Shown one piece after another: positions 1 through 64,000 of a DNA stretch of 64,000 nt. The notes beneath the pieces were generated by a model. The model was not told the DNA's origin, searched no databases, and saw nothing but the letters and a program-made list of their open reading frames with translations. Both the position numbers and the translations under genes were made by a program. The stretch lies in assembly GCA_027622715.1 (NCBI GenBank), contig JAQBYN010000008.1:1-64000 (forward strand), in the 5' to 3' direction. Positions within the stretch are counted from its first letter, which is position 1, and every line of letters starts with the position of its first letter. This DNA comes from Pseudomonadota bacterium (lineage in GTDB: Bacteria; Pseudomonadota; Alphaproteobacteria; SHVP01).

Positions 1-2
1 CG

Positions 3-1292
3 ATCGATCCCGCCGCGCCAGGCCGCGTCGAGCCAAGCCCCGCCGCCAACCAAGCCGCGGCCCCGGTGTTGACTCCGCCCCTACGCGCGCCCATCGCGCC
101 GCCGGCGCCGCCGCGGCCCGAAATCGCGCTCACAGCGCCGCTTGTCGACGACGACGCGCCGGTGCGGGTCGCCATCTTGTTACCGCTGAGCGGCCCGAAT
201 GCGGCCCTGGGCGAGAGCCTGTTGAACGCGGCCCTAATGGCGCTCTACGACATCGGTGACGAGCACCTAACGCTGCTGCCCAAGGATACCGAGGGGTTGC
301 CGGAAGGCGCGATCGACGCTGTCGAGCGCGCCGTTGCCGATGGCGCCCAGATCGTCTTGGGCCCGGTCTTCAGCGCCTCGGTGCAAGCGGCAGCGCAGGT
401 TATCCGGGCGCGCGGGCTCAACATGATCGCGTTCTCGACTGACCGCAGCGTTGCTGGCAGTGGCGTCTTCCTGATCGGCTTCATGCCCGAACAACAAGTT
501 GCCCGCGTCGTATCCTTTGCCGCGCGGCAAGGGCTGCAACGCTTCGCCGCCCTTGTTCCTCAGACAGCCTACGGCGACACCATCACCTCGGCGCTGCAGG
601 ACGCTGTGGCTCGAAATGGCGCTGAACTGACCCGCGTCCAGGTTTTGGCGGGCGGCCCCGACAGTTTCCAAGACCCGGTTCAGGCGCTGGCCAACTACCA
701 GGGCCGGCGCAGCGAATTGTCTGCCATACGCGCGCAATTACAGGCGCGCGACGACGAAGTGTCGCGGCGCACGCTAGGCCGTCTAGAGGGGCGCGAGACT
801 GTCAGCGAGGTCGGCTTTGACGCCGTGATGCTGGCCGAAGGGGGTGATAGGTTGCGGGCGCTGGCGCCGCTGCTGCCGTTTTACGATGTCGATCCGGCGC
901 GCGTGCGATTTCTCGGCACCGGTCTGTGGGACGAGCCCAATTTGGGCCGCGAACCGTCGCTGGTCGGTGGTTGGTTTGCCGGGCCGGAACCGCAGGCCAG
1001 CACAGAATTTCGCACCCGCTATGAGCAGCTGTTTGGCACAGTGCCGCCGCGCATTGCCAGCCTCGCCTACGACGCCACCGCCCTCGCGGCGGTCCTCGCG
1101 CAGACCCGGCGCGCGCCATACTACGACGCGGAAGGGATTACCAATCCGTCCGGTTTTGCCGGTATCGATGGCATTTTTCGGTTTCACCCCGACGGAATTT
1201 CAGAACGCGGCTTGGCCGTGCTGGAGATCCGACGCGACGGGCTACGGGTTGTCAGTCCCGCGCCGCAGTCCTTCGATCCGCCAACCAACTAA
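3..1292 (+). CDS. Penicillin-binding protein activator (LpoA/YraM-like), 5' end outside window
   Basis: The reading frame is open to the first base, so the N-terminus, probably with a lipoprotein signal, lies upstream. The visible part starts with a Pro/Ala-rich linker and continues into a periplasmic-binding-protein fold of the type I (LivK-like) kind: VRVAILLPLSGPNAALG, then a repeated beta/alpha pattern ending in a C-terminal lobe with YDATALAAVLA. This matches the LpoA/YraM family of outer-membrane lipoproteins, which stimulate peptidoglycan synthases; an amino-acid ABC transporter binding protein is the alternative. A Pro/Ala linker before the domain and the absence of transporter genes favour LpoA-like. 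Its 3' end overlaps the convergent hemW by 41 bp. Family fairly sure, exact partner unknown. Confidence 0.75.
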   Translation: MDPAAPGRVEPSPAANQAAAPVLTPPLRAPIAPPAPPRPEIALTAPLVDDDAPVRVAILLPLSGPNAALGESLLNAALMALYDIGDEHLTLLPKDTEGLPEGAIDAVERAVADGAQIVLGPVFSASVQAAAQVIRARGLNMIAFSTDRSVAGSGVFLIGFMPEQQVARVVSFAARQGLQRFAALVPQTAYGDTITSALQDAVARNGAELTRVQVLAGGPDSFQDPVQALANYQGRRSELSAIRAQLQARDDEVSRRTLGRLEGRETVSEVGFDAVMLAEGGDRLRALAPLLPFYDVDPARVRFLGTGLWDEPNLGREPSLVGGWFAGPEPQASTEFRTRYEQLFGTVPPRIASLAYDATALAAVLAQTRRAPYYDAEGITNPSGFAGIDGIFRFHPDGISERGLAVLEIRRDGLRVVSPAPQSFDPPTN

Positions 1293-2481
1293 GCGACTCG
1301 GCGACTTCGCCGATCACTGCGTTCAACACACGGCGACCCGTTGCGGTGGCGGCAAGACGGTCGTCATCCAATTCGATCAGCTGTTCATCAATCAGTGTCG
1401 TGATGCGTGGCGCGGCCTTTAGGCTCGTCAGGGTGTGGCCGGTCACCGCCTCAAAGCGTGCTGCGGGGAGGCCCTCGACCAAGCGCAGGCTCGTGACCAA
1501 CAGCTCGTCGCTGCTCGCCGCGGCATCCAAAACGGATTGCTCGGCGATGCCGTGCCCGTGGACGGCAACCGCGCTTAACCACGCTGCCGGCTCACGGATT
1601 GTTTCGGTGGTCACCCGATGACCGTCGATGGTCAGCCGCCCATGGGCGCCCGGCCCGATTCCGAGATAGGCGCCGTAGCGCCAGTAGGTCAGGTTGTGGC
1701 GCCCGTGCTCCCCCGTGTCGGCATGGTTTGATATTTCGTAGGCGGGCAACCCAGCGTCTTCCATGATCGCTTGGGTGAGGTCATAGAGATCGGCCAGACG
1801 ATCGTCGTCCGGCACGGTTAGCGTGCCGCGCCGCTGTGCGGCATCGAACGCGGTGCCAGCCTCGATGGTCAACTGATAGAGCGAGACGTGACCGGCGCTG
1901 AGTGTCAGGGCGGCACGCAGTTCTTGTTCCCACTGGCCGGCGGTTTGCTTGGGCCGCCCGTAGATCAAATCGAATGTGGTGCGTTGAAAAACCTCTGCCG
2001 CGCGCGCCAAGCCGCGGCGCGCCTCATCTGCCGAATGGTCGCGGCCGAGAAAGCGTAGTGCATCGTCATGCAGCGATTGGATACCCAGCGACAAGCGGTT
2101 GATGCCCGCATCGCGGTAGGCGGCAAAAGTCTCGATTTCGCTCGAGGTCGGGTTGGCCTCAAGGGTGATTTCGGCGTCTGCGGCCAGGCCCAAAACCGTC
2201 GCGGCGTCCTCGATCACGCCGCCGACCAAGGCAGGCGCCATCAACGACGGCGTCCCGCCGCCGAAATAGATACTTGTCAGCGCCGGCGTGCCGCTGTGCA
2301 ACAAATGGAGGTGGCGCATCTCGGCGCGAAACGCCGCGCGCCATTGGCCGGTATCGACCGGGACGGCGCGCCGTACGTTGAAGTCGCAGTAGGGGCAGAT
2401 CCGCGCGCAATAGGGCCAATGGACGTAGAGACCGAGCCCAGCGGCCGGGTCGGCGGCGAGCACCGGACTAGGCGTTGCCAC
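1252..2481 (-). CDS. hemW: HemW-like radical SAM protein (heme chaperone)
   Basis: 409 residues. Near the N-terminus the radical SAM motif CxxxCxxC is visible (CARICPYC) followed by DFN; the residue after the cluster that is a fourth Cys in true coproporphyrinogen dehydrogenase HemN is Phe here, which marks HemW, a heme-binding protein thought to insert heme into respiratory enzymes. GGGTPS and the LSLGIQS segment are further family blocks. The start is GTG at 2481 and overlaps the stop of rdgB by 14 bp, so it is translated from the rph-rdgB-hemW leftward set. The common annotation as oxygen-independent coproporphyrinogen III oxidase would be misleading. Confidence 0.9.
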
Positions 2482-3073
2482 CGAAACAGGCGTCGAGCAA
2501 TTTGTTGAAAGCGACGGCGCGGTGACTGATCGCGTGCTTCAGCGCCGGATCCATTTCGCCAAAGGTGACGTCGTATCCGTCGGGCACAAACATCGGATCG
2601 AAGCCAAAGCCTCGGTCGCCGCGCGGCGGCCAAACCAGGGTGCCGAACACGTGGCCCTCAAAGGTTTCGCAATGGCCGTCGGGCCAGCATAAGGCGAGGA
2701 CCGCGGTGAAGTTCGCGCGGCGGTTTTGGGCGGCGCCCAGTTCATCGTTAACCCGGGTCATGGCAACCATGAAGTCGCGCGGCTCACCGGCCCACCGTGC
2801 GGTATAAATCCCAGGCGCACCGTTCAGCGCCGCGACCTCGATCCCCGAATCGTCAGCCAGTGCCGGCAACCCCGATCCGGCAACCGCCGCCCGCGCCTTG
2901 AGAACGGCGTTCGCCACGAAGGTTTTGCCGGTTTCGTCGGGCTCGGGCAGATCCAATTCCTGGGCCGAGACTACGTCGCGGCCAAGCGGGGCCAGCAGCT
3001 CGCGAATTTCGCGCAACTTGCCGTCGTTATGACTGGCGAGAACCAGACGAGGTTCGGTGAACGCGCGGGCCAT
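2468..3073 (-). CDS. rdgB: XTP/dITP pyrophosphatase (RdgB/HAM1)
   Basis: 201 residues, the usual family length. [12 protein letters not shown] near the N-terminus is the HAM1 signature (SxNxxK-like substrate loop), and DDSGIEV supplies the acidic metal-binding residues. The enzyme hydrolyses non-canonical purine nucleoside triphosphates (dITP, XTP) to monophosphate and pyrophosphate, cleaning the cytoplasmic nucleotide pool. ATG start at 3073, five bases after rph stops, and its own end overlaps hemW: the three genes look like one leftward operon. The rph-rdgB-hemW order is common in alphaproteobacteria. Confidence 0.95.
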
Positions 3074-3078
3074 GCGGT

Positions 3079-3819
3079 TCAGGACAGCTTGAGCGCCTTG
3101 CGCTGCATCTCGGCTAGGTCGGCAATACCGGCTTTGGCCAGTCTAAACAGCTCATGGAACTGTTCTTCGCTGAACGGCAGTCCTTCGGCGGTGCCCTGGA
3201 CCTCGATGATTTTGCCGCTCGCGGTCAACACAAAGTTCGCATCGGCTTGCGCGGTCGAGTCTTCGGGATAGTCGAGATCGAGAACCGGCGTGCCCTCATA
3301 GAGGCCGCACGACACCGCGGCGACCTGATCGTTCAGAGGCATCGTTTTGAGGATGTCCTTTTCGATCAAGCCCTGCAGCGCTTGATGCAGCGCGATGTAG
3401 GCCCCGGTGATCGACGCGGTGCGGGTACCGCCATCGGCCTGCAACACGTCGCAGTCGATCGTGATCTGGCGTTCGCCCAGTGCCTTGAGGTCGGTCACCG
3501 AGCGTAGCGAGCGCCCGATCAGACGTTGGATTTCCTGCGTCCGGCCACTTTGTTTGCCGCGCGCCGCTTCGCGCGACATGCGGCTGCCGGTGGCCCGCGG
3601 CAGCATGCCGTACTCGGCCGTCACCCACCCTTGCCCGCTGTTGCGCAGGAAGGGCGGCAACCGCTCTTCGATACTGGCGGTGCAAATAACGTGGGTATCG
3701 CCGCACTTGATGAGGCACGACCCTTCGGCGTGTTTGGCCCAGCCCGGCTCCATCGTCACGCCGCGCAATTCGTCAGGCTGGCGGCCCGAAGGTCGCGCCA
3801 CGGCACTCGTTTTGGTCAT
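3079..3819 (-). CDS. rph: Ribonuclease PH
   Basis: 246 residues from the chosen ATG at 3819, close to the usual 238-245. A longer frame reaches 3948, but its extra 43 residues are low-complexity Pro/Gly sequence, while the ATG at 3819 has a strong GGGAGGG ribosome site just upstream. Conserved blocks include [32 protein letters not shown] and [22 protein letters not shown] (phosphate and RNA-binding arginines), then [16 protein letters not shown]. RNase PH is a phosphorolytic 3' exonuclease that trims tRNA precursors. First gene of the leftward rph-rdgB-hemW set, divergent from hrcA. Confidence 0.95.
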
Positions 3820-3892
3820 CGATGGCCCTCCCGCCGTCTCGGGCGGTTCTAACGGGCCGGTGGGGTTAGGTCCAGCGGATCGCCCCGTTTCG

Positions 3893-3920
3893 TTGACATT
3901 CGCCCGCACCGCACTACATT
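3893..3920 (+). promoter_or_regulatory. Candidate sigma-70 promoter of hrcA-grpE
   Basis: TTGACA, a 16-base spacer and TACATT, ending 42 bases before the hrcA ATG. This is a near-consensus housekeeping promoter. No CIRCE inverted repeat (TTAGCACTC-N9-GAGTGCTAA) is visible around it. Inferred by eye. Confidence 0.55.
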
Positions 3921-3962
3921 CAGGGTTGCTCCAAGGCCCCGGGCGCATCTTGGAAAACTCAA

Positions 3963-5000
3963 ATGATTCAAGAGCTTAGCGAGAGAAATCGAGAAGTCTT
4001 CCGGCGCCTCGTCGAGGCCTATATGGAGACCGGCGAACCTGTGGGTTCGGCGCGGTTGGCCGAACGGCTGAAAATCAAGTTGTCGTCGGCGACCATTCGC
4101 AACGTCATGGCCGACCTCCAGGACTCTGGGCTGCTGTACTCGCCCCATACCTCGGCCGGGCGCATCCCAACGCCGGCGGGTCTTTCCTTCTTCGTCGATG
4201 GACTATTGGAAATCGGTAATGTGGGTGAGGACGACCGCGCCAATATCGATGCGGCATGCGCGGCGACGGGCCGCAGCATGGAAGACCTGTTGACCGAAGC
4301 CGTCGACGGGCTGTCCGGTCTGTCGCACTGCGCTGGTCTCGTGGTCGCACCCAAACAGGACACGGCGCTGCGCCATGTTGAATTCGTCGGCCTGTCGCCC
4401 GCGCGCGTGCTGGTGGTTCTGGTGACCGAGGACGGCCAGGTCGAGAACCGTGTAATTGAGGTGCCGGGCGGCTGGACGCCGTCCTCGCTGATCGAGGCCA
4501 CGAACTACATCAACAGCAAGGTGCTCGGGCGCACATTCGTGGAGCTACAAACCGAACTGAAAGAGGAGCAAACAAACCTCCGCGCCCAGCTCGATGTACT
4601 GGCAAGCCGCTTGATTGAAGACGGTCTGGCGACATGGAGCGGGCAAGAGGCGCGGGCGACGCTGATCGTGCGGGGTCGCTCTAACCTGCTCGACGACGTC
4701 AACGCGGTGGAAGATCTGGAACGCGTTCGCGAGTTGTTCGACGCGCTCGAAACCAAGGCCGGGCTGGTTAGCCTGCTCGATCTCACCAAAGATGCCGAGG
4801 GCGTCCGCATTTTCATCGGCTCGGACAGCAACCTATTTAATATGGCCGGTTGTTCGGTCATTGTGGCGCCCTATATCGATAGCCGCGAACGGATCATCGG
4901 TGCGATCGGCGTCATCGGCCCGACCCGCCTGAACTACGCGCGCATCATTCCCATGGTCGACTACACGGCCCGGGTGCTGGGCCACAAAATCGGCCGCTGA
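3963..5000 (+). CDS. hrcA: Heat-inducible transcription repressor HrcA
   Basis: 345 residues, standard length. The N-terminal winged helix is clear ([55 protein letters not shown]), followed by the GAF-like and C-terminal HrcA region ending [20 protein letters not shown]. HrcA binds CIRCE operators to repress groESL and sometimes dnaK operons, with GroEL as co-regulator. Here it is followed 26 bases later by grpE. There is no CIRCE in its own upstream region, so autoregulation through CIRCE is not supported; its targets must lie elsewhere in the genome. Confidence 0.96.
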
Positions 5001-5026
5001 CGGCCCGCTGCGACAAAGGAAGAACA

Positions 5027-5629
5027 ATGGACCAAAGCGACGACACGGCGCGCCCTTCGAACGACAACACCGATGAGGAGTCTCTCGAGGGCGCCGCCCC
5101 GACCGGCGAGGCAGAAGCACCGCCGAGCCCAGAGGCGCAACTCGCCCAAGCCAAGGATCAGCTGCTGCGCGCGCTGGCCGAGGTCGAGAATACCCGCCGC
5201 CGTGCCCAACGCGAGATCGAGGATGCGCGCAAATATTCGGTGGCCAATTTTGCTCGCGACGTTCTTAACGTCGCCGACAACCTGCGCCGCGCGCTGGACG
5301 CGGTGCCTGAGGACGCCGCCGCCAGCGAGGATCTCAAGGCGCTGGTCGAGGGCGTCAGCTTGACTGAGCGTGAGTTGCTAAGCGCGATGGAGCGCCACGG
5401 CATCCGCAAAGTCGATCCCAAGGGTGAAAAGTTCGACCACAACCTCCATCAAGCCATGTTTGAAACCGACATGGCAGGCGTCGAGCCCGGCACCGTCATC
5501 GAGGTCGCCCAAGCCGGTTACGTCATCGGCGACCGCCTGCTGCGCCCGGCCATGGTCGGCGTCGCGAAAAAGCCGCCCGCCGCCTTCCCCGCGCCGGGCG
5601 CCGGCGACCAGCTCGACACCAAAGCCTAG
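5027..5629 (+). CDS. grpE: Nucleotide exchange factor GrpE
   Basis: 200 residues. An acidic, disordered N-terminus is followed by the long coiled coil (LLRALAEVENTRRRAQREIEDARKY) and the C-terminal beta domain with FDHNLHQAMFE and GTVIEVAQAGYVIGDRLLRPAMVGVA, the GrpE signature. GrpE releases ADP from DnaK. It follows hrcA with an AAGGAAG ribosome site and probably shares its promoter. dnaK and dnaJ do not follow; the next gene is convergent and unrelated. Confidence 0.96.
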   Translation: MDQSDDTARPSNDNTDEESLEGAAPTGEAEAPPSPEAQLAQAKDQLLRALAEVENTRRRAQREIEDARKYSVANFARDVLNVADNLRRALDAVPEDAAASEDLKALVEGVSLTERELLSAMERHGIRKVDPKGEKFDHNLHQAMFETDMAGVEPGTVIEVAQAGYVIGDRLLRPAMVGVAKKPPAAFPAPGAGDQLDTKA

Positions 5630-5635
5630 GTTTTT

Positions 5636-6529
5636 CTATTTGGCATCGGCGCTGACCACGCCGAGCCTCTCCGCCCGAGAATCATACGCCGCCACCGCCG
5701 CCCGCGCGGCAGCGTGGTCGCGCACCGCGTAACAATAAAGACACCCATGCGCGCAGCTATCGTAGGCGCCGATATCGCGGCTTTCAGCGCAAGCGCAGCC
5801 GGGCCGGTTGCCTTTCTCGCGCGCGGCAATGTCGCCGCCAGCGATGCGCGACAAACGCGCAGCATCGATGCACCGCGCTGCCTCGACGCCCGGGACCGCC
5901 GCCACCACGTCAGGCTCGGTACACAGTGTCAGCCGCATGCCGTTGGATCGAGCGGTGTCGTTTAGGGAATGCAGCAGCGCCGTTTTTTCGTCGGGGCTCG
6001 GATCGCGCCAGGTGAGCGGCGGTTCGGCGGTCGTTAGGTTGCGCACGGTCTTGCGATAGAAATCGGCAAACGAGATCACCACCTCGTCGCATGCGCCGGC
6101 AAGGCGCGCGGCCAGACCGGCAAACCGGTCAGTGTGGGATTCCAATGGCGTCGCCGAGGACACCAGAACCGGATCGTAGCGCCACACCAGGGCATCCGCG
6201 CCGTAGCGCGCGGCAATCTCGTGCGCGCATCCCGCGGCTTGCTTCGCGGCAGGTACACCGGTCTCCAGCGCAGATGGGTAGTCTGTGATGGTGTACTGCA
6301 CGACACATGGTATGCCCTCGCCGGCCAAGGCATCCAAGACAGGCAGGAAGGGTCGTGCGTTGCGCGTCCAGAACACGAACCCGTCGACTTCGGGGCCGCG
6401 CAACGCGACCCGGTAGGGCGCGCTGCCATAGGGGTTCTTTACGGTGCAAAAGCCCGCCGCCAAACGCTGTGCGAACCAGTCGCCGTAGAACGCCGGAATG
6501 TCGGTGCGGTACGAGGCGGAGACAATCAT
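5636..6529 (-). CDS. DUF1848 family protein, radical-SAM-like
   Basis: 297 residues. MIVSASYRTDIPAFYGDWF at the N-terminus, the central VFWTRNARPFLPVLD block and a C-terminal cysteine cluster (CACAESRDIGAYDSCAHGCLYCYA) are typical of the DUF1848 family. The cysteines look able to bind an iron-sulfur cluster in the manner of radical SAM or spore photoproduct lyase-like proteins, but the order (cluster at the C-terminus) is unlike canonical radical SAM enzymes. No reaction is established that I can name. It is convergent with grpE, 6 bases apart, and stands alone. Confidence 0.8.
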   Translation of the reverse strand: MIVSASYRTDIPAFYGDWFAQRLAAGFCTVKNPYGSAPYRVALRGPEVDGFVFWTRNARPFLPVLDALAGEGIPCVVQYTITDYPSALETGVPAAKQAAGCAHEIAARYGADALVWRYDPVLVSSATPLESHTDRFAGLAARLAGACDEVVISFADFYRKTVRNLTTAEPPLTWRDPSPDEKTALLHSLNDTARSNGMRLTLCTEPDVVAAVPGVEAARCIDAARLSRIAGGDIAAREKGNRPGCACAESRDIGAYDSCAHGCLYCYAVRDHAAARAAVAAYDSRAERLGVVSADAK

Positions 6530-6551
6530 TCGCCGCCAGTCTACGCCAACG

Positions 6552-6863
6552 CTAGAGCATCACCGATTGCAGCCGCTCGCGCACCGCTTTGCGGTTGAGC
6601 AACTTTTTGCGGGCAGCCGGCGGAAAGTCCGACAGCATCACCAGATTCTTGTCGAGCAAGACGTTGACCAAATCTTCGATAATCCGCAGCAGTTCCGAAT
6701 CGGTGGCCGTCAGGTACGACCGCAAGAAGTCTTGCTCGCCCTGGCCCGACAGAAAAGTCAGCAACTCGGGATCGTCAGGGGCGATCTCCTCCGTCGCGAA
6801 ATCCTGCGGGTGGGCATAGATGGCGCCTATCGCGCCGTCATCGTCCCGAAACACATAGCGCAT
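6552..6863 (-). CDS. Small conserved protein, tryptophan synthase beta-like annotation family
   Basis: 103 residues from ATG 6863, which has a GGGGA ribosome site; a longer frame to 6947 adds a non-conserved stretch. The protein begins MRYVFRDDDGAIGAIYA and has a middle block DDPELLTFLSG followed by ELLRIIEDLVNVLLDKNLVMLSDFPPAARKKLLNRKAVRE. This pattern recalls the small proteobacterial family often labelled tryptophan synthase subunit beta-like, which is far too short to be that enzyme and has no PLP lysine context. Acidic and mostly helical by eye; no function assigned. Separated by 22 bases from the downstream DUF1848 gene and possibly cotranscribed. Confidence 0.7.
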   Translation of the reverse strand: MRYVFRDDDGAIGAIYAHPQDFATEEIAPDDPELLTFLSGQGEQDFLRSYLTATDSELLRIIEDLVNVLLDKNLVMLSDFPPAARKKLLNRKAVRERLQSVML

Positions 6864-6964
6864 GGCGATCCCCCACCAATCATGGACCGGCGGCGTGCAA
6901 GAGCCGCCCTGAGCCCTCCATAGACCCTTTTTTGGCCCCTCGCTCAATTCGGGTGCTTACGCAT

Positions 6965-8488
6965 ATGGTTGCGCGAATTACGACCGTCGCCTTTCAGGGG
7001 ATCGACGTGCTGGATGTCGACGTGCAGGTCTCCATGGCCGGGGCGGGCGCCAGCTATTTCAATATCGTCGGCCTGCCCGACAAGGCGGTCGGTGAATCGC
7101 GCGAGCGGGTCCGCTCGGCCTTGGGGGCGTTGGGCTTGGGGCTGCCGCCCGAACGCATCACAGTCAATTTGGCGCCGGCCGATCTGTTGAAAGAGGGCAG
7201 CCATTTTGATTTGCCGATCGCGCTCGGCTTGCTGGTCGCCATGCGGGTGTTGCCGGCGGACGAAATCGACGGCTACACGGCGCTGGGTGAACTTGGGCTT
7301 GATGCGACGATTGCGCCGGTCGCCGGCGTGCTGCCGGCCGCGGTGGCTGCCAACGCACGCGGCCGCGGGCTGATCTGTCCCGCTGCCTGCGGCGGCGAGG
7401 CGGCCTGGGCCGGCGATGTCGATATCCTGGCGGCGCCCTCGTTGCTGGCCTTGATCAATCATTTCAAAGGCTTCCAGGTGCTGCAGCCGCCCAAGCCCGC
7501 ACCGCTGATCGACGGCGTGGCCGGGCCCGACTTGCGCGACATCAAGGGCCAGGAAAGCGCCAAGCGGGCATTGGAAGTGGCCGCGGCCGGCGGTCACAAC
7601 CTGCTGATGATGGGCCCGCCCGGCTCGGGCAAGTCGATGCTGGCGGCCCGCCTGCCCGGTCTGCTGCCGCCGCTCGACGCCCGCGAAACGCTGGAGGTCT
7701 CCATGGTCGCCTCGATCGCCGGGATGTTGCGCGAGGGGCGCATCACCCGGCGCCGGCCGTTTCGCGATCCCCACCACAATGCGTCGCAACCGGCAATGGT
7801 CGGCGGCGGCACCAAGGCGCGTCCGGGGGAAATTACGCTCGCGCATCTCGGGGTCCTTTTTCTCGATGAGCTGCCCGAGTTCTCGGGCGCGGTGCTCGAA
7901 TCGTTGCGCCAACCGATGGAAACCGGGTCGGTCACCATCGCGCGGGCCAACACCCACGTCACCTATCCGGCCCGCGTGCAACTGGTGGCGGCGATGAACC
8001 CGTGTCGCTGCGGCCACTTGGGCGATGCCGGACTGGCGTGCAGCCGCGCCCCGCATTGCGCGTCAACCTACCAGTCGCGCATTTCAGGCCCGCTGTTCGA
8101 CCGCATCGATCTACATATCGAAGTCCCCGCCGTCGCTGCCAGCGATCTCTCGCTCCCGCCGGCCGCCGAGGGCTCCGCCGAAGTTGCGGCCCGCGTCGCC
8201 CGTGCCCGTGCCGTTCAGACCGAGCGATACCGCAACGCTGGGACCGGCAAGCCGGTCCGCACCAACGCCGAGGCCGACGGCGAATTGTTGATGGCCGTCG
8301 CCGCGCCCGACGCGGGCGGCGCAGCGCTGCTGTCGGACGCGGTGGACGCGATGAAACTCTCGGCCCGCGCCTACCACCGCGTCTTACGCGTCGCTCGCAC
8401 CCTCGCCGACCTGGAGGGCGTGGACGCGGTGCGCCGTGTGCACATCGCCGAGGCGTTGAGTTACCGACGGTTGGCGATTCGGGCTTAG
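6965..8488 (+). CDS. comM: YifB/ComM family Mg-chelatase-like AAA+ ATPase
   Basis: 507 residues from ATG 6965, matching the family; a TTG at 6932 would add 11 residues. The N-terminal Lon-protease-like (ChlI) domain runs from MVARITTVAFQG through NIVGLPDKAVGESRERV. It is followed by an AAA+ core with Walker A GPPGSGKSM, Walker B LFLDELPEF and the MNPCRCGHLGD cysteine motif, then a C-terminal Mg_chelatase region SARAYHRVLRVARTLADLEG. ComM is a hexameric helicase that promotes branch migration during integration of transforming DNA in species such as Vibrio and Haemophilus; many non-competent bacteria also carry it. No competence genes are nearby. Confidence 0.93.
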   Translation: MVARITTVAFQGIDVLDVDVQVSMAGAGASYFNIVGLPDKAVGESRERVRSALGALGLGLPPERITVNLAPADLLKEGSHFDLPIALGLLVAMRVLPADEIDGYTALGELGLDATIAPVAGVLPAAVAANARGRGLICPAACGGEAAWAGDVDILAAPSLLALINHFKGFQVLQPPKPAPLIDGVAGPDLRDIKGQESAKRALEVAAAGGHNLLMMGPPGSGKSMLAARLPGLLPPLDARETLEVSMVASIAGMLREGRITRRRPFRDPHHNASQPAMVGGGTKARPGEITLAHLGVLFLDELPEFSGAVLESLRQPMETGSVTIARANTHVTYPARVQLVAAMNPCRCGHLGDAGLACSRAPHCASTYQSRISGPLFDRIDLHIEVPAVAASDLSLPPAAEGSAEVAARVARARAVQTERYRNAGTGKPVRTNAEADGELLMAVAAPDAGGAALLSDAVDAMKLSARAYHRVLRVARTLADLEGVDAVRRVHIAEALSYRRLAIRA

Positions 8489-8542
8489 GCGTGCGCTGTC
8501 CAAATCTGCTAAACAGACCCGGTATTTCCGGGGAGGGGTTCG

Positions 8543-9214
8543 ATGGAATTTTGGGAAAGCCTGATTGTTTGGCTGCACTTGTTGTTGTTCGTCTATTGGC
8601 TGGGCGGCGACTTGGGGGTGTTTTACTCCAGCCGGTTTCGTAACGATCCACAATACGATCTCAAGACGCGGTTGTTGCTCGCGCGTATTACCGGCGACAT
8701 CGACATGGCGCCGCGCACCACCATGGTGCTGATGATTCCGATCGGCTTCACGCTGGCGGCGGTCAAAGGCTATCTCACCATTCCCGATATCTGGTTGATC
8801 GCCTTTTGGGCGTTCGGTGCAGCGTGGCTGGTGTTGGTCTGGTGGCTGCATATCGAAAAAGACGCCGACAAGAAAAAGCCGTGGACCAAGTTCGATTTGC
8901 GCCTGCGTTGGGTGCTGATGCTGGTGTTGGCGGCGGCGGCGATCTACTCGTTCTTCGCGCACCAGCCGCTGACCGAAAACTGGCTCGCGCTCAAACTGCT
9001 GCTGTTTGCCGGCACCATATTGTGCGGGATCATGATTCGGGTCTCGGTCAAACCGTACGTCGCGGCGTTCGCCGAGATTCGCGAACACGGCTCGACGCCC
9101 GAGCGTGAGGCGGTCCTCAGCGCTTCTGCTGGGGCCGCACGTCAGTGGGTCAAGGCGATCTGGGTGTTGATCTCGCTGGCTGCCCTGATCGGCATTTGGC
9201 AGCCGGGCTTTTAG
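8543..9214 (+). CDS. Membrane protein, paralogue 1 of 3 (unassigned family)
   Basis: 223 residues, with five to six hydrophobic segments by eye. The N-terminus has the block HLLLFVYWLGGDLGVFY shared with the next two genes; other shared points are a Pro-x-Gly in helix 2 (IPIGFTLA), a basic loop before DLRLRW, WLALKLLLFA, CGIMIRVSV and GSTPE. The invariant histidine in the first helix could be a heme or metal ligand, as in CopD/HemJ-like membrane proteins, but I cannot assign it to either. A GGGAGGGG ribosome site precedes the ATG, partly inside a small CCCGG/CCGGG hairpin (8518-8532). It may be cotranscribed with its paralogues. Confidence 0.75.
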   Translation: MEFWESLIVWLHLLLFVYWLGGDLGVFYSSRFRNDPQYDLKTRLLLARITGDIDMAPRTTMVLMIPIGFTLAAVKGYLTIPDIWLIAFWAFGAAWLVLVWWLHIEKDADKKKPWTKFDLRLRWVLMLVLAAAAIYSFFAHQPLTENWLALKLLLFAGTILCGIMIRVSVKPYVAAFAEIREHGSTPEREAVLSASAGAARQWVKAIWVLISLAALIGIWQPGF

Positions 9215-9238
9215 CCCCGGCGTTGGACCACGGGCCGT

Positions 9239-9272
9239 CCGCCCGCTAGATTCGCGGGCGGCCCCAATTTTT
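9239..9272 (+). terminator. Hairpin with downstream T run between paralogues 1 and 2
   Basis: CCGCCCGC, a 7-base loop, then GCGGGCGG, followed after six bases by five T. The stem is strong, but the gap before the T run is longer than in a typical intrinsic terminator. It could terminate or attenuate transcription between the first and second membrane gene; the RNA end is not shown by the sequence alone. Confidence 0.45.
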
Positions 9273-9285
9273 CGCGAGCGCCACC

Positions 9286-9954
9286 ATGGACCCACAAACC
9301 ATCTGGATCATGATCCACGTCGTCTTGCTGGTGTACTGGCTCGGCGCGGACATCAGCGTGTTCTACTGCTCGCTGCAAATCATCAAGCCGGCAAATTCGC
9401 GCGAAACCCGTGCGGCCATCGCCAAGGTCCTGGGCTTCGTCAATGCCTTCCCCGGGATTGTCTCGATCCTCATGTTGCCGGTGGGTCTGATGTTGGCGTC
9501 GGGCAAAGGCCTGTCGCCGATCACCGGCGGCTGGCTCGCCTTGGTCTGGGGCTTGGCCGCAATTTGGCTGCTGATCAGCGTGTCGGCGGCCTCGCAGCGC
9601 GGCACGCCGCTGGGCAAGACCTACGCGACAATTGATTTGTGGATCCGCTACGTCCTGATCGCCGTGTTGACAATTGCGGCGCTGTTGTCGCTGACCGGCG
9701 GGGCGCCCTTCACCTCGAACTGGCTCGCGCTCAAGGTTCTATTGTTCGCCTTCGTGCTGGTTTGCGGTCTGGGCATTCGCTTCACGTTTGCCAAATTCGG
9801 TCCCGCCTTCGGGCGCTTCATGGCGGAGGGTTCGACGCCCGAAACCGAGGCCGGATTGCGCGGGCCAGTGATGCGGGTCAAGCCGTGGGTATTGGCGCTG
9901 TGGTCTGGGCTGGTCGTGATGGCGCTGCTCGGCATCGCCCAACCGTTGTTGTAG
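9286..9954 (+). CDS. Membrane protein, paralogue 2 of 3 (unassigned family)
   Basis: 222 residues, colinear with its neighbours: HVVLLVYWLGADISVFY in helix 1, LMLPVGLMLASG, WLALKVLLFAFVLVCGLGIRFTF, GSTPETE. It retains the first-helix histidine, the VYWxGxDxxVFY signature and the C-terminal GS(T/S)PxxE loop. It lacks the charged loop DKKKPW of paralogue 1. An integral inner-membrane protein with about six helices is expected. Ten bases separate it from paralogue 3, so those two are almost certainly cotranscribed. Function unknown. Confidence 0.75.
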   Translation: MDPQTIWIMIHVVLLVYWLGADISVFYCSLQIIKPANSRETRAAIAKVLGFVNAFPGIVSILMLPVGLMLASGKGLSPITGGWLALVWGLAAIWLLISVSAASQRGTPLGKTYATIDLWIRYVLIAVLTIAALLSLTGGAPFTSNWLALKVLLFAFVLVCGLGIRFTFAKFGPAFGRFMAEGSTPETEAGLRGPVMRVKPWVLALWSGLVVMALLGIAQPLL

Positions 9955-9963
9955 GAGGCGGCC

Positions 9964-10641
9964 ATGGATTGGCAGGACATCTTCAAGCTGCTGCACGTGC
10001 TCACCTTCGTCTATTGGGTGGGTGCCGATCTCGGCGTGTTCTATGCCGCGCGCTTGGTCGTGAACCCGAAATACAGCCCCGAGACGCGGGCCACGCTACT
10101 CAAGACGCTGGCGTGGATCGACATGATCCCGCGCTACATGTTGTTGCTGACATTTCCGGTGGGCGCGACGCTTGCTGCCAACCTCGGCATCTCGCCGATC
10201 GACGGCGTGTGGTTGTATCTTGTATGGATCGCCGCCGCGGCGTGGATTGTCATGGCTTGGCAAATCCATCACCGCGAAGGCACAGATGCGGCCAGGCGGC
10301 TCACCAAATTCGATCTGGTGCTGCGGCTGGCTTTCCTTGCCGCGTTGGTGATCCCGGCCATTACGTCGCTCGCCGGCGCCGGGCCCTACGAGACGCAGTG
10401 GCTGCCGATCAAGATTCTGCTGTTCGCGGGCGCCGTCGCTTGCGGCGTCGGCATCCGCGTCACCTTCACCCCGTTTGGCGCCGCCTTCGGCAAACTGATG
10501 ACCGAGGGGTCCTCGCCTGCGGTTGAGACACAGATGTCGCGGTCGTTGGCGCACGCGGTGCCGTTCGTCATCGGCATTTGGGTGTTCGCGGCGATTACCG
10601 CCTTCCTTGGCATGAACCACGAGATGCTGTTCGGGAGTTGA
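9964..10641 (+). CDS. Membrane protein, paralogue 3 of 3 (unassigned family)
   Basis: 225 residues, the last member of the triplet: HVLTFVYWVGADLGVFY, FPVGATLAA, TKFDLVLRLAF, WLPIKILLFAGAVACGVGIRVTF, GSSPAVE. It resembles paralogue 1 in the FxNPxY-like segment after helix 1 and paralogue 2 in its CGxGIR block. GGAGG ribosome site just before the ATG at 9964. It ends four bases before the start of the solute-binding protein gene, so the operon may deliver both a membrane and a periplasmic component. No family function can be given. Confidence 0.75.
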   Translation: MDWQDIFKLLHVLTFVYWVGADLGVFYAARLVVNPKYSPETRATLLKTLAWIDMIPRYMLLLTFPVGATLAANLGISPIDGVWLYLVWIAAAAWIVMAWQIHHREGTDAARRLTKFDLVLRLAFLAALVIPAITSLAGAGPYETQWLPIKILLFAGAVACGVGIRVTFTPFGAAFGKLMTEGSSPAVETQMSRSLAHAVPFVIGIWVFAAITAFLGMNHEMLFGS

Positions 10642-10645
10642 GACC

Positions 10646-12442
10646 GTGTTCCGTTGGCGCTGTGGTGCGCTCGCCGGTGTTTTGCTCGCCGGGGTTGTCG
10701 CTGCAGCGCAGGCCGAGCCGATGCATGGCATCGCCATGCACGGCGCACCGAAGTACCCGCCAGGATTCGCACATCTCGACTACGTCAATCCCGACGCGCC
10801 TAAGGGCGGCGACTTACGCCGTGGCATCCAAGGCACGTTCGATTCGCTGAACCCCTACATCCTCAAAGGCTCGCCGGCCGCAGGCCGCCAGCATGTTTTT
10901 GAGAGTTTGCTCAAGCGAGTCTGGGACGAACCCTTCACCATGTACGGACTCATTGCCGAAACGGTTGAAACGCCCGAGGACCGCAGCTGGGTCGAATTCA
11001 CGCTGCGCGCCGAAGCGCGCTTTCACGACGGCACGCCCATCACCGTCGACGACGTTATTTTCTCATACGAAACGCTGCGTGATCAGGGCCAGGCCAACAT
11101 GCGGCTGTTTTACCGCAAGGTCGCCGGCGTTGAGCGCATCGGCGCGCGCGGCGTGCGCTTCGTGTTCGACCCGGCGCAGGCTGACCGCGAATTGCCGCTG
11201 TTGATGGGCCTGATGCCGATTCTGTCCAAGGCCTATTACGCGAACCGGCCCTTCGATGAAACCACGCTCGAGCCGCCGTTGGGGAGCGGGCCCTACCGCG
11301 TCGCTGCGGTCGATCCGGGCCGCGTCATTAGCTACGAAAGGGCGCGCGATTATTGGGGCAAGGATCTGCCGATCAACCGCGGGCAAGACAACTTCGATAC
11401 CATCCACTACGAATATTTTCGCGACGGCAACGTGTTGTTCGAAGCGTTCAAGACCGGCGCCTTCGATTTTCGGGCGGAAGGATCGGCCAACCAATGGGCC
11501 ACCGGCTACGATTTTCCCGCCGTCGCTGACGGCCGGGTCAGACGTGAAGAGCTAACCAACGGACGCCCTGCCGGCATGCGGGCCTTGGTGTTCAACACCC
11601 GGCGCGACCTGTTCGCCGATCCGCGCGTGCGCGAGGCCTTGGGCTATGCCTTCGATTTCGAATGGATCAACGCCAACCTGCTGCACGGCGCCTTCGAGCG
11701 CACGACAAGCTTCTTCGCCAACTCGGAACTCGCAGCCACCGGCGATCCGACCTCGCAGGAGCTGGCGCTGCTAGAACCGCGGCGCGGCGTGCTTTCTGAC
11801 GCGGTCTTCGCCGCGCCCAAACCGCTGCCGCAGACTGACGGATCGGGCAATATTCGGGGCAATTTGCGGATTGCGCGGCAATTGCTGCAAGACGCGGGCT
11901 GGGTCGTGCGCGACGGCGCCATGGTGCGCGCGTCCAACGGCACGCCGTTCTCGTTTGAGATCCTGCTCGTCTTTCCCGAGAACGAACGCATCGCGCTCAC
12001 GTTTGCCCGCAACTTGGAGCGCCTCGGCATCAAAGTGGGCGTTCGTACGGTCGATACGGCCCAGTATGAATTTCGCCGCCAGACCTACGACTACGACATG
12101 ATCATTCATACGTGGCGCATCACGCTGTCGCCCGGCAACGAACAGGCCCACTACTGGGGCGCCGCGGCCGCCGGCCAGGACGGCACGCGCAACTATATTG
12201 GGATCAAGAGCGACGCCGTCGACGCGCTGGTCGAACAGGTCACTGCCTCGCGCGACCGCGCCCAGCTGGTTAGCGCGATGCGCGCGCTCGACCGCGTGCT
12301 GCTCGCCGGGCACTACGTCATCCCGCTCTATCACCAGCGTGTCGATCGTCTGGCCTATTGGAACAAGCTGGTGCGCCCCGAGGCGATCCCAACCTATGGT
12401 TTCGTACTCGAGGCCTGGTGGGCCAAGGACGCGGCAAACTAG
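10646..12442 (+). CDS. Periplasmic solute-binding protein, family 5, YejA-like
   Basis: 598 residues with GTG start at 10646. A signal peptide ends in AAAQA-EP with no lipobox cysteine, so the protein is predicted to be soluble periplasmic. GIAMHGAPKYPPGFAHLDYVNPDAPKGG is the characteristic opening of YejA-type binding proteins (peptide/microcin C transport), and the SBP_bac_5 core follows (GSFDSLNPY-like TFDSLNPY, VEFTLRAEARFHDGTPITVDDVIFSYE). Such proteins normally work with YejB, YejE and YejF; none is present here. The gene sits 4 bases after the membrane triplet and is followed by a convergent methyltransferase. Substrate is inferred to be a peptide or similar compound. Confidence 0.88.
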   Translation: MFRWRCGALAGVLLAGVVAAAQAEPMHGIAMHGAPKYPPGFAHLDYVNPDAPKGGDLRRGIQGTFDSLNPYILKGSPAAGRQHVFESLLKRVWDEPFTMYGLIAETVETPEDRSWVEFTLRAEARFHDGTPITVDDVIFSYETLRDQGQANMRLFYRKVAGVERIGARGVRFVFDPAQADRELPLLMGLMPILSKAYYANRPFDETTLEPPLGSGPYRVAAVDPGRVISYERARDYWGKDLPINRGQDNFDTIHYEYFRDGNVLFEAFKTGAFDFRAEGSANQWATGYDFPAVADGRVRREELTNGRPAGMRALVFNTRRDLFADPRVREALGYAFDFEWINANLLHGAFERTTSFFANSELAATGDPTSQELALLEPRRGVLSDAVFAAPKPLPQTDGSGNIRGNLRIARQLLQDAGWVVRDGAMVRASNGTPFSFEILLVFPENERIALTFARNLERLGIKVGVRTVDTAQYEFRRQTYDYDMIIHTWRITLSPGNEQAHYWGAAAAGQDGTRNYIGIKSDAVDALVEQVTASRDRAQLVSAMRALDRVLLAGHYVIPLYHQRVDRLAYWNKLVRPEAIPTYGFVLEAWWAKDAAN

Positions 12443-13192
12443 TTAAGCCTTGGCGACCAGTACTTTCAGGCCGGGTTTTAACGCCAGCGCGCGGCTGACA
12501 ATGCGCAACCCATGTTTGGCCAACAGCCGGGTCAATGACGGGCGGTCGAAATACAGACAATGCGCCGGCGGGTCGAACGCATCCCAGTGCTGAATATCGC
12601 GCGGCCGCCGCCAATGGCCGATATCGGGCGTCGTCAAATATAGTTTGCCGTCCGGTTTCATCAGGCGTGCAATCGCCGCGACAAACGCGTTCACGTCGGG
12701 GACGTGTTCGATCACCTCAGCGCAATAGATCACATCGAAACTTGCCGCCGCGTCGGGGGTGTCGTGCAAGAACGCTTCGACAGTGCCGTGAAACACCGGG
12801 CAAGCCGGATAATGCTGTCGGACGTAGGCGACCGACTTGGGGTCGAGTTCGATGCCGGTCGCGTCGAAGCCCGATTCGCGCGCGGCTGCCATCATAAAAC
12901 CGCCGCTCGCGCCGACGTCCATGAACCGGGCAGCGGGGCCACGTGCCAAACGCCGCAGCCGGCGGGCCCGCCCGCGCGAGCGCCGCATTTTTTTGTCGAC
13001 CTTGGCAAAATATCCCTCGGTGGCGCCGGCGTAGGCGTCGTCATATAGGGCGGTACTCTCTTCGGCCCGGGGCAACGGCGACTGAAAGGTAAAACCACAC
13101 CCCGCACACCGGACGATTTGGTGGCCGTTTTTCGCCGCAAAGGGCGCGTGGTCGCGGCCATCACAGACCGGGCAAGGCGTCGCATCGAGCAT
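12443..13192 (-). CDS. Class I SAM-dependent methyltransferase with N-terminal zinc-ribbon-like motif
   Basis: 249 residues from ATG 13192; the open frame continues upstream but that part is not protein-like. The N-terminus has two CxxC pairs (CPVC and CAGC about 20 residues apart) that could bind zinc. They are followed by a Rossmann methyltransferase core: FMDVGASGGFMMAAARESGFDATGIELD for SAM binding, then VIYCAEVIEHVPD and LKPDGKLYLTTPD. This layout is common in methyltransferases acting on sugars or small metabolites in envelope biosynthesis, but no substrate is suggested by neighbours. Its stop codon abuts the stop of the YejA-like gene. Confidence 0.85.
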   Translation of the reverse strand: MLDATPCPVCDGRDHAPFAAKNGHQIVRCAGCGFTFQSPLPRAEESTALYDDAYAGATEGYFAKVDKKMRRSRGRARRLRRLARGPAARFMDVGASGGFMMAAARESGFDATGIELDPKSVAYVRQHYPACPVFHGTVEAFLHDTPDAAASFDVIYCAEVIEHVPDVNAFVAAIARLMKPDGKLYLTTPDIGHWRRPRDIQHWDAFDPPAHCLYFDRPSLTRLLAKHGLRIVSRALALKPGLKVLVAKA

Positions 13193-13228
13193 GCGCGACC
13201 CTCTGCGATTCGGGCCGCCGGCGTCAAG

Positions 13229-13242
13229 CGCTGCGCGCAGCG
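13229..13242. promoter_or_regulatory. Perfect 14-bp palindrome in divergent intergenic region
   Basis: CGCTGCG directly followed by CGCAGCG lies between the divergent methyltransferase and small secreted protein genes. It could be an operator or an RNA hairpin. There is no further support, and such GC palindromes also occur by chance. Confidence 0.25.
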
Positions 13243-13324
13243 TTTGTGGGAGGACATCCCCCGGTTTGCCCGCGCGACCGCGCCCCGCTAAAGTCGACAT
13301 CGCCAACAATCCCAGGAGGGAATG

Positions 13325-13495
13325 ATGCGCACAATTGGTTGGATGACCGTCGTTGCAGGTGTCTTGGCCTTTACCGGCCCAGCATTTGCGCAAAGTTGCG
13401 GCGGCTTTTTTCACACGGCGGGTACACAAGTGTTGACGACTGCTCAGTCGGCACCTGTTCAGTCCACGCCGGTCGAACAAGAAAAAAAGGGCTAA
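13325..13495 (+). CDS. Small secreted protein, 56 residues, unknown function
   Basis: The sequence AGGAGGG precedes two consecutive ATG codons (13322 and 13325); the second gives the better five-base spacing. The product starts MRTIGWMTVVAGVLAFTG and has a clear signal peptide ending AFA-QS. The mature part of about 34 residues has one cysteine (QSCGG), a Thr/Ser/Gln/Pro-rich centre and a charged end EQEKKG. A perfect intrinsic terminator begins 17 bases after the stop. The single cysteine might allow dimerisation or metal binding. Strong ribosome site, signal peptide and private terminator together make a real gene likely; family not recognised. Confidence 0.75.
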   Translation: MRTIGWMTVVAGVLAFTGPAFAQSCGGFFHTAGTQVLTTAQSAPVQSTPVEQEKKG

Positions 13496-13511
13496 TCTCG
13501 CCTTCTCTGGT

Positions 13512-13546
13512 GAAACGGGCTGCGCCATTGCAGCCCGTTTCATTTT
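13512..13546 (+). terminator. Intrinsic terminator after small secreted protein gene
   Basis: Perfect 12-bp stem GAAACGGGCTGC / GCAGCCCGTTTC with a six-base loop, followed by ATTTT. It should end transcription of the 56-codon gene before olsB. Confidence 0.85.
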
Positions 13547-13625
13547 GATCGTCACAATCCTGGGAATAGAATGCGCGTAGGGGACACCACGCCCAAGATG
13601 GGGCGCTGTTTGGTTGAGGCAATCC

Positions 13626-14405
13626 GTGCTGTCTGCTGACGGCCGATACGAAATTCGCGTTACGCGCGATCCCGCCGATATCGAGGCGGCGCAGCGGTTG
13701 CGCTACCACGTCTTCTACGACGAAATGTCCGCCGACCCGTCGCCCGAGATGCGCGAGAGCGGACGCGATTTCGACCGGTTCGATACGATTTGCGACCATC
13801 TGTTGGTGATCGACCGGGAGCGTCCCGTTGGACAACAGATCGTCGGCACCTACCGCATGCTGCTCCGCGCTGACGCCGAGGCCCATGGCGGCTACTACTC
13901 TTCAAGCGAGTACGACATAGCCGATTTCGTCGCGGGGTTCGGCGGGCGCAACGCAGCGGAAATCGGCCGCTCATGCGTCCATGCCGATTATCGCAATCAG
14001 CGCATTGTCGAACTGTTGTGGCGCGGCCTCGCGCATTACTACCGCGACAACAATGTCGAACGCATCTTTGGCTGCGCGAGCTTTCCCGGCACTGATCCCG
14101 AAGCCCTCGCCTTGCCGCTATCCTACCTCTACCATTTTCATCTCGCGCCGCCTGACCTGCGGGTCCGCGCGTTGTCGGCATTGCACGTCCCGATGAACCG
14201 GATCGACAAGGAAGAGCTCAATCCACGCAGCGCCATTCGACAGGTGCCGGCGCTCATCCGCGCCTATCTCCGCCTTGGTGGGGTGTGCGGCGACGGTGCC
14301 GTGATCGATCACCAGTTCGGTACCACCGATGTGTTCATGGTGCTGGCGATGGAAAACTTACCCGACAAGTACCACGACTATTTCGAACGTGACACGCCTG
14401 CCTGA
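13626..14405 (+). CDS. olsB: L-ornithine N-alpha-acyltransferase (OlsB-like)
   Basis: 259 residues from GTG 13626, which has GAGG six bases upstream; a TTG at 13614 is the alternative. The GNAT-like hemolysin-A acyltransferase fold is recognisable: RYEIRVTRDPADIEAAQRLRYHVF, DHLLVID, IVGTYRML, AEIGRSCVHADYRN, WRGLAHYY and FGCASFPG. OlsB transfers a 3-hydroxyacyl group from acyl-ACP to ornithine, the first step of ornithine lipid synthesis, a phosphorus-free membrane lipid made on phosphate starvation. The OlsA partner is not adjacent; a PlsC-family protein lies at 41777-42607. The next gene starts two bases after its stop, and the PiT phosphate transporter lies downstream, a coherent phosphate context. 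Confidence 0.85.
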   Translation: MLSADGRYEIRVTRDPADIEAAQRLRYHVFYDEMSADPSPEMRESGRDFDRFDTICDHLLVIDRERPVGQQIVGTYRMLLRADAEAHGGYYSSSEYDIADFVAGFGGRNAAEIGRSCVHADYRNQRIVELLWRGLAHYYRDNNVERIFGCASFPGTDPEALALPLSYLYHFHLAPPDLRVRALSALHVPMNRIDKEELNPRSAIRQVPALIRAYLRLGGVCGDGAVIDHQFGTTDVFMVLAMENLPDKYHDYFERDTPA

Positions 14406-14406
14406 G

Positions 14407-15225
14407 ATGGCGGGACGTCTGCAAGACCGGATCGCGCTGGTGATCGGTGCCGGCTCGATCGGGCCGGGCTTGGGCAACGGCAAAGCCTCGGCAATTCTCT
14501 ATGCGCGCGAAGGCGCAAAAGTTTTCGCGGTCGACATCAACCCGGACGCCGTCGAAGAAACCCGAAAGCTCATTGCCGACGAAGGCAATATCTGCACCAC
14601 CCATGCCGGCGATGCGACGGTTGCCGACTCAGTGCGTGCGATGGTCGATGCCTGCATGGCGGCGTATGGGCGCATCGACATCCTGCACAACAATCTTGGC
14701 ATCACCGAAATTGGCGGCCCGGTCGATCTGCCCGAGGAACGCTGGGACCGGTTGATGGACGTCAACGTCAAGTCGATGTTCCTTAGTTGCAAATATGTTT
14801 TACCGGTGATGGCGGCGCAGGGCGCCGGCGTGGTGACCAACATCTCGTCGATCTCGGCCGAGCGCTATGCCGGTTTTCCCAGCGTCGTCTACAACACGGC
14901 AAAGGGCGCGGTGAAACAGTTCACCCAAAACGTCGCGATGGAATATGCCCGCAAAGGCATTCGCGCCAACTGCGTCCAGCCTGGGCTGATTGACACCCCG
15001 CTGGTGCATACGTTCAAGGACGCCTACCCGGGCGATTGGGACGCGGTGGTCCGTCACCGACACGCGATGGTGCCGATGGGCCGCATGGGGACCGGCTGGG
15101 ATGTCGCTAAGGCGGCGGTTTTTCTGGCGTCCGACGACGCGGCCTATATCACCGGCGTCAGCCTGCCGGTGGATGGCGGCCTGTCGGGTATTTTCACCAC
15201 CCCGGCCGAGATGCCCGATTCATGA
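14407..15225 (+). CDS. Short-chain dehydrogenase/reductase
   Basis: 272 residues from ATG 14407; a longer frame overlaps olsB. The Rossmann opening is VIGAGSIGPGLGNGKASA, an expanded glycine loop rather than the usual TGxxxGxG. An acidic residue after beta-2 (FAVDIN) suggests NAD(H). The NNLG motif replaces NNAG, and the catalytic Ser-Tyr-Lys set is seen in NISSIS and VYNTAKGA. PGLIDTPL and GVSLPVDGG complete the fold. The substrate is unknown. It is only one base away from olsB and is likely cotranscribed, but a link to ornithine lipids is inference. Confidence 0.9.
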   Translation: MAGRLQDRIALVIGAGSIGPGLGNGKASAILYAREGAKVFAVDINPDAVEETRKLIADEGNICTTHAGDATVADSVRAMVDACMAAYGRIDILHNNLGITEIGGPVDLPEERWDRLMDVNVKSMFLSCKYVLPVMAAQGAGVVTNISSISAERYAGFPSVVYNTAKGAVKQFTQNVAMEYARKGIRANCVQPGLIDTPLVHTFKDAYPGDWDAVVRHRHAMVPMGRMGTGWDVAKAAVFLASDDAAYITGVSLPVDGGLSGIFTTPAEMPDS

Positions 15226-15228
15226 CAG
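15222..15228 (-). promoter_or_regulatory. Inverted PHO half-site
   Basis: ATGACAG is the exact reverse complement of the PHO half-site CTGTCAT and lies 11 bases before the direct PHO box. It overlaps the stop codon of the SDR gene. It may be an extra PhoB contact; it may also be chance. Confidence 0.3.
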
Positions 15229-15239
15229 AGATATTTCGA

Positions 15240-15257
15240 CTGTCATAAAACTGTCAC
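15240..15257 (+). promoter_or_regulatory. PHO box (PhoB binding site) upstream of PiT transporter
   Basis: CTGTCAT, AAAA, CTGTCAC: two seven-base direct repeats 11 bases apart, 17 of 18 positions as in the consensus CTGTCATN4CTGTCAT. A CATAAT hexamer follows eight bases later as a possible -10. In Sinorhizobium the orfA-pit operon is repressed by PhoB, so the sign of control here is open. Confidence 0.75.
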
Positions 15258-15261
15258 TCAA

Positions 15262-15276
15262 CGGACATAATGTCCG
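15262..15276. promoter_or_regulatory. Perfect inverted repeat over putative -10 of PiT gene
   Basis: CGGACAT-A-ATGTCCG, two 7-base arms around one base, overlapping the CATAAT hexamer. Its position would allow a repressor to block the promoter activated or controlled by the PHO box. The binding protein is unknown. Confidence 0.4.
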
Positions 15277-15321
15277 CGCAGGTCCAATGGACTGTTTCTC
15301 TGTGGGATAGGGCACACGGGC

Positions 15322-16851
15322 GTGAAATCCGCACTCGACAAGGACCTCAAGAAATATTCGCGGCTCGAAAAAGCGCGTTATCGCGTCGGGCGTGAGAACT
15401 TTAACCTGGGCCTGGGCCTGCTGTTTTTGCTGGGGGTCCTGGCCTTTGCGATCATCCAGATCGGGACGTTCGAGGGGAATGTTCTGATCATCGTTGCCGC
15501 CGTTATCGGCGGTTACATGGCGCTAAACATCGGTGCCAACGACGTTGCCAACAATGTCGGTGCGGCGGTCGGGTCGGGTGCGCTGACCATGCTGGGCGCG
15601 TTGTTGATCGCCGGGATCTTCGAAGCCGCCGGTGCGATCATCGCGGGCGGTGACGTCGTCAAGACGATCTCCAAAGGGATCATCGATCCCGCAGCGATCC
15701 CGGGCGCCGAGGTGTTCGTGTGGGCAATGCTGGCCGCGCTACTCGCGGCGGCGATCTGGATCAATCTCGCAACCTTCCTGGGTGCGCCGGTATCGACGAC
15801 GCACTCAATCGTCGGCGGCGTGATGGGTGCCGGGATTGCGGCCGCCGGGCTCAGTGCTGTGAACTGGGGCACGATGGCGCAGATCGCCGCAAGCTGGGTC
15901 ATCTCGCCGGTTTTGGGCGGGCTGATCGCGGCGGCATTCCTCGCCGCGATTAAGTTCCTCATCATCTTCAAAGAAGACAAGATTGCGGCGGCCCGGCGGT
16001 GGGTACCGATTCTGGTCGCGGTCATGGCGTCGGCGTTCGCCATGTACTTGGTGAGCAAAGGCCTGAAGCGCCTGATCTCGGTCGATCTGACGTTGATCGT
16101 GGTGGTCGGCGTCATCGCCTTTGTCGTTGGCTATGTCGTGGTCCGCTATTTCGTCGGGCGCGCCGCCGGCGGAATGGAAAATCGCCGCCGGTCGGTCAGC
16201 AACCTATTCACGATCCCGCTGATCTTCGCAGCCGCCCTGTTGTCCTTCGCGCACGGCGCCAACGATGTGGCCAACGCCATTGGCCCCCTTGCCGCCATCG
16301 TTAGTACCGTGACCAGTGGCGAGATCGCGACATCGGCCGCGGTGCCGCTGTGGATCATGGTGGTCGGCGCCATCGGCATCGCTGCGGGGCTGGCGCTCTA
16401 CGGTCCCAAACTCATCCGCGTTGTCGGCGAGAAAATCACCCGGCTCGACCGGGCGCGCGCCTTTTGCGTGGCCGTGTCTGCGGCTATTACGGTCCTGATC
16501 GCCTCAGGCCTCGGCCTGCCGGTATCCTCCACGCACATCGCGCTAGGCGCTATTTTCGGCGTGGGCTTCTTACGCGAAATCGTTGCCAATACCCGGCGCC
16601 AACCGGCGCCAACCGTCGTGCAAGTAGAGGGTCTGGTAGGGGCGCAAGCGGAGGGGCTAGTCGAGGCGGCGAACGCGGGCATTGTGCTGACCAATGCCGA
16701 ATTGAAGACCGTCAAGAAAGGTCGCAAGCGCAAGCTGGTACGGCGGCGCTACGTCTTCGCTATCGCCGCGGCCTGGGTTATTACGGTCCCCGCCGCTGCG
16801 GCGCTGGCGGCGCTCTTCTTCTACATGCTGCGTGGCATGCTTCTAGCCTGA
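15322..16851 (+). CDS. PiT family inorganic phosphate transporter
   Basis: 509 residues, GTG start. The duplicated PiT signature is present: GANDVANNVGAAVGSGALT in the N-terminal half and GANDVANAIGPLAAI in the second, each in a long hydrophobic region. PVSTTHSIVGG and PVSSTHIALGA form the second pair of repeats. About ten to twelve membrane helices are expected, with an extended cytoplasmic N-terminus (KDLKKYSRLEKARYR) and a basic loop near the C-terminus. It carries metal-phosphate by proton symport at low affinity. No DUF47/PhoU-like pit accessory gene precedes it. The PHO box and palindrome upstream point to phosphate control. Confidence 0.93.
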   Translation: MKSALDKDLKKYSRLEKARYRVGRENFNLGLGLLFLLGVLAFAIIQIGTFEGNVLIIVAAVIGGYMALNIGANDVANNVGAAVGSGALTMLGALLIAGIFEAAGAIIAGGDVVKTISKGIIDPAAIPGAEVFVWAMLAALLAAAIWINLATFLGAPVSTTHSIVGGVMGAGIAAAGLSAVNWGTMAQIAASWVISPVLGGLIAAAFLAAIKFLIIFKEDKIAAARRWVPILVAVMASAFAMYLVSKGLKRLISVDLTLIVVVGVIAFVVGYVVVRYFVGRAAGGMENRRRSVSNLFTIPLIFAAALLSFAHGANDVANAIGPLAAIVSTVTSGEIATSAAVPLWIMVVGAIGIAAGLALYGPKLIRVVGEKITRLDRARAFCVAVSAAITVLIASGLGLPVSSTHIALGAIFGVGFLREIVANTRRQPAPTVVQVEGLVGAQAEGLVEAANAGIVLTNAELKTVKKGRKRKLVRRRYVFAIAAAWVITVPAAAALAALFFYMLRGMLLA

Positions 16852-16888
16852 TCCGGGCCTGGGATCGGTATGGTAACCTGCATCCGAT

Positions 16889-19597
16889 ATGGTGCTCGTC
16901 GAATCCGCCCCGACCCCGCCTGAGTCTGCGTCGCCCCCCGGCGCGCCGGCCGTGCTCACCCCCATGATGGCGCAATACCTCGGGATCAAACGCGACTATC
17001 CCGAGTACCTCCTGTTCTATCGGATGGGCGATTTCTACGAGCTGTTCTTCGATGATGCGGTCAAGGCCTCGGCGGCGCTCAACATCACCCTGACCAAACG
17101 CGGCAAACACGCGGGCGACGATATTCCGATGTGCGGTGTCCCGGTGCACGCCGCCGACACCTATCTGTCCCGTTTGATCCGCCAGAAGTTCAAAGTCGCC
17201 GTGTGCGAACAAACCGAGGATCCAGCCGAATCCAAAAAGCGCGGCGGCAAATCAGTCGTTGCCCGTGACGTGGTGCGCCTGGTCACCCCGGGCACGCTTA
17301 CCGAAGAGACATTGCTCGACGCGCGGCGCCACACCTATCTGGCTGCATTGGCGCGCACCGGTTCAGGATTGGCGCTGTCATGGCTCGACCTGTCGACTGG
17401 CGAATTCCTAGTGCAAGCCTTGGATTTGCACACCCTGGAGCCGGATCTCGCCCGCCTCGATCCCGGCGAGTTGCTGGTGTCCGACGCTGCGCTAGGCGAT
17501 CCGGCAATCGCGACCGCGTTACGCGATTGGCAGGCGGTGATCACCCCGTTGCCCCGCGGCCCCGCCGACTCCGATGCCACCGCGCGCCGCCTGGCCGGCC
17601 ACTACGGGGTCGCGACATTGGACGCCTATGGCGATTTTTCGCGAGCCGAGGTCGCCGCGCTGGGCGTCATCTTCGACTATGTCGCGCTTACCCAGCGCGG
17701 CAAGCTCCCGGCGTTACGGCCACCGGCGGTCGTGCGGTCGTCGAAAATGCTGTCGATCGACGCGGCGACGCGGCGCAATCTTGAGCTGACGCGCACGCTG
17801 TCGGGCGATCGCGAGGGCAGCCTTTTGGCGGTGATCGATCGGACAGTGAGCGGCGCCGGTGCCCGCCTGCTCGCCGACCGATTGGCGGCGCCCTCCACCG
17901 ATCCTACGATCATTCGCAACCGCCTCGACCTCGTGCAGTTCTTCGTTGAGGACGGGCCGTGTCGGTTGGCCGCGCGCGCGCTGCTGAAGGAAACTCCCGA
18001 CATGGCGCGGGCCCTGGCCCGCTTGTCGTTGGGCCGGGGCGGGCCGCGCGATTTGGCGGCGGTGCGGGACGGGTTGGGTGCGGCGGAACGCGCGTACGAA
18101 GTGCTCGATCATACGACGTCACCGCAGCCGATGGCGGCTTTGCGGCAACCGTTGCACGGTCACGCCGCGCTCATAAAGGCGTTGACGGATGCCCTGGCGG
18201 ACGACTTGCCGCACCTCACCCGCGATGGCGGCTTTATCGCCAAGGGTTACGATTCGCCGCTCGACGAATTGTGCACGCTGCGCGACGAGAGCCGCCGCCA
18301 CACCGCGGCGCTTCAAGCGCGCTATGCTCAAATAACCGGCATCGCCGGTATGAAAATCAAGCACAACAACGTGCTGGGTTACTTCATCGAGGTAACGCCG
18401 ACCCACGCCGATAAAATGGCGAAGGACTTACCCGAAGAGGTCCGCCAACAATTCATCCATCGCCAAACGTTGGCCAGTGCCGCGCGCTACACGACGACCG
18501 AGCTTGGCGATCTCGAGGGAAAGATTTCCAGCGCCGCCGACCGCGCGTTGGCACTGGAGCAATCGCTATTCGCTCAGCTCGTGACGCAAACGCTCGACCA
18601 CGCCAGGCCAATCGCTGCCGCCGCCGAGGCCCTGGCTGGCCTCGATGTCGCGACGGCGTTGGCCGAACAAGCGGTCGCGCACGGGTATGTCCGGCCCACG
18701 GTTGACGATAGCCGGGTCTTTTCGATTGCGGGCGGGCGGCATCCGGTGGTCGAAGATGCGCTCCGCCGGGCCAATGACTCAGGTTTTGTCGCCAACGATT
18801 GCGACCTCGGCGACGACGGTCAGGTTTGGCTCGTCACCGGCCCCAACATGGCGGGCAAAAGCACCTTCCTGCGGCAAAATGCCTTAATCGTGATCCTCGC
18901 CCAAACCGGCTCGTACGTGCCGGCGACGGCCGCGCATATCGGCGTTGTCGACCGGCTGTTCAGCCGGGTCGGCGCGGCCGACGATCTGGCGCGCGGGCGC
19001 TCGACCTTCATGGTCGAAATGGTCGAAACCGCGGCGATCCTCAACCGTGCGACCGATCGCTCGTTGGTCATCCTGGATGAAATCGGCCGCGGCACCGCGA
19101 CCTTCGACGGGTTGTCCATCGCCTGGGCGGCGATCGAACATCTGCATGACGTCAATCTGTGCCGCGCGTTATTCGCGACCCACTATCACGAGCTGACGGT
19201 GCTGGCCAACAAACTGCCGCGGCTGTCGACCCACGCCATGCGGATCAAAGAATGGAAGGGCGATATCGTCTTTCTCCATGAGGTCGTCGCCGGTGCCGCC
19301 GACCGCTCCTACGGCATCGCCGTGGCCAAGCTGGCTGGCTTGCCGGCGCCGGTGATTCGGCGCGCCGGTGAAATCCTCAAGGCGCTTGAGGCCAGCGAAC
19401 AGGGCAGCGCCGTGGCCCGCTTGGCCGACGATTTGCCGCTCTTCGCCGCGACGATGAGCGGATCCGACGAGGACGCTCCGATGACCATGACATCGGCGCT
19501 GGCCGCTGCCCTGGAGGACCTTGCCCCGGATGAATTGACCCCGCGCGAAGCCCTTGATGCCCTGTACAAACTGAAATCGCTCCTGCGCGAGCCATAG
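16889..19597 (+). CDS. mutS: DNA mismatch repair protein MutS
   Basis: 902 residues. The N-terminal mismatch-binding domain includes [18 protein letters not shown] (the intercalating Phe-x-Glu lies in this MGDFYE block). The ABC-type ATPase has Walker [10 protein letters not shown], the signature [11 protein letters not shown], Walker [17 protein letters not shown] and the HYHE switch. A C-terminal tail ends [17 protein letters not shown], which serves tetramer or MutL contacts in family members. MutS recognises base mismatches and recruits MutL. It starts 37 bases after the PiT gene. In related genomes glnD is a near neighbour; here 9 kb of transporter genes separates them. Confidence 0.97.
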
Positions 19598-19669
19598 CGT
19601 CCTTGCCCATTGGCGGCAGGGGTGACTAGATTCGCACACGATCTTCTGAACCTTCCAAAGAATTGAGCC

Positions 19670-20596
19670 ATGGCCGAGCGGGCTGCGCTGACACGCCCTT
19701 GGGCGTTTGTTGTGTTGACCGTCGCGATGGCCATCGCGGCGGGTAATCCCGTCGTTGGCCGTGCGGTCATCGCCGACGTGCCGCCAATGGCCCTGACGTT
19801 CTGGCGCTTCGCCGCCGCCGTCGCGGTCCTGGCGCTGTTCGGTGGCCTGCCGTTGTGGCGCCAGCGTGCGACCTTTCTCCGCCACTGGAAAATGATGCTC
19901 GCTATGGGGGCCGCCGGGATCGCGGTTTACAATGGTTTTCTCTATCTCGGCGTGCAGACCACGACGGCGATCAATGCGGCGTTGATCACCGCCACTGTGC
20001 CGGTTGTCGTTGTCGGGCTGATCGCGTTGGTTCACCGCGAGCGCATCGGTACCAAGCTCGCCCTGGGGATGGCCGTCGGCCTGTTCGGCGTCGCCGTCAC
20101 GGTCATGCGCGGCGACCTCGGGGTCCTGCTGCATCTTTCCTTTGTACCGGGCGATCTGTTGATGTTGGTCGCTGTATTCGGATTTTCGTTTTACTCATTG
20201 TTGCTGCGTGATCTACCGCGCGGCCTACATCCGGCGGCGTTTATGCTGGTGATCCACGGGATCGCCCTCATCGTCACCACCCCGTTCTATCTGTGGGAAT
20301 TGGGCGTAGGGGTCACTTTTGACCCCGACGCCGGCGCAATTGGCGCGATTCTTTATGTTGGTGTTATGGCCACGGCGGTGTCGTTCTCGATGTACAACTG
20401 GGCGGTCGCTTCGGTCGGTGTCGGCACGTCCTCGCAGTTCGTGTACCTGACGCCGGTGTTTGCCAGCCTGATGGCGGTGGCGTTTCTCGGTGAGACATTT
20501 CACGGCTACCACCTTGTCGGGGTCGTGCTGATCTTCGGCGGCATTTATGTCGCGACCCGTCGTCCCAAAACCGGCAAACCGGATGTCGCGGGATGA
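19670..20596 (+). CDS. EamA/DMT family transporter, rightward tetrad member 1
   Basis: 308 residues with ten predicted membrane helices in two EamA repeats. Family landmarks are AAGNPVVGRAVI (helix 1), PPMALTFWRF (helix 2), FLYLGVQTTTAINAALITATVPV (helices 3-4), and in the second repeat LYVGVMATAVSFSMYNWAV and FLGETFHGYHLVGVVLIFGGIY. DMT proteins export or import metabolites such as amino acids, cysteine derivatives or purines; substrate cannot be read from sequence. It is the promoter-proximal gene of four that overlap by four bases each. ATG at 19670 with an AAAGAAT-rich leader and a weak ribosome site. Confidence 0.9.
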   Translation: MAERAALTRPWAFVVLTVAMAIAAGNPVVGRAVIADVPPMALTFWRFAAAVAVLALFGGLPLWRQRATFLRHWKMMLAMGAAGIAVYNGFLYLGVQTTTAINAALITATVPVVVVGLIALVHRERIGTKLALGMAVGLFGVAVTVMRGDLGVLLHLSFVPGDLLMLVAVFGFSFYSLLLRDLPRGLHPAAFMLVIHGIALIVTTPFYLWELGVGVTFDPDAGAIGAILYVGVMATAVSFSMYNWAVASVGVGTSSQFVYLTPVFASLMAVAFLGETFHGYHLVGVVLIFGGIYVATRRPKTGKPDVAG

Positions 20597-21528
20597 ACGG
20601 CCGCAAGGTCGTCACCTTTCTGCTCAATCCCTATGTCCTGCTGACCCTGGTCATGTTGGCGGGCGCGGGCAACACGGTGGTGGCGCGCGCGACGGTAGGC
20701 GAGATGCCGCCCTTGGCGCTGTCGTTCTGGCGCTGGGTCACTGCCTTCGTGATCCTGTTCCCGATCGGTGCGCGTGCCCTGTTCGTCCAACGTCACGTCT
20801 TGCTGGCGCAGTGGCGGATCGTCGTTGCGCTCGGGGCGATTGCGGTGGCGGCGTTCAACTCGCTGATCTATCTCGGCGTCCAGCACACCACGGCGCTCAA
20901 CGCGTCCCTCGTGTTGTCGGTGATTCCCGTCGTGACGGTCGCGTTATCGTGGATATTGCTGCGCGAGCGCGCCAACCTGCGCATGGTGGTGGGCTTGGCG
21001 GCCGGCCTGATTGGGGTATTGGTGATTATCGCGCGCGGCGATATCAGCCTGCTGGTGTCGCTCGACTTCAACGGCGGCGACCTGTTGGTGTTTGCCTCAG
21101 TCTTTTGTTGGGCGGGTTACTCGATCCTGCTGGGTCGCCTGCCGCCCGGCATTCGGCCCGAAGGCCTTCTGCTCGCGATGGTCATGGTCGGGCTCGTGTT
21201 GCTGGCGCCGTTCTATTTGTGGGAGGCGGCGGCCGGCGCCCGCATGGTTCTCTCCGCGCCGAACATGCTCGGTGTGTTCTACATGGGCGCGTTCTCCTCG
21301 GTGTTCTCCTACATCCTGTGGAACCGCTGCGTCGGTATCGTCGGCGCCAACGTTGCCAGCCAGTTCACCTACCTCAACCCGGCCTTTGGTGGATCGCTCG
21401 CGGTCCTACTGCTCGGCGAATCGCTGCGGCCCTACCACGCCGGCGTGCTCCTCATTTTCCTCGGCATCTACTTGGCCACGACAGCGCGCCGGGCGGTGCC
21501 CAAAACCGCTAGGGTGGATGAACCGTGA
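20593..21528 (+). CDS. EamA/DMT family transporter, rightward tetrad member 2
   Basis: 311 residues, start overlapping the previous stop as ATGA. Landmarks: AGAGNTVVARATVGEMPPLALSFWRW, LIYLGVQHTTALNASLVLSVIPVV, then FYMGAFSSVFSYILWNRCVGIVGANVASQFTYLNPAFGGSLAVLLLGE. Two EamA repeats, ten helices. It shares the GNxVxAR and FWR blocks with members 1, 3 and 4, showing a lineage of tandem duplication. The basic tail ARRAVPKTA is cytoplasmic. Translation is likely coupled to member 1. Confidence 0.9.
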   Translation: MNGRKVVTFLLNPYVLLTLVMLAGAGNTVVARATVGEMPPLALSFWRWVTAFVILFPIGARALFVQRHVLLAQWRIVVALGAIAVAAFNSLIYLGVQHTTALNASLVLSVIPVVTVALSWILLRERANLRMVVGLAAGLIGVLVIIARGDISLLVSLDFNGGDLLVFASVFCWAGYSILLGRLPPGIRPEGLLLAMVMVGLVLLAPFYLWEAAAGARMVLSAPNMLGVFYMGAFSSVFSYILWNRCVGIVGANVASQFTYLNPAFGGSLAVLLLGESLRPYHAGVLLIFLGIYLATTARRAVPKTARVDEP

Positions 21529-22466
21529 TGAGCACACCGGTCTCGCCGCTGCGTTCCGTTGTGACATCGCCCTATGTCTTGCTCACGGTCTGTTTCTTGC
21601 TGTGGTCGGGCAACTCGGTGTTCGCGCGCGGCGCTGCCGACATTATGCCGCCGATGAACCTCGCCTTCTGGCGATGGGGTGTTGGCATCGTTGTGTTATT
21701 CCCATTCGCCTCGCGAGCGCTGTGGCGCGACCGGGCGACCTATCTCAAGCATTGGAAACTGTTTTTGGTCGTCGCGCTTGCGGGCGTGACGGGATTCAAC
21801 TCGTTCGTCTATCACGCGGTCCAACACACCACGGCGATCCACGCGACCCTGATCACCTCGGCGATTCCGGCGGCCGGGGTTGTCGCCGCGTGGCTAGTCT
21901 ACCGCGAAACCATCTCATTGCGCACGGCGCTCGGTATGTTGGTCGCGTTCTTCGGCGTCGTGGTGGTGATTTCAAACGGCAATGTTTCGGTGCTTGCCAG
22001 CCTTGCCTTCAATGTTGGCGACTTGATCGCGTTACTCGCGGTCGTGGCATGGACAATCTATTCAATCGGGCTGCGGGCGATGCCGCGCGGTCTTAATCCG
22101 ATGGGCTTGTTGCTCGGCGTGATGATCGTCGGCTGGCTTTTTCTCATTCCCTTCTTTGGTTATGAGCTGGCCCAGGGCGACCGCGCCGCGCCGACGCTCG
22201 GTAACCTCGCCGGGATCGTTTACCTCGGCGTGTTCGCTTCGGTCGTTGCCTTTGCGTTTTTCAATTACGGTTTGGCCAAGATCGGGTCGACGCGCGCCAA
22301 CGTCTTTAACTACTTGTCACCGATCTTCTCGGGCGTGCTGGCCGTCGTCTTCTTGGGCGAAGCATTGGAATGGTTCCACGGGCTTAGCATCGCGCTCATC
22401 TTCGGCGGCATTTATCTCGCGCAAAATGCCCGTCGAGCTGTGCCGGTGGAGGTCAAGACGGGATGA
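21525..22466 (+). CDS. EamA/DMT family transporter, rightward tetrad member 3
   Basis: 313 residues from GTG 21525 (GTGA overlap with member 2's stop); the adjacent ATG at 21528 is equally possible. Landmarks: LWSGNSVFARGAADIMPPMNLAFWRWG, HAVQHTTAIHATLITSAIPAAGVVAAWLVYRE, then VYLGVFASVVAFAFFNYGLAKIGSTRANVFNYLSPIFSGVLAVVFLGEAL. It differs from its neighbours in a His-rich stretch (YHAVQHTTAIHA) at helices 3-4, which may reflect a different substrate. Ten helices in two repeats. Confidence 0.9.
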   Translation: MMSTPVSPLRSVVTSPYVLLTVCFLLWSGNSVFARGAADIMPPMNLAFWRWGVGIVVLFPFASRALWRDRATYLKHWKLFLVVALAGVTGFNSFVYHAVQHTTAIHATLITSAIPAAGVVAAWLVYRETISLRTALGMLVAFFGVVVVISNGNVSVLASLAFNVGDLIALLAVVAWTIYSIGLRAMPRGLNPMGLLLGVMIVGWLFLIPFFGYELAQGDRAAPTLGNLAGIVYLGVFASVVAFAFFNYGLAKIGSTRANVFNYLSPIFSGVLAVVFLGEALEWFHGLSIALIFGGIYLAQNARRAVPVEVKTG

Positions 22467-23370
22467 ACCAACCCAAGACATCGACGTTGCTGCCCTACAT
22501 CCTGTTGCTGCTCGCGACCTTGTTCTGGTCGGGCAATAACATTGTCGCGCGCGTCACCGTGCAAGAAGTGCCGCCGTTCTCGTTGACCTTTTGGCGCGTT
22601 GCCCTGGCGCTCCTCGTTCTCACACCGTTCGCCCTGCCGGGCGTTATTCGGCAGTGGGACGTGGTCAAACGGCACTGGAAGATGGTGACCTTCCTCGGCC
22701 TGCTTGGTGTGCCAATCTTCAATCTCTTTCTTAACTCAGCGGTCCAATTCACCACTGCCGTCAATGCCTCGCTGATCAACGGCGCCACGCCGGTGCTCAC
22801 GGTCCTGTTGGGCTGGATTCTCTACCGCGAAGGGTTTGGCTGGCGCACTGTCATCGGCATGGTCGTGGCGTTTGCCGGCATTACCGTGATCGTCGTCCAA
22901 GGCGACCTCGGCGTCCTGCGTGCCTTTTCGTTCAACCCGGGGGACTTGTTGATGCTGCCGGCCATTTTATCATGGGCGTTCTACACGCTGGCCCTGCGAC
23001 ACAAACCCAAGGGTTTGGACGGCCTCCCCTTCCTGATGATCATGATGGTGGTGAGCATGCCGGTGCTCGCCGTCTTCTACGCGCTTGATCTCACGGCCGG
23101 GCGCACGTTCACGCTGACCACCAACAACGCCGTCGCGATCGGTTATATCGCCCTGTTTCCGGCGCTGTTGGCGTTTGCGTTCTGGAATCGCGGCATTGCC
23201 GCCGTCGGCGCCGCGCGCGGCGTTCAGCTGCAATACCTCATGCCGGTCTGGGGCGCGTTGGGCGGCGTCGTCTTTCTTAGCGAACCGTTCGAGCGGTACC
23301 ACTGGTTTGGCATCGCCCTGATCTTCGTCGGCGTGCTCCTCGCGACTCGGCGCAAGGCAGCCCAGACCGC

Positions 23371-23374
<4 letters not shown>
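22463..23374 (+). CDS. EamA/DMT family transporter, rightward tetrad member 4
   Basis: 303 residues, ATGA overlap with member 3. Landmarks: [64 protein letters not shown], then [48 protein letters not shown]. Ten helices in two EamA repeats. It ends tail to tail with the alcohol dehydrogenase gene, the two stop codons overlapping by four bases (TTAG), so transcripts from both sides converge here. Confidence 0.9.
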
Positions 23375-24486
<1,112 letters not shown>

Positions 24487-24535
24487 GATTATCCTCCCCT
24501 GTGGTGACGTAAGTGTAACGGTGCGCGCGCCCGCA

Positions 24536-25444
24536 TCAACCGTTCTTGGCGATTGATGGCGCGCGCGTTAGCGACGCATTGGCCAGGCCCAAACCAAATG
24601 TCATCAACGCGACAGCGGCCCACACCCAAGCGCTCGGTCGTTCGGCAAACAGCGCAAAACCCCAGCCGATGCCGCAGGCGACGATGACGTAGGAAATTTG
24701 TGAAAAGAATACCGGGCCGGCGCGGCGAATCACCTCGTAGAGACAGAAGAACCCGACAGCTTGCGATACGCCCGCCCATAGCACGCCGGTCAATCCGGCG
24801 GGCGTGTCCCAGAACACAACGAGGTTGCCGGTGACGGCGGCGACCGGCAGCACCACGACCGCGCCGCCGAGTAGGACCGCGGCGCCCAACGCCAATGACC
24901 CCGAGTCCGGTGGTCGCAGTGTCGCGACGATCAAGTTGTTCGCCGCGGCCGAGACCGGCGCGAGCAATGCGGGAAGAATCCAGATCGCCGCGCTGGCGTC
25001 CGGCAACCCGCCGTCGGGCAGCACGATCAACAACACCCCGCCCAGCCCCAGCAGAATCGCCGCGATACTCAACCAGCGAAACGATTCGACGCGCAGCACA
25101 AAGGCCAGCACATAGGTCAGCGATGGCACCAGCGTCATCGTTAACGTCAGGACCGAAGCCGGTATCTTGTCGGCCACCAGCGACAACACGCCGGTGGGGA
25201 TCAGCATCCCAAACGACGCCGAGGCGACGTAGTGACCAAGCGCGCGCGGGCTCAGGCCGGGTCGCCGTCCGCGCAGACTCTGTAAGGCCAGAAGGATCAA
25301 GCCGCCCAGTAACGCTTGCCAAAACAAGTAGGCCAGCACCGGAAAGCCGGCATCGGCAATGACTTTGTTGGCGGCAAACAAACTGCCGTAGCCGATCCCG
25401 CCCAGTAGCAAGAGGGCGGTGGCGATACCCACGTTGGATCTCAT
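24536..25444 (-). CDS. EamA/DMT family transporter, leftward tetrad member 4
   Basis: 302 residues, last gene of the leftward set of four, ATGA overlap with the gene before it. Landmarks differ from the rightward tetrad: [77 protein letters not shown] and, near the end, [46 protein letters not shown]. The AGPVFFSQ block is a hallmark of this subgroup. Ten helices in two EamA repeats, substrate unknown. Confidence 0.9.
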
Positions 25445-26367
25445 TCAGCGGTGGACGATTTGGGCGACTTTTGGGTGGCCAAATTGGCCAACACCAATCC
25501 AGCCACCATCGCCACGACCGCGCCCCACACCCAGGGGCTGGGGCGCTCGCCGAACAGCAGCAGCGCCCAGGCCAAGCCCGACAGCACGATGATGTAGGAC
25601 GCTTGCGAAAAGAACACCGGTCCGGCGCGCCGGATCACTTCGTACAGCGCGTAATAGCCAACGACTTGCACCGCCGCCGCCCAAATCACCCCGCCGGCAA
25701 TGGTCCAAGACGACCAGAATGCGTCCAACCCATTCGTCGCCAAGGCAATCGGGAACATGATGATGGTCGCGGCCAACAAGACCGCACCGACCAGCGTCAG
25801 CGAATCCGAGTCCGGTGGCCGCAACGTCGCCACCAATACATTGTTGGTCGATGCCGCCAGCGGCGCGATCAGCGCCGGCAAAATCCAGATCGCGGCGGCC
25901 GGGTCGGGCAGACTGCCCTGCGGCAACACGATCATCAAAACGCCGACAAAACCCAACAGCAGCGCGGCGACACTCATCGCGCGAAACGGTTCAACCCGGA
26001 GGGCAAACGCCATTGCGTAGGTAAGTGCCGGGACCAATGTGACGACCAACGTCACAACGCCTGTTGGCAACTCTGTCGCCACCACGCTTAGCGCGCCGAA
26101 CGGCAACAGCATCCCGAATGTCGCCGACACCACATAATGCCCGGCGTGTTTGGGACGCCAGCTCGCGCGCGCGCCGCGCGCTAGATTGATTGCGGTCACC
26201 AGCACGCCGCCCAACGCAGCTTGCCAAAACATGTAGGGAATCACCGGGAACCCGGCCTCGCCGACAATGCGATTGGCCGCCAAGATGCTGCCATAGGCCG
26301 CGCCCGCGACCAGGAGCAAGAATGTGGGCAGCAAAAGGCCTACCGGAACCGGTCGGGAATTCGGCAC
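25441..26367 (-). CDS. EamA/DMT family transporter, leftward tetrad member 3
   Basis: 308 residues from a GTG at 26367, five bases after the previous gene's stop. The open frame runs on to 27264, but that extension is a shadow of the preceding gene in another frame and is Arg-rich, not membrane-like. Landmarks: [104 protein letters not shown]. It is the closest relative of member 4 by shared blocks (RPPDSDSLTL against [10 protein letters not shown]). Without correct trimming it would be annotated as a 607-residue protein. Confidence 0.87.
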   Translation of the reverse strand: MPNSRPVPVGLLLPTFLLLVAGAAYGSILAANRIVGEAGFPVIPYMFWQAALGGVLVTAINLARGARASWRPKHAGHYVVSATFGMLLPFGALSVVATELPTGVVTLVVTLVPALTYAMAFALRVEPFRAMSVAALLLGFVGVLMIVLPQGSLPDPAAAIWILPALIAPLAASTNNVLVATLRPPDSDSLTLVGAVLLAATIIMFPIALATNGLDAFWSSWTIAGGVIWAAAVQVVGYYALYEVIRRAGPVFFSQASYIIVLSGLAWALLLFGERPSPWVWGAVVAMVAGLVLANLATQKSPKSSTAE

Positions 26368-26372
26368 CAGGG

Positions 26373-27338
26373 TCAGCCGGCTGCCGCCGCTTCCTGCATG
26401 CCGCGCTTGGCCCCGAGGTTGGCAAAGTACAGGCCGGCCAACATGGCGGCGAAGGCTAGCCAGAACCAGGTGCTCAGTGCTTCGTTGAAAATCGCCTGGG
26501 ACCAGACCAGCCCGGCAATCACGATGACGTAGTTGTACTGGGCGAAGAACACGGGACCGGCGCGGCGAATAATCTCGAACATACAAAAGAAGGTGATGCC
26601 GTTGATGCCGCCGGCCCACAACACGCCCCATAGGCCCATGCCGGTGGCCTCCCACAGCGGGTAGAACCCCTCGGTCGCCATCATGATGACGAACGAGATG
26701 ATCGCCGCGCCGACCACAAGGCCGGTGGCGCGCATCACCGAAGTTGCTTCCGGCGGCCGCACGACGGCCACGAAAACATTGTTGGCGGCGAAGCACACGG
26801 GCACGATCAGCAACAGTAAGACCCACACGACTGAATCGCCGGTCGGCAGACCACCTTCGGGAATAACTAAGACCGCGATCCCGGCAAGGCCCAATGCGAC
26901 GCCGGACAAACTCAACACGCGCCAGCGGTCGACGCCCGCCATCACGGCAAACAAATAGGTAATACCGGGGGTCAGGGTGATCGCCAGCGTAATCACACCT
27001 GCTTGGAGCTTGCTCGCGACAAAGGCCAGCACGATTACCGACATCACGACGCCCAGCATCGAGGTCACCGCGTAGGAGGCAAGATGGTCGCGCCGCATCC
27101 GTGGCAGATTGCCGGTGGCCGCGGCGAGCGCGAGCAAAATGCAGCCGCCGATAGCGGATTGCCAAAAGGTGAAGGCGATGAACGGCACACCGCCGTCGGA
27201 GGCAAACTTGCTCGCGCTGAAGAAGCTGCCATAGATCGAGGCGCCGCCGATCATCAGCAGCCACGGCACCAGCATTGAAGGAACGGCTTTCGGCGCGGTC
27301 GGTCGGCCGGCGCCGGCAGTTGTCGTCGAATCGGTCAA
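26373..27338 (-). CDS. EamA/DMT family transporter, leftward tetrad member 2
   Basis: 321 residues from a TTG at 27338, four bases after the previous stop with AAGGGG upstream; an ATG at 27275 would give 300 residues. Landmarks: [101 protein letters not shown]. The polar Thr/Pro-rich N-terminus (STTTAGAGRPTAP) lies before helix 1 and is cytoplasmic. Ten helices. Substrate unknown. Confidence 0.87.
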   Translation of the reverse strand: MTDSTTTAGAGRPTAPKAVPSMLVPWLLMIGGASIYGSFFSASKFASDGGVPFIAFTFWQSAIGGCILLALAAATGNLPRMRRDHLASYAVTSMLGVVMSVIVLAFVASKLQAGVITLAITLTPGITYLFAVMAGVDRWRVLSLSGVALGLAGIAVLVIPEGGLPTGDSVVWVLLLLIVPVCFAANNVFVAVVRPPEATSVMRATGLVVGAAIISFVIMMATEGFYPLWEATGMGLWGVLWAGGINGITFFCMFEIIRRAGPVFFAQYNYVIVIAGLVWSQAIFNEALSTWFWLAFAAMLAGLYFANLGAKRGMQEAAAAG

Positions 27339-27342
27339 ATGG

Positions 27343-28293
27343 TTACCCCTTGGCGGCTTGATCGGCCGCGCGGTCGAGAATCGATTGATTGGTGCCGCGG
27401 TTGGCCAAGTATAGACCGACCGCCATACAGGCGATCGCGGCCCACACAATCGGCTCGAATCCATCTTGAAAAATAATGAACGCCCAGATGATCCCAGCGG
27501 CCAGCACGATATAGTTGAACTGCGAGAAGAACACCGGTCCGGCGCGGTGGATGACCTCGAACAAGACTAAAAAGATCACGATGTCGGTAAACCCGGCCCA
27601 CGCCGTCGCCCCGATTCCTTCGATCCCGGCGCCGGGGAAAAAGTAAAAGCCGTCAATCGCCAACATGAACGGAAACATGACAACGGTTGCGAAGACGAGC
27701 ACCCCGGTGGAGAGCTGCAACGTGGTCGCTTCCGCGGGCCGGATCAGCGCGACCACGACATTGTTGGCGGCGTAGCCCAGCGGCGCGACAAGGGCAACTA
27801 GGAACCAAATGCCGGATACACCGGCGCCGACGTCGCCCCAAGTCCAGGGCTGGACGATCAGCACAACGCCAAGCAGCCCGGCCAGTAGTCCGCCGGTGCT
27901 CCACAAGTTGAATTTTTCCAACCGTGCGGCAAAAGCGAAGATATAGGTTAGCGCGGGCGTCAGCGTGAGCACCAGGGTCAGCAATCCGGCCGGCAGGTTG
28001 GGCGCGGCGTAGGTCAGCGCGACCAGCGGGATGGTAAAGCTGAAGATCGCGGTAAAGCCGTACTGCCGCAGATGGGCGCCACTGAGGCGCGGCAGGTCGC
28101 GCAGGATGATCGAAACCACCAATAGGGCGCCGCCGCCGAACAGCGACTGCCAGAACGCGAGCGCCATCGACGGTACGCCGTGGTCGACGGCGATGCGATT
28201 GGCCGAAAAGAAGGTGCCATAAATAATGCCGCCGCCTACCAGCAGGGCCAGCGGCACGGCCATTGAGCGCGATGGTGCGCCAGTCGTATTCAT
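27343..28293 (-). CDS. EamA/DMT family transporter, leftward tetrad member 1
   Basis: 316 residues, first gene of the leftward set, ATG at 28293 with a GAGGGAG ribosome site. Landmarks: [111 protein letters not shown]. It is divergent from glnD; the promoter for the set must lie in 28294-28443. Ten helices, two EamA repeats. Confidence 0.9.
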   Translation of the reverse strand: MNTTGAPSRSMAVPLALLVGGGIIYGTFFSANRIAVDHGVPSMALAFWQSLFGGGALLVVSIILRDLPRLSGAHLRQYGFTAIFSFTIPLVALTYAAPNLPAGLLTLVLTLTPALTYIFAFAARLEKFNLWSTGGLLAGLLGVVLIVQPWTWGDVGAGVSGIWFLVALVAPLGYAANNVVVALIRPAEATTLQLSTGVLVFATVVMFPFMLAIDGFYFFPGAGIEGIGATAWAGFTDIVIFLVLFEVIHRAGPVFFSQFNYIVLAAGIIWAFIIFQDGFEPIVWAAIACMAVGLYLANRGTNQSILDRAADQAAKG

Positions 28294-28443
28294 GCCGTTT
28301 CACTCCCTCTTGCTCGGCGGCGGGCCAGCCTATAGCCCGGCTAGAGGCGCGGTAAAGCGTTCCAGCACCGTTTTAACGTGCAGCCGCACGGTAGCGCGCC
28401 TATCTTTATCAGATGCCGCCCTTGGGCGCTGCGATCCAAAACC

Positions 28444-31212
28444 ATGAATAAAGTCACCGCACAGCGAGATATTATCGACCGCCGCCAGTTGGCGGCGGAC
28501 ATCGCTGACATTGCCGCAAGCGATTCGGCGCGCAGCACTAAGACCCGAGCGCATGTGCTGGCGCTCGTGCGTGCCGCGCTCGACCATGGCCGCCAGGTCA
28601 TTCGCGACCGCTTTGAGGCCCACCGCTCCGGCCTCGACACCGCGCGGGCCAACGCTTTCCTGGTCGATCAGGTGGTGCGGGCGCTGTATGACCACACCAC
28701 ACAACACGTCTACCGCGCGACCAACCCGACCGCGCAGGAACGCCTGTCGGTGGTGGCTGTTGGGGGTTATGGGCGGGCTGAAATGGCGCCCTACTCCGAT
28801 GTCGACCTACTTTTCCTCTACCCTTACAAACTAACGCCGTGGGGCGAGCAGACGGTCGAGTACTTGCTCTATTTCCTCTGGGACCTTGGCTTCACCGTTG
28901 GTCAATCGACCCGATCGATCGACGAGTGCATTCGTCTTGCCAAAAGCGACGTCACGATCCGCACGGCCATTCTCGAGGCGCGCTACATTTGGGGCGACCG
29001 CGCGTTGTTCGATGAGATGCACGCGCGCTTCTCCAAGGATGTCATCGAGGGTACCGGGCACGATTTCGTTGAAGCCAAACTGGCCGAGCGCGATTCGCGG
29101 CATAAACGCCTGGGCGATTCGCGTTACTTGGTCGAACCCAACGTCAAGGACGGCAAGGGCGGCCTGCGCGATCTGCACACGCTGTTTTGGATTGCCAAAT
29201 ACGTCTACGACATCCGCGATGTGGATGGCCTCGTCGAACTGGGCGTCCTGACCGCTGACGAGTTGCGCCGTTTTCGCCGCGCGGAGAATTTTCTTTGGGC
29301 GGTGCGTTGCACGCTTCACTACATGGCGGGCCGCGCCGAAGAGCGGCTTACTTTCGACGTTCAGCCCGACACCAGCCGACTGCTGCGTTACCGCGACAAG
29401 GGCCACACCTCCAACGTCGAACGCTTCATGAAGCACTATTATTTGGTAGCCAAAGAGGTCGGCGATCTGACGCGGATTTTTTGTGCGAGCCTCGAACACC
29501 AGCAGCGCCGGAGACCGGTTCTCGCGCTCTCTAGGTTGGGGCTGTTCCGGCGCGAACTCCAAGGGTTCGTTGACGACGGTGGCCGATTGACCGTGGCCGA
29601 TCCGGATGCCTTCAAGAACGATCCGGTGGCGATGATCCGTCTCTTTGCGGTTGCGCAAGAACACGACCGCGACATTCACCCTGATGCGATCAAATACATC
29701 ACCCGCGCGCTGAAACGCATCGACGACGGTGTCCGGCATGACGCGGACGCCAACGCGCTCTTCATGAAGATATTGACGTCGCGCAAGTCGCCCGAAAAAG
29801 CGCTGCGCCGGATGAACGAAGCCGGCGTGCTGGGCCGCTTCATTCCCGATTTCGGCCGCGTCGTCGCGCAAATGCAGCACGACATGTACCACGTGTATAC
29901 GGTGGACGAGCACACCATCCGGGCGATCGGCATTCTCGCTCGTATCGAGTCGGGCGAACTCAAAGACGACCATCCGCTCGCCAGCGTTATTGTCAAAGAG
30001 GTGCTATCGCGCCGGGTGCTATACCTCGCGGTGTTGTTACACGACATTGCCAAGGGGCGGGGTGGCGATCATTCCGAGTTGGGTGAGCAGGTGGCGCAGG
30101 AACTTGGGCCACGCCTAGGCCTCGATCCCGACGAGGTCGAGACCGTCGCGTGGTTGGTGCGCTGGCACCTGTCGATGAGCCACACCGCGTTCAAACGCGA
30201 TATCCATGACCCCAAGACCGTTGTCGATTTCAAAGCGTTGGTGCAGAGCGTCGAACGGCTGCGCCTCCTTGTGATCCTCACCGTCGCCGACATTCGGGCG
30301 GTCGGCCCGGGACGGTGGAACGGTTGGAAGGGCGAGCTGTTGCGCGATCTCTACAATGCGACGCGTGACGCGTTGACCGGCGCCTTCGATGAGACCAGCG
30401 GCGAGGACCGCCGCCTGGCCGCGGCAGCGGCGGTGCGCGATGCGCTGTCATGGCCCGCAGATGTCTTCGCGCCTTATGCCGAGCGCTTTTACCGCCCGTA
30501 TTGGCTTGGCCTCGATACCGAAACCCAGGCCCGCCATGCCAATCTGATTCGCGACGCTGACGCAGCGGGCCAACATCTCGCGATCGGTACCTATGTCGAT
30601 GATTTTGCCGCCGTAACGGAACTATCGGTTTACACGACCGATCATCCCGGATTGTTTTCGCGGCTCGCCGGCGCGATCGCGCTCGTCGGAGCCAGCATTG
30701 TGGACGCGCGGATTCACACGTCGTCGGACGGGATGGCGATCGATACATTTTGGTTGCAGGATTCCGAACGCCGCCCCTTCGTCGGCGGTGGCAAACGCAA
30801 GAATCTCAGGACCGCCATCGAAGAGGTGCTGGGGGGGCAGCGCCGCCTCGCCGATACATTGGCCGAACGGCCCAGCCGCTTACCCAGCCGGGCGCGGGTT
30901 TTCACGATCCAGCCCCGCGTGCTCATCGATAACAACGCGTCCAACGTCTACACCGTGGTGGAGATCAACGCGCTCAACCGTGACGGGCTGCTGTATGACG
31001 TGACACGGGCGATCTCGGGCGCCGGGGTGTCGATCGCCAGCGCGCAGATCACGACCTACGGCGAGCGCGCCGTCGACGTCTTTTATGTCAAGGATGTCTT
31101 CGGGCTTAAGATTACGCACGACAGCAAGATTGAAAAGATCCGCAGCGCGATCCTAGCGGCGCTGCACGAAGGCAACGAACGCGTGGCCCTCGCGATCGCC
31201 GCTGCCGAATAG
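28444..31212 (+). CDS. glnD: Bifunctional [protein-PII] uridylyltransferase/removing enzyme GlnD
   Basis: 922 residues from ATG 28444; upstream in-frame sequence is not conserved. The nucleotidyltransferase domain has VGGYGRAEMAPYSDVDLLFLY (catalytic GG and DxD). The middle HD domain has LLHDIAKGRGGDHSELGE, which removes UMP. Two ACT domains follow (ELSVYTTDHPGLFSRLAGAIALVGASI and VEINALNRDGLLYDVTRAISGAG) that bind glutamine. GlnD uridylylates PII proteins when glutamine is low and removes UMP when it is high, steering glutamine synthetase and nitrogen-responsive genes. It is the first gene after the DMT block and normally neighbours murJ. Confidence 0.96.
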   Translation: MNKVTAQRDIIDRRQLAADIADIAASDSARSTKTRAHVLALVRAALDHGRQVIRDRFEAHRSGLDTARANAFLVDQVVRALYDHTTQHVYRATNPTAQERLSVVAVGGYGRAEMAPYSDVDLLFLYPYKLTPWGEQTVEYLLYFLWDLGFTVGQSTRSIDECIRLAKSDVTIRTAILEARYIWGDRALFDEMHARFSKDVIEGTGHDFVEAKLAERDSRHKRLGDSRYLVEPNVKDGKGGLRDLHTLFWIAKYVYDIRDVDGLVELGVLTADELRRFRRAENFLWAVRCTLHYMAGRAEERLTFDVQPDTSRLLRYRDKGHTSNVERFMKHYYLVAKEVGDLTRIFCASLEHQQRRRPVLALSRLGLFRRELQGFVDDGGRLTVADPDAFKNDPVAMIRLFAVAQEHDRDIHPDAIKYITRALKRIDDGVRHDADANALFMKILTSRKSPEKALRRMNEAGVLGRFIPDFGRVVAQMQHDMYHVYTVDEHTIRAIGILARIESGELKDDHPLASVIVKEVLSRRVLYLAVLLHDIAKGRGGDHSELGEQVAQELGPRLGLDPDEVETVAWLVRWHLSMSHTAFKRDIHDPKTVVDFKALVQSVERLRLLVILTVADIRAVGPGRWNGWKGELLRDLYNATRDALTGAFDETSGEDRRLAAAAAVRDALSWPADVFAPYAERFYRPYWLGLDTETQARHANLIRDADAAGQHLAIGTYVDDFAAVTELSVYTTDHPGLFSRLAGAIALVGASIVDARIHTSSDGMAIDTFWLQDSERRPFVGGGKRKNLRTAIEEVLGGQRRLADTLAERPSRLPSRARVFTIQPRVLIDNNASNVYTVVEINALNRDGLLYDVTRAISGAGVSIASAQITTYGERAVDVFYVKDVFGLKITHDSKIEKIRSAILAALHEGNERVALAIAAAE

Positions 31213-31215
31213 TGT

Positions 31216-32421
31216 TCAGTCCGCTTCTACCGCCGCCGCGCTACCGCGCAGGATCGTCAGGCGCACCGCGAGTGCGAGGATCCCACCCGCCATCATCACC
31301 GCGGTCAACGGCACCGCCGTCCCATCGTGGAATAGCGCGACCAGCGCACCGGCGCCCGCGCCGATGGCAAACTGGGTCATGCCTAAGAACCCCGACGCCG
31401 TGCCGGCCATATGAGAAAATTCGCTCAGGGCGCCTGCCGTTGCGTTGGCGCCAATCATGGTGACAAACAGCATCATAAAAACGACGGCCATCAACAGGAC
31501 GGTCAGCGGCGCCGCCGTTGCACCCGCGATCAAGACCAATACCCCGCCGCTCGCCAAGCCGACGGTGCCGATCAGCAGCATCCGGTCTACGCCTAGTCGC
31601 GTCACCAATCGGCTATTGATGAAACTGCCCGCCATCAGCGCGACGACATGGGCGGCAAACAAGAACCCATACAGTTCCGGCGCCACCCCCAGCAATTCGA
31701 TCAACACGAAGGGCGAGCCCGCGATATAGGCGAACATGGCGGCGAAACTCAGGCTTTGGCACAACGCGTAGCCGAAAAACCGCCGGTTGCGCAGCAATGC
31801 TCCATAGGACTTCGCCATTTCGCCGACGTGATGCGTGGTGCGCCGATCGGGTGCGAGCGTTTCGCGCAATGGATAGACCGCAATCATCAGGCAGATCACG
31901 CCGAAACCGGCTAGCGCCCAGAAAATCGCGCGCCATCCAAAAAATACCAAGACCTGACCGCCAAGGATGGGTGCCACCATGGGTGCAACACTCATCACCA
32001 TGAACAACAGTGACAACGTCCGCGCCGCATCCTCGCGGCCATAGCGGTCGCGCACGATCGCGCGGGACAGTGCCGACGCGGCCGATCCGCCCAGCGCCTG
32101 GAGAAAACGAAACCCGATCAGTACATCGATTGACGGGCTTAGCGCCGCGCCAACGCTGGCGCCGACAAAGATCGTCAGGCCGATATAGAGGATTGGTTTG
32201 CGCCCGTAACGGTCCGACAGCGGCCCCCATACGATCGGCGCGAAGGCAAAACCCAGCAAAAAGGCGCTCAAGGTTAGCTGGACTTGACCCGAGCTCGTCC
32301 CAAGATCGCGGGCGAGTTCCGGTAGGCTGGGCAGATACATATCGACCGACATCGGCGCCGATGCGGAGAACGCGGCCAGGATAAGCAGCAGCGTGATGCC
32401 GCCGGGGATTTTGCTATTCAC
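31216..32421 (-). CDS. Bcr/CflA family drug-resistance MFS exporter
   Basis: 401 residues, GTG start, twelve helices. SASAPMSVDMYLPSLPELARDLGTSSGQVQLTLSAFLLGFAFAPIVWGPLSDRYGRKPIL combines the DMYLP motif of the Bcr/CflA family with MFS motif A. RFLQALGGSAASALSRAIVRDRYG is motif C-like. Members export drugs (bicyclomycin, chloramphenicol) or metabolites. It sits convergent to glnD (three bases) and divergent from murJ. Insertion between glnD and murJ, often neighbours, suggests recent rearrangement. Confidence 0.9.
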   Translation of the reverse strand: MNSKIPGGITLLLILAAFSASAPMSVDMYLPSLPELARDLGTSSGQVQLTLSAFLLGFAFAPIVWGPLSDRYGRKPILYIGLTIFVGASVGAALSPSIDVLIGFRFLQALGGSAASALSRAIVRDRYGREDAARTLSLLFMVMSVAPMVAPILGGQVLVFFGWRAIFWALAGFGVICLMIAVYPLRETLAPDRRTTHHVGEMAKSYGALLRNRRFFGYALCQSLSFAAMFAYIAGSPFVLIELLGVAPELYGFLFAAHVVALMAGSFINSRLVTRLGVDRMLLIGTVGLASGGVLVLIAGATAAPLTVLLMAVVFMMLFVTMIGANATAGALSEFSHMAGTASGFLGMTQFAIGAGAGALVALFHDGTAVPLTAVMMAGGILALAVRLTILRGSAAAVEAD

Positions 32422-32435
32422 TGCGGGGTGCCGGT

Positions 32436-32507
32436 ATGGTCAACAAAAGTCGCGCACGATACCAGTATGCCCTCGAACGCCAAATGCCCATGATCGCCTA
32501 CCCATGA
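32436..32507 (+). CDS. Possible leader ORF of murJ, 23 codons
   Basis: Starts MVNKSRARYQYALER and ends with IAYP. GGGGTG lies six to seven bases before its ATG, the best ribosome site in this interval. Its stop TGA overlaps the next mini-ORF's ATG as ATGA. There is no conservation evidence, so expression is hypothetical. Confidence 0.35.
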   Translation: MVNKSRARYQYALERQMPMIAYP

Positions 32508-32514
32508 TCGCCTG
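32487..32514 (+). repeat. Two tandem 14-bp units upstream of murJ start
   Basis: CCCATGATCGCCT occurs twice in a row, each unit 14 bp and differing only in the last base (A, then G). A degenerate third copy holds the murJ ATG 14 bases further on. Each unit contains an ATGA, the basis of the mini-ORF cascade. Confidence 0.85.
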
Positions 32515-32521
32515 CTCATGA
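32504..32521 (+). CDS. Five-codon mini-ORF (MIACS) overlapping murJ start
   Basis: ATG at 32504 and TGA at 32519-32521. The ATG overlaps the stop of the preceding leader ORF and the TGA overlaps the murJ ATG (32518). If translated, it would hand ribosomes straight to murJ. No own ribosome site. Translation is hypothetical. Confidence 0.3.
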   Translation: MIACS

Positions 32522-34077
32522 CGCTGGCTCGCGCCATTGCCACGATCGGCAGCTACACGCTGCTGAGCCGAATTCTGGGATTTGTCCGCGATATTCTGGT
32601 GGCGGCAATTCTCGGCACCGGGCTTGTCGCCGACGCGGTTTTCGTTGCGTTCAAACTGCCCAACTTCTTTCGCCGGCTCTTCGCTGAGGGTGCGTTCAAC
32701 GCGGGCTTCGTGCCGATGTTCTCGGGCATTCTCGAACGTGACGGCAAGGCCGCGGCGCAAGCATTTGCCGAGCAGGCCTTGGCCGTTTTGCTGGCCACGC
32801 TGTTCATCTTTGTGACGGCTGTGCAGATCGCGATGCCGCTGGCGATGTACGGGCTTGCACCGGGGTTCATCGACGAGCCCGAGAAGTTCGATCTGACCGT
32901 TACGTTGACCCGCCTAACTTTTCCCTATTTGCTTTTCATCAGTCTGGTGTCGCTGGCGGGCGGGATACTCAACAGCGTCGGACGTTTTGCCGCCGTCGCG
33001 GCGACGCCGATCCTGCTCAATGTGACGCTTATTGCCTTTCTCGGATTGGGCGCGCGCAACTTCGCGACGCCTGGCCATGCGCTGGCCTGGGGCGTCGCGG
33101 TCGCCGGCGTGATCCAGTTTGTCTGGGTCGCTAGCGCGTTGGCGCGCGCCGGCTACCGGTTGCGACTGCCGCGGCCGCGTTTGACGCCGCGGGTGCGTGA
33201 GCTGCTGTGGCTCATGTTGCCGGCAGCCGTTGGTGCCGGTGTCGTACAGATCAACCTTTTGACCGACATCATTATCGCCTCGTTGCTGCCCGAGGGCTCG
33301 ATCTCCTTTCTCTATTTTGCCGATCGCGTGAATCAGTTGCCGCTGGGTGTCATCGGGATTGCCGTTGGCACCGCCCTACTGCCGTTGCTGTCGCGCCAAG
33401 TGGCGGCCGGTGATACCGCGGGCGCTGCCGACAGCCAGAACCGGGCGATTGAAGTTGCGCTTTTCCTGACGCTGCCGGCGACCGCCGCCTTGGTGGTCCT
33501 CGCGCCGGCGGTCGTCTCCGTCTTATTCGAACGCGGCGCGTTCGATTCAACCGCCAGCCAGGCCACTGCCTTTGCACTCATCGGTTATGTCGTGGGCCTG
33601 CCGGCCTACGTGCTCATCAAGGTTCTCACCCCTGGCTATTTCGCCCGTAAAGACACCAGAACCCCGGTGCGAATCGCGATCATCGCGATGATCGTCAACC
33701 TGTGCTTGAACCTCATCTTGATTTGGCCGCTTGCGCATGTCGGGCTGGCACTAGCGACGGCGCTGGCGGCGTGGCTCAATGTGGCCTTGCTTGCAGATGG
33801 ATTGCGGCGTCGCGGTCACCTCCATCTCGACCCCCGTTTGCGTCGCCGATTGGTGCGCACAGTCGGGGTCACGGTGGTCATGGCGCTGGCCCTCTGGTTC
33901 GCCCGTGACGCCTTGAACTTGGCCGGTGTTCTACAAGCGCCCGGCACCCGGATCGCCGGATTGGCGGGGCTGGTCGGTCTTGGCTTGGTCATCTTCGGTG
34001 CCGGGGCGCACCTCAGTAGTGCGATGCGCCTTGGCGAACTGCGCGCCCTGATGCGCCGACCGCGGGCCGCGCCTTGA
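32518..34077 (+). CDS. murJ: Lipid II flippase MurJ
   Basis: 519 residues, about fourteen membrane helices. The N-terminus is the conserved MurJ pattern: ATIGSYTLLSRILGFVRDILVAAILG, then DAVFVAFKLPNFFRRLFAEGAFNAGFVPMF with the arginines that bind the lipid II pyrophosphate. MurJ (MOP superfamily) flips lipid II to the outer face of the inner membrane for peptidoglycan synthesis. The ATG at 32518 gives the right N-terminus but has no clear ribosome site, which is notable given the mini-ORF chain before it. trpS follows after 55 bases. Confidence 0.95.
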   Translation: MTLARAIATIGSYTLLSRILGFVRDILVAAILGTGLVADAVFVAFKLPNFFRRLFAEGAFNAGFVPMFSGILERDGKAAAQAFAEQALAVLLATLFIFVTAVQIAMPLAMYGLAPGFIDEPEKFDLTVTLTRLTFPYLLFISLVSLAGGILNSVGRFAAVAATPILLNVTLIAFLGLGARNFATPGHALAWGVAVAGVIQFVWVASALARAGYRLRLPRPRLTPRVRELLWLMLPAAVGAGVVQINLLTDIIIASLLPEGSISFLYFADRVNQLPLGVIGIAVGTALLPLLSRQVAAGDTAGAADSQNRAIEVALFLTLPATAALVVLAPAVVSVLFERGAFDSTASQATAFALIGYVVGLPAYVLIKVLTPGYFARKDTRTPVRIAIIAMIVNLCLNLILIWPLAHVGLALATALAAWLNVALLADGLRRRGHLHLDPRLRRRLVRTVGVTVVMALALWFARDALNLAGVLQAPGTRIAGLAGLVGLGLVIFGAGAHLSSAMRLGELRALMRRPRAAP

Positions 34078-34132
34078 CCCGGCGCGAACAACCGCGTCAT
34101 AAGACCGGCCTTCCGAGTAAAGGACGCAGCCG

Positions 34133-35140
34133 ATGACGGCAACAAAACGGATCTTTTCTGGGGTGCAACCCACCGGGAATCTGCATCTCGGCAACTACCT
34201 GGGCGCCATTCGAAATTGGGCGCGCCTGCAGGCGGACTATGAGTGCATTTATTGCGTGGTCGATCTCCACGCCATCACCTTGCCGCAAGATCCGCAAGCG
34301 TTGCGCGCCAGCACCCGCGAAGTCGCCGCCAGTTTGATCGCCGCCGGGATCGATCCCAAGGGATCGATCATCTTCAATCAGTCGCAGGTCACGGCCCACG
34401 CCGAACTCGCCTGGATCTTCAATTGCGTGGCCAAGCTCGGTTGGCTCAACCGAATGACCCAGTTCAAGGACAAGGCCGGCAAGAATCGCGAGACCGCGTC
34501 GGCTGGGCTCTACGTTTATCCCGTGCTGATGGCGGCTGATATTCTGGCCTACAAGGCCACGCACGTGCCGGTGGGCGAGGACCAAAAGCAGCACCTCGAG
34601 CTGACGCGGGACATTGCCGGCTCATTCAACGACGCCTATGGCGTCGACTTCTTTCCGCTCACTGAACCGTTGATCTTTGGCGAGGCAACGCGGGTCATGA
34701 ACCTGCGCGACGGTACCAAGAAGATGAGCAAGTCAGACGAATCCGATTACACGCGAATCAACCTGACTGACGCGCCCGATTTGATCGCGCAGAAGATTCG
34801 CAAGGCCCGCACCGATGCGCTGCCGCTGCCCGGGGTTGCCCGAGACCTCGTCGACCGACCGGAGGCCAACAACCTCATCGGCATTTACGCGGCGCTCGCC
34901 GACATCGACCGGGATGCCGTTTGTGCCAAATTCGAGGGCGCGCAATTCGCTGGCTTCAAAAACGACCTCGCTGATTTGGCCATTGCAAAACTATCGCCCA
35001 TTACCGCCGAGATGCGGCGTCTGCTGGATGACGTAAGCCATATCGATGCGGTTCTACGCGACGGCGCCGACCGCGCGCAGGCGTTGGCGGCGCCGATCTT
35101 GCGCGAGGTGCAAGATATCGTTGGATTCCTTCACCCCTAG
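34133..35140 (+). CDS. trpS: Tryptophanyl-tRNA synthetase
   Basis: 335 residues, standard length for the class Ic enzyme. The HIGH motif appears as GNLHLGNY, the KMSKS loop as [10 protein letters not shown], and [16 protein letters not shown] is a conserved TrpRS block. It charges tRNA-Trp in the cytoplasm. An AAAGGACG ribosome site precedes the ATG. The glnD-murJ-trpS-usp order is common in alphaproteobacteria. No trp-type attenuator is visible upstream. Confidence 0.97.
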
Positions 35141-35209
35141 TCAGTAACGCGTTTGTCACGGCTTGCGGCGGCGCGCTTTATGGGTTCAAGTTAACGCTCA
35201 TTTGCGGAG

Positions 35210-35241
35210 CGACCCATGTCTGATTCGACCCATGTCCGATT
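35210..35241 (+). repeat. 16-bp tandem duplication over the usp start region
   Basis: CGACCCATGTCTGATT is followed directly by CGACCCATGTCCGATT, one mismatch. Each copy has an ATG opening MSDS (35216 and 35232). Because 16 is not a multiple of three, only the second ATG is in frame with the stress protein; the first reads ten codons and stops at 35246-35248. Confidence 0.9.
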
Positions 35242-35708
35242 CGCTTGAGGCGCGTCAGTTTCTTGTCGTCGTCGACGACACGCCGGAATGTCGTAAAGCA
35301 TTGCGATTTGCGTGGCGGCGGGCGCATCGCACCGGTGCGGGCGTCACGCTATTGCGCGTGATCGACCCCTTAGATTTTCAGCATTGGCTCTCTGTCGAAG
35401 AACGCATGCGCGAAGAGGCGCGCGAAGAAGCGGACGAACTCCTCAAGAAACTTGCGGCCGAAGTGCAGCAGCAATCAACGATCTTGCCTGAGTTGGTGGT
35501 CCGCGAAGGCGACGTGCGCGAAGTCGTCGTCAAGTTGATTGAAGAGGACAAAACGATTCGCATTCTTGTGTTGGGTGCGGGCACCGGCTCAGAAGGGCCG
35601 GGGCCGCTGGTTAGCCAACTCGCCGGAAAAATGTCGGGCGCGATGCGCGTGCCGGTCACGGTCGTGCCCGGCAATCTGTCCGACGCGCAGCTCGATTTGC
35701 TGACCTGA
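35232..35708 (+). CDS. Universal stress protein (UspA family)
   Basis: 158 residues from ATG 35232. FLVVVDDTPECRKALRFAWRRA is the UspA beta-1/alpha-1 opening, and the ATP-binding pattern VLGAGTGSEGPGPLVSQLAGKMSGAMRVPVTVVPG (G-2x-G-9x-G(S/T)-like) is near the C-terminus. Members help stress survival; ATP-binding ones are often dimeric. GGAG lies 6 bases before an out-of-frame ATG (35216) created by a tandem duplication and 22 bases before the real start, so initiation may be inefficient or reach the second ATG by re-initiation. An alternative is that the first copy of the start was the original. Confidence 0.88.
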   Translation: MSDSLEARQFLVVVDDTPECRKALRFAWRRAHRTGAGVTLLRVIDPLDFQHWLSVEERMREEAREEADELLKKLAAEVQQQSTILPELVVREGDVREVVVKLIEEDKTIRILVLGAGTGSEGPGPLVSQLAGKMSGAMRVPVTVVPGNLSDAQLDLLT

Positions 35709-35728
35709 CGGCGGCCAACCCCAAAAAT

Positions 35729-35744
35729 AAGTTGTGGACAACTT
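35729..35744. promoter_or_regulatory. Perfect palindrome in the 258-bp intergenic region
   Basis: AAGTTGT-GG-ACAACTT, preceded by an A-rich run and followed by two more T. The two-base loop is too tight for a good RNA hairpin, so an operator is more likely. Two further perfect palindromes, GAAGATCTTC (35781-35790) and CGGCT-A-AGCCG (35790-35800), follow. Role not shown. Confidence 0.35.
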
Positions 35745-35966
35745 TTCCGCCGGGCACGCGTTCCTCTTAACGACGGTTTAGAAGATCTTCGGCTAAGCCG
35801 TTTACCATAACCATTTCTTTATTGTTTGCCTGCAATCTGCGGGCAGGGCGTGCTGGCGGAATCGTGTCGCCGCGTGCCCCAAAAAACCGCTTCTAGTGGT
35901 TGCCCGCCGAATCGAACCCCGTATATTGCGCTCCAGCGATCAGGGAATTTTGAGATAAATGCGATT

Positions 35967-36986
35967 ATGACTCCTCGGCAACGGTTTGGCGTGTCGGTTT
36001 TTAGGGTCTGCGCGGGGTTTTCAGTTCTGTTTGGTTTGGCGATTTACGCCGGCGCAAGTCCCATTGACGAAGTAGCATTTGCAGCGCGTCCGGCGCCGGG
36101 GATCGACCTTGTCGTCTCGGTCAACGCCAACGGTATGCCGCAGCTTGCCGGGCCCGGCGTGCGACCGCTGGCTGCCTCTACCGGCAATGCGGTCATCGTG
36201 CCCGACGCCGCCAGTCTTCTCGATGAGTACCGACGGCTCGGCTATTTCCTCGCCGACATTCGCCGCGACGACGTCAGTGTGCCGCGGGTGTTCCTGAGTC
36301 AGTTGCCCAAAGACTTGCCGACGGTTCAGTCGGTGCCTAAACGCAAGTCGCTCTTTATTCGGTCCTTGTTGCCGTTAGTACTCCGCGCAAACGAAGAAAT
36401 TCTCGCCGACCGCGCGCGCATCGAAATGTTGCGCGACCGCATCGTGGCGGGCCAAGCGCTGACGCCGACCGACGCCGCGTGGCTTGATGGCCTCTCCGCG
36501 TCCTACGGTCTCGTTCCGCGCGATCTCGCCGGACTCCTGCACCGCCATGACCAAGTGCCGGTCGGCCTAGCGTTAGCACAAGGTATCGAAGAGTCGGGTT
36601 GGGGCACGTCACGCTTTGCGTTGCACGGTAATGCGGTGTTCGGGCAGTGGACCTTCAGCAAGGGCGCGGGTCTCGTCCCACTTGAGCGCGAAGACGGCGC
36701 GCGCCACGAGGTCAAAGCGTTTCCGACGCTCACCGATTCGGTTCGCCAATACGTTCGCAATCTCAACAATCACCGTGCCTACCGCGAATTTCGCAACGAG
36801 CGCGCGGCGCTTCGTCGCAATAGTAAGCCAATCGATTCGATTGCCTTGGCGAAGACCATGACGCGCTACTCCCAACGCGGCGCGCATTATGTTGGTGCGA
36901 TTGTCGGGCTCATCACCAGCAACGAACTAGACGGTTTGGATGCGGCCCGCCTCGGCGCGATGAGCCACCGAGCAATCGACTCCTAG
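35967..36986 (+). CDS. Bax-like glucosaminidase (peptidoglycan hydrolase)
   Basis: 339 residues from ATG 35967; the frame opens upstream at 35826 but that extension is Cys/Pro-rich and unlike a secretion signal. An N-terminal hydrophobic helix (VFRVCAGFSVLFGLAIYAG) anchors or exports the protein. The C-terminal half holds the glucosaminidase fold: VPVGLALAQGIEESGWGTSRFALHGNAVFGQWTF with the catalytic Glu in EESGWG, then FPTLTDSVRQYVRNLNNHRAYREFR. This matches E. coli Bax and related N-acetylglucosaminidases that cleave glycan strands. It is convergent with the aldolase gene, overlapping by four bases. Confidence 0.9.
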   Translation: MTPRQRFGVSVFRVCAGFSVLFGLAIYAGASPIDEVAFAARPAPGIDLVVSVNANGMPQLAGPGVRPLAASTGNAVIVPDAASLLDEYRRLGYFLADIRRDDVSVPRVFLSQLPKDLPTVQSVPKRKSLFIRSLLPLVLRANEEILADRARIEMLRDRIVAGQALTPTDAAWLDGLSASYGLVPRDLAGLLHRHDQVPVGLALAQGIEESGWGTSRFALHGNAVFGQWTFSKGAGLVPLEREDGARHEVKAFPTLTDSVRQYVRNLNNHRAYREFRNERAALRRNSKPIDSIALAKTMTRYSQRGAHYVGAIVGLITSNELDGLDAARLGAMSHRAIDS

Positions 36987-37735
36987 ACAGGCGGTCCGAC
37001 GACCCCGAGCGCGCCCCGCCGCAATAGGTCGATGTCGCTCGCAGCGAAAACCAACCGATAGCCCCGACCCGACAGCCGGTCGAACCCGCCCGGCGCGGTG
37101 TCGATCGACCCCAAAACGGCGCCGGTCGCGAGAATATCGCGTTCGGCTTGCGCGAGAACCGCCTGCACCTCGGAATCGCCGAACCGACCTAGTTTGCCGA
37201 GACTGCCCGATAAATCCATCGGACCGATGAACAGCGAATCGACCCCGGCCACGGCGATTTCGCTGATCCGCTCCACCGCCGCTCGCGATTCAATTTGGCA
37301 CAACACCAGGACATCGTCGTTGGCTGTGGCGAGATAGTCCTTCCAAATGCGGCCATAACGCCCGGCTCGGATCGAGCCTGCGGCGCCCCGGCTGCCATCT
37401 GGCGGATACCGGCATTGGTCTACAATCCGCTGCGCCTGGGCCGCCGATTCGACGCCCGGCACCATGATCCCCGCCGCGCCGCTATCCAGCGCGCGTTTGA
37501 TCTCATGGGTACTGTCGCTCGGGATGCGCACCAAAATCGTGGTGTCCGATCCGTTTGCAGCACGCAGGTGATGGACCAGATCGGCCACAGTGCCCTCACC
37601 GTGCTCGTAGTCGATCAACAGCGCATCGAAACCGGCACCGGCGAGCACTTCGGTTACCGCTGGGCTGTTCAGCCCAACCCAGCACCCGATGCAGGTCTCG
37701 CCGCGCTGCAGCTTTTCTTTGAGTCTATTGGTCAT
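36983..37735 (-). CDS. HpcH/HpaI family aldolase
   Basis: 250 residues, standard length. The class II aldolase pattern is visible: TCIGCWVGLNSPAVTEVLAGAGFDALLIDYEHGEG, AAGIMVPGVESAAQAQRIVDQCRYPPDGSRG, QIESRAAVERISEIAVAGVDSLFIGPMDLSGSLG (metal-binding Glu and Asp). Members cleave or form 2-oxo acid aldols such as 4-hydroxy-2-oxoheptanedioate. It lies nine bases behind the deacetylase gene, and the vanX-like gene precedes that, so the three are read leftward, probably together. The link between aldolase and cell-wall enzymes is unclear. Confidence 0.93.
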   Translation of the reverse strand: MTNRLKEKLQRGETCIGCWVGLNSPAVTEVLAGAGFDALLIDYEHGEGTVADLVHHLRAANGSDTTILVRIPSDSTHEIKRALDSGAAGIMVPGVESAAQAQRIVDQCRYPPDGSRGAAGSIRAGRYGRIWKDYLATANDDVLVLCQIESRAAVERISEIAVAGVDSLFIGPMDLSGSLGKLGRFGDSEVQAVLAQAERDILATGAVLGSIDTAPGGFDRLSGRGYRLVFAASDIDLLRRGALGVVGPPV

Positions 37736-37744
37736 CGGCGCACT

Positions 37745-38794
37745 CTAGCGCGCGGGAATGTAATACTGCATGCCAAACCAGCGCCAACGGCCGTCTTCGG
37801 CGGGCATCGTGCAGTTGATGCGCCCGCGTCCGGGTGGCAGGGGTTGCGCAAAACGCACTTCAACGCGGGTGCCGCCGAGCCGCTGCAGCGTCAGATCGAT
37901 GGCACCACCTTGGGCAAACGCAAAACAATTCAGGCTGGCCAGATTCTCGGCCGGCGGCTCGATCGTGAACCCAAACGGCGGCGGATTGACGCTCAACGTG
38001 GGGTCGGCCGGTGTGACATCGCTTACCGGCAGCGGCAAGGCATTGATGATCAATTCGAAACGCTCCCGCGCGCTGAAAGTCTCGTTGAGGGCGAACCGCG
38101 GCAGGTAGTACCGGTCGTGGGCCGCGAACGCGACTGCAGAATGTTGGCCTAGCGCGGCTTTGAAGCCCATTTCCTCGACGATTTCGGCGATGGCCTGCGA
38201 GGCCTCGCCGTACGGGTAGGCGAACAACGTTGGCGCCTCGCCGAGTTCCTCGGTCAACCGTTTCTGCGCGGTTTCGATTTCGCGGCGGACGACCGTGAGA
38301 TATTGGTCCGGCATGTGCGGGTGGCTCACCGAATGATTGCCGATTGTCACGCCGGCTTGGTGCAGAGCGCGAATCTGATCCCAGGTCATGTAATTGCTAT
38401 GGCCGCGATCGACGGGATCGGTTGCGACGAACACCGTGAACGGGACGCCGGCTGCTTGGAACTTAGGCCACGCCACGTCGTGGATCGAGCGAAAGGCGTC
38501 GTCGATGGTGATCGCGATGGTGCGATCAGGCAGCGTTTCCCCGCGCTCAAACGCCGCCACGATGTCAGGCAACGGTAGAACGGTGAAACCGCCGTCGCTT
38601 AGCATCTTTAGTTGGGCGTCGATCTGCGCGACCTGAATATTGGTGCTCGGGTAGTCCGCCTCGCCGAAGCGGTGATACATCAAAATGACGGCGCCGCCAT
38701 CGCTCGCCCCTTGCGCCAGAACCGGCGCTGCCGGTGCCAGCCACAGCGCGCCGAAAATAAAACCCAAAGCTGCCTGCCAAATTCGTCTTGTCAT
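37745..38794 (-). CDS. Secreted polysaccharide deacetylase (NodB domain)
   Basis: 349 residues. Signal peptide ends APVLA-QG. The NodB domain has GAVILMYHRF, AITIDDAF (metal and catalytic Asp pair, in place of the common TFDDG) and TIGNHSVSHPHM with the HxxxH zinc site. A C-terminal beta-rich region with SVNPPPFGF and WRWFGMQYYIPAR follows, unassigned. Such enzymes remove acetyl groups from N-acetylglucosamine polymers, possibly peptidoglycan here. Four bases separate it from the vanX-like gene upstream. Periplasmic action is expected. Confidence 0.92.
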   Translation of the reverse strand: MTRRIWQAALGFIFGALWLAPAAPVLAQGASDGGAVILMYHRFGEADYPSTNIQVAQIDAQLKMLSDGGFTVLPLPDIVAAFERGETLPDRTIAITIDDAFRSIHDVAWPKFQAAGVPFTVFVATDPVDRGHSNYMTWDQIRALHQAGVTIGNHSVSHPHMPDQYLTVVRREIETAQKRLTEELGEAPTLFAYPYGEASQAIAEIVEEMGFKAALGQHSAVAFAAHDRYYLPRFALNETFSARERFELIINALPLPVSDVTPADPTLSVNPPPFGFTIEPPAENLASLNCFAFAQGGAIDLTLQRLGGTRVEVRFAQPLPPGRGRINCTMPAEDGRWRWFGMQYYIPAR

Positions 38795-38798
38795 CGTC

Positions 38799-39365
38799 CT
38801 AAGCCATCATTTGCGTGCCGGCGGCACGATCACTGAGCAACGGATACCGCCGCGGGTTGAACAGCTGATAGTGCCACCATTCGTTCCGATAATAGTCCCA
38901 CCCTGCGGCGGTCATGATACCCAACAACAGGGCGCGGTTGCGTTGCGCACTGGGTCCGATATCGGTGCGTCCGTGATAAGACTGAACGGTGAAGTCGTCA
39001 AACGGGGTGCCCATGTTAAGGACCTCGCCGGCGGCATTTTCAAGCGTCAAGTCGATCGCCGCACCCCGCGAATGCGGCGAGCCGCGCCGTGGATCGGCGA
39101 CGAAATCGGGGTCAGGCGTGTGCGCCCATAGCCGCCACTGGGCCTCGGTCGGGCGATAGGCATCGAAGACGCGCAGGCGAAATCCGATCTGCCCCGCCAA
39201 ATCGACCGCATGGCGCAGGCAGGCAGCCGCGTCTTGGTGTAAGTAGCAAGCCGCGCGGGCATAGATCGGCGTCCCAGTGAAATTGCTGGCGCCCGCATAG
39301 GCGATTTGCAGGGCGACACCGTCGGCGGTCTCGGATATCTCGGTCAGGTTTTCCCAAACGGTCAT
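38799..39365 (-). CDS. D-alanyl-D-alanine dipeptidase (VanX/DdpX family, M15D)
   Basis: 188 residues. Zinc ligands and active site are in SPHSRGAAIDLTL (His and Asp) and EWWHYQLF (catalytic Glu and third ligand His), with FDAYRPTEAQWRLW as the preceding conserved block. No signal peptide, so cytoplasmic as in VanX. It splits D-Ala-D-Ala, for turnover of cell wall dipeptide or, in VanHAX systems, for glycopeptide resistance. No vanH or vanA ligase is present, so recycling is likelier. First gene of a leftward set with the deacetylase and aldolase; divergent from tsaB 17 bases away. Confidence 0.92.
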   Translation of the reverse strand: MTVWENLTEISETADGVALQIAYAGASNFTGTPIYARAACYLHQDAAACLRHAVDLAGQIGFRLRVFDAYRPTEAQWRLWAHTPDPDFVADPRRGSPHSRGAAIDLTLENAAGEVLNMGTPFDDFTVQSYHGRTDIGPSAQRNRALLLGIMTAAGWDYYRNEWWHYQLFNPRRYPLLSDRAAGTQMMA

Positions 39366-39382
39366 CAGCGCGGCACGTTACC

Positions 39383-40060
39383 ATGAGTTCAATGTTACTT
39401 CTCGCACTGGATACTTCATTAGCGGCCTGTTCGGTTGCACTGTGGCGCGACGGGGCCCCAATTGCTGACCACTTCGTGCCCATGGCGCGCGGCCACGCCG
39501 AAGCGCTGGTGCCTATGGTCCAGGCGGTGTGCGCGCAAGCCGGCGTCGACCTTGCCGCCGTCGGCGCTATCGCGGTGACGCGCGGCCCCGGCACTTTTAC
39601 GGGGATTCGGATTGGCCTGGCGACCGCCCGCGGCCTTGCCCTGACCATCGGTTGTCCGGTCATCGGCGTCTCGACGCTCGAGGTCATTGCCGCCAGTGCG
39701 CTGCTGCGGACCGACCCCGCCCCAATTCTCGTGGTGCAAGATGCCCGTCGCGGCGAGATCTATGCCCAGCGCATCGGCGCGACCCCGGAAGAAAGCACCG
39801 CGCCGCGACTTCTCGCCGTGGCTGACCTCGCGGCGGCTTTCCCTGAGCGACCCCTGCGCTTGGTCGGTAGCGGCGCGCTTTTGGCGGCCGAGCGCCTTGG
39901 CGCGGGGGCGACGGTGGCAGCCGCCGAGGTGCTACCCCAAGCAGCCGTCCTGGCCGGCCTCGCGGCTGCGCGTCTGCAGCGGCACGGGACGGCGCGGTTT
40001 GCGGCGCCGCCGAGCCCCCTGTATTTGCGGGCGCCCGACGCTAAGTTGCCGTCGGCATGA
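39383..40060 (+). CDS. tsaB: tRNA N6-threonylcarbamoyladenosine biosynthesis protein TsaB
   Basis: 225 residues. LLLALDTSLAACSVALWRDG is the ASKHA-fold opening typical of TsaB, and AIAVTRGPGTFTGIRIGLATARGLAL is its signature. With TsaD and TsaE it transfers threonylcarbamoyl to adenine 37 of ANN-decoding tRNAs; TsaB itself is the non-catalytic scaffold. rimI overlaps its end by four bases (ATGA), the usual neighbour. It heads the long rightward run to pnp. Confidence 0.93.
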   Translation: MSSMLLLALDTSLAACSVALWRDGAPIADHFVPMARGHAEALVPMVQAVCAQAGVDLAAVGAIAVTRGPGTFTGIRIGLATARGLALTIGCPVIGVSTLEVIAASALLRTDPAPILVVQDARRGEIYAQRIGATPEESTAPRLLAVADLAAAFPERPLRLVGSGALLAAERLGAGATVAAAEVLPQAAVLAGLAAARLQRHGTARFAAPPSPLYLRAPDAKLPSA

Positions 40061-40533
40061 TTGGCCTAACCCGCCTCGATCCGCCGGTCTTGGGGCCGCA
40101 CCAGGCGGTTCTGGCGGCGCTGCATGCGGTGTGCTTTTCGAGGCCTTGGTCGGCGGTCGAAATCGACCAGCTGCTGGCGATGCCGGGCGCCTTCGCCGGC
40201 GTGGCCGATTTGCCGGACGGCCCGGGCGGCTTTCATATCACCCGGATCGCCGCCGACGAGGCTGAAATCATCAGCATCGGCGTGCGCCCCGCCGCGCGCC
40301 GGACCGGGGTCGGGGCGGCGCTGTTGGCGGATGCCATGGAGCGGGCCACGGCGGGTGGCGCCCGCATGCTGTTCGTCGAAGTCGCCGCGAACAACCCGGC
40401 GGCGATCGCCCTCTACCGGCAGGCTGGGTTTGCCGCGGTGGGCCGGCGACCGGATTACTATGCAAGCCCTGATGGCGGCGGCGATGCCTTGGTTTTACGG
40501 GCGAATTTGGTCGCGGCTAGCGTCGTCGAATGA
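40057..40533 (+). CDS. rimI: Ribosomal protein S18-alanine N-acetyltransferase
   Basis: 158 residues, GNAT fold. CFSRPWSAVEIDQLL, SIGVRPAARRTGVGAALLADAMERA (acetyl-CoA loop in R-x-x-G-x-G form) and FVEVAANNPAAIALYRQAGFAAVGRRPDYY are RimI blocks. It acetylates the N-terminal alanine of S18 (and perhaps other substrates). Its last 17 bases overlap the convergent tusA-like gene. Confidence 0.92.
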   Translation: MIGLTRLDPPVLGPHQAVLAALHAVCFSRPWSAVEIDQLLAMPGAFAGVADLPDGPGGFHITRIAADEAEIISIGVRPAARRTGVGAALLADAMERATAGGARMLFVEVAANNPAAIALYRQAGFAAVGRRPDYYASPDGGGDALVLRANLVAASVVE

Positions 40534-40780
40534 AGATCCGGTGGATCGCGCCGGGACCGGCCGATTGCAGGGTCGGCTCGATGGCGAGGACCTCGTGCCC
40601 AGCCTCCGTCGCCGAGCGCGGCACGTTGTCGAGCGGCTCGCGCCCGCGCAGATCCACCCCCAAAACTTGGCCCGGCGCCATTTTCTCAAGCGCCAACTTG
40701 GTCTTCACGAAGGTGATCGGGCAGACGTCGCCGGTGATATCGATCAAGTGATCGGCGGCAAGCCTTGACTTTGCGGGCAC
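40517..40780 (-). CDS. TusA family sulfur carrier
   Basis: 87 residues, GTG at 40780 with GAGG upstream. The core ITGDVCPITFVKTKLALEKMAPGQVLGVDL has the conserved cysteine in CPIT, where most members have CPMP. LDNVPRSATEAGHEVLAIE follows. TusA-like proteins carry persulfide sulfur for tRNA thiolation, molybdopterin synthesis or sulfur oxidation; sequence does not say which. It is alone on the minus strand inside a rightward region, overlapping rimI's end. Confidence 0.88.
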   Translation of the reverse strand: MPAKSRLAADHLIDITGDVCPITFVKTKLALEKMAPGQVLGVDLRGREPLDNVPRSATEAGHEVLAIEPTLQSAGPGAIHRIFIRRR

Positions 40781-40807
40781 TTCACCTCGCTTACAGATTC
40801 TTGACGG

Positions 40808-40846
40808 TTGCTTGGCCAGAATTGCTCTCTATATATTGGCTACAAT
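40808..40846 (+). promoter_or_regulatory. AT-rich promoter region of mucR
   Basis: TTGCTT, 18 bases, TATATT, with a second -10-like TACAAT ending at 40846, 28 bases before the mucR ATG. This is one of the few AT-rich patches in the window, with several T-A steps, as preferred by MucR family proteins, which often autoregulate. A direct test is required for binding. Confidence 0.4.
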
Positions 40847-40874
40847 AGATGCAAGTAGAAGGAATAAGAACGCG

Positions 40875-41303
40875 ATGGCCGACCAGCCCCGCTCTAGTGA
40901 GCTTTTGGCGCTGACGACCGATATTGTCGCGTCGCACGTGTCCAACAATACGGTCGCGATCACCGATTTGCCGAGCCTGATGCAGCAGGTCTATGCGGCG
41001 CTGTCCGGCCTAGGCAATGCGCCGCCGCCTGCCGCGACACGCCCCAATCCCGCCGTGCCGATCAAAAAATCAGTGATGCCTGAGTACATCGTTTGCCTGG
41101 AAGATGGCAAAAAACTCAAGATGCTCAAGCGCCACCTCAAGACTCGGTACAACATGACGCCCGACGCGTACCGCGAGCGCTGGGGCCTTCCCTCGGACTA
41201 TCCCATGGTGGCGCCGGCCTACGCGCAGCAACGCAGCGACCTGGCCAAGAAGATCGGGCTCGGGACAAAACGCGGTAAAAAGCGGCGTCCGCCGACCCGA
41301 TGA
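40875..41303 (+). CDS. mucR: MucR/Ros family transcriptional regulator
   Basis: 142 residues from ATG 40875. LLALTTDIVASHVSNNTV is the N-terminal oligomerisation region, and PEYIVCLEDGKKLKMLKRHLKTRYNMTPDAYRERWGLPSDYPMVAPAYAQQRSDLAKKIGLG is the zinc-finger DNA-binding domain, with Cys in the CLEDG position and downstream histidine. MucR proteins are H-NS-like silencers of exopolysaccharide, motility and virulence genes in alphaproteobacteria. The AT-rich promoter region before it fits autoregulation. Basic tail KRGKKRRPPTR. Confidence 0.95.
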   Translation: MADQPRSSELLALTTDIVASHVSNNTVAITDLPSLMQQVYAALSGLGNAPPPAATRPNPAVPIKKSVMPEYIVCLEDGKKLKMLKRHLKTRYNMTPDAYRERWGLPSDYPMVAPAYAQQRSDLAKKIGLGTKRGKKRRPPTR

Positions 41304-41334
41304 CCACGCAGCACGATCGCGGTAGCATGGCGAT

Positions 41335-41763
41335 ATGCCGGGCAACCTAGAACAACGGTGCCTCGAGAAGGGGCTCAAAATGACGGAACAGCGCAAAATC
41401 ATTGCGCGCGTGCTGTCAGACGCGACCGATCATCCGGACGTCGAGGAGCTCTATCGCCGGGCGGTCGCCATCGATCCGGGGATTTCCATCGCGACGATTT
41501 ACCGAACCGTTCGCCTGTTCGAAGAATCCGGCATCCTCGACCGGCATGACTTCGGCGACGGGCGGGCGCGCTACGAGGAGACGCCGGACGAACACCACGA
41601 CCACCTCATCGATATGCGCTCCGGCGAGGTGATTGAGTTCCACGACGCCGAAATCGAAGAACTTCAGCAACGGATCGCCAAACGGCTTGGCTACCGTCTC
41701 GCCGGCCACAAACTCGAACTTTACGGGACGGCGCTCGACAGTATGGACAAGGCGAAAGGGTAA
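41335..41763 (+). CDS. fur: Fur family metalloregulator (alphaproteobacterial Fur/Mur type)
   Basis: 142 residues. The winged helix is MTEQRKIIARVLSDATDHPDVEELYRRAVAIDPGISIATIYRTVRLFEESGILDR, then the metal-site region DEHHDHLIDMRSGEVIEFHDAEIEELQ. The C-terminal Cys pairs of enterobacterial Fur are missing, as in alphaproteobacterial Mur/Fur, which responds to manganese or iron. Placed between mucR and the acyltransferase gene in the conserved order. A second Fur homologue, Irr, is at 61417-61848. Confidence 0.93.
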   Translation: MPGNLEQRCLEKGLKMTEQRKIIARVLSDATDHPDVEELYRRAVAIDPGISIATIYRTVRLFEESGILDRHDFGDGRARYEETPDEHHDHLIDMRSGEVIEFHDAEIEELQQRIAKRLGYRLAGHKLELYGTALDSMDKAKG

Positions 41764-41776
41764 GGGCGATTCGTCA

Positions 41777-42607
41777 ATGAGTCATCTGCGTGCCGCACTG
41801 AGCTTGCTGGCAATTACCGCGGTTGCCCTACCGCTGATTCCGATTCAATCGCTCATGGTGCGATTCAATACTGGCAACAAGACTTATTTACCGCGTTTGT
41901 TTCACCGCGCGGTGCGGGCGATTGTCGGAATCAAAATCGTGCAGATTGGCGACATTGCCACAAATCGACCGCTACTCTTTGCCATCAACCACGCATCTTG
42001 GCTCGATATCACCGTGTTCGGTGCTCTAACGCCGGTCTCTTACATCGCCAAAAGCGAAGTTGCGTCTTGGCCCGTCTTTGGCCTTTTTGCGCGTTTGCAA
42101 CGCACCGTGTTTGTCGAGCGCAACCGGCATCGCACCGCCAACCACCGTGACGACATACTCGAGCGCTTCGATGCGGGCGAACGAATCGGTCTCTTCCCGG
42201 AAGGCACCAGCAGCGACGGCAACCGCGTGCTGCCGTTCAAAAGCGCGTTCTTTGCGGTTGCCGAACACCGAACGAATGGTCAACCGCTGCCGGTCCAGCC
42301 GGTCTCCATCGCCTATGTCGGTCTCGAAGGTTTGCCGCTCGGACGCGACGAAAGGCACCGCTTCGCGTGGTACGCCGATATGGATCTCGCGCCGCACCTA
42401 TGGGGTGTGTTGGCCGCCGGGCGGCTCACCGTCAGCGTCCAGTTTCATCCGGTGGTGACCATCGAGCAATTCGGGTCGCGCAAGGAACTCGCGCGCTATT
42501 GCGAGGCAACGGTGGCGCAGGGTGTGTCGGCGGCGATTAGTGGACGATTGCCGAACAACGTGGCGGGCGTTTTACCCGCCAATACCGATCCGGTGGGCGC
42601 GGCTTGA
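41777..42607 (+). CDS. 1-acyl-sn-glycerol-3-phosphate acyltransferase family (PlsC/OlsA-like)
   Basis: 276 residues from ATG 41777. An N-terminal membrane helix ([20 protein letters not shown]) is followed by motif I NHASWLD (HxxxxD), FVERNRHR and motif [23 protein letters not shown]. PlsC makes phosphatidic acid from lysophosphatidate; OlsA uses lyso-ornithine lipid with the same fold. OlsB is encoded 28 kb away in this window, so an OlsA role cannot be excluded. The downstream miaB frame overlaps the end. Confidence 0.88.
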
Positions 42608-44046
42608 CTCGACTTGGGTCGGTGCTAACGTCCGCGCCCCCGAGCGCCAGCCCCATCCTCGAACGATCCGAGAGTCGATTGTCGAAGAAAGTCTTCATCA
42701 AGACCTACGGCTGTCAGATGAACGTTTACGACTCCGCGCGAATGGCGGATGTCTTGGCGCCGTTAGGCTACACCGCGTGCGCCACGCCGGCCGAGGCTGA
42801 CATGGTCATTCTCAACACTTGCCATATTCGCGAAAAAGCGGACGACAAGGTTTTCTCGGAACTCGGCCGCCTTCACCAATTGCAGATCGAAAAAGAGCGT
42901 GCCGGCGGTCGCCTCGTGCTCGGGGTGGCAGGCTGTGTGGCCCAGGCCGAAGGCGCGGAAATCGCGCGCCGTGCGCCCTATGTCGACATGGTCTTCGGGC
43001 CCCAGTCCTATCACCGCCTACCCGAAATGGTAGCGCGCCTCGCGCGTGGTGGCGGTCTCGTGCTCGAGACCGAGTTTCCGGTCGAGGACAAATTCGATCA
43101 TTTGCCGCAACCCAGCCATCAGATCGGGCCGTCGGTGTTTCTCACCATTCAGGAAGGCTGCGACAAGTTTTGCACGTTCTGCGTTGTGCCCTACACGCGC
43201 GGCGCCGAGTTCTCGCGCCCGGTCGCCGACATTGTTGCCGAGGCGCGTCTCTTGGTGAGTCAGGGCGCGCGGGAAATTACGGTCCTCGGTCAAAACGTCA
43301 ACGCCTACCACGGCGCCGGAGAAAATGGCGCGGTTGTCGGGTTGGGCGAATTGATTCGTCGGTTGGCCGGCGAGGTCGGCGGGATCGAGCGGCTGCGCTA
43401 CATGACGTCCCATCCTCGGGATGTCGACGACAGCCTGATCGCCGCCCACCGCGACGTCGGCATCCTGATGCCGCTTCTGCATTTGCCGGTGCAATCGGGC
43501 GCGGATCGCATTCTAGCGGCCATGAATCGTGGCCACACGGCGCAAGATTACCGCCGAATTGTCGACCGATTGCGCGACGCCTGCCCGCCCCTTGCCCTGT
43601 CGAGTGACTTTATTGTTGGGTTCCCGGGTGAAACTGGCGCAGACTTCGAGGCAACGATGACCCTCATCCGCGAAGTTGGATACGCGCAAGCGTTTTCTTT
43701 TAAGTACAGCCCCCGTCCGGGCACCCCTGCGGCGACGCAGGGTGTCCAGGTCGCCGAACCCGTCAAAGCGGCGCGGTTGGCCGACCTTCAGGTGCTCCTT
43801 GCCGAACAGCAGCACGCCTTCAACGAGTCTTTCCTCGGAAAGACGCTACCGGTGCTACTCGACCGGCCCGGTCGTCAGGCTGGCCAACTCGCCGGGCGCT
43901 CTCCTTATCTTCAGCCAGTTCAAGTGGCGGCGTCGGCCGACTTACTCGGAACAATCGCGTCCGTCGCGATCAACGCCGCGCGGACCAACAGTCTCGCGGG
44001 CCGACTCTCGACGCTGCCAGCCCTTGCGGGTGTCTCCGCTGCCTAG
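42604..44046 (+). CDS. miaB: tRNA-2-methylthio-N6-dimethylallyladenosine synthase MiaB
   Basis: 480 residues if the TTG at 42604 is used (overlapping the acyltransferase stop by four bases); a GTG at 42622 or TTG at 42679 (just before [13 protein letters not shown]) is also possible and gives the usual N-terminus. The MTTase domain has cysteines in GCQMN, NTCHIR and AGCVAQ. The radical SAM cluster is [16 protein letters not shown], and a TRAM domain ends the protein. MiaB adds methylthio to i6A37 in tRNAs decoding U-initial codons, using two [4Fe-4S] clusters. Confidence 0.93.
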
Positions 44047-44107
44047 CGCCGCGATTCCCGCACCGGGGCCGTCGCCGGACGGCATCGCCGCCACGGACAC
44101 CTCGGTG

Positions 44108-45046
44108 ATGTCTTTCGAGGACAATCGTCTGCTGCCGGCACTGTTCGGCCAGCACGACAGATACCTCGCTCGGATCGAGCAACGGCTTGGGGTGAACCTT
44201 TCGTCGCGCGGCAATGTTGTTGTGGTCGATGGCACGCCGGCAGCGTGCGAAACCGCGCGGGCGGTAATGACCCGGCTCTACCAGCGGCTCAAAGATGGCC
44301 TTGAAATCGGACCGGGCGACGTCGACGGCGCTATCCGTATGGAAGAGGATCGCGAGACCGATTCAGCCGGTCCGCTGACAATTCGCACGCGCCAGCGCAC
44401 CATCGTCGCGCGCTCACCCAATCAGCATCGCTATCTCGAAACCATGCAGACGCATGATCTGGTGTTTGCCCTTGGCCCGGCTGGGACCGGCAAGACCTAT
44501 CTTGCCGTCGCCGCTGCCGTATCGTCGCTAATGCGCGGCGAGCGCAATCGGATCATTCTGTCGCGCCCGGCGGTCGAGGCAGGTGAGCGCTTGGGCTTTC
44601 TTCCGGGCGATCTGCGCGAGAAAGTCGATCCTTATTTGCGCCCGCTCTATGATGCGCTGCACGACATGTTGCCGGCCGATCAGGTCGCGCGGCAGCTGGA
44701 AAACGGCGAGATCGAGATCGCACCCTTGGCGTTTATGCGGGGCCGCACTTTGTCAAACGCCTTCATCATCATCGACGAAGCGCAAAACACGACGGCAATG
44801 CAAATGAAGATGTTGCTCACGCGGTTGGGAGAAAATGCGCGCATGGTCGTGACCGGCGATATGACGCAGATCGACCTGCCGCGCGGCGAAATGTCGGGGC
44901 TGCGCGAAGCGACTGCCATCCTCGAAGGGGTGCCCGGCATCGGCTTCGTTCGGTTTGAAAAAACTGACATCGTCCGGCACCCGCTCGTCACCCGCATGGT
45001 CGAAGCCTACGAGGCGCATGAAAAGCTCGACAAAACCGGCGTCTGA
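44108..45046 (+). CDS. phoH: PhoH-like ATPase
   Basis: 312 residues from ATG 44108; GTG at 44105 or 44030 would extend it. SFEDNRLLPALFGQHDRYLARIEQRLGVNLSSRGNVVVVDG is a KH-like N-terminal segment. The ATPase has Walker A GPAGTGKTYLA, Walker B FIIIDEAQN and TRLGENARMVVTGDMTQIDLPRG. PhoH proteins are RNA-associated ATPases with a possible role in RNA processing, usually next to ybeY as here. Weak ribosome site. ybeY overlaps its end by 29 bases. No PHO box is seen upstream. Confidence 0.93.
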   Translation: MSFEDNRLLPALFGQHDRYLARIEQRLGVNLSSRGNVVVVDGTPAACETARAVMTRLYQRLKDGLEIGPGDVDGAIRMEEDRETDSAGPLTIRTRQRTIVARSPNQHRYLETMQTHDLVFALGPAGTGKTYLAVAAAVSSLMRGERNRIILSRPAVEAGERLGFLPGDLREKVDPYLRPLYDALHDMLPADQVARQLENGEIEIAPLAFMRGRTLSNAFIIIDEAQNTTAMQMKMLLTRLGENARMVVTGDMTQIDLPRGEMSGLREATAILEGVPGIGFVRFEKTDIVRHPLVTRMVEAYEAHEKLDKTGV

Positions 45047-45536
45047 AATCGAACCGCTTGCGAATGTTCGCATCGACGACGAGGCCTGGCGGGACGTTGT
45101 TCCCGACCTCGAGGTCTGCTGTCTGCATGCGCTCACCGCGGTATTCGACGCGACGTCAAAGCCGCCCGGCCAGATCAGCATGCTGTTTACTGACGACGCC
45201 GCGTTGCGAGTCCTGAATGCCACCTATCGCGGCCAGGATAAGGCGACGAACGTTCTGTCGTTTACGAGCGATCCAGCGGGACTGCCACCCGGGCATCCGA
45301 CCTTTTTGGGGGACATCGCCCTCGCGCTTGAGACCATCCTTGGAGAGGCGCGCGACCAGGGGAAAACCCCCGCCGCCCACACCCACCACATGATCGTGCA
45401 CGGCGCGCTACATTTGCTTGGCTACGACCACAGCGATAACGCCGACGCACAGACAATGGAAGATTTGGAGCGCACCATACTCAAAGTCCTAGATTACCCT
45501 GATCCCTACGCCGTTGGCGTCGAGGGCGCGGTCTGA
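45018..45536 (+). CDS. ybeY: Endoribonuclease YbeY
   Basis: 172 residues from ATG 45018 with GAGG just before it, overlapping phoH by 29 bases. The zinc site is HMIVHGALHLLGYDH, with ATNVLSF and FLGDIALALETI as family blocks. YbeY takes part in 16S rRNA 3' maturation and ribosome quality control. corC follows with a TGATG overlap (start at 45536). Confidence 0.94.
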   Translation: MKSSTKPASEIEPLANVRIDDEAWRDVVPDLEVCCLHALTAVFDATSKPPGQISMLFTDDAALRVLNATYRGQDKATNVLSFTSDPAGLPPGHPTFLGDIALALETILGEARDQGKTPAAHTHHMIVHGALHLLGYDHSDNADAQTMEDLERTILKVLDYPDPYAVGVEGAV

Positions 45537-46456
45537 TGAGCGACGACACATCACGACAGAACGGCGACGCCGAGCCGCCCGATTCGGCGTTGGTCCGTTC
45601 ATTACGCGGGTTGCTCCGATCCATCGGCATTGGCCGCAACGGCGAAGCGTCCTTACAAGATGATTTGCGCGAACTGATCGAACAACACCCTGACGGCGCG
45701 CGAATGGACACGGAAGAGCGCGCGCTCCTTCTAAACCTGGTGAAGTTTGGTGATCTTCGCGTCGGCGATGTCATGATCCCACGCGCCGATATCGTGGCGC
45801 TCGACCTGCGATCCGCGGTCGGCGACGTCATCGATGTGTTCCAGCGCGAGTTTCATTCGCGCATTCCGATCTACCGCGAAGCGCTCGATCACGTCATCGG
45901 CATGGTGCACATCAAGGATCTCCTGAAGTATTGGGGCAAGAGCCAGGACTTTCGCTTGGAAGACGTTATGCGGGAGGTCATGTTCGTGCCGCCTTCGATG
46001 CCAGTTGCCGATCTGTTGCTCAAGATGCGCACAAGACGCGTTCACATGGCGTTGGTGATCGACGAATACGGCGGCACCGATGGCTTGGTAACGATTGAAG
46101 ATCTCGTTGAAGCGATCGTCGGCGACATTGAAGACGAACACGATGATGACGAAGTCGATCTGATCGTCGAAATCTCCGAAGGTGTTCTCGAGGCTGACGG
46201 ACGCGCCGACTCGGTCGCAGTCGAGGCGAAACTTCATGTCGACTTATTACCGGCGGAACTGGACGAGGATGTTGAGACTATCGCCGGCGTTGTCGCCTCC
46301 CTGGCCGGCCGGGTGCCGCAGCGCGGCGAGGTGATCTCTCACCCCCACGGTGTCGAATTCGAGGTCCTTCAGGCCGACGCCCGGCGTATCCGCCGCCTGC
46401 GAATCACGAAAGTGGCGGTCGCCGCTGAGGCGGCTGACAAGATCGCACCACGGTGA
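45536..46456 (+). CDS. CorC/HlyC family CBS-domain protein
   Basis: 306 residues. Two CBS domains (VMIPRADIVALDLRSAVGDVIDVFQREFHSRIPIYREALDHVIGMVHIKDLL and VMREVMFVPPSMPVADLLLKMRTRRVHMALVIDEYGGTDGLVTIEDLVEAIVGDIEDEHD) are followed by the CorC_HlyC transporter-associated domain with LPAELDEDVETIAGVV. No membrane helix. CorC is linked to magnesium/cobalt efflux in enterobacteria, though the family is broader. Between ybeY and lnt, the widespread order. Confidence 0.9.
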   Translation: MSDDTSRQNGDAEPPDSALVRSLRGLLRSIGIGRNGEASLQDDLRELIEQHPDGARMDTEERALLLNLVKFGDLRVGDVMIPRADIVALDLRSAVGDVIDVFQREFHSRIPIYREALDHVIGMVHIKDLLKYWGKSQDFRLEDVMREVMFVPPSMPVADLLLKMRTRRVHMALVIDEYGGTDGLVTIEDLVEAIVGDIEDEHDDDEVDLIVEISEGVLEADGRADSVAVEAKLHVDLLPAELDEDVETIAGVVASLAGRVPQRGEVISHPHGVEFEVLQADARRIRRLRITKVAVAAEAADKIAPR

Positions 46457-48006
46457 TAACGCGCCTCGCCGCGGCGCTTGCAGCCCGTAACGGCCTGCGC
46501 CGCTACGGGCTTGCCGTGCTGCTGGGCGTCTTCGCGTCGGGCGCCCTAGAGCCGCTTAACCTTGTGCCGCTTTTGGTCGTTGCCTTCACCGGGTTGGTCT
46601 GGCTGCTCGACGGCGTTCACAATCGGCGCGCGGCGTTCGCCCTGGGTTGGTGTTTCGGTTTCGGATTTTTTGCCGCGGGTCTGCACTGGATCGTCTTTCC
46701 GCTCCTGGTTGATGCCGGCCGCTTCGCCTGGATGATTCCGTTTGCGCTGATCCTGCTACCGGGCGGGCTCGCGTTGTTTGTCGGCGCCGCGACCTGGGCC
46801 GCGACCGCGTTAGGCTGGTACGGGGCGATGCGTATTCTGGCATTGGCGGTGACCTGGACGCTCGCAGAGTGGCTGCGCGGCCACATTCTCACCGGCTTTC
46901 CCTGGAATCTCATCGGCTATGCCTGGATCGAGGTCGCGCCGGTGCTGCAAGGGGCGGCGCTGATGGGCGTTTACGGCCTAACCTTTCTGACGGTCTTTGC
47001 CGCCGCCGCGCCCGCCGCCCTGGCCCGCCGCGCGGCGGACGATGACCGCGCGACCGCCTTACCGATTGCGGCCGCGGTGTTGGTATTTGGTGCGATTGCC
47101 TTCTATGGCGCGACCCTTTTACGGGTGCCCGAACCAGTGGCTGGCGACGCGCTGCGCCTCCGGATTGTACAGGCCAACATCGCCCAGAAATTGAAGTGGG
47201 AGGCGGGCGAGCGCGAGGCCAACCTGCTGCGTCATGTCCAACTCAGCCGCAGTCCCGGTGTCGAAACCCGCGACCTCGTCATCTGGCCCGAAACCGCCTC
47301 GACGTTCACCGTCAATGAGGGCGCCGCGGTTACCCGCGTAATCGCCAGTGCTGTTGACGGCTCAGCACGCCTGCTCACCGGCGCCCCACGTGTCGAGGGA
47401 TCCGGTCCGGGCTTCCGCGCGTTCAATAGCCTGGTGGCCATCAACGGGCAGGCGCAGATTCTGGCGACCTATGACAAACATCATCTGGTCCCGTTCGGTG
47501 AGTATTTGCCATTGCGGGCGCTGCTTGGTCGCCTCGGGATCGAGCGCATCGTGCAAGGCTCCTCGGTCGATTTCTCGCCCGGTGCCGGGGTTCGCACCGT
47601 CCGTCTTGACGGCGTGCCCGGGTTCAGTCCGTTGATCTGCTACGAGGCGATTTTTCCGCACGGGGTCGTCGATGCGCGCGACCGCCCGGCATGGCTCCTC
47701 AGCCTGACCAACGACGCCTGGTTTGGGCCCGCCGCAGGTCCGGCGCAGCATCTGGCGATGGCGCGGATGCGGGCCGTCGAAGAAGGGCTCCCCCTCGTCC
47801 GCGCCGCGAATACCGGGATTTCCGCGGTGGTCGACTCGTTGGGTCGGGTCCAACATCGATTGGATACCGGGGTCCGGGGGGTCATCGACGCGGCGCTGCC
47901 CGCGGCCCGGCCGGCCCCGCTGTACGCCCGGTTCGGCGATTTGATCGTCTTTACGATGCTCGCCCTCGGGATGGTGGCGCTCGGCGTGCGCCGTTGGTGG
48001 CCATAA
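46453..48006 (+). CDS. lnt: Apolipoprotein N-acyltransferase
   Basis: 517 residues, GTG start overlapping the corC stop by four bases. Eight or so membrane helices including the N-terminal run are followed by a nitrilase-like periplasmic domain with catalytic Glu in IWPETAS, Lys in YDKHHLVPFGEYLP and Cys in PLICYEAIFP. Lnt adds the third acyl chain to the N-terminal Cys of lipoproteins. The C-terminal helix FGDLIVFTMLALGMVALGV re-enters the membrane. A palindrome lies nine bases after the stop. Confidence 0.95.
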   Translation: MITRLAAALAARNGLRRYGLAVLLGVFASGALEPLNLVPLLVVAFTGLVWLLDGVHNRRAAFALGWCFGFGFFAAGLHWIVFPLLVDAGRFAWMIPFALILLPGGLALFVGAATWAATALGWYGAMRILALAVTWTLAEWLRGHILTGFPWNLIGYAWIEVAPVLQGAALMGVYGLTFLTVFAAAAPAALARRAADDDRATALPIAAAVLVFGAIAFYGATLLRVPEPVAGDALRLRIVQANIAQKLKWEAGEREANLLRHVQLSRSPGVETRDLVIWPETASTFTVNEGAAVTRVIASAVDGSARLLTGAPRVEGSGPGFRAFNSLVAINGQAQILATYDKHHLVPFGEYLPLRALLGRLGIERIVQGSSVDFSPGAGVRTVRLDGVPGFSPLICYEAIFPHGVVDARDRPAWLLSLTNDAWFGPAAGPAQHLAMARMRAVEEGLPLVRAANTGISAVVDSLGRVQHRLDTGVRGVIDAALPAARPAPLYARFGDLIVFTMLALGMVALGVRRWWP

Positions 48007-48014
48007 TCGGCCTC

Positions 48015-48026
48015 TGCAAATTTGCA
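48015..48026. promoter_or_regulatory. Perfect 12-bp palindrome upstream of HTH regulator gene
   Basis: TGCAAATTTGCA, 18 bases before a TTGACG hexamer. It is AT-rich in a GC-rich setting, a good shape for an operator of a dimeric Xre-type regulator, possibly the one encoded next. Binding not shown. Confidence 0.45.
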
Positions 48027-48043
48027 TAACAGTGGCGCATTTA

Positions 48044-48073
48044 TTGACGCTCTAGGGTGCCCGGTCCTAAGTA
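48044..48073 (+). promoter_or_regulatory. Candidate promoter of HTH regulator gene
   Basis: TTGACG, 18-base spacer, TAAGTA. The -35 is good, the -10 weak. It lies 85 bases before the chosen start and fits separate transcription of the regulator and metK after lnt. Confidence 0.35.
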
Positions 48074-48158
48074 ATTGCAACCGCTGGGTGAGCGCAGCGG
48101 TATTGGTACCAGAGGGCCGCCGCTATCGGAGGTGGCAGCGAAAGAAGGAGTGGTCGAC

Positions 48159-48599
48159 GTGCCGCCAAGAGCGAAATCGGATACCGGAAGACCCGACCCC
48201 GTCGACTCTCATGTCGGCAGCCGGGTCCGCATGCGGCGCACGCTTCTTGGCATGAGCCAAGAAAAACTTGGCAACGCGGTCGGCTTGACGTTCCAACAAA
48301 TCCAGAAATATGAGCGCGGTCTGAACCGCATCGGTTCGAGCCGGCTGTACCAGTTCTGTAAAGTTCTCGATGTCCCGGTCTCGTTCTTTTTCGACGAGAT
48401 GCCCGAGGATATGGCAACGAAACCTTCGCTCGCCAATCAGGTCCAGCTGGCGGCCTACGACGACAACATGTCGCGGCGCGAGACGCTCGAGCTGGTCCGT
48501 GCCTATTACCGGATCGATAACCGCAATACCCGCAAGCGAATCTATGAGTTGGTCAAGGCGGTTGGCACGGGCGAAACAGAAAGCGGCGCCCAAGACTAA
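48159..48599 (+). CDS. Cro/CI-type HTH transcriptional regulator
   Basis: 146 residues from GTG 48159, which has AAGGAG eight bases upstream; the open frame starts at 48075. HVGSRVRMRRTLLGMSQEKLGNAVGLTFQQIQKYERGLNRIGSSRLYQFCKVLDVPVSFFFDEMP is an Xre-family HTH of the type found before metK in many alphaproteobacteria. The C-terminal part SRRETLELVRAYYRIDNRNTRKRIYELVKAV is helical, probably for dimerisation. A role in controlling SAM synthesis is plausible by position but not shown. A palindrome (48015-48026) is a candidate operator. Confidence 0.9.
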   Translation: MPPRAKSDTGRPDPVDSHVGSRVRMRRTLLGMSQEKLGNAVGLTFQQIQKYERGLNRIGSSRLYQFCKVLDVPVSFFFDEMPEDMATKPSLANQVQLAAYDDNMSRRETLELVRAYYRIDNRNTRKRIYELVKAVGTGETESGAQD

Positions 48600-48616
48600 A
48601 TCGGCTCAACGCCTGC

Positions 48617-48654
48617 CGCGGGCTTGACCCGCGCGCCAAACTTTCCAATAAATC
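48617..48654 (+). promoter_or_regulatory. metK leader: hairpin and weak promoter
   Basis: CGCGGG-CTTGA-CCCGCG (48617-48633) forms a six-bp stem. TTGACC overlaps its loop, and AATAAAT follows at 17 to 19 bases, a possible promoter. The 129-bp leader shows no riboswitch pattern I can recognise (no SAM-II or SAM/SAH core). Confidence 0.25.
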
Positions 48655-48728
48655 AGCCCCGCAGCGGTCGCGCCCTATCTTGTGATCCTCTGTCGGCCGA
48701 CTTTTTTGTGCAAATCCGGGGGTTCCTG

Positions 48729-49895
48729 ATGACGCGATCAAGCTACCTGTTCACTAGCGAATCGGTTTCAGAGGGGCATCCCGACAAGGTGTGCGACCGC
48801 ATCTCGGACGCGATCGTCGACGCCTATCTGACCGCTGACCCGATGGCGCGGGTCGCGGCAGAAACCCTGACCACGACCAACCGCATCGTTCTTGCTGGCG
48901 AGGTCCGCGGCCCGGACTCGGTGCTTGGTCAGGTCGAGCAGATCGCCCGCGATGCGGTGCGCGACATTGGCTACGAACAGGACGGTTTTCACTGGAAGAC
49001 CGCGTCGGTTGAAATTCATCTCCACGCGCAGTCCGCTGACATTGCCCAAGGCGTCGATGCCGCTGGCAATAAGGACGAAGGCGCCGGCGACCAAGGGCTG
49101 ATGTTCGGCTATGCCTGCGACGAGACGCCGTCCCTGATGCCGGCGCCGATCTATTATGCCCATGGAATCTTGCGCGATATGGCTGCGGCCCGCCATGCCG
49201 GCAAAGAAAAGGGCTTGGGGCCCGACTCAAAAAGCCAGGTCACCCTGCGCTACGAGAACGGGAAGCCGGTTGGCGCGAAGTCGGTGGTCGTCTCCACCCA
49301 GCATGTCGAGGGATTGTCGCAAGACGATGTGCGCGAGATCGTACGGCCGTATATCGTCAGCACCTTGCCGGACGGCTGGATGTGCGCCGAAGACGAGCTT
49401 TATGTAAACCCGACCGGCAAGTTCGTGATCGGCGGCCCCGATGGCGACGCCGGCTTGACCGGCCGGAAAATCATTGTCGACACCTACGGTGGCGCGGCGC
49501 CGCACGGCGGCGGCGCATTCTCGGGCAAGGATCCGACCAAGGTCGATCGCTCGGCGGCCTACGCGGCCCGCTATCTCGCCAAGAATGTTGTCGGCGCCGG
49601 GCTCGCCTCGTGGTGCACGATTCAAGTCGCCTATGCGATCGGCGTGTCCAAGCCGCTGTCGTTTTACGTCGACCTGGGCGGCACCGGTAAGGTTGACGAG
49701 GCGCGTCTCGAAGAAATCCTGCCCAAGGTGATGGACCTCACCCCACGCGGCATTCGCGAGCATCTCGGCCTGAATCGCCCGATTTACGCGCGGACGGCGG
49801 CCTACGGCCACTTCGGCCGTGAGCCGGACGCTGATGGCGGCTTCTCGTGGGAACGGCTGGATTTGGTCGACGCGATTCAGTCGGCGCTCGGCTAG
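48729..49895 (+). CDS. metK: S-adenosylmethionine synthetase
   Basis: 388 residues from ATG 48729. [22 protein letters not shown] is the ATP and methionine-binding opening, [16 protein letters not shown] the hexapeptide loop, and [19 protein letters not shown] the phosphate-binding block. MetK makes SAM from ATP and methionine, needed by the methyltransferases MiaB and TrmB encoded here. The conserved order HTH-metK-trmB is kept. Longer in-frame start at 48624 is not conserved. Confidence 0.97.
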
Positions 49896-49909
49896 GACCG
49901 AAACCGGGC

Positions 49910-50635
49910 GTGGTCCACGCCCCTGGCACCAAACCGTCTGAGGGACCCCATTTCTACGGGCGTCGTCGCGGCCATACGTTGGGTCCGCGCCGGCGCGAAC
50001 GGCTCGACGATGTCCTTGGCCGCTACGGCTTTGTCCCGTCAGACCTACCGGACGGGACGCCCCAGGCCCTTTTTGACAGCCCCCGGCCGATCTGGCTTGA
50101 AATCGGATTTGGCGCGGGCGAGCACCTCGCGGCCCAGGCCGCGGCCCATCCGGATGTCGGATTCATTGGCTGCGAGCCCTTTCGCAATGGGGTCGCCACC
50201 CTCACGCGGCTCATTGAGGAGCAGGCGCTGACCAATATCCGGGTCTTCCATGAGGATGTCCGGCTGCTCCTGCCGGCGCTGGCGCCGGCGGTCATCGACC
50301 GTGTTTTCCTCATGTTTCCCGACCCTTGGCCGAAAAAACGCCACCACAGGCGGCGCTTCGTGACCCCCGAAAACCTGGATCAACTGGCGCATGTCATGCG
50401 CAATGGGGCGGCTTTGCGGTTCGCCTCCGACCATCCCAGCTATATCCGCTGGACCCTTGCGATGGTGCGGGCGCATGGGGCATTTGAATGGACCGCACGC
50501 TGCGCCGCGGACTGGCGCGATCGACCGGCGGACGGTGCCCCGACCCGATTCGAGGAAAAAGCCCTCGCCGCAGGTCGTCCGCCAGTTTACCTCGACTTCA
50601 TCCGCTGCCAGCGTCCCCGGCTCGAAGGGGCTTGA
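49910..50635 (+). CDS. trmB: tRNA (guanine-N7-)-methyltransferase
   Basis: 241 residues from GTG 49910, 14 bases after metK. A further upstream start would overlap metK. FYGRRRGHTLGPRRRERLDD is the basic N-terminus, WLEIGFGAGEHLAAQA the SAM-binding motif, FPDPWPKKRHHRRRFV the family signature and GAPTRFEEKAL the C-terminal substrate block. It methylates G46 in tRNA variable loops. Confidence 0.95.
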   Translation: MVHAPGTKPSEGPHFYGRRRGHTLGPRRRERLDDVLGRYGFVPSDLPDGTPQALFDSPRPIWLEIGFGAGEHLAAQAAAHPDVGFIGCEPFRNGVATLTRLIEEQALTNIRVFHEDVRLLLPALAPAVIDRVFLMFPDPWPKKRHHRRRFVTPENLDQLAHVMRNGAALRFASDHPSYIRWTLAMVRAHGAFEWTARCAADWRDRPADGAPTRFEEKALAAGRPPVYLDFIRCQRPRLEGA

Positions 50636-50647
50636 AGCCAGGTAAAA

Positions 50648-50667
50648 TGGCCCTATTATCTGGGCCA
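50648..50667 (+). ncRNA. Leader hairpin 1 upstream of rimP
   Basis: TGGCCC-N8-GGGCCA. It is followed by a small CTGC-CTAA-GCAG hairpin (50678-50689). Together with the terminator downstream it forms a structured leader between trmB and rimP. Function inferred. Confidence 0.4.
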
Positions 50668-50694
50668 GAAAAATACGCTGCCTAAGCAGGTCGG

Positions 50695-50718
50695 AAGTGG
50701 GCAAAAGCCCACTTTTTT
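50695..50718 (+). terminator. Intrinsic terminator/attenuator before rimP-nusA-infB
   Basis: AAGTGGGC-AAAA-GCCCACTT followed by T through 50718 (six T from 50713). The stem is perfect with an ideal U tract. It ends 18 bases before the rimP start, so it either ends the metK-trmB message or attenuates the rimP-nusA-infB operon, which in E. coli is autoregulated by NusA. Confidence 0.85.
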
Positions 50719-50736
50719 ATTATCGGAGCACCAGCC

Positions 50737-51255
50737 GTGCCCGTTCGAAAGGTCGAAGAGATTATTACGCCGCCCCTTGAAGCCATGGGCTATCGAGTCG
50801 TTCGCGTGCGCCTGACCGGCGCCCAGGACTCGGCAACGCTCCAGGTCATGGTCGAATCGAAAGAGTCGCAGACCGCGCATGCCCTCAGCGATGGCGGCAT
50901 CACAGCGGACGATTGCGCCGATGCCAGCCGCGCGATATCGGCGTTGCTGGATGTCGAAGACCCCATTCCCGGTGCATACGTCCTAGAGGTCAGTTCGCCC
51001 GGCATCGACCGCCCGCTCGTTGTCGCCGACGATTTCTCGCGTTTCGCCGGCTTCGAAGCACGTGTTGAATCCCGGCAGATGGTCGATGGACGAAAGCGCT
51101 TTAAAGGAAAACTACTTGGTGTCGACTCCGACGATGTTCGCATCGAAACCGATACTGGAATCTACAGCGTGGCCGTGGACAACATTGCCAATGCCAAACT
51201 TCTCCTGACCGACGACCTAATCAAGCAGACTGAGATGGCGCGAGCGCAAGGGTAG
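50737..51255 (+). CDS. rimP: Ribosome maturation factor RimP
   Basis: 172 residues, GTG at 50737 with CGGAGC ahead. GYRVVRVRLTG, DDCADASRAISALLDVEDPIPGAYVLEVSSPGIDRPL (family signature) and FKGKLLGVDSDDVRIET (SH3-like C-terminal domain) are visible. RimP assists 30S assembly. First gene of the rimP-nusA-ylxR-infB-rbfA-truB-rpsO-pnp run. Confidence 0.95.
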   Translation: MPVRKVEEIITPPLEAMGYRVVRVRLTGAQDSATLQVMVESKESQTAHALSDGGITADDCADASRAISALLDVEDPIPGAYVLEVSSPGIDRPLVVADDFSRFAGFEARVESRQMVDGRKRFKGKLLGVDSDDVRIETDTGIYSVAVDNIANAKLLLTDDLIKQTEMARAQG

Positions 51256-51260
51256 AGACG

Positions 51261-52826
51261 ATGAGCACAGCACAAGCGGCTCCGATCACGAGCCAGAACA
51301 GAATTGAACTCCTCCAGATCGCCGACGCCGTCGCGCGCGAAAAGGTTATCGAGCGCGACACGGTCTTGCTGGCGATGGAAGAAGCTATTCAAAAGGCGGC
51401 GCGCTCAAAATACGGCATGGAGAACGACATCCGCGCCGAAATCGATCGCACCACCGGCGAGATCCGCTTGTTCCGCTGCCTCGAGGTTGCCGAAGTAATT
51501 GAGAACGATGCGACCGAGATCAGCTTTGCCGAAGCCCGTGAGCGCAATCCCGATGCACAGGTCGGCGACATCATTGCCGAGCCGTTGCCGCCGATCGACT
51601 TCGGTCGCATCGCCGCGCAGACCGCCAAACAAGTCATCGTCCAAAAGGTGCGTGAGGCCGAGCGCGAGCGTCAGTACGAAGAGTACAAGGACCGCATCGG
51701 CGAGATTGTTAACGGTATCGTCAAGCGCGTTGAATACGGCAACGTCACTGTCGACTTGGGCCGCTCCGAATCGGTGATTCGCCGCGACGAAGTTTTGCCG
51801 CGCGAGAATTTCCGCCAGGGCGACCGGGTGCGCGCCTACATTTACGACGTTCGCCGCGAGCCACGCGGACCCCAGGTCTTTCTGTCTCGCACCCATCCCA
51901 AATACATGTCGATGTTATTCGCGCAAGAAGTTCCCGAGGTCTACGACGGCATTATCGAAATCAAGTCTGTCGCGCGCGATCCCGGCAGCCGCGCGAAGAT
52001 CGCGGTGATGTCGAATGACTCCAGCATCGATCCGGTTGGTGCCTGCGTGGGTATGCGCGGTAGCCGCGTGCAGGCCGTCGTGAACGAACTGCAGGGCGAA
52101 AAGATCGACATCATTCAGTGGTCGCCAGACGACGCGACGTTCATCGTCAATGCACTGGCCCCGGCTGAAGTCAGCAAAGTCGTGCTCGATGAGGAAACCC
52201 GCCGCATCGAAGTCGTGGTACCGGACGACCAACTATCGTTGGCGATCGGGCGGCGCGGACAAAATGTGCGGCTAGCGTCACAGCTGAGCGGATGGGATAT
52301 CGACGTCCTCACCGAAGCCGAGGAATCTGATCGCCGCCAGGAAGAATTCCGCCAGCGCAGCCAGATGTTCATTGAAACGCTCGATGTCGACGAGGTCATC
52401 GCCCAACTCCTGGTCACCGAGGGATTCACCACCGTTGATGAAGTTGTCGCGGTCGATGCCAGCGAGATCGGTTCCATCGAAGGTTTTGATGAGGAGATCG
52501 CGGGCGAGCTTCAGACCCGTGCTGCCGCCTTCATCGAGGAACGCAATCGCCAGCTCGATGCGCGTCGCCGCGAACTCGGCGTTTCCGACGAGATCGCGGC
52601 CATCGACGGACTAACCAGCGACATGCTCGTCACCCTCGGCGAGGCCGGCGTTAAAACGCTAGACGATTTGGGCGATTTGGCCGGTGACGAATTGATTGAG
52701 ACGTTGCCGGATGCCGGGTTCACCGAAGACGAAGCGAATGCGATCATCATGGTCGCGCGCGCCCATTGGTTCGAGGACGACCCTGAACCCGCTGCAGCAC
52801 CCGACGCTGAAGGCGTGCAGGAGTAA
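51261..52826 (+). CDS. nusA: Transcription elongation/termination factor NusA
   Basis: 521 residues. The N-terminal RNA polymerase-binding domain contains ADAVAREKVIERDTVLLAMEEAIQKAARSKYG. An S1 domain (NGIVKRVEYGNVTVDLGRSE) is followed by two KH domains (RDPGSRAKIAVMSNDSSIDPVGACVGMRGSRVQAVVNEL and DDQLSLAIGRRGQNVRLASQLSGWDIDVLTE) and C-terminal helix-hairpin-helix repeats of acidic character. NusA modulates pausing, termination and antitermination; it is a candidate effector at the rimP leader. Confidence 0.97.
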   Translation: MSTAQAAPITSQNRIELLQIADAVAREKVIERDTVLLAMEEAIQKAARSKYGMENDIRAEIDRTTGEIRLFRCLEVAEVIENDATEISFAEARERNPDAQVGDIIAEPLPPIDFGRIAAQTAKQVIVQKVREAERERQYEEYKDRIGEIVNGIVKRVEYGNVTVDLGRSESVIRRDEVLPRENFRQGDRVRAYIYDVRREPRGPQVFLSRTHPKYMSMLFAQEVPEVYDGIIEIKSVARDPGSRAKIAVMSNDSSIDPVGACVGMRGSRVQAVVNELQGEKIDIIQWSPDDATFIVNALAPAEVSKVVLDEETRRIEVVVPDDQLSLAIGRRGQNVRLASQLSGWDIDVLTEAEESDRRQEEFRQRSQMFIETLDVDEVIAQLLVTEGFTTVDEVVAVDASEIGSIEGFDEEIAGELQTRAAAFIEERNRQLDARRRELGVSDEIAAIDGLTSDMLVTLGEAGVKTLDDLGDLAGDELIETLPDAGFTEDEANAIIMVARAHWFEDDPEPAAAPDAEGVQE

Positions 52827-52828
52827 GC

Positions 52829-53488
52829 TTGCAAGAACCCGCCATGATCACGGCAAATTCTGAGCCCGCACCGGCACCCGTTTCAGCCGTAGCACTTGAG
52901 CCTGTGGGCGAGCCGCAGCGCCGGTGTTTGTCGACCGGTGTGGTCGGCGCTAAGGAGTCGATGGTGCGTTTCGTTGTCGGCCCCGACCTCGCGGTCGTGC
53001 CCGATGTTGCCGAACGCCTGCCAGGCCATGGATACTGGGTCGCCGCCAACCGCGATGCGCTAACCGATGCGGTGCGGCGCAAACTGTTTGTTCGGGCGGC
53101 GCGGCGCGAGGTCGGCGTCGACCTGGCGCTCGTCGATTTGGTCGAGCGGCTACTGCTGCGCCGCGCGACCGATGTGCTTGCGATGGCGCGCCGCGCAGGG
53201 CTGGTTTCGGCCGGTTTTGAAAAAGTCCGCGGCGCTCTTCGGGACGGGAGTCTGGCGGTTGTTCTGACCGCGGCAGACGCCGCGGAGGACGCCGTGAGGA
53301 AGATTGCCGGCCCCACGACCGGGCTATCGTGGGTGCGTTGCCTAACCAGTGCCGAAATCGGTTTGGCTTTCAGCCAAGAAAATGTGGTACATGCTGCCCT
53401 GCGTCCCGGGGCTTTGACGGATCGATTTCTGCGTGAAGCCTACCGTCTGGAAGGCTTTCGCCCCGTGGACAGCGGTATCAAGGCCTGA
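52829..53488 (+). CDS. YlxR (DUF448) RNA-binding protein fused to an L7Ae-like domain
   Basis: 219 residues from TTG 52829, which has GGAG five bases upstream; an ATG at 52844 is the alternative. The YlxR domain contains EPQRRCLSTGVVGAKESMVRFVVGPDLAVVPDVAERLPGHGYWVAANRDALTDAVRR. It is followed by an L7Ae-like half, VDLVERLLLRRATDVLAMARRAGLVSAGFEKVRGALRDGSLAVVLTAADAAED. In alphaproteobacteria this fusion lies between nusA and infB. RNA binding is likely; target unknown. Confidence 0.92.
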   Translation: MQEPAMITANSEPAPAPVSAVALEPVGEPQRRCLSTGVVGAKESMVRFVVGPDLAVVPDVAERLPGHGYWVAANRDALTDAVRRKLFVRAARREVGVDLALVDLVERLLLRRATDVLAMARRAGLVSAGFEKVRGALRDGSLAVVLTAADAAEDAVRKIAGPTTGLSWVRCLTSAEIGLAFSQENVVHAALRPGALTDRFLREAYRLEGFRPVDSGIKA

Positions 53489-53491
53489 TCT

Positions 53492-56023
53492 ATGAGCGAC
53501 ACTGACGATAAGAAACCCCTTTCGTTGTCTGGGCGTAGCAAGCTCGAGATGAAACGACCCAGCGCCGCAGCGGGACAAGTGCGCCAGAGCTTCTCGCATG
53601 GTCGCTCCAAGACCGTGACGGTCGAGGTCAAGAAAAAACGTGGCGCTGCCTCAGCGCGGACCAAGACCCTGGCCGAGATCGCCGCCGATTCGGCACCTGC
53701 CGCCACCGTCGCCAAGGCCGCGCCTGCGCCGGCGGCAACAGTGCCCGTCGAGCGCGAGTCCAAAGGCCGCGTTGTCCTCAAAGCGCTAACCGACGACGAA
53801 AAGGCGGCCCGCGCGAAAGCGCTTGAAGGGTCCAAGATCGCGTCGGTCGAGGCGCGCAAGAAAGCTCAAGAAGACGCCGAACGTCGGGCGGGCGAAGAAG
53901 TCCAACTCGCTCGGGAACGCGAGGAAGCCGAAAAGCGCGAAGCTGCCGAGGAGGCGCGCAAGCGAACCGAGGAAGAGGCGCGCAAAAAGGCGGCTGAATC
54001 CGCAGCGGTGCGGCTCGGCGAGCCAGAGACCGAAGAAACCTCGCGGGCCAAGCCGGGGATGGTCCGTCCCGAAATCAAGCGACCCGTGGTCGCACGTCCG
54101 CGTGCCGGCGAGCGCCGCCGCGGCGGCAAAATGACGCTCACCCAAGCCCTCGACGATCGCGAAAGGACGCGTAGCCTTGCGGCCGTGCGCCGCCAGCGCG
54201 AACGCGAAAAACGCCAGGCGCGGACCGGCGAATCGGGTGCGCCGAGTAAAGTTTTCCGCGAGGTCATCATTCCGGACACGCTCACCGTCCAGGAACTGGC
54301 TAACCGCATGACCGAGCGCGCCGTCGATGTCATCAGGTCTTTGATGAAAATGGGCCTGATGGTGGCGGTCAACGAAACGATCGACGCCGACACCGCGGAG
54401 ATTGTCGTGACCGAGTTCGGGCATCGCTCCAAACGCGTGTCCAAAGCGGATGTCGAGATCGGCTTTCGCGGCGGCGCCAGCGACGACGATGACGTCGGCT
54501 TACTTGTATCTCGCGCCCCTATTGTCACCGTCATGGGCCATGTCGATCACGGCAAGACCTCGTTACTCGATGCGCTGCGCACGACCGATGTCGTTGCCGG
54601 AGAGGCGGGCGGCATTACCCAGCACATTGGCGCCTATCAGGTCACGCTGGCGTCGGGTGCCAAGATCACCTTCCTCGATACGCCGGGTCATGAGGCGTTT
54701 ACGTCGATGCGCGCCCGCGGCGCCACGGTTACCGACATTGTCGTGTTGGTCGTAGCTGCCGACGACGGGATCATGCCGCAGACCATTGAGGCGATTAATC
54801 ACGCCAAAGCCGCGAAGACACCGATCATCGTCGCGATCAACAAGATGGACCGGCCCAACGCGGACGCCGACCGCGTCCGGCGCGATCTGCTGCAGCAGGA
54901 TCTGGTCGTCGAAGAATTAGGCGGCGAAGTGCTCGCGGTCGAAGTCTCGGCCAAAGACAAGACCGGCCTCGATCGGCTTGAAGAAGCCATTGTTTTGCAG
55001 GCCGAGGTCCTCGAACTCAAAGCCAATCCCGAACGCGCCGCCGAGGGCGTGGTGATCGAAGCCAAGCTCGATCGTGGCCGCGGCGTTGTGACAACGGTCC
55101 TGGTGCAACGCGGCTCGCTGCGGGTCGGCGATATCGTTGTCGCGGGCGCCGAGTGGGGCAAGATCCGGGCGCTGGTCGACGACCACGGCCGCCAGATCGA
55201 CGTGCTACGGCCCGGCGAACCGGCCGAGGTGCTCGGACTCAATGCCGCGCCGGAGGCAGGCGACGAATTCGGCGTGGTCGAAAGCGAAGGCCGGGCGCGT
55301 GAAATTGCCGGGTTCCGTGCCGAGCAGGTCCGCGAGAAGGACGTCGCAATGTCCGCCTCGGCGCGCGGTTCGTTGGAGGAGATGTTCTCCAAGATCGCTG
55401 GTGGCGAGACCAGCACTCTGCCGGTCATCATCAAAACCGACGTGCAAGGATCGCTCGAAGCGATTCGCGGCGCCTTGGACAAACTGTCAACCGACGAAGT
55501 GGCGATCGATGTCGTTCACGGCGGAGTCGGTGCGATCAACGAATCCGACGTCACGCTCGCCGCCGCGTCAAAAGCGCTCATTCTCGGTTTCAACGTACGG
55601 GCCAACGTCCAGGCGCGCGACCGCGCCAAACGCGACAAACTCGAAATCCGCTACTACTCGGTGATTTACAACGTGGTCGACGAGATGAGGGACATCCTGT
55701 CCGGCATGCTCGAGCCCGCGATCAAAGAGACCGTCCTCGGCCAAGCCCGCATCAAACAGGTGTTCGCGGTGTCGAAGGTTGGCAAGGTCGCCGGTTGCGA
55801 AGTCATCGAGGGCTCGGTGCGGCGCGGCGCCAGGGCACGTCTGCTGCGCGACGACGTTGTTGTCCATGAAGGCGTCCTGGGCATGCTGAAACATTTCAAG
55901 GACGATGTGCGCGAGGTTCGTGCCGGTTCGGAATGCGGTATTGCGCTGGAGAACTATCACGACTACCACGACAAAGACGTGATCGAAGTCTACGAAGTAG
56001 AGGAGATCGCCCGCACGCTTTAG
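53492..56023 (+). CDS. infB: Translation initiation factor IF-2
   Basis: 843 residues. A long N-terminal region is Lys/Glu/Arg-rich and coiled ([28 protein letters not shown] and onward). After that come the IF2N-like [20 protein letters not shown] and the GTPase with G1 [10 protein letters not shown]3 DTPGHEAF and G4 NKMD. C-terminal domains bind fMet-tRNA. Start four bases after the ylxR-like gene. IF-2 places initiator tRNA on the 30S subunit. Confidence 0.97.
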
Positions 56024-56062
56024 GCCGCCGTGCCCGGACCGGGCCAGGTGGCTCGGGAAATC

Positions 56063-56446
56063 ATGCCGAGAACCCCCAGCAAATCAGCCCAACAACGGCA
56101 GCACCGCGTCGGCGAGCTCTTGCGCCACGGTCTGGTCGAGGCGCTTGCGCCGATGGAGTTTGTCGGCGGCCTGGTGACTGGCGGCGCCGTCACGATCTCG
56201 CAGGTCCGGGTCAGTCTCGATCTCAAGCAGGCACGGGCGTTCGTTTTTCCACTTGGTGGCAGTAGCGCTGAGCAGTTGCTGGAAGAACTGAATCGTGTGG
56301 CGCCGCGTCTGCAGGGTCCGTTGGCGCGCAGCGCTGGCTTGCGCTACACGCCGCGTCTCGAGTTCATCCTCGACAATACTTTCGACGAAGCGGACAAGAT
56401 CGAGGCGCTGCTGGCGCGGGCCAACGCCAAATCGCGCCCGGAATGA
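56063..56446 (+). CDS. rbfA: Ribosome-binding factor A
   Basis: 127 residues from ATG 56063 (a GTG at 56030 adds 11). SQ-like AQQRQHRVGELLRHGLVEALAPMEFVGGLVTGGAVTISQVRVSLDLKQARAFVFP and APRLQGPLARSAGLRYTPRLEFILDNTFDEADKIEALLA match the KH-like RbfA fold. It matures the 16S 5' end and helps cold adaptation. truB starts within its stop (ATGA). Confidence 0.93.
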   Translation: MPRTPSKSAQQRQHRVGELLRHGLVEALAPMEFVGGLVTGGAVTISQVRVSLDLKQARAFVFPLGGSSAEQLLEELNRVAPRLQGPLARSAGLRYTPRLEFILDNTFDEADKIEALLARANAKSRPE

Positions 56447-57312
56447 ACGGTTGGATTCTTCTCGATAAACCCAAAGGTTTGTCGTCGGCCGCGGCGGTTG
56501 GCAACGTTCGTCGGCTCTTCGACCGCGTCAAAGCCGGGCACGGCGGCACCCTCGACCCGCTCGCCACCGGCCTTCTACCGATCGCGTTGGGCGAGGCGAC
56601 CAAGGTCATCGGCTATATTCTCGATGGGACAAAAGGCTACCGCGCCACGGTGCGGTGGGGCGAAAGCCGCGACACCGACGATGCCGAAGGTGCTGTCACG
56701 GCGACCAGCGTGGTCCGTCCCGACCGCGCAGCGATTGCGGCCGCATTGGGCGGATTTGTGGGTCCCCTCACCCAACGGCCGCCCGCCTACTCGGCGCTCA
56801 AGGTCGGTGGCCGCCGCGCCTACGCCCTGGCGCGGGCCGGTGAGACGGTTGTCCTCAAATCCCGTGAAATCGAGGTTTTTTCGCTCGATTTGGTCGAAAA
56901 CGACGCCGATAGCGCTGTTTTGGACGTTTTGTGCTCAAAGGGCACCTACATCCGAGCCTTGGTTCGCGATCTGGCCGAGGCGCTCGGGACCGTTGGCTAT
57001 TTGGGCGATCTGCGGCGGACCCGGGCGGGCCCGTTCACCGATTCTCAAGCGATTTCGCTAGCCTGCCTCGAGGGGTTGAGCCATAGTGCGCGCCTCGCGG
57101 AAGCACTTTTGCCGCTTGAGACCGCGCTGGACGACATCCCGGCGCTGGCCTTGAACGGCGAGGCTGCGGCGAAACTTCGCCATGGCCAATGGATTGACGT
57201 TTCCGCGGAACTCAGGGACGGCATCGTCTTCGCAACATCGGACAGTGGTCCGGTAGCTATGGCGCGGGCGATTGACGGCACCTTGAAACCGCTTCGTGTT
57301 TTCAATTTGTGA
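56443..57312 (+). CDS. truB: tRNA pseudouridine(55) synthase TruB
   Basis: 289 residues. [23 protein letters not shown] opens the fold. The catalytic aspartate is in [23 protein letters not shown], with [38 protein letters not shown] and [16 protein letters not shown] as family blocks. It makes pseudouridine 55 in the T loop. rpsO follows 13 bases later. Confidence 0.96.
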
Positions 57313-57325
57313 CAGGAGATATCCG

Positions 57326-57595
57326 ATGTCGATTACCACTGAGCGCAAAGCGACGCTCATCAAAGAGTATGCGACCAAGGATCAAGACACGGGGTCGCCC
57401 GAGGTGCAGGTTGCCATCCTAACGGAACGGATCACCAACCTGACCGAACACTTCAAGGAACACAAAAAAGACGCTCACTCGCGGCGCGGGCTTTTGATGC
57501 TGGTTAATCGGCGCCGCCGACTGCTCGATTATGTGCGCGACTGCGACGTCTCGCGCTACGAGCAACTTATTCAGCGACTCGGTATCAGAAAGTAG
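57326..57595 (+). CDS. rpsO: 30S ribosomal protein S15
   Basis: 89 residues, exact family length, from ATG 57326 with CAGGAGAT ahead. [68 protein letters not shown] is the S15 signature. It binds 16S rRNA in the central domain. pnp follows after 149 bases that contain two hairpins. Confidence 0.98.
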
Positions 57596-57626
57596 CTGGG
57601 TGCTTGCCACGCGCGTCCCGGTCGGT

Positions 57627-57643
57627 CCCGCGCTTAAAGCGGG
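57627..57643 (+). other. Hairpin in rpsO-pnp gap
   Basis: CCCGC, 7-base loop, GCGGG. No T run follows, so it is a processing or pausing site at most. An alternative CGCTT-A-AAGCG pairing uses the same bases. Confidence 0.3.
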
Positions 57644-57698
57644 TCGCTCGGTCGTGTCGGCATGCCCGCCATTTGGAATCCGATCGCTGACCACCAGG

Positions 57699-57721
57699 GG
57701 AGCGCGCAAGGGGTGCGCTCC
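57699..57721 (+). promoter_or_regulatory. pnp leader hairpin
   Basis: GGAGCGC, nine-base loop, GCGCTCC, 23 bases before the pnp ATG. In E. coli the pnp leader forms a hairpin cut by RNase III, after which PNPase lowers its own translation. This is a possible counterpart, inferred from position. Confidence 0.4.
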
Positions 57722-57744
57722 GACAGCAAGCAAGGAAGATAGAT

Positions 57745-59871
57745 ATGTTTAAGATCGTTCGGAAGGAAATCACATGGGGCGGGCGTACGCTCGTCTTGGA
57801 AACCGGCAAGATAGCGCGCCAGGCCGACGGGGCTGTTCTCGTCACCTATGGCGAGACGACTGTCCTGTGCACCGCCGTGGCGCAAAAGACGCCGCGTGTT
57901 GGCATCGATTTCTTTCCGCTCACCGTCAACTACCAGGAAAAAACTTTCGCCGCCGGTAAGATTCCGGGCGGCTTCTTCAAGCGCGAAGGACGGCCAAACG
58001 AAAAGGAAACGCTCACCTCGCGCCTGATCGACCGGCCGATTCGTCCGCTCTTTCACCACAGTTTCCGCAACGAGACGCAAGTCATCTGCACGGTGCTATC
58101 GCACGATCTGGAAAACAATCCTGACATGGCCGCGTTGATCGGCGCCTCGGCGGCCCTCACCATTTCTGGCATTCCGTTCCTCGGCCCGATCGCCAGCGCC
58201 CGCGTCGGCTACATCGACGGCGAGTACGTTCTCAACCCGTTGGCCGAGCAACTCGCGGACTCGTCACTCGATCTGATCGTCGCCGGTACCCGCGACGGTG
58301 TCTTGATGGTCGAATCGGAAGCCTCCGAACTCAACGAAGAAATCATGCTGGGCGCCGTCATGTTCGGCCACGAATCGTTCCAACCGGTCATCGACGCGAT
58401 TGTGTCGCTGGCTGAAACCGCGGCGAAAGAGCCGTGGCCGTTGCCGGAAGAAGTCGACAGCAGCGAAATGAAGGCCCGCCTCGAATCGCTAGTGGGCGAA
58501 GATGTCCGTGCGGCTTATACAATTCGCGAAAAACAGGCGCGTAGCGACAAGCTTTCGGCAGCGCGCAAGAAGGTCGATCAAACCGCCGTGGATGAAAACC
58601 TCGATCCAAGCGTTGCATCGGGCCTCTTCAAAAAAATGGAAAAGAAGATCGTCCGCGGCCAAATCCTCGATAGCGGGATTCGGATCGACGGCCGCGATCT
58701 CAAGACCGTTCGGCAAATTGCGGTAGAGAACGATGTGCTGCCGCGCACCCACGGTTCGGCACTGTTCACCCGCGGCGAAACGCAGGCACTGGCGGTCACC
58801 ACCTTGGGCACCGGCCAAGACGAACAGATCATCGACGCACTCGAGGGCGAATTCCGCGAGCGCTTCATGCTGCACTACAACTTCCCGCCGTACTCGGTCG
58901 GCGAAACCAAGTTCATGGCCTCGCCCGGTCGGCGTGAAATCGGTCACGGCAAACTTGCATGGCGTGCCTTGCGCCCGCTCCTGCCTGCGCCGGATGTATT
59001 TCCCTACACCATCCGCGTTGTCTCCGAGGTGACCGAATCCAACGGGTCGTCCTCGATGGCCACGGTCTGCGGCGCGTCACTGTCGATGATGGGCGCAGGC
59101 GTGCCGTTGCGCGCGCCGTGCGCCGGTATTGCGATGGGCTTGATCCTCGAGGACTCGGGTTTTGCAGTCCTGTCCGACATCTTGGGTGACGAAGATCACC
59201 TCGGCGATATGGACTTCAAGGTTGCTGGCACTGAGAACGGCGTCACCGCGCTGCAGATGGACATCAAGGTTACCGGGATTACCCGGGAGATCATGGAGGT
59301 CGCCCTGAGCCAGGCCCGCGAAGGCCGGCTGCATATCTTGGGCGAAATGTCCAAATCCCTCAGCGCGCCGCGTGACGAGGTCAACGACCACGCCCCTCGG
59401 ATTACCACCCTTCAGGTTCCCAAGGACAAGATCCGCGAAATCATCGGCACCGGCGGTAAGGTCATTCGCGAGATTTGCGAAGTGACCGGCGCCAAGATCG
59501 ATATCGAGGATGACGGGACCGTCAAGGTGGCCAGCTCCAACACCGAATCGGCCGAAGCTGCCGTGAAGTGGATTCGCGACATCATCGCCGAGGCCGAGGT
59601 CGGCGTGATCTACAAAGGTAAGGTCGTCAAGGTTGTCGATTTCGGCGCGTTCGTGAACTTCATCGGTTCCAAGGATGGACTCGTTCACATTAGCGAGTTG
59701 GCCCCTGGCCGGGTCGGCAAGGTGACCGATGTCGTCAACGAAGGCGACGAAGTCTGGGTCAAAGTCCTGTCCTTTGATGATCGGGGCAAGGTTCGCCTCT
59801 CCATGAAGATGGTAAATCAGGACAGTGGCGTCGAAGAAGCTGCCCCTGCGACCGCCGAAGCCGGCGATTGA
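57745..59871 (+). CDS. pnp: Polyribonucleotide nucleotidyltransferase (PNPase)
   Basis: 708 residues. Two RNase PH domains (first with [28 protein letters not shown], second with [22 protein letters not shown] and [27 protein letters not shown]) flank an all-helical linker. A KH domain ([36 protein letters not shown]) and an S1 domain ([31 protein letters not shown]) end the protein. It degrades RNA 3' to 5' with phosphate and is a degradosome component in many bacteria. AAGGAAG ribosome site. Leader hairpins upstream. Confidence 0.97.
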
Positions 59872-59893
59872 TCTCCGCCCAATCAAGCCAATT

Positions 59894-59921
59894 TGTCCGG
59901 TCGCGGCAGCGCGGCCGGACA
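59894..59921 (+). terminator. 12-bp hairpin after pnp, no T run
   Basis: TGTCCGGTCGCG-GCAG-CGCGGCCGGACA, one G-U pair. It lies 22 bases after the pnp stop. The missing U tract argues against a simple intrinsic terminator; it may protect the 3' end or act with other factors. Confidence 0.4.
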
Positions 59922-59929
59922 TCTGGTGG

Positions 59930-59957
59930 TTGGCCTAGCGTGGAATCATTCTATATT
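59930..59957 (+). promoter_or_regulatory. Candidate promoter with ICE-like element, nitronate monooxygenase-irr
   Basis: TTGGCC, 16 bases, TATATT. The same bases 59939-59955 hold CGTGGAA-TCA-TTCTATA, 10 of 14 positions like the Irr control element TTTAGAA-N3-TTCTAAA and sharing ATCATTCTA with the element before rubrerythrin. Autoregulation of irr is a possibility. Confidence 0.35.
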
Positions 59958-60001
59958 GAACGGGACGACGCCAACCGGGTGGCCGGCAAGGATGCTCAAT
60001 T

Positions 60002-61399
60002 GTGAAGTCCCTCAATAGTATGCGTATCTCGGGTTTCGATGTCCTTCCTCTGTTTGAGGGCGGTAAAGGAATCTCGATCTCCAACGGTGAAAGTTCCGGC
60101 GCGTGGGCCGCGGCGGGCGCCGTCGGTACGTTTTCGGGGGTCAACGCCGATTCGTACGACAGCGACGGTCAACCGATCCCCCAGCAATATTTCGGACGCA
60201 CCCGTGTCGAACGGCACGAGGAGCTGATCCGCTACGCCATCGACGGCGGCGTCACCCAAGCAAAAATCGCCCATGAAATTGCCGGCGGTCGCGGCCCGAT
60301 CCACATCAACGTATTGTGGGAAATGGCGGCGGCAGAGCGTGTGCTGGTCGGCATTCTCGAACGCGCCGGAAAATTGGTGCACGGCGTCACGTGCGGTGCC
60401 GGAATGCCCTACAAGGTCGCGGAAATCGCCGCCCATTTTGGCGTTCATTATTATCCGATTGTCTCCTCGGGCCGCGCCTTCCGCGCACTGTGGAAACGCG
60501 CCTATCACAAATTCTCTGAGCTCCTCGGCGGCGTGGTCTACGAAGACCCGTGGCGTGCCGGTGGGCACAACGGTCTATCCAACAGCGAAGACCCGGCGCA
60601 TCCTGAGGATCCCTATCCGCGGGTGCTTGAATTGCGCGAACGTCTGCGCGAATTCGGTCTCGATGAAACGCCCATCATCATGGCGGGCGGCGTGTGGTAC
60701 CTGCGCGAGTGGGAAAATTGGATTGATAATCCCGAGCTTGGCCCGATTGCCTTTCAGTTCGGTACCCGGCCCTTGCTGACCGAGGAAAGCCCAATTTCCG
60801 ATGCGTGGAAGCAACGCCTGCTGACGCTCAACGAAGGCGATGTCTATCTCAATAATTTTAGTCCCACAGGGATGTGGTCCTCGGCGGTCGAGAACGCTTT
60901 TCTGCGCGAATTGAAAGAGCGCCACGATCATCAGATCGCGTTCACCCGCGAGCCGATCGGCGATCATGACACGGCGTTTCTCACCGGACCGCGAAAGCAG
61001 CCGTTGTTCGTCACCGCGCACGACAAGAGCCGGGCCGAGCAATGGATTGCGGCGGGGCATACCGAAGCGATGAAGACGCCCGATTCGACGCTCATTTTTG
61101 TGAAGCACGAAATCATGCGCGATATCCGCACCGATCAGACCGAATGCATGGGTTGCCTCAGTACGTGCAATTTTTCCAACTGGTCCCAGCTCGAGGGTCA
61201 CACAACCGGCAAGAAGACCGATCCGCGAAGCTTCTGCATCCAAAAGACGCTTCAGGTCATCGGCCACAGTGACGAGGTCGAGAACCAGCTGATGTTTGCC
61301 GGCCACGCGGCCTTCCGCTTCAAGGACGACCCGTTCTATTCAAACGGATTTGTACCCACCGTCCATCAATTGGTCGACAGACTGGTGACGGGCGACTGA
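60002..61399 (+). CDS. Nitronate monooxygenase-like FMN protein
   Basis: 465 residues, GTG start. ISGFDVLPLFEGGKGISISNGESSGAWAAAGAVGTFSGVN and GRGPIHINVLWEM mark the flavin-binding TIM-barrel (NPD/nitronate monooxygenase family), with LVHGVTCGAGMP, GGHNG (GxxGH-like region) and IMAGGVWYLREW later. The length and a C-terminal cysteine cluster, CMGCLSTCNF, exceed the simple family and could bind Fe-S. It is followed 17 bases later by irr, so iron-linked expression is plausible. Substrate unknown. Confidence 0.88.
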   Translation: MKSLNSMRISGFDVLPLFEGGKGISISNGESSGAWAAAGAVGTFSGVNADSYDSDGQPIPQQYFGRTRVERHEELIRYAIDGGVTQAKIAHEIAGGRGPIHINVLWEMAAAERVLVGILERAGKLVHGVTCGAGMPYKVAEIAAHFGVHYYPIVSSGRAFRALWKRAYHKFSELLGGVVYEDPWRAGGHNGLSNSEDPAHPEDPYPRVLELRERLREFGLDETPIIMAGGVWYLREWENWIDNPELGPIAFQFGTRPLLTEESPISDAWKQRLLTLNEGDVYLNNFSPTGMWSSAVENAFLRELKERHDHQIAFTREPIGDHDTAFLTGPRKQPLFVTAHDKSRAEQWIAAGHTEAMKTPDSTLIFVKHEIMRDIRTDQTECMGCLSTCNFSNWSQLEGHTTGKKTDPRSFCIQKTLQVIGHSDEVENQLMFAGHAAFRFKDDPFYSNGFVPTVHQLVDRLVTGD

Positions 61400-61416
61400 G
61401 TGCGTGAGCAAACCCA

Positions 61417-61848
61417 ATGACCGGGTTGGATCGCCCCGAGAATGCCGCCGCTGCGCAAGACCGTATTCGTGCGTCCGGACTGCGCCCGACGCGCCAACGC
61501 GTTGCACTCGCGCGCTTATTGTTCGCGCGGGGGTCGCGCCACGTTACCGCCGAAGCGTTGCATGGTGAGGCCGGCGGTGAAGGGATTCGCGTCTCGCTCG
61601 CCACGGTCTACAACACGCTGCACCAGTTCGTTCGGGTCGGCCTGTTGCGCGAGGTCATGGTCAATCCGGGTCGCTCGTATTTCGATACCAATGTGGGCGC
61701 GCATCATCACTTCTTTCACGAAGCGAGCGGCGAGCTCAACGATATCGACGCCGCCGAGGTCGACCTGTCGAGCCTGCCGGAACCGCCCGCGGGGACCCGA
61801 ATCGAGCGCATCGATGTGGTCATCCGGCTCCGCGACGACCGCTCATAA
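61417..61848 (+). CDS. irr: Irr, iron response regulator (Fur family)
   Basis: 143 residues. GLRPTRQRVALARLLFARGSRHVTAEALHGEAGGEGIRVSLATVYNTLHQFVRVGLLREV is the winged helix, and NVGAHHHFFHEASGEL with three consecutive histidines (near 96-98) is the Irr heme/metal-responsive motif. The N-terminal heme regulatory motif of Bradyrhizobium Irr is missing. Irr represses or activates iron, heme and storage genes through ICE sites. Next to rubrerythrin, as in other alphaproteobacteria. Start ATG has a weak ribosome site. Confidence 0.93.
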   Translation: MTGLDRPENAAAAQDRIRASGLRPTRQRVALARLLFARGSRHVTAEALHGEAGGEGIRVSLATVYNTLHQFVRVGLLREVMVNPGRSYFDTNVGAHHHFFHEASGELNDIDAAEVDLSSLPEPPAGTRIERIDVVIRLRDDRS

Positions 61849-61878
61849 GTCCTTAAAAATCAATGATATGAATGGTTT

Positions 61879-61895
61879 ATTAAAATCATTCTAAA
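61879..61895. promoter_or_regulatory. ICE-like Irr site upstream of rubrerythrin
   Basis: ATTAAAA-TCA-TTCTAAA; the right arm equals the ICE consensus TTCTAAA and the left arm matches 5 of 7 to TTTAGAA. It ends four bases before the -35 TTGACT. Irr is encoded directly upstream. Confidence 0.6.
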
Positions 61896-61899
61896 CTGT

Positions 61900-61928
61900 T
61901 TGACTCGCGCTCGCCGGCGCGCCATATT
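61900..61928 (+). promoter_or_regulatory. Rubrerythrin promoter
   Basis: TTGACT, 17 bases, CATATT, 72 bases before the gene start. Good spacing and a near-consensus -35. The ICE-like site is just upstream. Confidence 0.6.
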
Positions 61929-62000
61929 GAGGCCTCGGGCCCTGCCCGAACCAACAATCACCGACGCGTCCCAAGAAAAAACACTGACAGGAGGACATCG

Positions 62001-62417
62001 ATGCCAGCTCTCAAGAATTCCAAAACCGAGCAGAACCTGAAGGATGCCTTCGCTGGCGAGTCGCAGGCGAATCGGCGCTATCTGTATTTCGCGCAAAAAG
62101 CCGACGTCGAGGGTTACAACGATGTCTCGACCGTGTTCCGCTCCACCGCCGAAGGCGAAACCGGCCACGCGCACGGCCATCTCGAATTCCTCGAAGAGAC
62201 CGGCGACCCGGCAACCGGCGAGCCGATCGGCACGACCGACAAAAACCTTAAGGCGTCCATCGCCGGCGAAACGCACGAATACACCGATATGTATCCGGGC
62301 ATGGCGAAGACCGCACGCGATGAAGGTTTCACCGAAATCGCCGACTGGTTTGAGACATTGGCCAAAGCCGAAAAGTCCCATGCCGGCCGTTTCCAGAAAG
62401 CGCTCGACAGCCTCTAA
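62001..62417 (+). CDS. Rubrerythrin-type diiron protein, rubredoxin domain absent
   Basis: 138 residues, ribosome site AGGAGG. Ferritin-like helices contain [45 protein letters not shown] (ExxH-type), [25 protein letters not shown] and [16 protein letters not shown], giving a diiron site. No cysteine is present, so the rubredoxin electron-transfer domain of classical rubrerythrin is missing and a partner must provide electrons. Likely role is peroxide removal. A strong terminator follows. Confidence 0.93.
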
Positions 62418-62439
62418 ACGCGCAGTCGATCAAGAAATG

Positions 62440-62471
62440 CGGGGGCGGCGATACACACCGCCCCCGTTTTT
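62440..62471 (+). terminator. Intrinsic terminator after rubrerythrin
   Basis: CGGGGGCGG, nine-base loop, CCGCCCCCG, then five T. Perfect 9-bp stem. It separates rubrerythrin from the GlpC-like gene, although read-through is possible. Confidence 0.92.
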
Positions 62472-62498
62472 GACTCAATTGTAAGAAGGTTAGGCCGC

Positions 62499-63851
62499 GT
62501 GAAAGAAGGTTCGACCGAGGCCCCGATCCGCCATCCCATTGCGTGGCAAGATCCGGCCTACACCGATTGGGACGCACTCGATACCGAGCTGCGGCGCGTC
62601 TTCGACATTTGTCACGGCTGTCGGCGGTGTTTCAATCTGTGCGACTCGTTTCCCCGTCTGTTTGACTTGATCGACGAATCGAAAACCGGCGAACTCGATT
62701 CGGTGTCCAGCACCGGCTTCAAACCCGTCGTTGATGCCTGCACGTTGTGCGACATGTGCTTCATGACCAAGTGTCCCTACGTGCCGCCGCACGAATTTAA
62801 TCTCGACTTCCCGCATCTCATGCTGCGCTATCGCGCAGCCGAACGGGCCCGCGGCATCAAGCCGGGCCCGGGCGAAGCGCAACTTACCAAGACTGATCGC
62901 AACGGCCGTCTCGCCCGCCTCGCGGCGCCGCTTGCCAACTGGGCCTCGGCCCGGGGCAATCGCCTGACCCGCCCGGTGCTCAAGGGCGTCGCCCACGTCC
63001 ACGAGGATGTCGAGCTGCCCAAATTCCACGCCAAGACGTTGATGGCCAAGGCCGCCCATCACCCGGTGGCGCGCAACACGGCCGCCCCGGCGGCGGGCCG
63101 CAAGGTCGCGCTCTACGCCACCTGTTTCGTCAACTACAACAATCCCGATATTGGCGAGGCGGCCCGGGCCGTGCTCGCCCACAACGGTGTCGATGCCGAA
63201 GTCGTCTATCCCGAATGCTGTGGCATGCCGCAACTCGAAGGCGGCGAACTCGAAGATGTCGCCGGCCGCGCCCGCCGCGTCGCCGCCGCCCTCGCGATCT
63301 GGATTGAAGACGGCTACGACATCGTCGCCATGACCCCGTCCTGCGCGCTGATGCTCAAGTTCGAGTGGCCGTTGATCGTGCCCGACAACGCCCAAGTCAA
63401 ACGCCTCGCCGACGCCACCTTCGATCTGTCCGAATACATCGTCGACATTGCCAAGAAAGAAGGCTTGGCCGACGGCATGACGGCGCTGCCGGGCGGCGTC
63501 GCGGTCCATCTCGCCTGCCACGCGCGGGCCCAGAACATGGGGGCCAAGGCCGCCGAACTGCTGCGCTACGTGCCCGACGCCAAAGTCACGATCGTTGAGC
63601 GTTGCTCCGGCCATGGCGGCTCGTGGGGCATCAAGACCGAGAATTTTCCGGTGGCGCTGAAAGTGGGCGCGCCTGCGGCCCAGCGTGCCGCCGATGCCGA
63701 TGCGGCGTTTGTCGTCTCCGAGTGTCCGCTCGCCGGCAAGCATATCGTTCAGGGCATGGAGAAGATCGACGGCGCCACCGCCAAGTTGGCGGTGGCACGC
63801 GCGTTCCACCCGGTTGAACTGGTCGCGCGCGCCTACGGGCTCGTCAAATGA
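62499..63851 (+). CDS. GlpC/HdrD-like Fe-S oxidoreductase
   Basis: 450 residues, GTG start. Two ferredoxin-type clusters are near the N-terminus, CHGCRRCFNLCDSF and CTLCDMCFMTKCPY. Two CCG-type cysteine regions follow, YPECCGMPQLEGG and HLACHAR...ERCSGHGG (the last with Cys-Ser instead of Cys-Cys). Homologues transfer electrons, as in GlpC or heterodisulfide reductase. Here it lies between rubrerythrin, which lacks its own rubredoxin domain, and DUF3501, a recurrent trio. It may feed electrons to rubrerythrin. Confidence 0.9.
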   Translation: MKEGSTEAPIRHPIAWQDPAYTDWDALDTELRRVFDICHGCRRCFNLCDSFPRLFDLIDESKTGELDSVSSTGFKPVVDACTLCDMCFMTKCPYVPPHEFNLDFPHLMLRYRAAERARGIKPGPGEAQLTKTDRNGRLARLAAPLANWASARGNRLTRPVLKGVAHVHEDVELPKFHAKTLMAKAAHHPVARNTAAPAAGRKVALYATCFVNYNNPDIGEAARAVLAHNGVDAEVVYPECCGMPQLEGGELEDVAGRARRVAAALAIWIEDGYDIVAMTPSCALMLKFEWPLIVPDNAQVKRLADATFDLSEYIVDIAKKEGLADGMTALPGGVAVHLACHARAQNMGAKAAELLRYVPDAKVTIVERCSGHGGSWGIKTENFPVALKVGAPAAQRAADADAAFVVSECPLAGKHIVQGMEKIDGATAKLAVARAFHPVELVARAYGLVK

Positions 63852-64000
63852 CGCGCGCCAACCACGAAATCACGCGCGCCGACCTAATGGCGATGGAGGC
63901 CTACGCTGCGATCCGCAAACAAAAGCGCAGCGAAATCTCGGCCATCAAACAGGATCGCCGCGTGGGCGTCGGGCCGTTCGCGACATTCTATTTTGAAAAT
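63848..64000 (+). CDS. DUF3501 family protein, 3' end outside window
   Basis: ATG at 63848 overlaps the previous stop (ATGA). The visible 51 residues begin MTRANHEITRADLMAME and include AIRKQKRSEISAIKQDRRVGVGPFATFYFEN, the DUF3501 N-terminus. Function unknown; regularly found with the GlpC-like and rubrerythrin genes. The remainder is beyond the window. Confidence 0.85.
   Translation, partial: MTRANHEITRADLMAMEAYAAIRKQKRSEISAIKQDRRVGVGPFATFYFEN

Follow-up and report, generated by a model that had tools for sequence, protein, structure and literature searches.

We analyzed a window of 64,000 nucleotides from an alphaproteobacterial genome (lineage SHVP01; contig JAQBYN010000008.1), in which three adjacent genes encode related membrane proteins. 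The locus contains the following features, with residues numbered here and throughout as in copy 3.

6932..8488, + strand: presumed ComM/YifB-like Mg-chelatase-type ATPase, judged by its sequence; ends 54 bases upstream of copy 1
8543..9214, + strand: copy 1, six-TM membrane protein of 223 aa; ORF with the shared motifs present, keeping D53 and R57
9215..9285, + strand: gap of 71 nt between copies 1 and 2, with a terminator-like strong G+C hairpin followed by TTTTT (from sequence and folding)
9286..9954, + strand: copy 2, 222 aa; ORF in which G24, D53, and R57 are now S, N, and G, and H11, W18, R42, P56, W94, W146, and K150 are kept
9964..10641, + strand: copy 3, 225 aa; ORF used for the structure model
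10646..12442, + strand: SBP_bac_5 periplasmic solute-binding protein, 598 aa (Pfam SBP_bac_5), presumably YejA-like, judged by its sequence

The sequence-only reading of this stretch had described three adjacent genes of 222 to 225 residues, and the forward-strand ORFs bear this out. All three copies carry the motifs it listed, namely, the helix-1 His, VYW[LV]G[GA]D[LI][GS]VFY, WLxxK[LVI]LLFA, CGxxIR, and GS[TS]PxxE. The copies align end to end, with a single internal gap of one residue near the N terminus, and share pairwise identities of 38%, 40%, and 40% over nearly their full length; because the BLASTP E values range from 4e-47 to 4e-59, they are related far above chance. Relative to the nearest relative (G029, same genus), dN/dS was 0.07, 0.10, and 0.08 for copies 1, 2, and 3, respectively, showing that each copy is a genuine gene maintained by purifying selection. 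A fourth, more distant paralogue (32% identical) lies elsewhere in the same genome, on contig C67.

The binding-protein gene begins where it had been placed, 4 bases downstream of the triplet, with a GTG start at 10646 after a copy 3 stop codon that ends at 10641. Its match to SBP_bac_5 is strong (E 4e-68; 230.6 bits against a Pfam cutoff of 32.4). The function of the upstream ATPase is probably unrelated to the triplet. The hairpin between copies 1 and 2 was not flagged by our pattern scan, which had a loop limit of 8 bases. A similar hairpin occupies the same gap in the nearest relative (locus L006), and different strong hairpins occupy it in loci L036 and L037. It is a possible attenuator, and as a guess it might set the ratios of the copies.

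Conserved residues and predicted topology

We counted conservation in 130 family sequences. H11, W18, G20, R42, P56, W94, and K150 are invariant (130/130), and G67 is found in 129/130, W146 in 123/130 (95%), D53 in 122/130, and R or K at position 57 in 122/130. The conserved His and Asp emphasized in the sequence-only reading are kept across these wider homologues (H11 in 130/130, an Asp at position 22 in 127/130, or 98%), and the absence of His/Asp conservation that it had named as a refutation did not occur. One face of helix 1 carries H11, W18, and D22, at spacings of 7 and 11 residues.

Positive charge is concentrated in segments 33-53, 104-118, and 166-197; on this bias, which is the sole basis of the predicted topology, these loops would lie inside the cell and both termini (N and C) outside it. 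The outer part of the membrane would then hold H11 and K150, and its inner part R42, D53, and R57. An AlphaFold2 model of copy 3, built with 91 homologues (mean pLDDT, 96.5; pTM, 0.90), has helices at 3-32, 39-52, 54-73, 81-103, 108-136, 146-181, and 185-223. The second of these is short, and the other six span the membrane. As a partner for H11 in binding heme or a metal, K150 is a better candidate than D22.

A sequence search of the PDB gave no significant match for copies 1 to 3, and a Foldseek search of the model against the PDB gave no entry with an E value below 0.001. Because HemJ also lacks a solved relative in the PDB by sequence search, the fold search neither confirms nor excludes the superfamily assignment described below.

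Kinship with DUF2269 and HemJ

Searches of Pfam and NCBIfam matched copies 1 to 3 to no family. The Pfam models of HemJ (UPF0093, PF03653) and CopD (PF05425) matched none of the copies, and the DUF2269 model (PF10027) gave no match at E 1 for any copy, so that its gathering cutoff was not reached. We took as noise a DUF6223 match of copy 2 (E 0.0045, below the cutoff) and an EPS_sugtrans match (E 0.15). Among the Pfam families tested, none includes these proteins. To this extent the earlier statement that it could not be placed stands, but profile-profile comparison puts it near DUF2269.

These comparisons used purpose-built alignments. Earlier, small DUF2269 and HemJ alignments were unstable (8 to 93% for DUF2269), and a set of 40 DUF2269 proteins from two samples settled the DUF2269 result. 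The family profile matched this set with a probability of 97% (E 1.3e-10; score, 74; 172 columns), compared with 10 to 12% (E 0.003; score, 27 to 28) for the reversed-profile control and scores of 12 to 22 for eight unrelated membrane families. HemJ matched the same DUF2269 set at 95% (E 3.7e-8; score, 54; reversed, 16), whereas the direct match between the family and HemJ was weak (1 to 12%). Thus, of the HMM-HMM comparisons proposed in the sequence-only reading, the one with DUF families gave a relative, and HemJ was reached through it. The direct comparison with CopD was likewise weak (13 to 25%; a partial match over helices 3 to 6 at 14%, with a score of 33 and 20 reversed), and no copper genes were seen among the scanned neighbors. 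CopD as a direct relative is therefore unsupported, its profile match not being significant, and so is PuuD, which matched at 2% with a score of 22 against 20 reversed. Homology between the family and DUF2269 is well supported by these profiles, and the family appears linked to HemJ by transit through DUF2269.

The residues agree with this kinship. DUF2269 and the family have the helix-1 His, G20/G24, an Asp before helix 2, G67, and a helix-3 Trp at matching places; H11, D53, and G67 in the family correspond to H11, D52, and G67 in DUF2269, with a His-to-Gly spacing of 56 in both. On the other hand, DUF2269 proteins, at ∼155 aa compared with 225 aa here, cannot hold all six helices, and conservation of the helix-1 Trp and of Lys150 does not extend to them. 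DUF2269, which forms the bridge to HemJ, is itself a family of unknown function. With HemJ, the family shares H-x6-W in helix 1, a Pro and a Gly in helix 2, and a W-x3-K motif, and hhalign paired the two W-x3-K motifs with each other. H16, W88, and K92 are each conserved at 100% in 28 HemJ sequences, and their counterparts here are H11 (100%), W146 (95%), and K150 (100%; n = 130). In cyanobacterial HemJ, a conserved His and Lys are essential. However, the YLPRLxVYH and C-terminal NE-P blocks of HemJ are absent from all three copies and from the conserved positions of the family, and a normal HemJ is encoded elsewhere in the host genome (contig C42; E 3e-58), separate from the triplet. The same genome also encodes a second, diverged HemJ homologue (C57:88029-88445, L268; E 4e-24).

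HemJ is named as a b-type heme protein in the title of Skotnicova 2018, as cited in PMC8587615 and PMC11426539. PuuD is a membrane urate oxidase with a predicted N-out topology, and DUF989, its urate oxidase domain, is reported to be distantly similar to DUF2269 (P 1e-6) (PMC4562309). PuuD (Urate_ox_N, PF06181) resembles the present family in this predicted topology, in a conserved cytoplasmic loop after helix 1, and in its catabolic gene context. It differs in having eight helices and a cytochrome c domain, whereas the family protein, with 225 aa, has six membrane helices and no CXXCH. HemJ and PuuD, the members of the group with known function, are membrane oxidases. By analogy with the DUF2269/HemJ relatives, it is plausible that the family binds heme or a metal. 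A short Urate_ox_N-like protein of ∼209 aa, matching two parts of the model only, is encoded in the host genome (C1:73525-74004, L206), and the same short form occurs in many alphaproteobacteria of the sample.

Distribution, triplet history, and gene neighborhoods

The family is real, yet its distribution is patchy. It was present in 14 of the 289 genomes of a class-wide sample and in 4/398 of a phylum-wide one, and among 84,980 species genomes scanned, 212 relatives were confirmed and 80 of them kept. These relatives come from Alpha- and Gammaproteobacteria, Myxococcota, and Actinomycetota (Nocardia, Nonomuraea, and Nocardioides), and large sphingomonad plasmids, some of them conjugative, also bear the gene. 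One contig labeled as a Klebsiella pneumoniae MAG (L073) groups with Steroidobacteraceae-like sequences both in the tree and by gene order, and its label is probably wrong.

Each copy of the triplet forms its own clade over the same nine genomes (support of 100/99 for copy 1, 100/98 for copy 2, and 100/98 for copy 3), and therefore the triplication happened once and the order was kept. Among the 130 sequences, copy 2 accounts for every loss of D53 (8/8), every non-basic change of R57 (8/8), and every residue other than Gly at position 24 (7/7); in the deepest triplet branch (L037), copy 2 retains the ancestral residues. Copy 3 mostly lacks L19 and the KP end (K219 and P220). The invariant core is kept in all copies, and because copy 2 alone lost G24, D53, and R57 while retaining this core, the copies are not interchangeable.

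One alternative is that the three copies are redundant duplicates that raise gene dosage and form no joint complex. The invariant core in every copy, with which each could act alone, and the single copy found in most relatives would agree with this. Against it stand the one ancient triplication, with its order kept in nine genomes at supports of 100/98 to 100/99, and the changes that copy 2 (G24, D53, and R57) and copy 3 (L19, K219, and P220) each show at sites conserved elsewhere, and we consider redundancy quite improbable. The asymmetry of the copies, together with their linkage, instead suggests a division of labor, most simply within one complex, and noninterchangeable copies fit a hetero-oligomer. 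The earlier suggestion of a hetero-oligomer thus gains support from the single ancient triplication, the fixed order, and the losses specific to copy 2, which bear on an assembly that we infer.

A binding-protein gene with 57 to 87% identity lies downstream of the triplet in 7/8 other loci, or 8/9 with this one. The remaining locus (L036, in genome G258) lacks it, and a methyltransferase gene on the reverse strand comes next. The binding protein is thus the usual companion of the triplet but not an obligatory one, and a functional partnership between them may exist. This arrangement raises an alternative without redox chemistry, in which the triplet and the YejA-like binding protein work together in transport or sensing and the triplet supplies the membrane component. 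In addition to the position of the binding-protein gene directly after copy 3 in 8/9 triplet loci, an SBP_bac_5 gene also lies just downstream of a distant single copy (L105), which it overlaps by ∼16 bases; an ABC permease and ATPase are absent from the triplet operon; and TRAP or MFS transporter genes lie close to other family members. However, one triplet does without the binding protein, most members outside the triplet adjoin enzymes rather than binding proteins, and the relatives of known function are oxidases. Further, the same genome carries two tandem paralogues of the binding protein (51% and 48%) with genes for two permeases and a double ATPase downstream (C72:77390-80994, L265), and the binding protein of the triplet could feed that transporter. 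On balance, a system of transport or sensing alone seems rather unlikely.

Across the family, the gene neighborhoods consist of catabolic clusters with many redox enzymes, and they differ by clade. In many Gammaproteobacteria, a redoxin gene lies immediately upstream of the family gene, with TRAP transporter genes before the redoxin. A FAD_binding_4 oxidase adjoins the family gene in three clades (L009/L097; L011/L090/L094; and L012 with Aquidulcibacter), followed in the last of these by an aldehyde dehydrogenase. In marine Alphaproteobacteria, genes for an SDR, a PuuE-like deacetylase, and an enoyl-CoA hydratase lie downstream, and in Steroidobacteraceae and their kin, the family gene stands head-to-head with an alpha/beta-hydrolase. 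The fourth copy in the host genome adjoins an SDR and two double alpha/beta-hydrolases. Single cases include a CoA-transferase (CoA-transferase III), a cupin, MsrP, and cytochrome b561. On sphingomonad plasmids, the gene lies between an alpha/beta-hydrolase and a DUF3108-labeled gene, in a cluster type that also contains CoA-transferase, LeuCD-like, HMG-CoA lyase, and FAD oxidoreductase genes; the plasmid contexts rest on annotation in 2/6 of the plasmid regions opened.

Several further observations concern these neighborhoods. In several Gammaproteobacteria, the last part of the family gene is overlapped by a gene for a protein of ∼242 aa that matches nothing in Pfam (L040:8624-9352 and relatives), and on plasmid pJE1, the DUF3108-labeled gene occupies the same place. 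A replacement of MsrQ by the family protein beside MsrP in L101 is unsupported, as a Ferric_reduct protein of MsrQ size lies elsewhere in that genome. Long ORFs at L100, L071, L087, and L063, considered as fusions, contain none of the known domains; they probably reflect read-through of GC-rich DNA.

The proximity of dehydrogenases suggests another alternative, in which the family provides electron-transfer (quinone-reducing) membrane subunits for soluble dehydrogenases and does not itself oxidize a substrate. FAD-linked oxidase (GlcD-like) genes lie within a few bases in three separate clades, and SDR genes follow in marine alphaproteobacteria. The triplet, however, has no adjoining flavoprotein, and the types of partner vary widely. 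We regard this explanation as unlikely.

A putative heme oxidoreductase

Taken together, we consider that the family most likely comprises membrane oxidoreductases of catabolic gene clusters, perhaps binding heme b. In the mechanism that we propose, they would be unnamed integral-membrane oxidoreductases of the HemJ/DUF2269 superfamily, extended to six helices. Together with Lys150 and Trp146 of helix 5, the helix-1 His11 would lie near the periplasmic side, and it would bind a b-type heme, as HemJ does. Oxidation of a substrate or of a partner dehydrogenase would take place at the cytoplasmic face (Arg42, Asp53, and Arg57), and electrons would travel via the heme to a quinone or a periplasmic acceptor, with separate subfamilies serving separate catabolic gene clusters. 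Copies 1 and 3 have the full conserved set, and copy 2, without the Asp53/Arg57 pair and Gly24, would be a specialized middle subunit; the three would probably form one hetero-oligomeric complex, usually accompanied by the YejA-like binding protein. Counting against this mechanism, the family has no significant direct profile match to HemJ, CopD, or PuuD, it lacks the YLPRLxVYH signature of HemJ, and the operon studied here has no dehydrogenase and only the binding protein. Moreover, because the neighbors vary from clade to clade, no single substrate follows.

We hold this mechanism, that of a heme-containing membrane oxidoreductase with a hetero-oligomeric triplet, tentatively, at somewhat short of an even chance, and we are more confident of the kinship with DUF2269 and HemJ, as judged from sequence profiles. 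A bolder version is unlikely: that the triplet is an undescribed membrane heme oxidoreductase, a hetero-oligomer in which one specialized subunit joins two complete ones, and that the family as a whole constitutes a widespread new class of membrane oxidases serving catabolic pathways, each subfamily having a substrate of its own as PuuD has urate.

If our reading is correct, an unnamed family would be added to a small set of membrane oxidases, HemJ and PuuD among them, and DUF2269 would gain a functional context. The seven invariant residues and the natural variant in copy 2 would then be open to direct testing, and the family would be a candidate electron outlet for many uncharacterized catabolic clusters in Alpha- and Gammaproteobacteria and in Actinomycetes.
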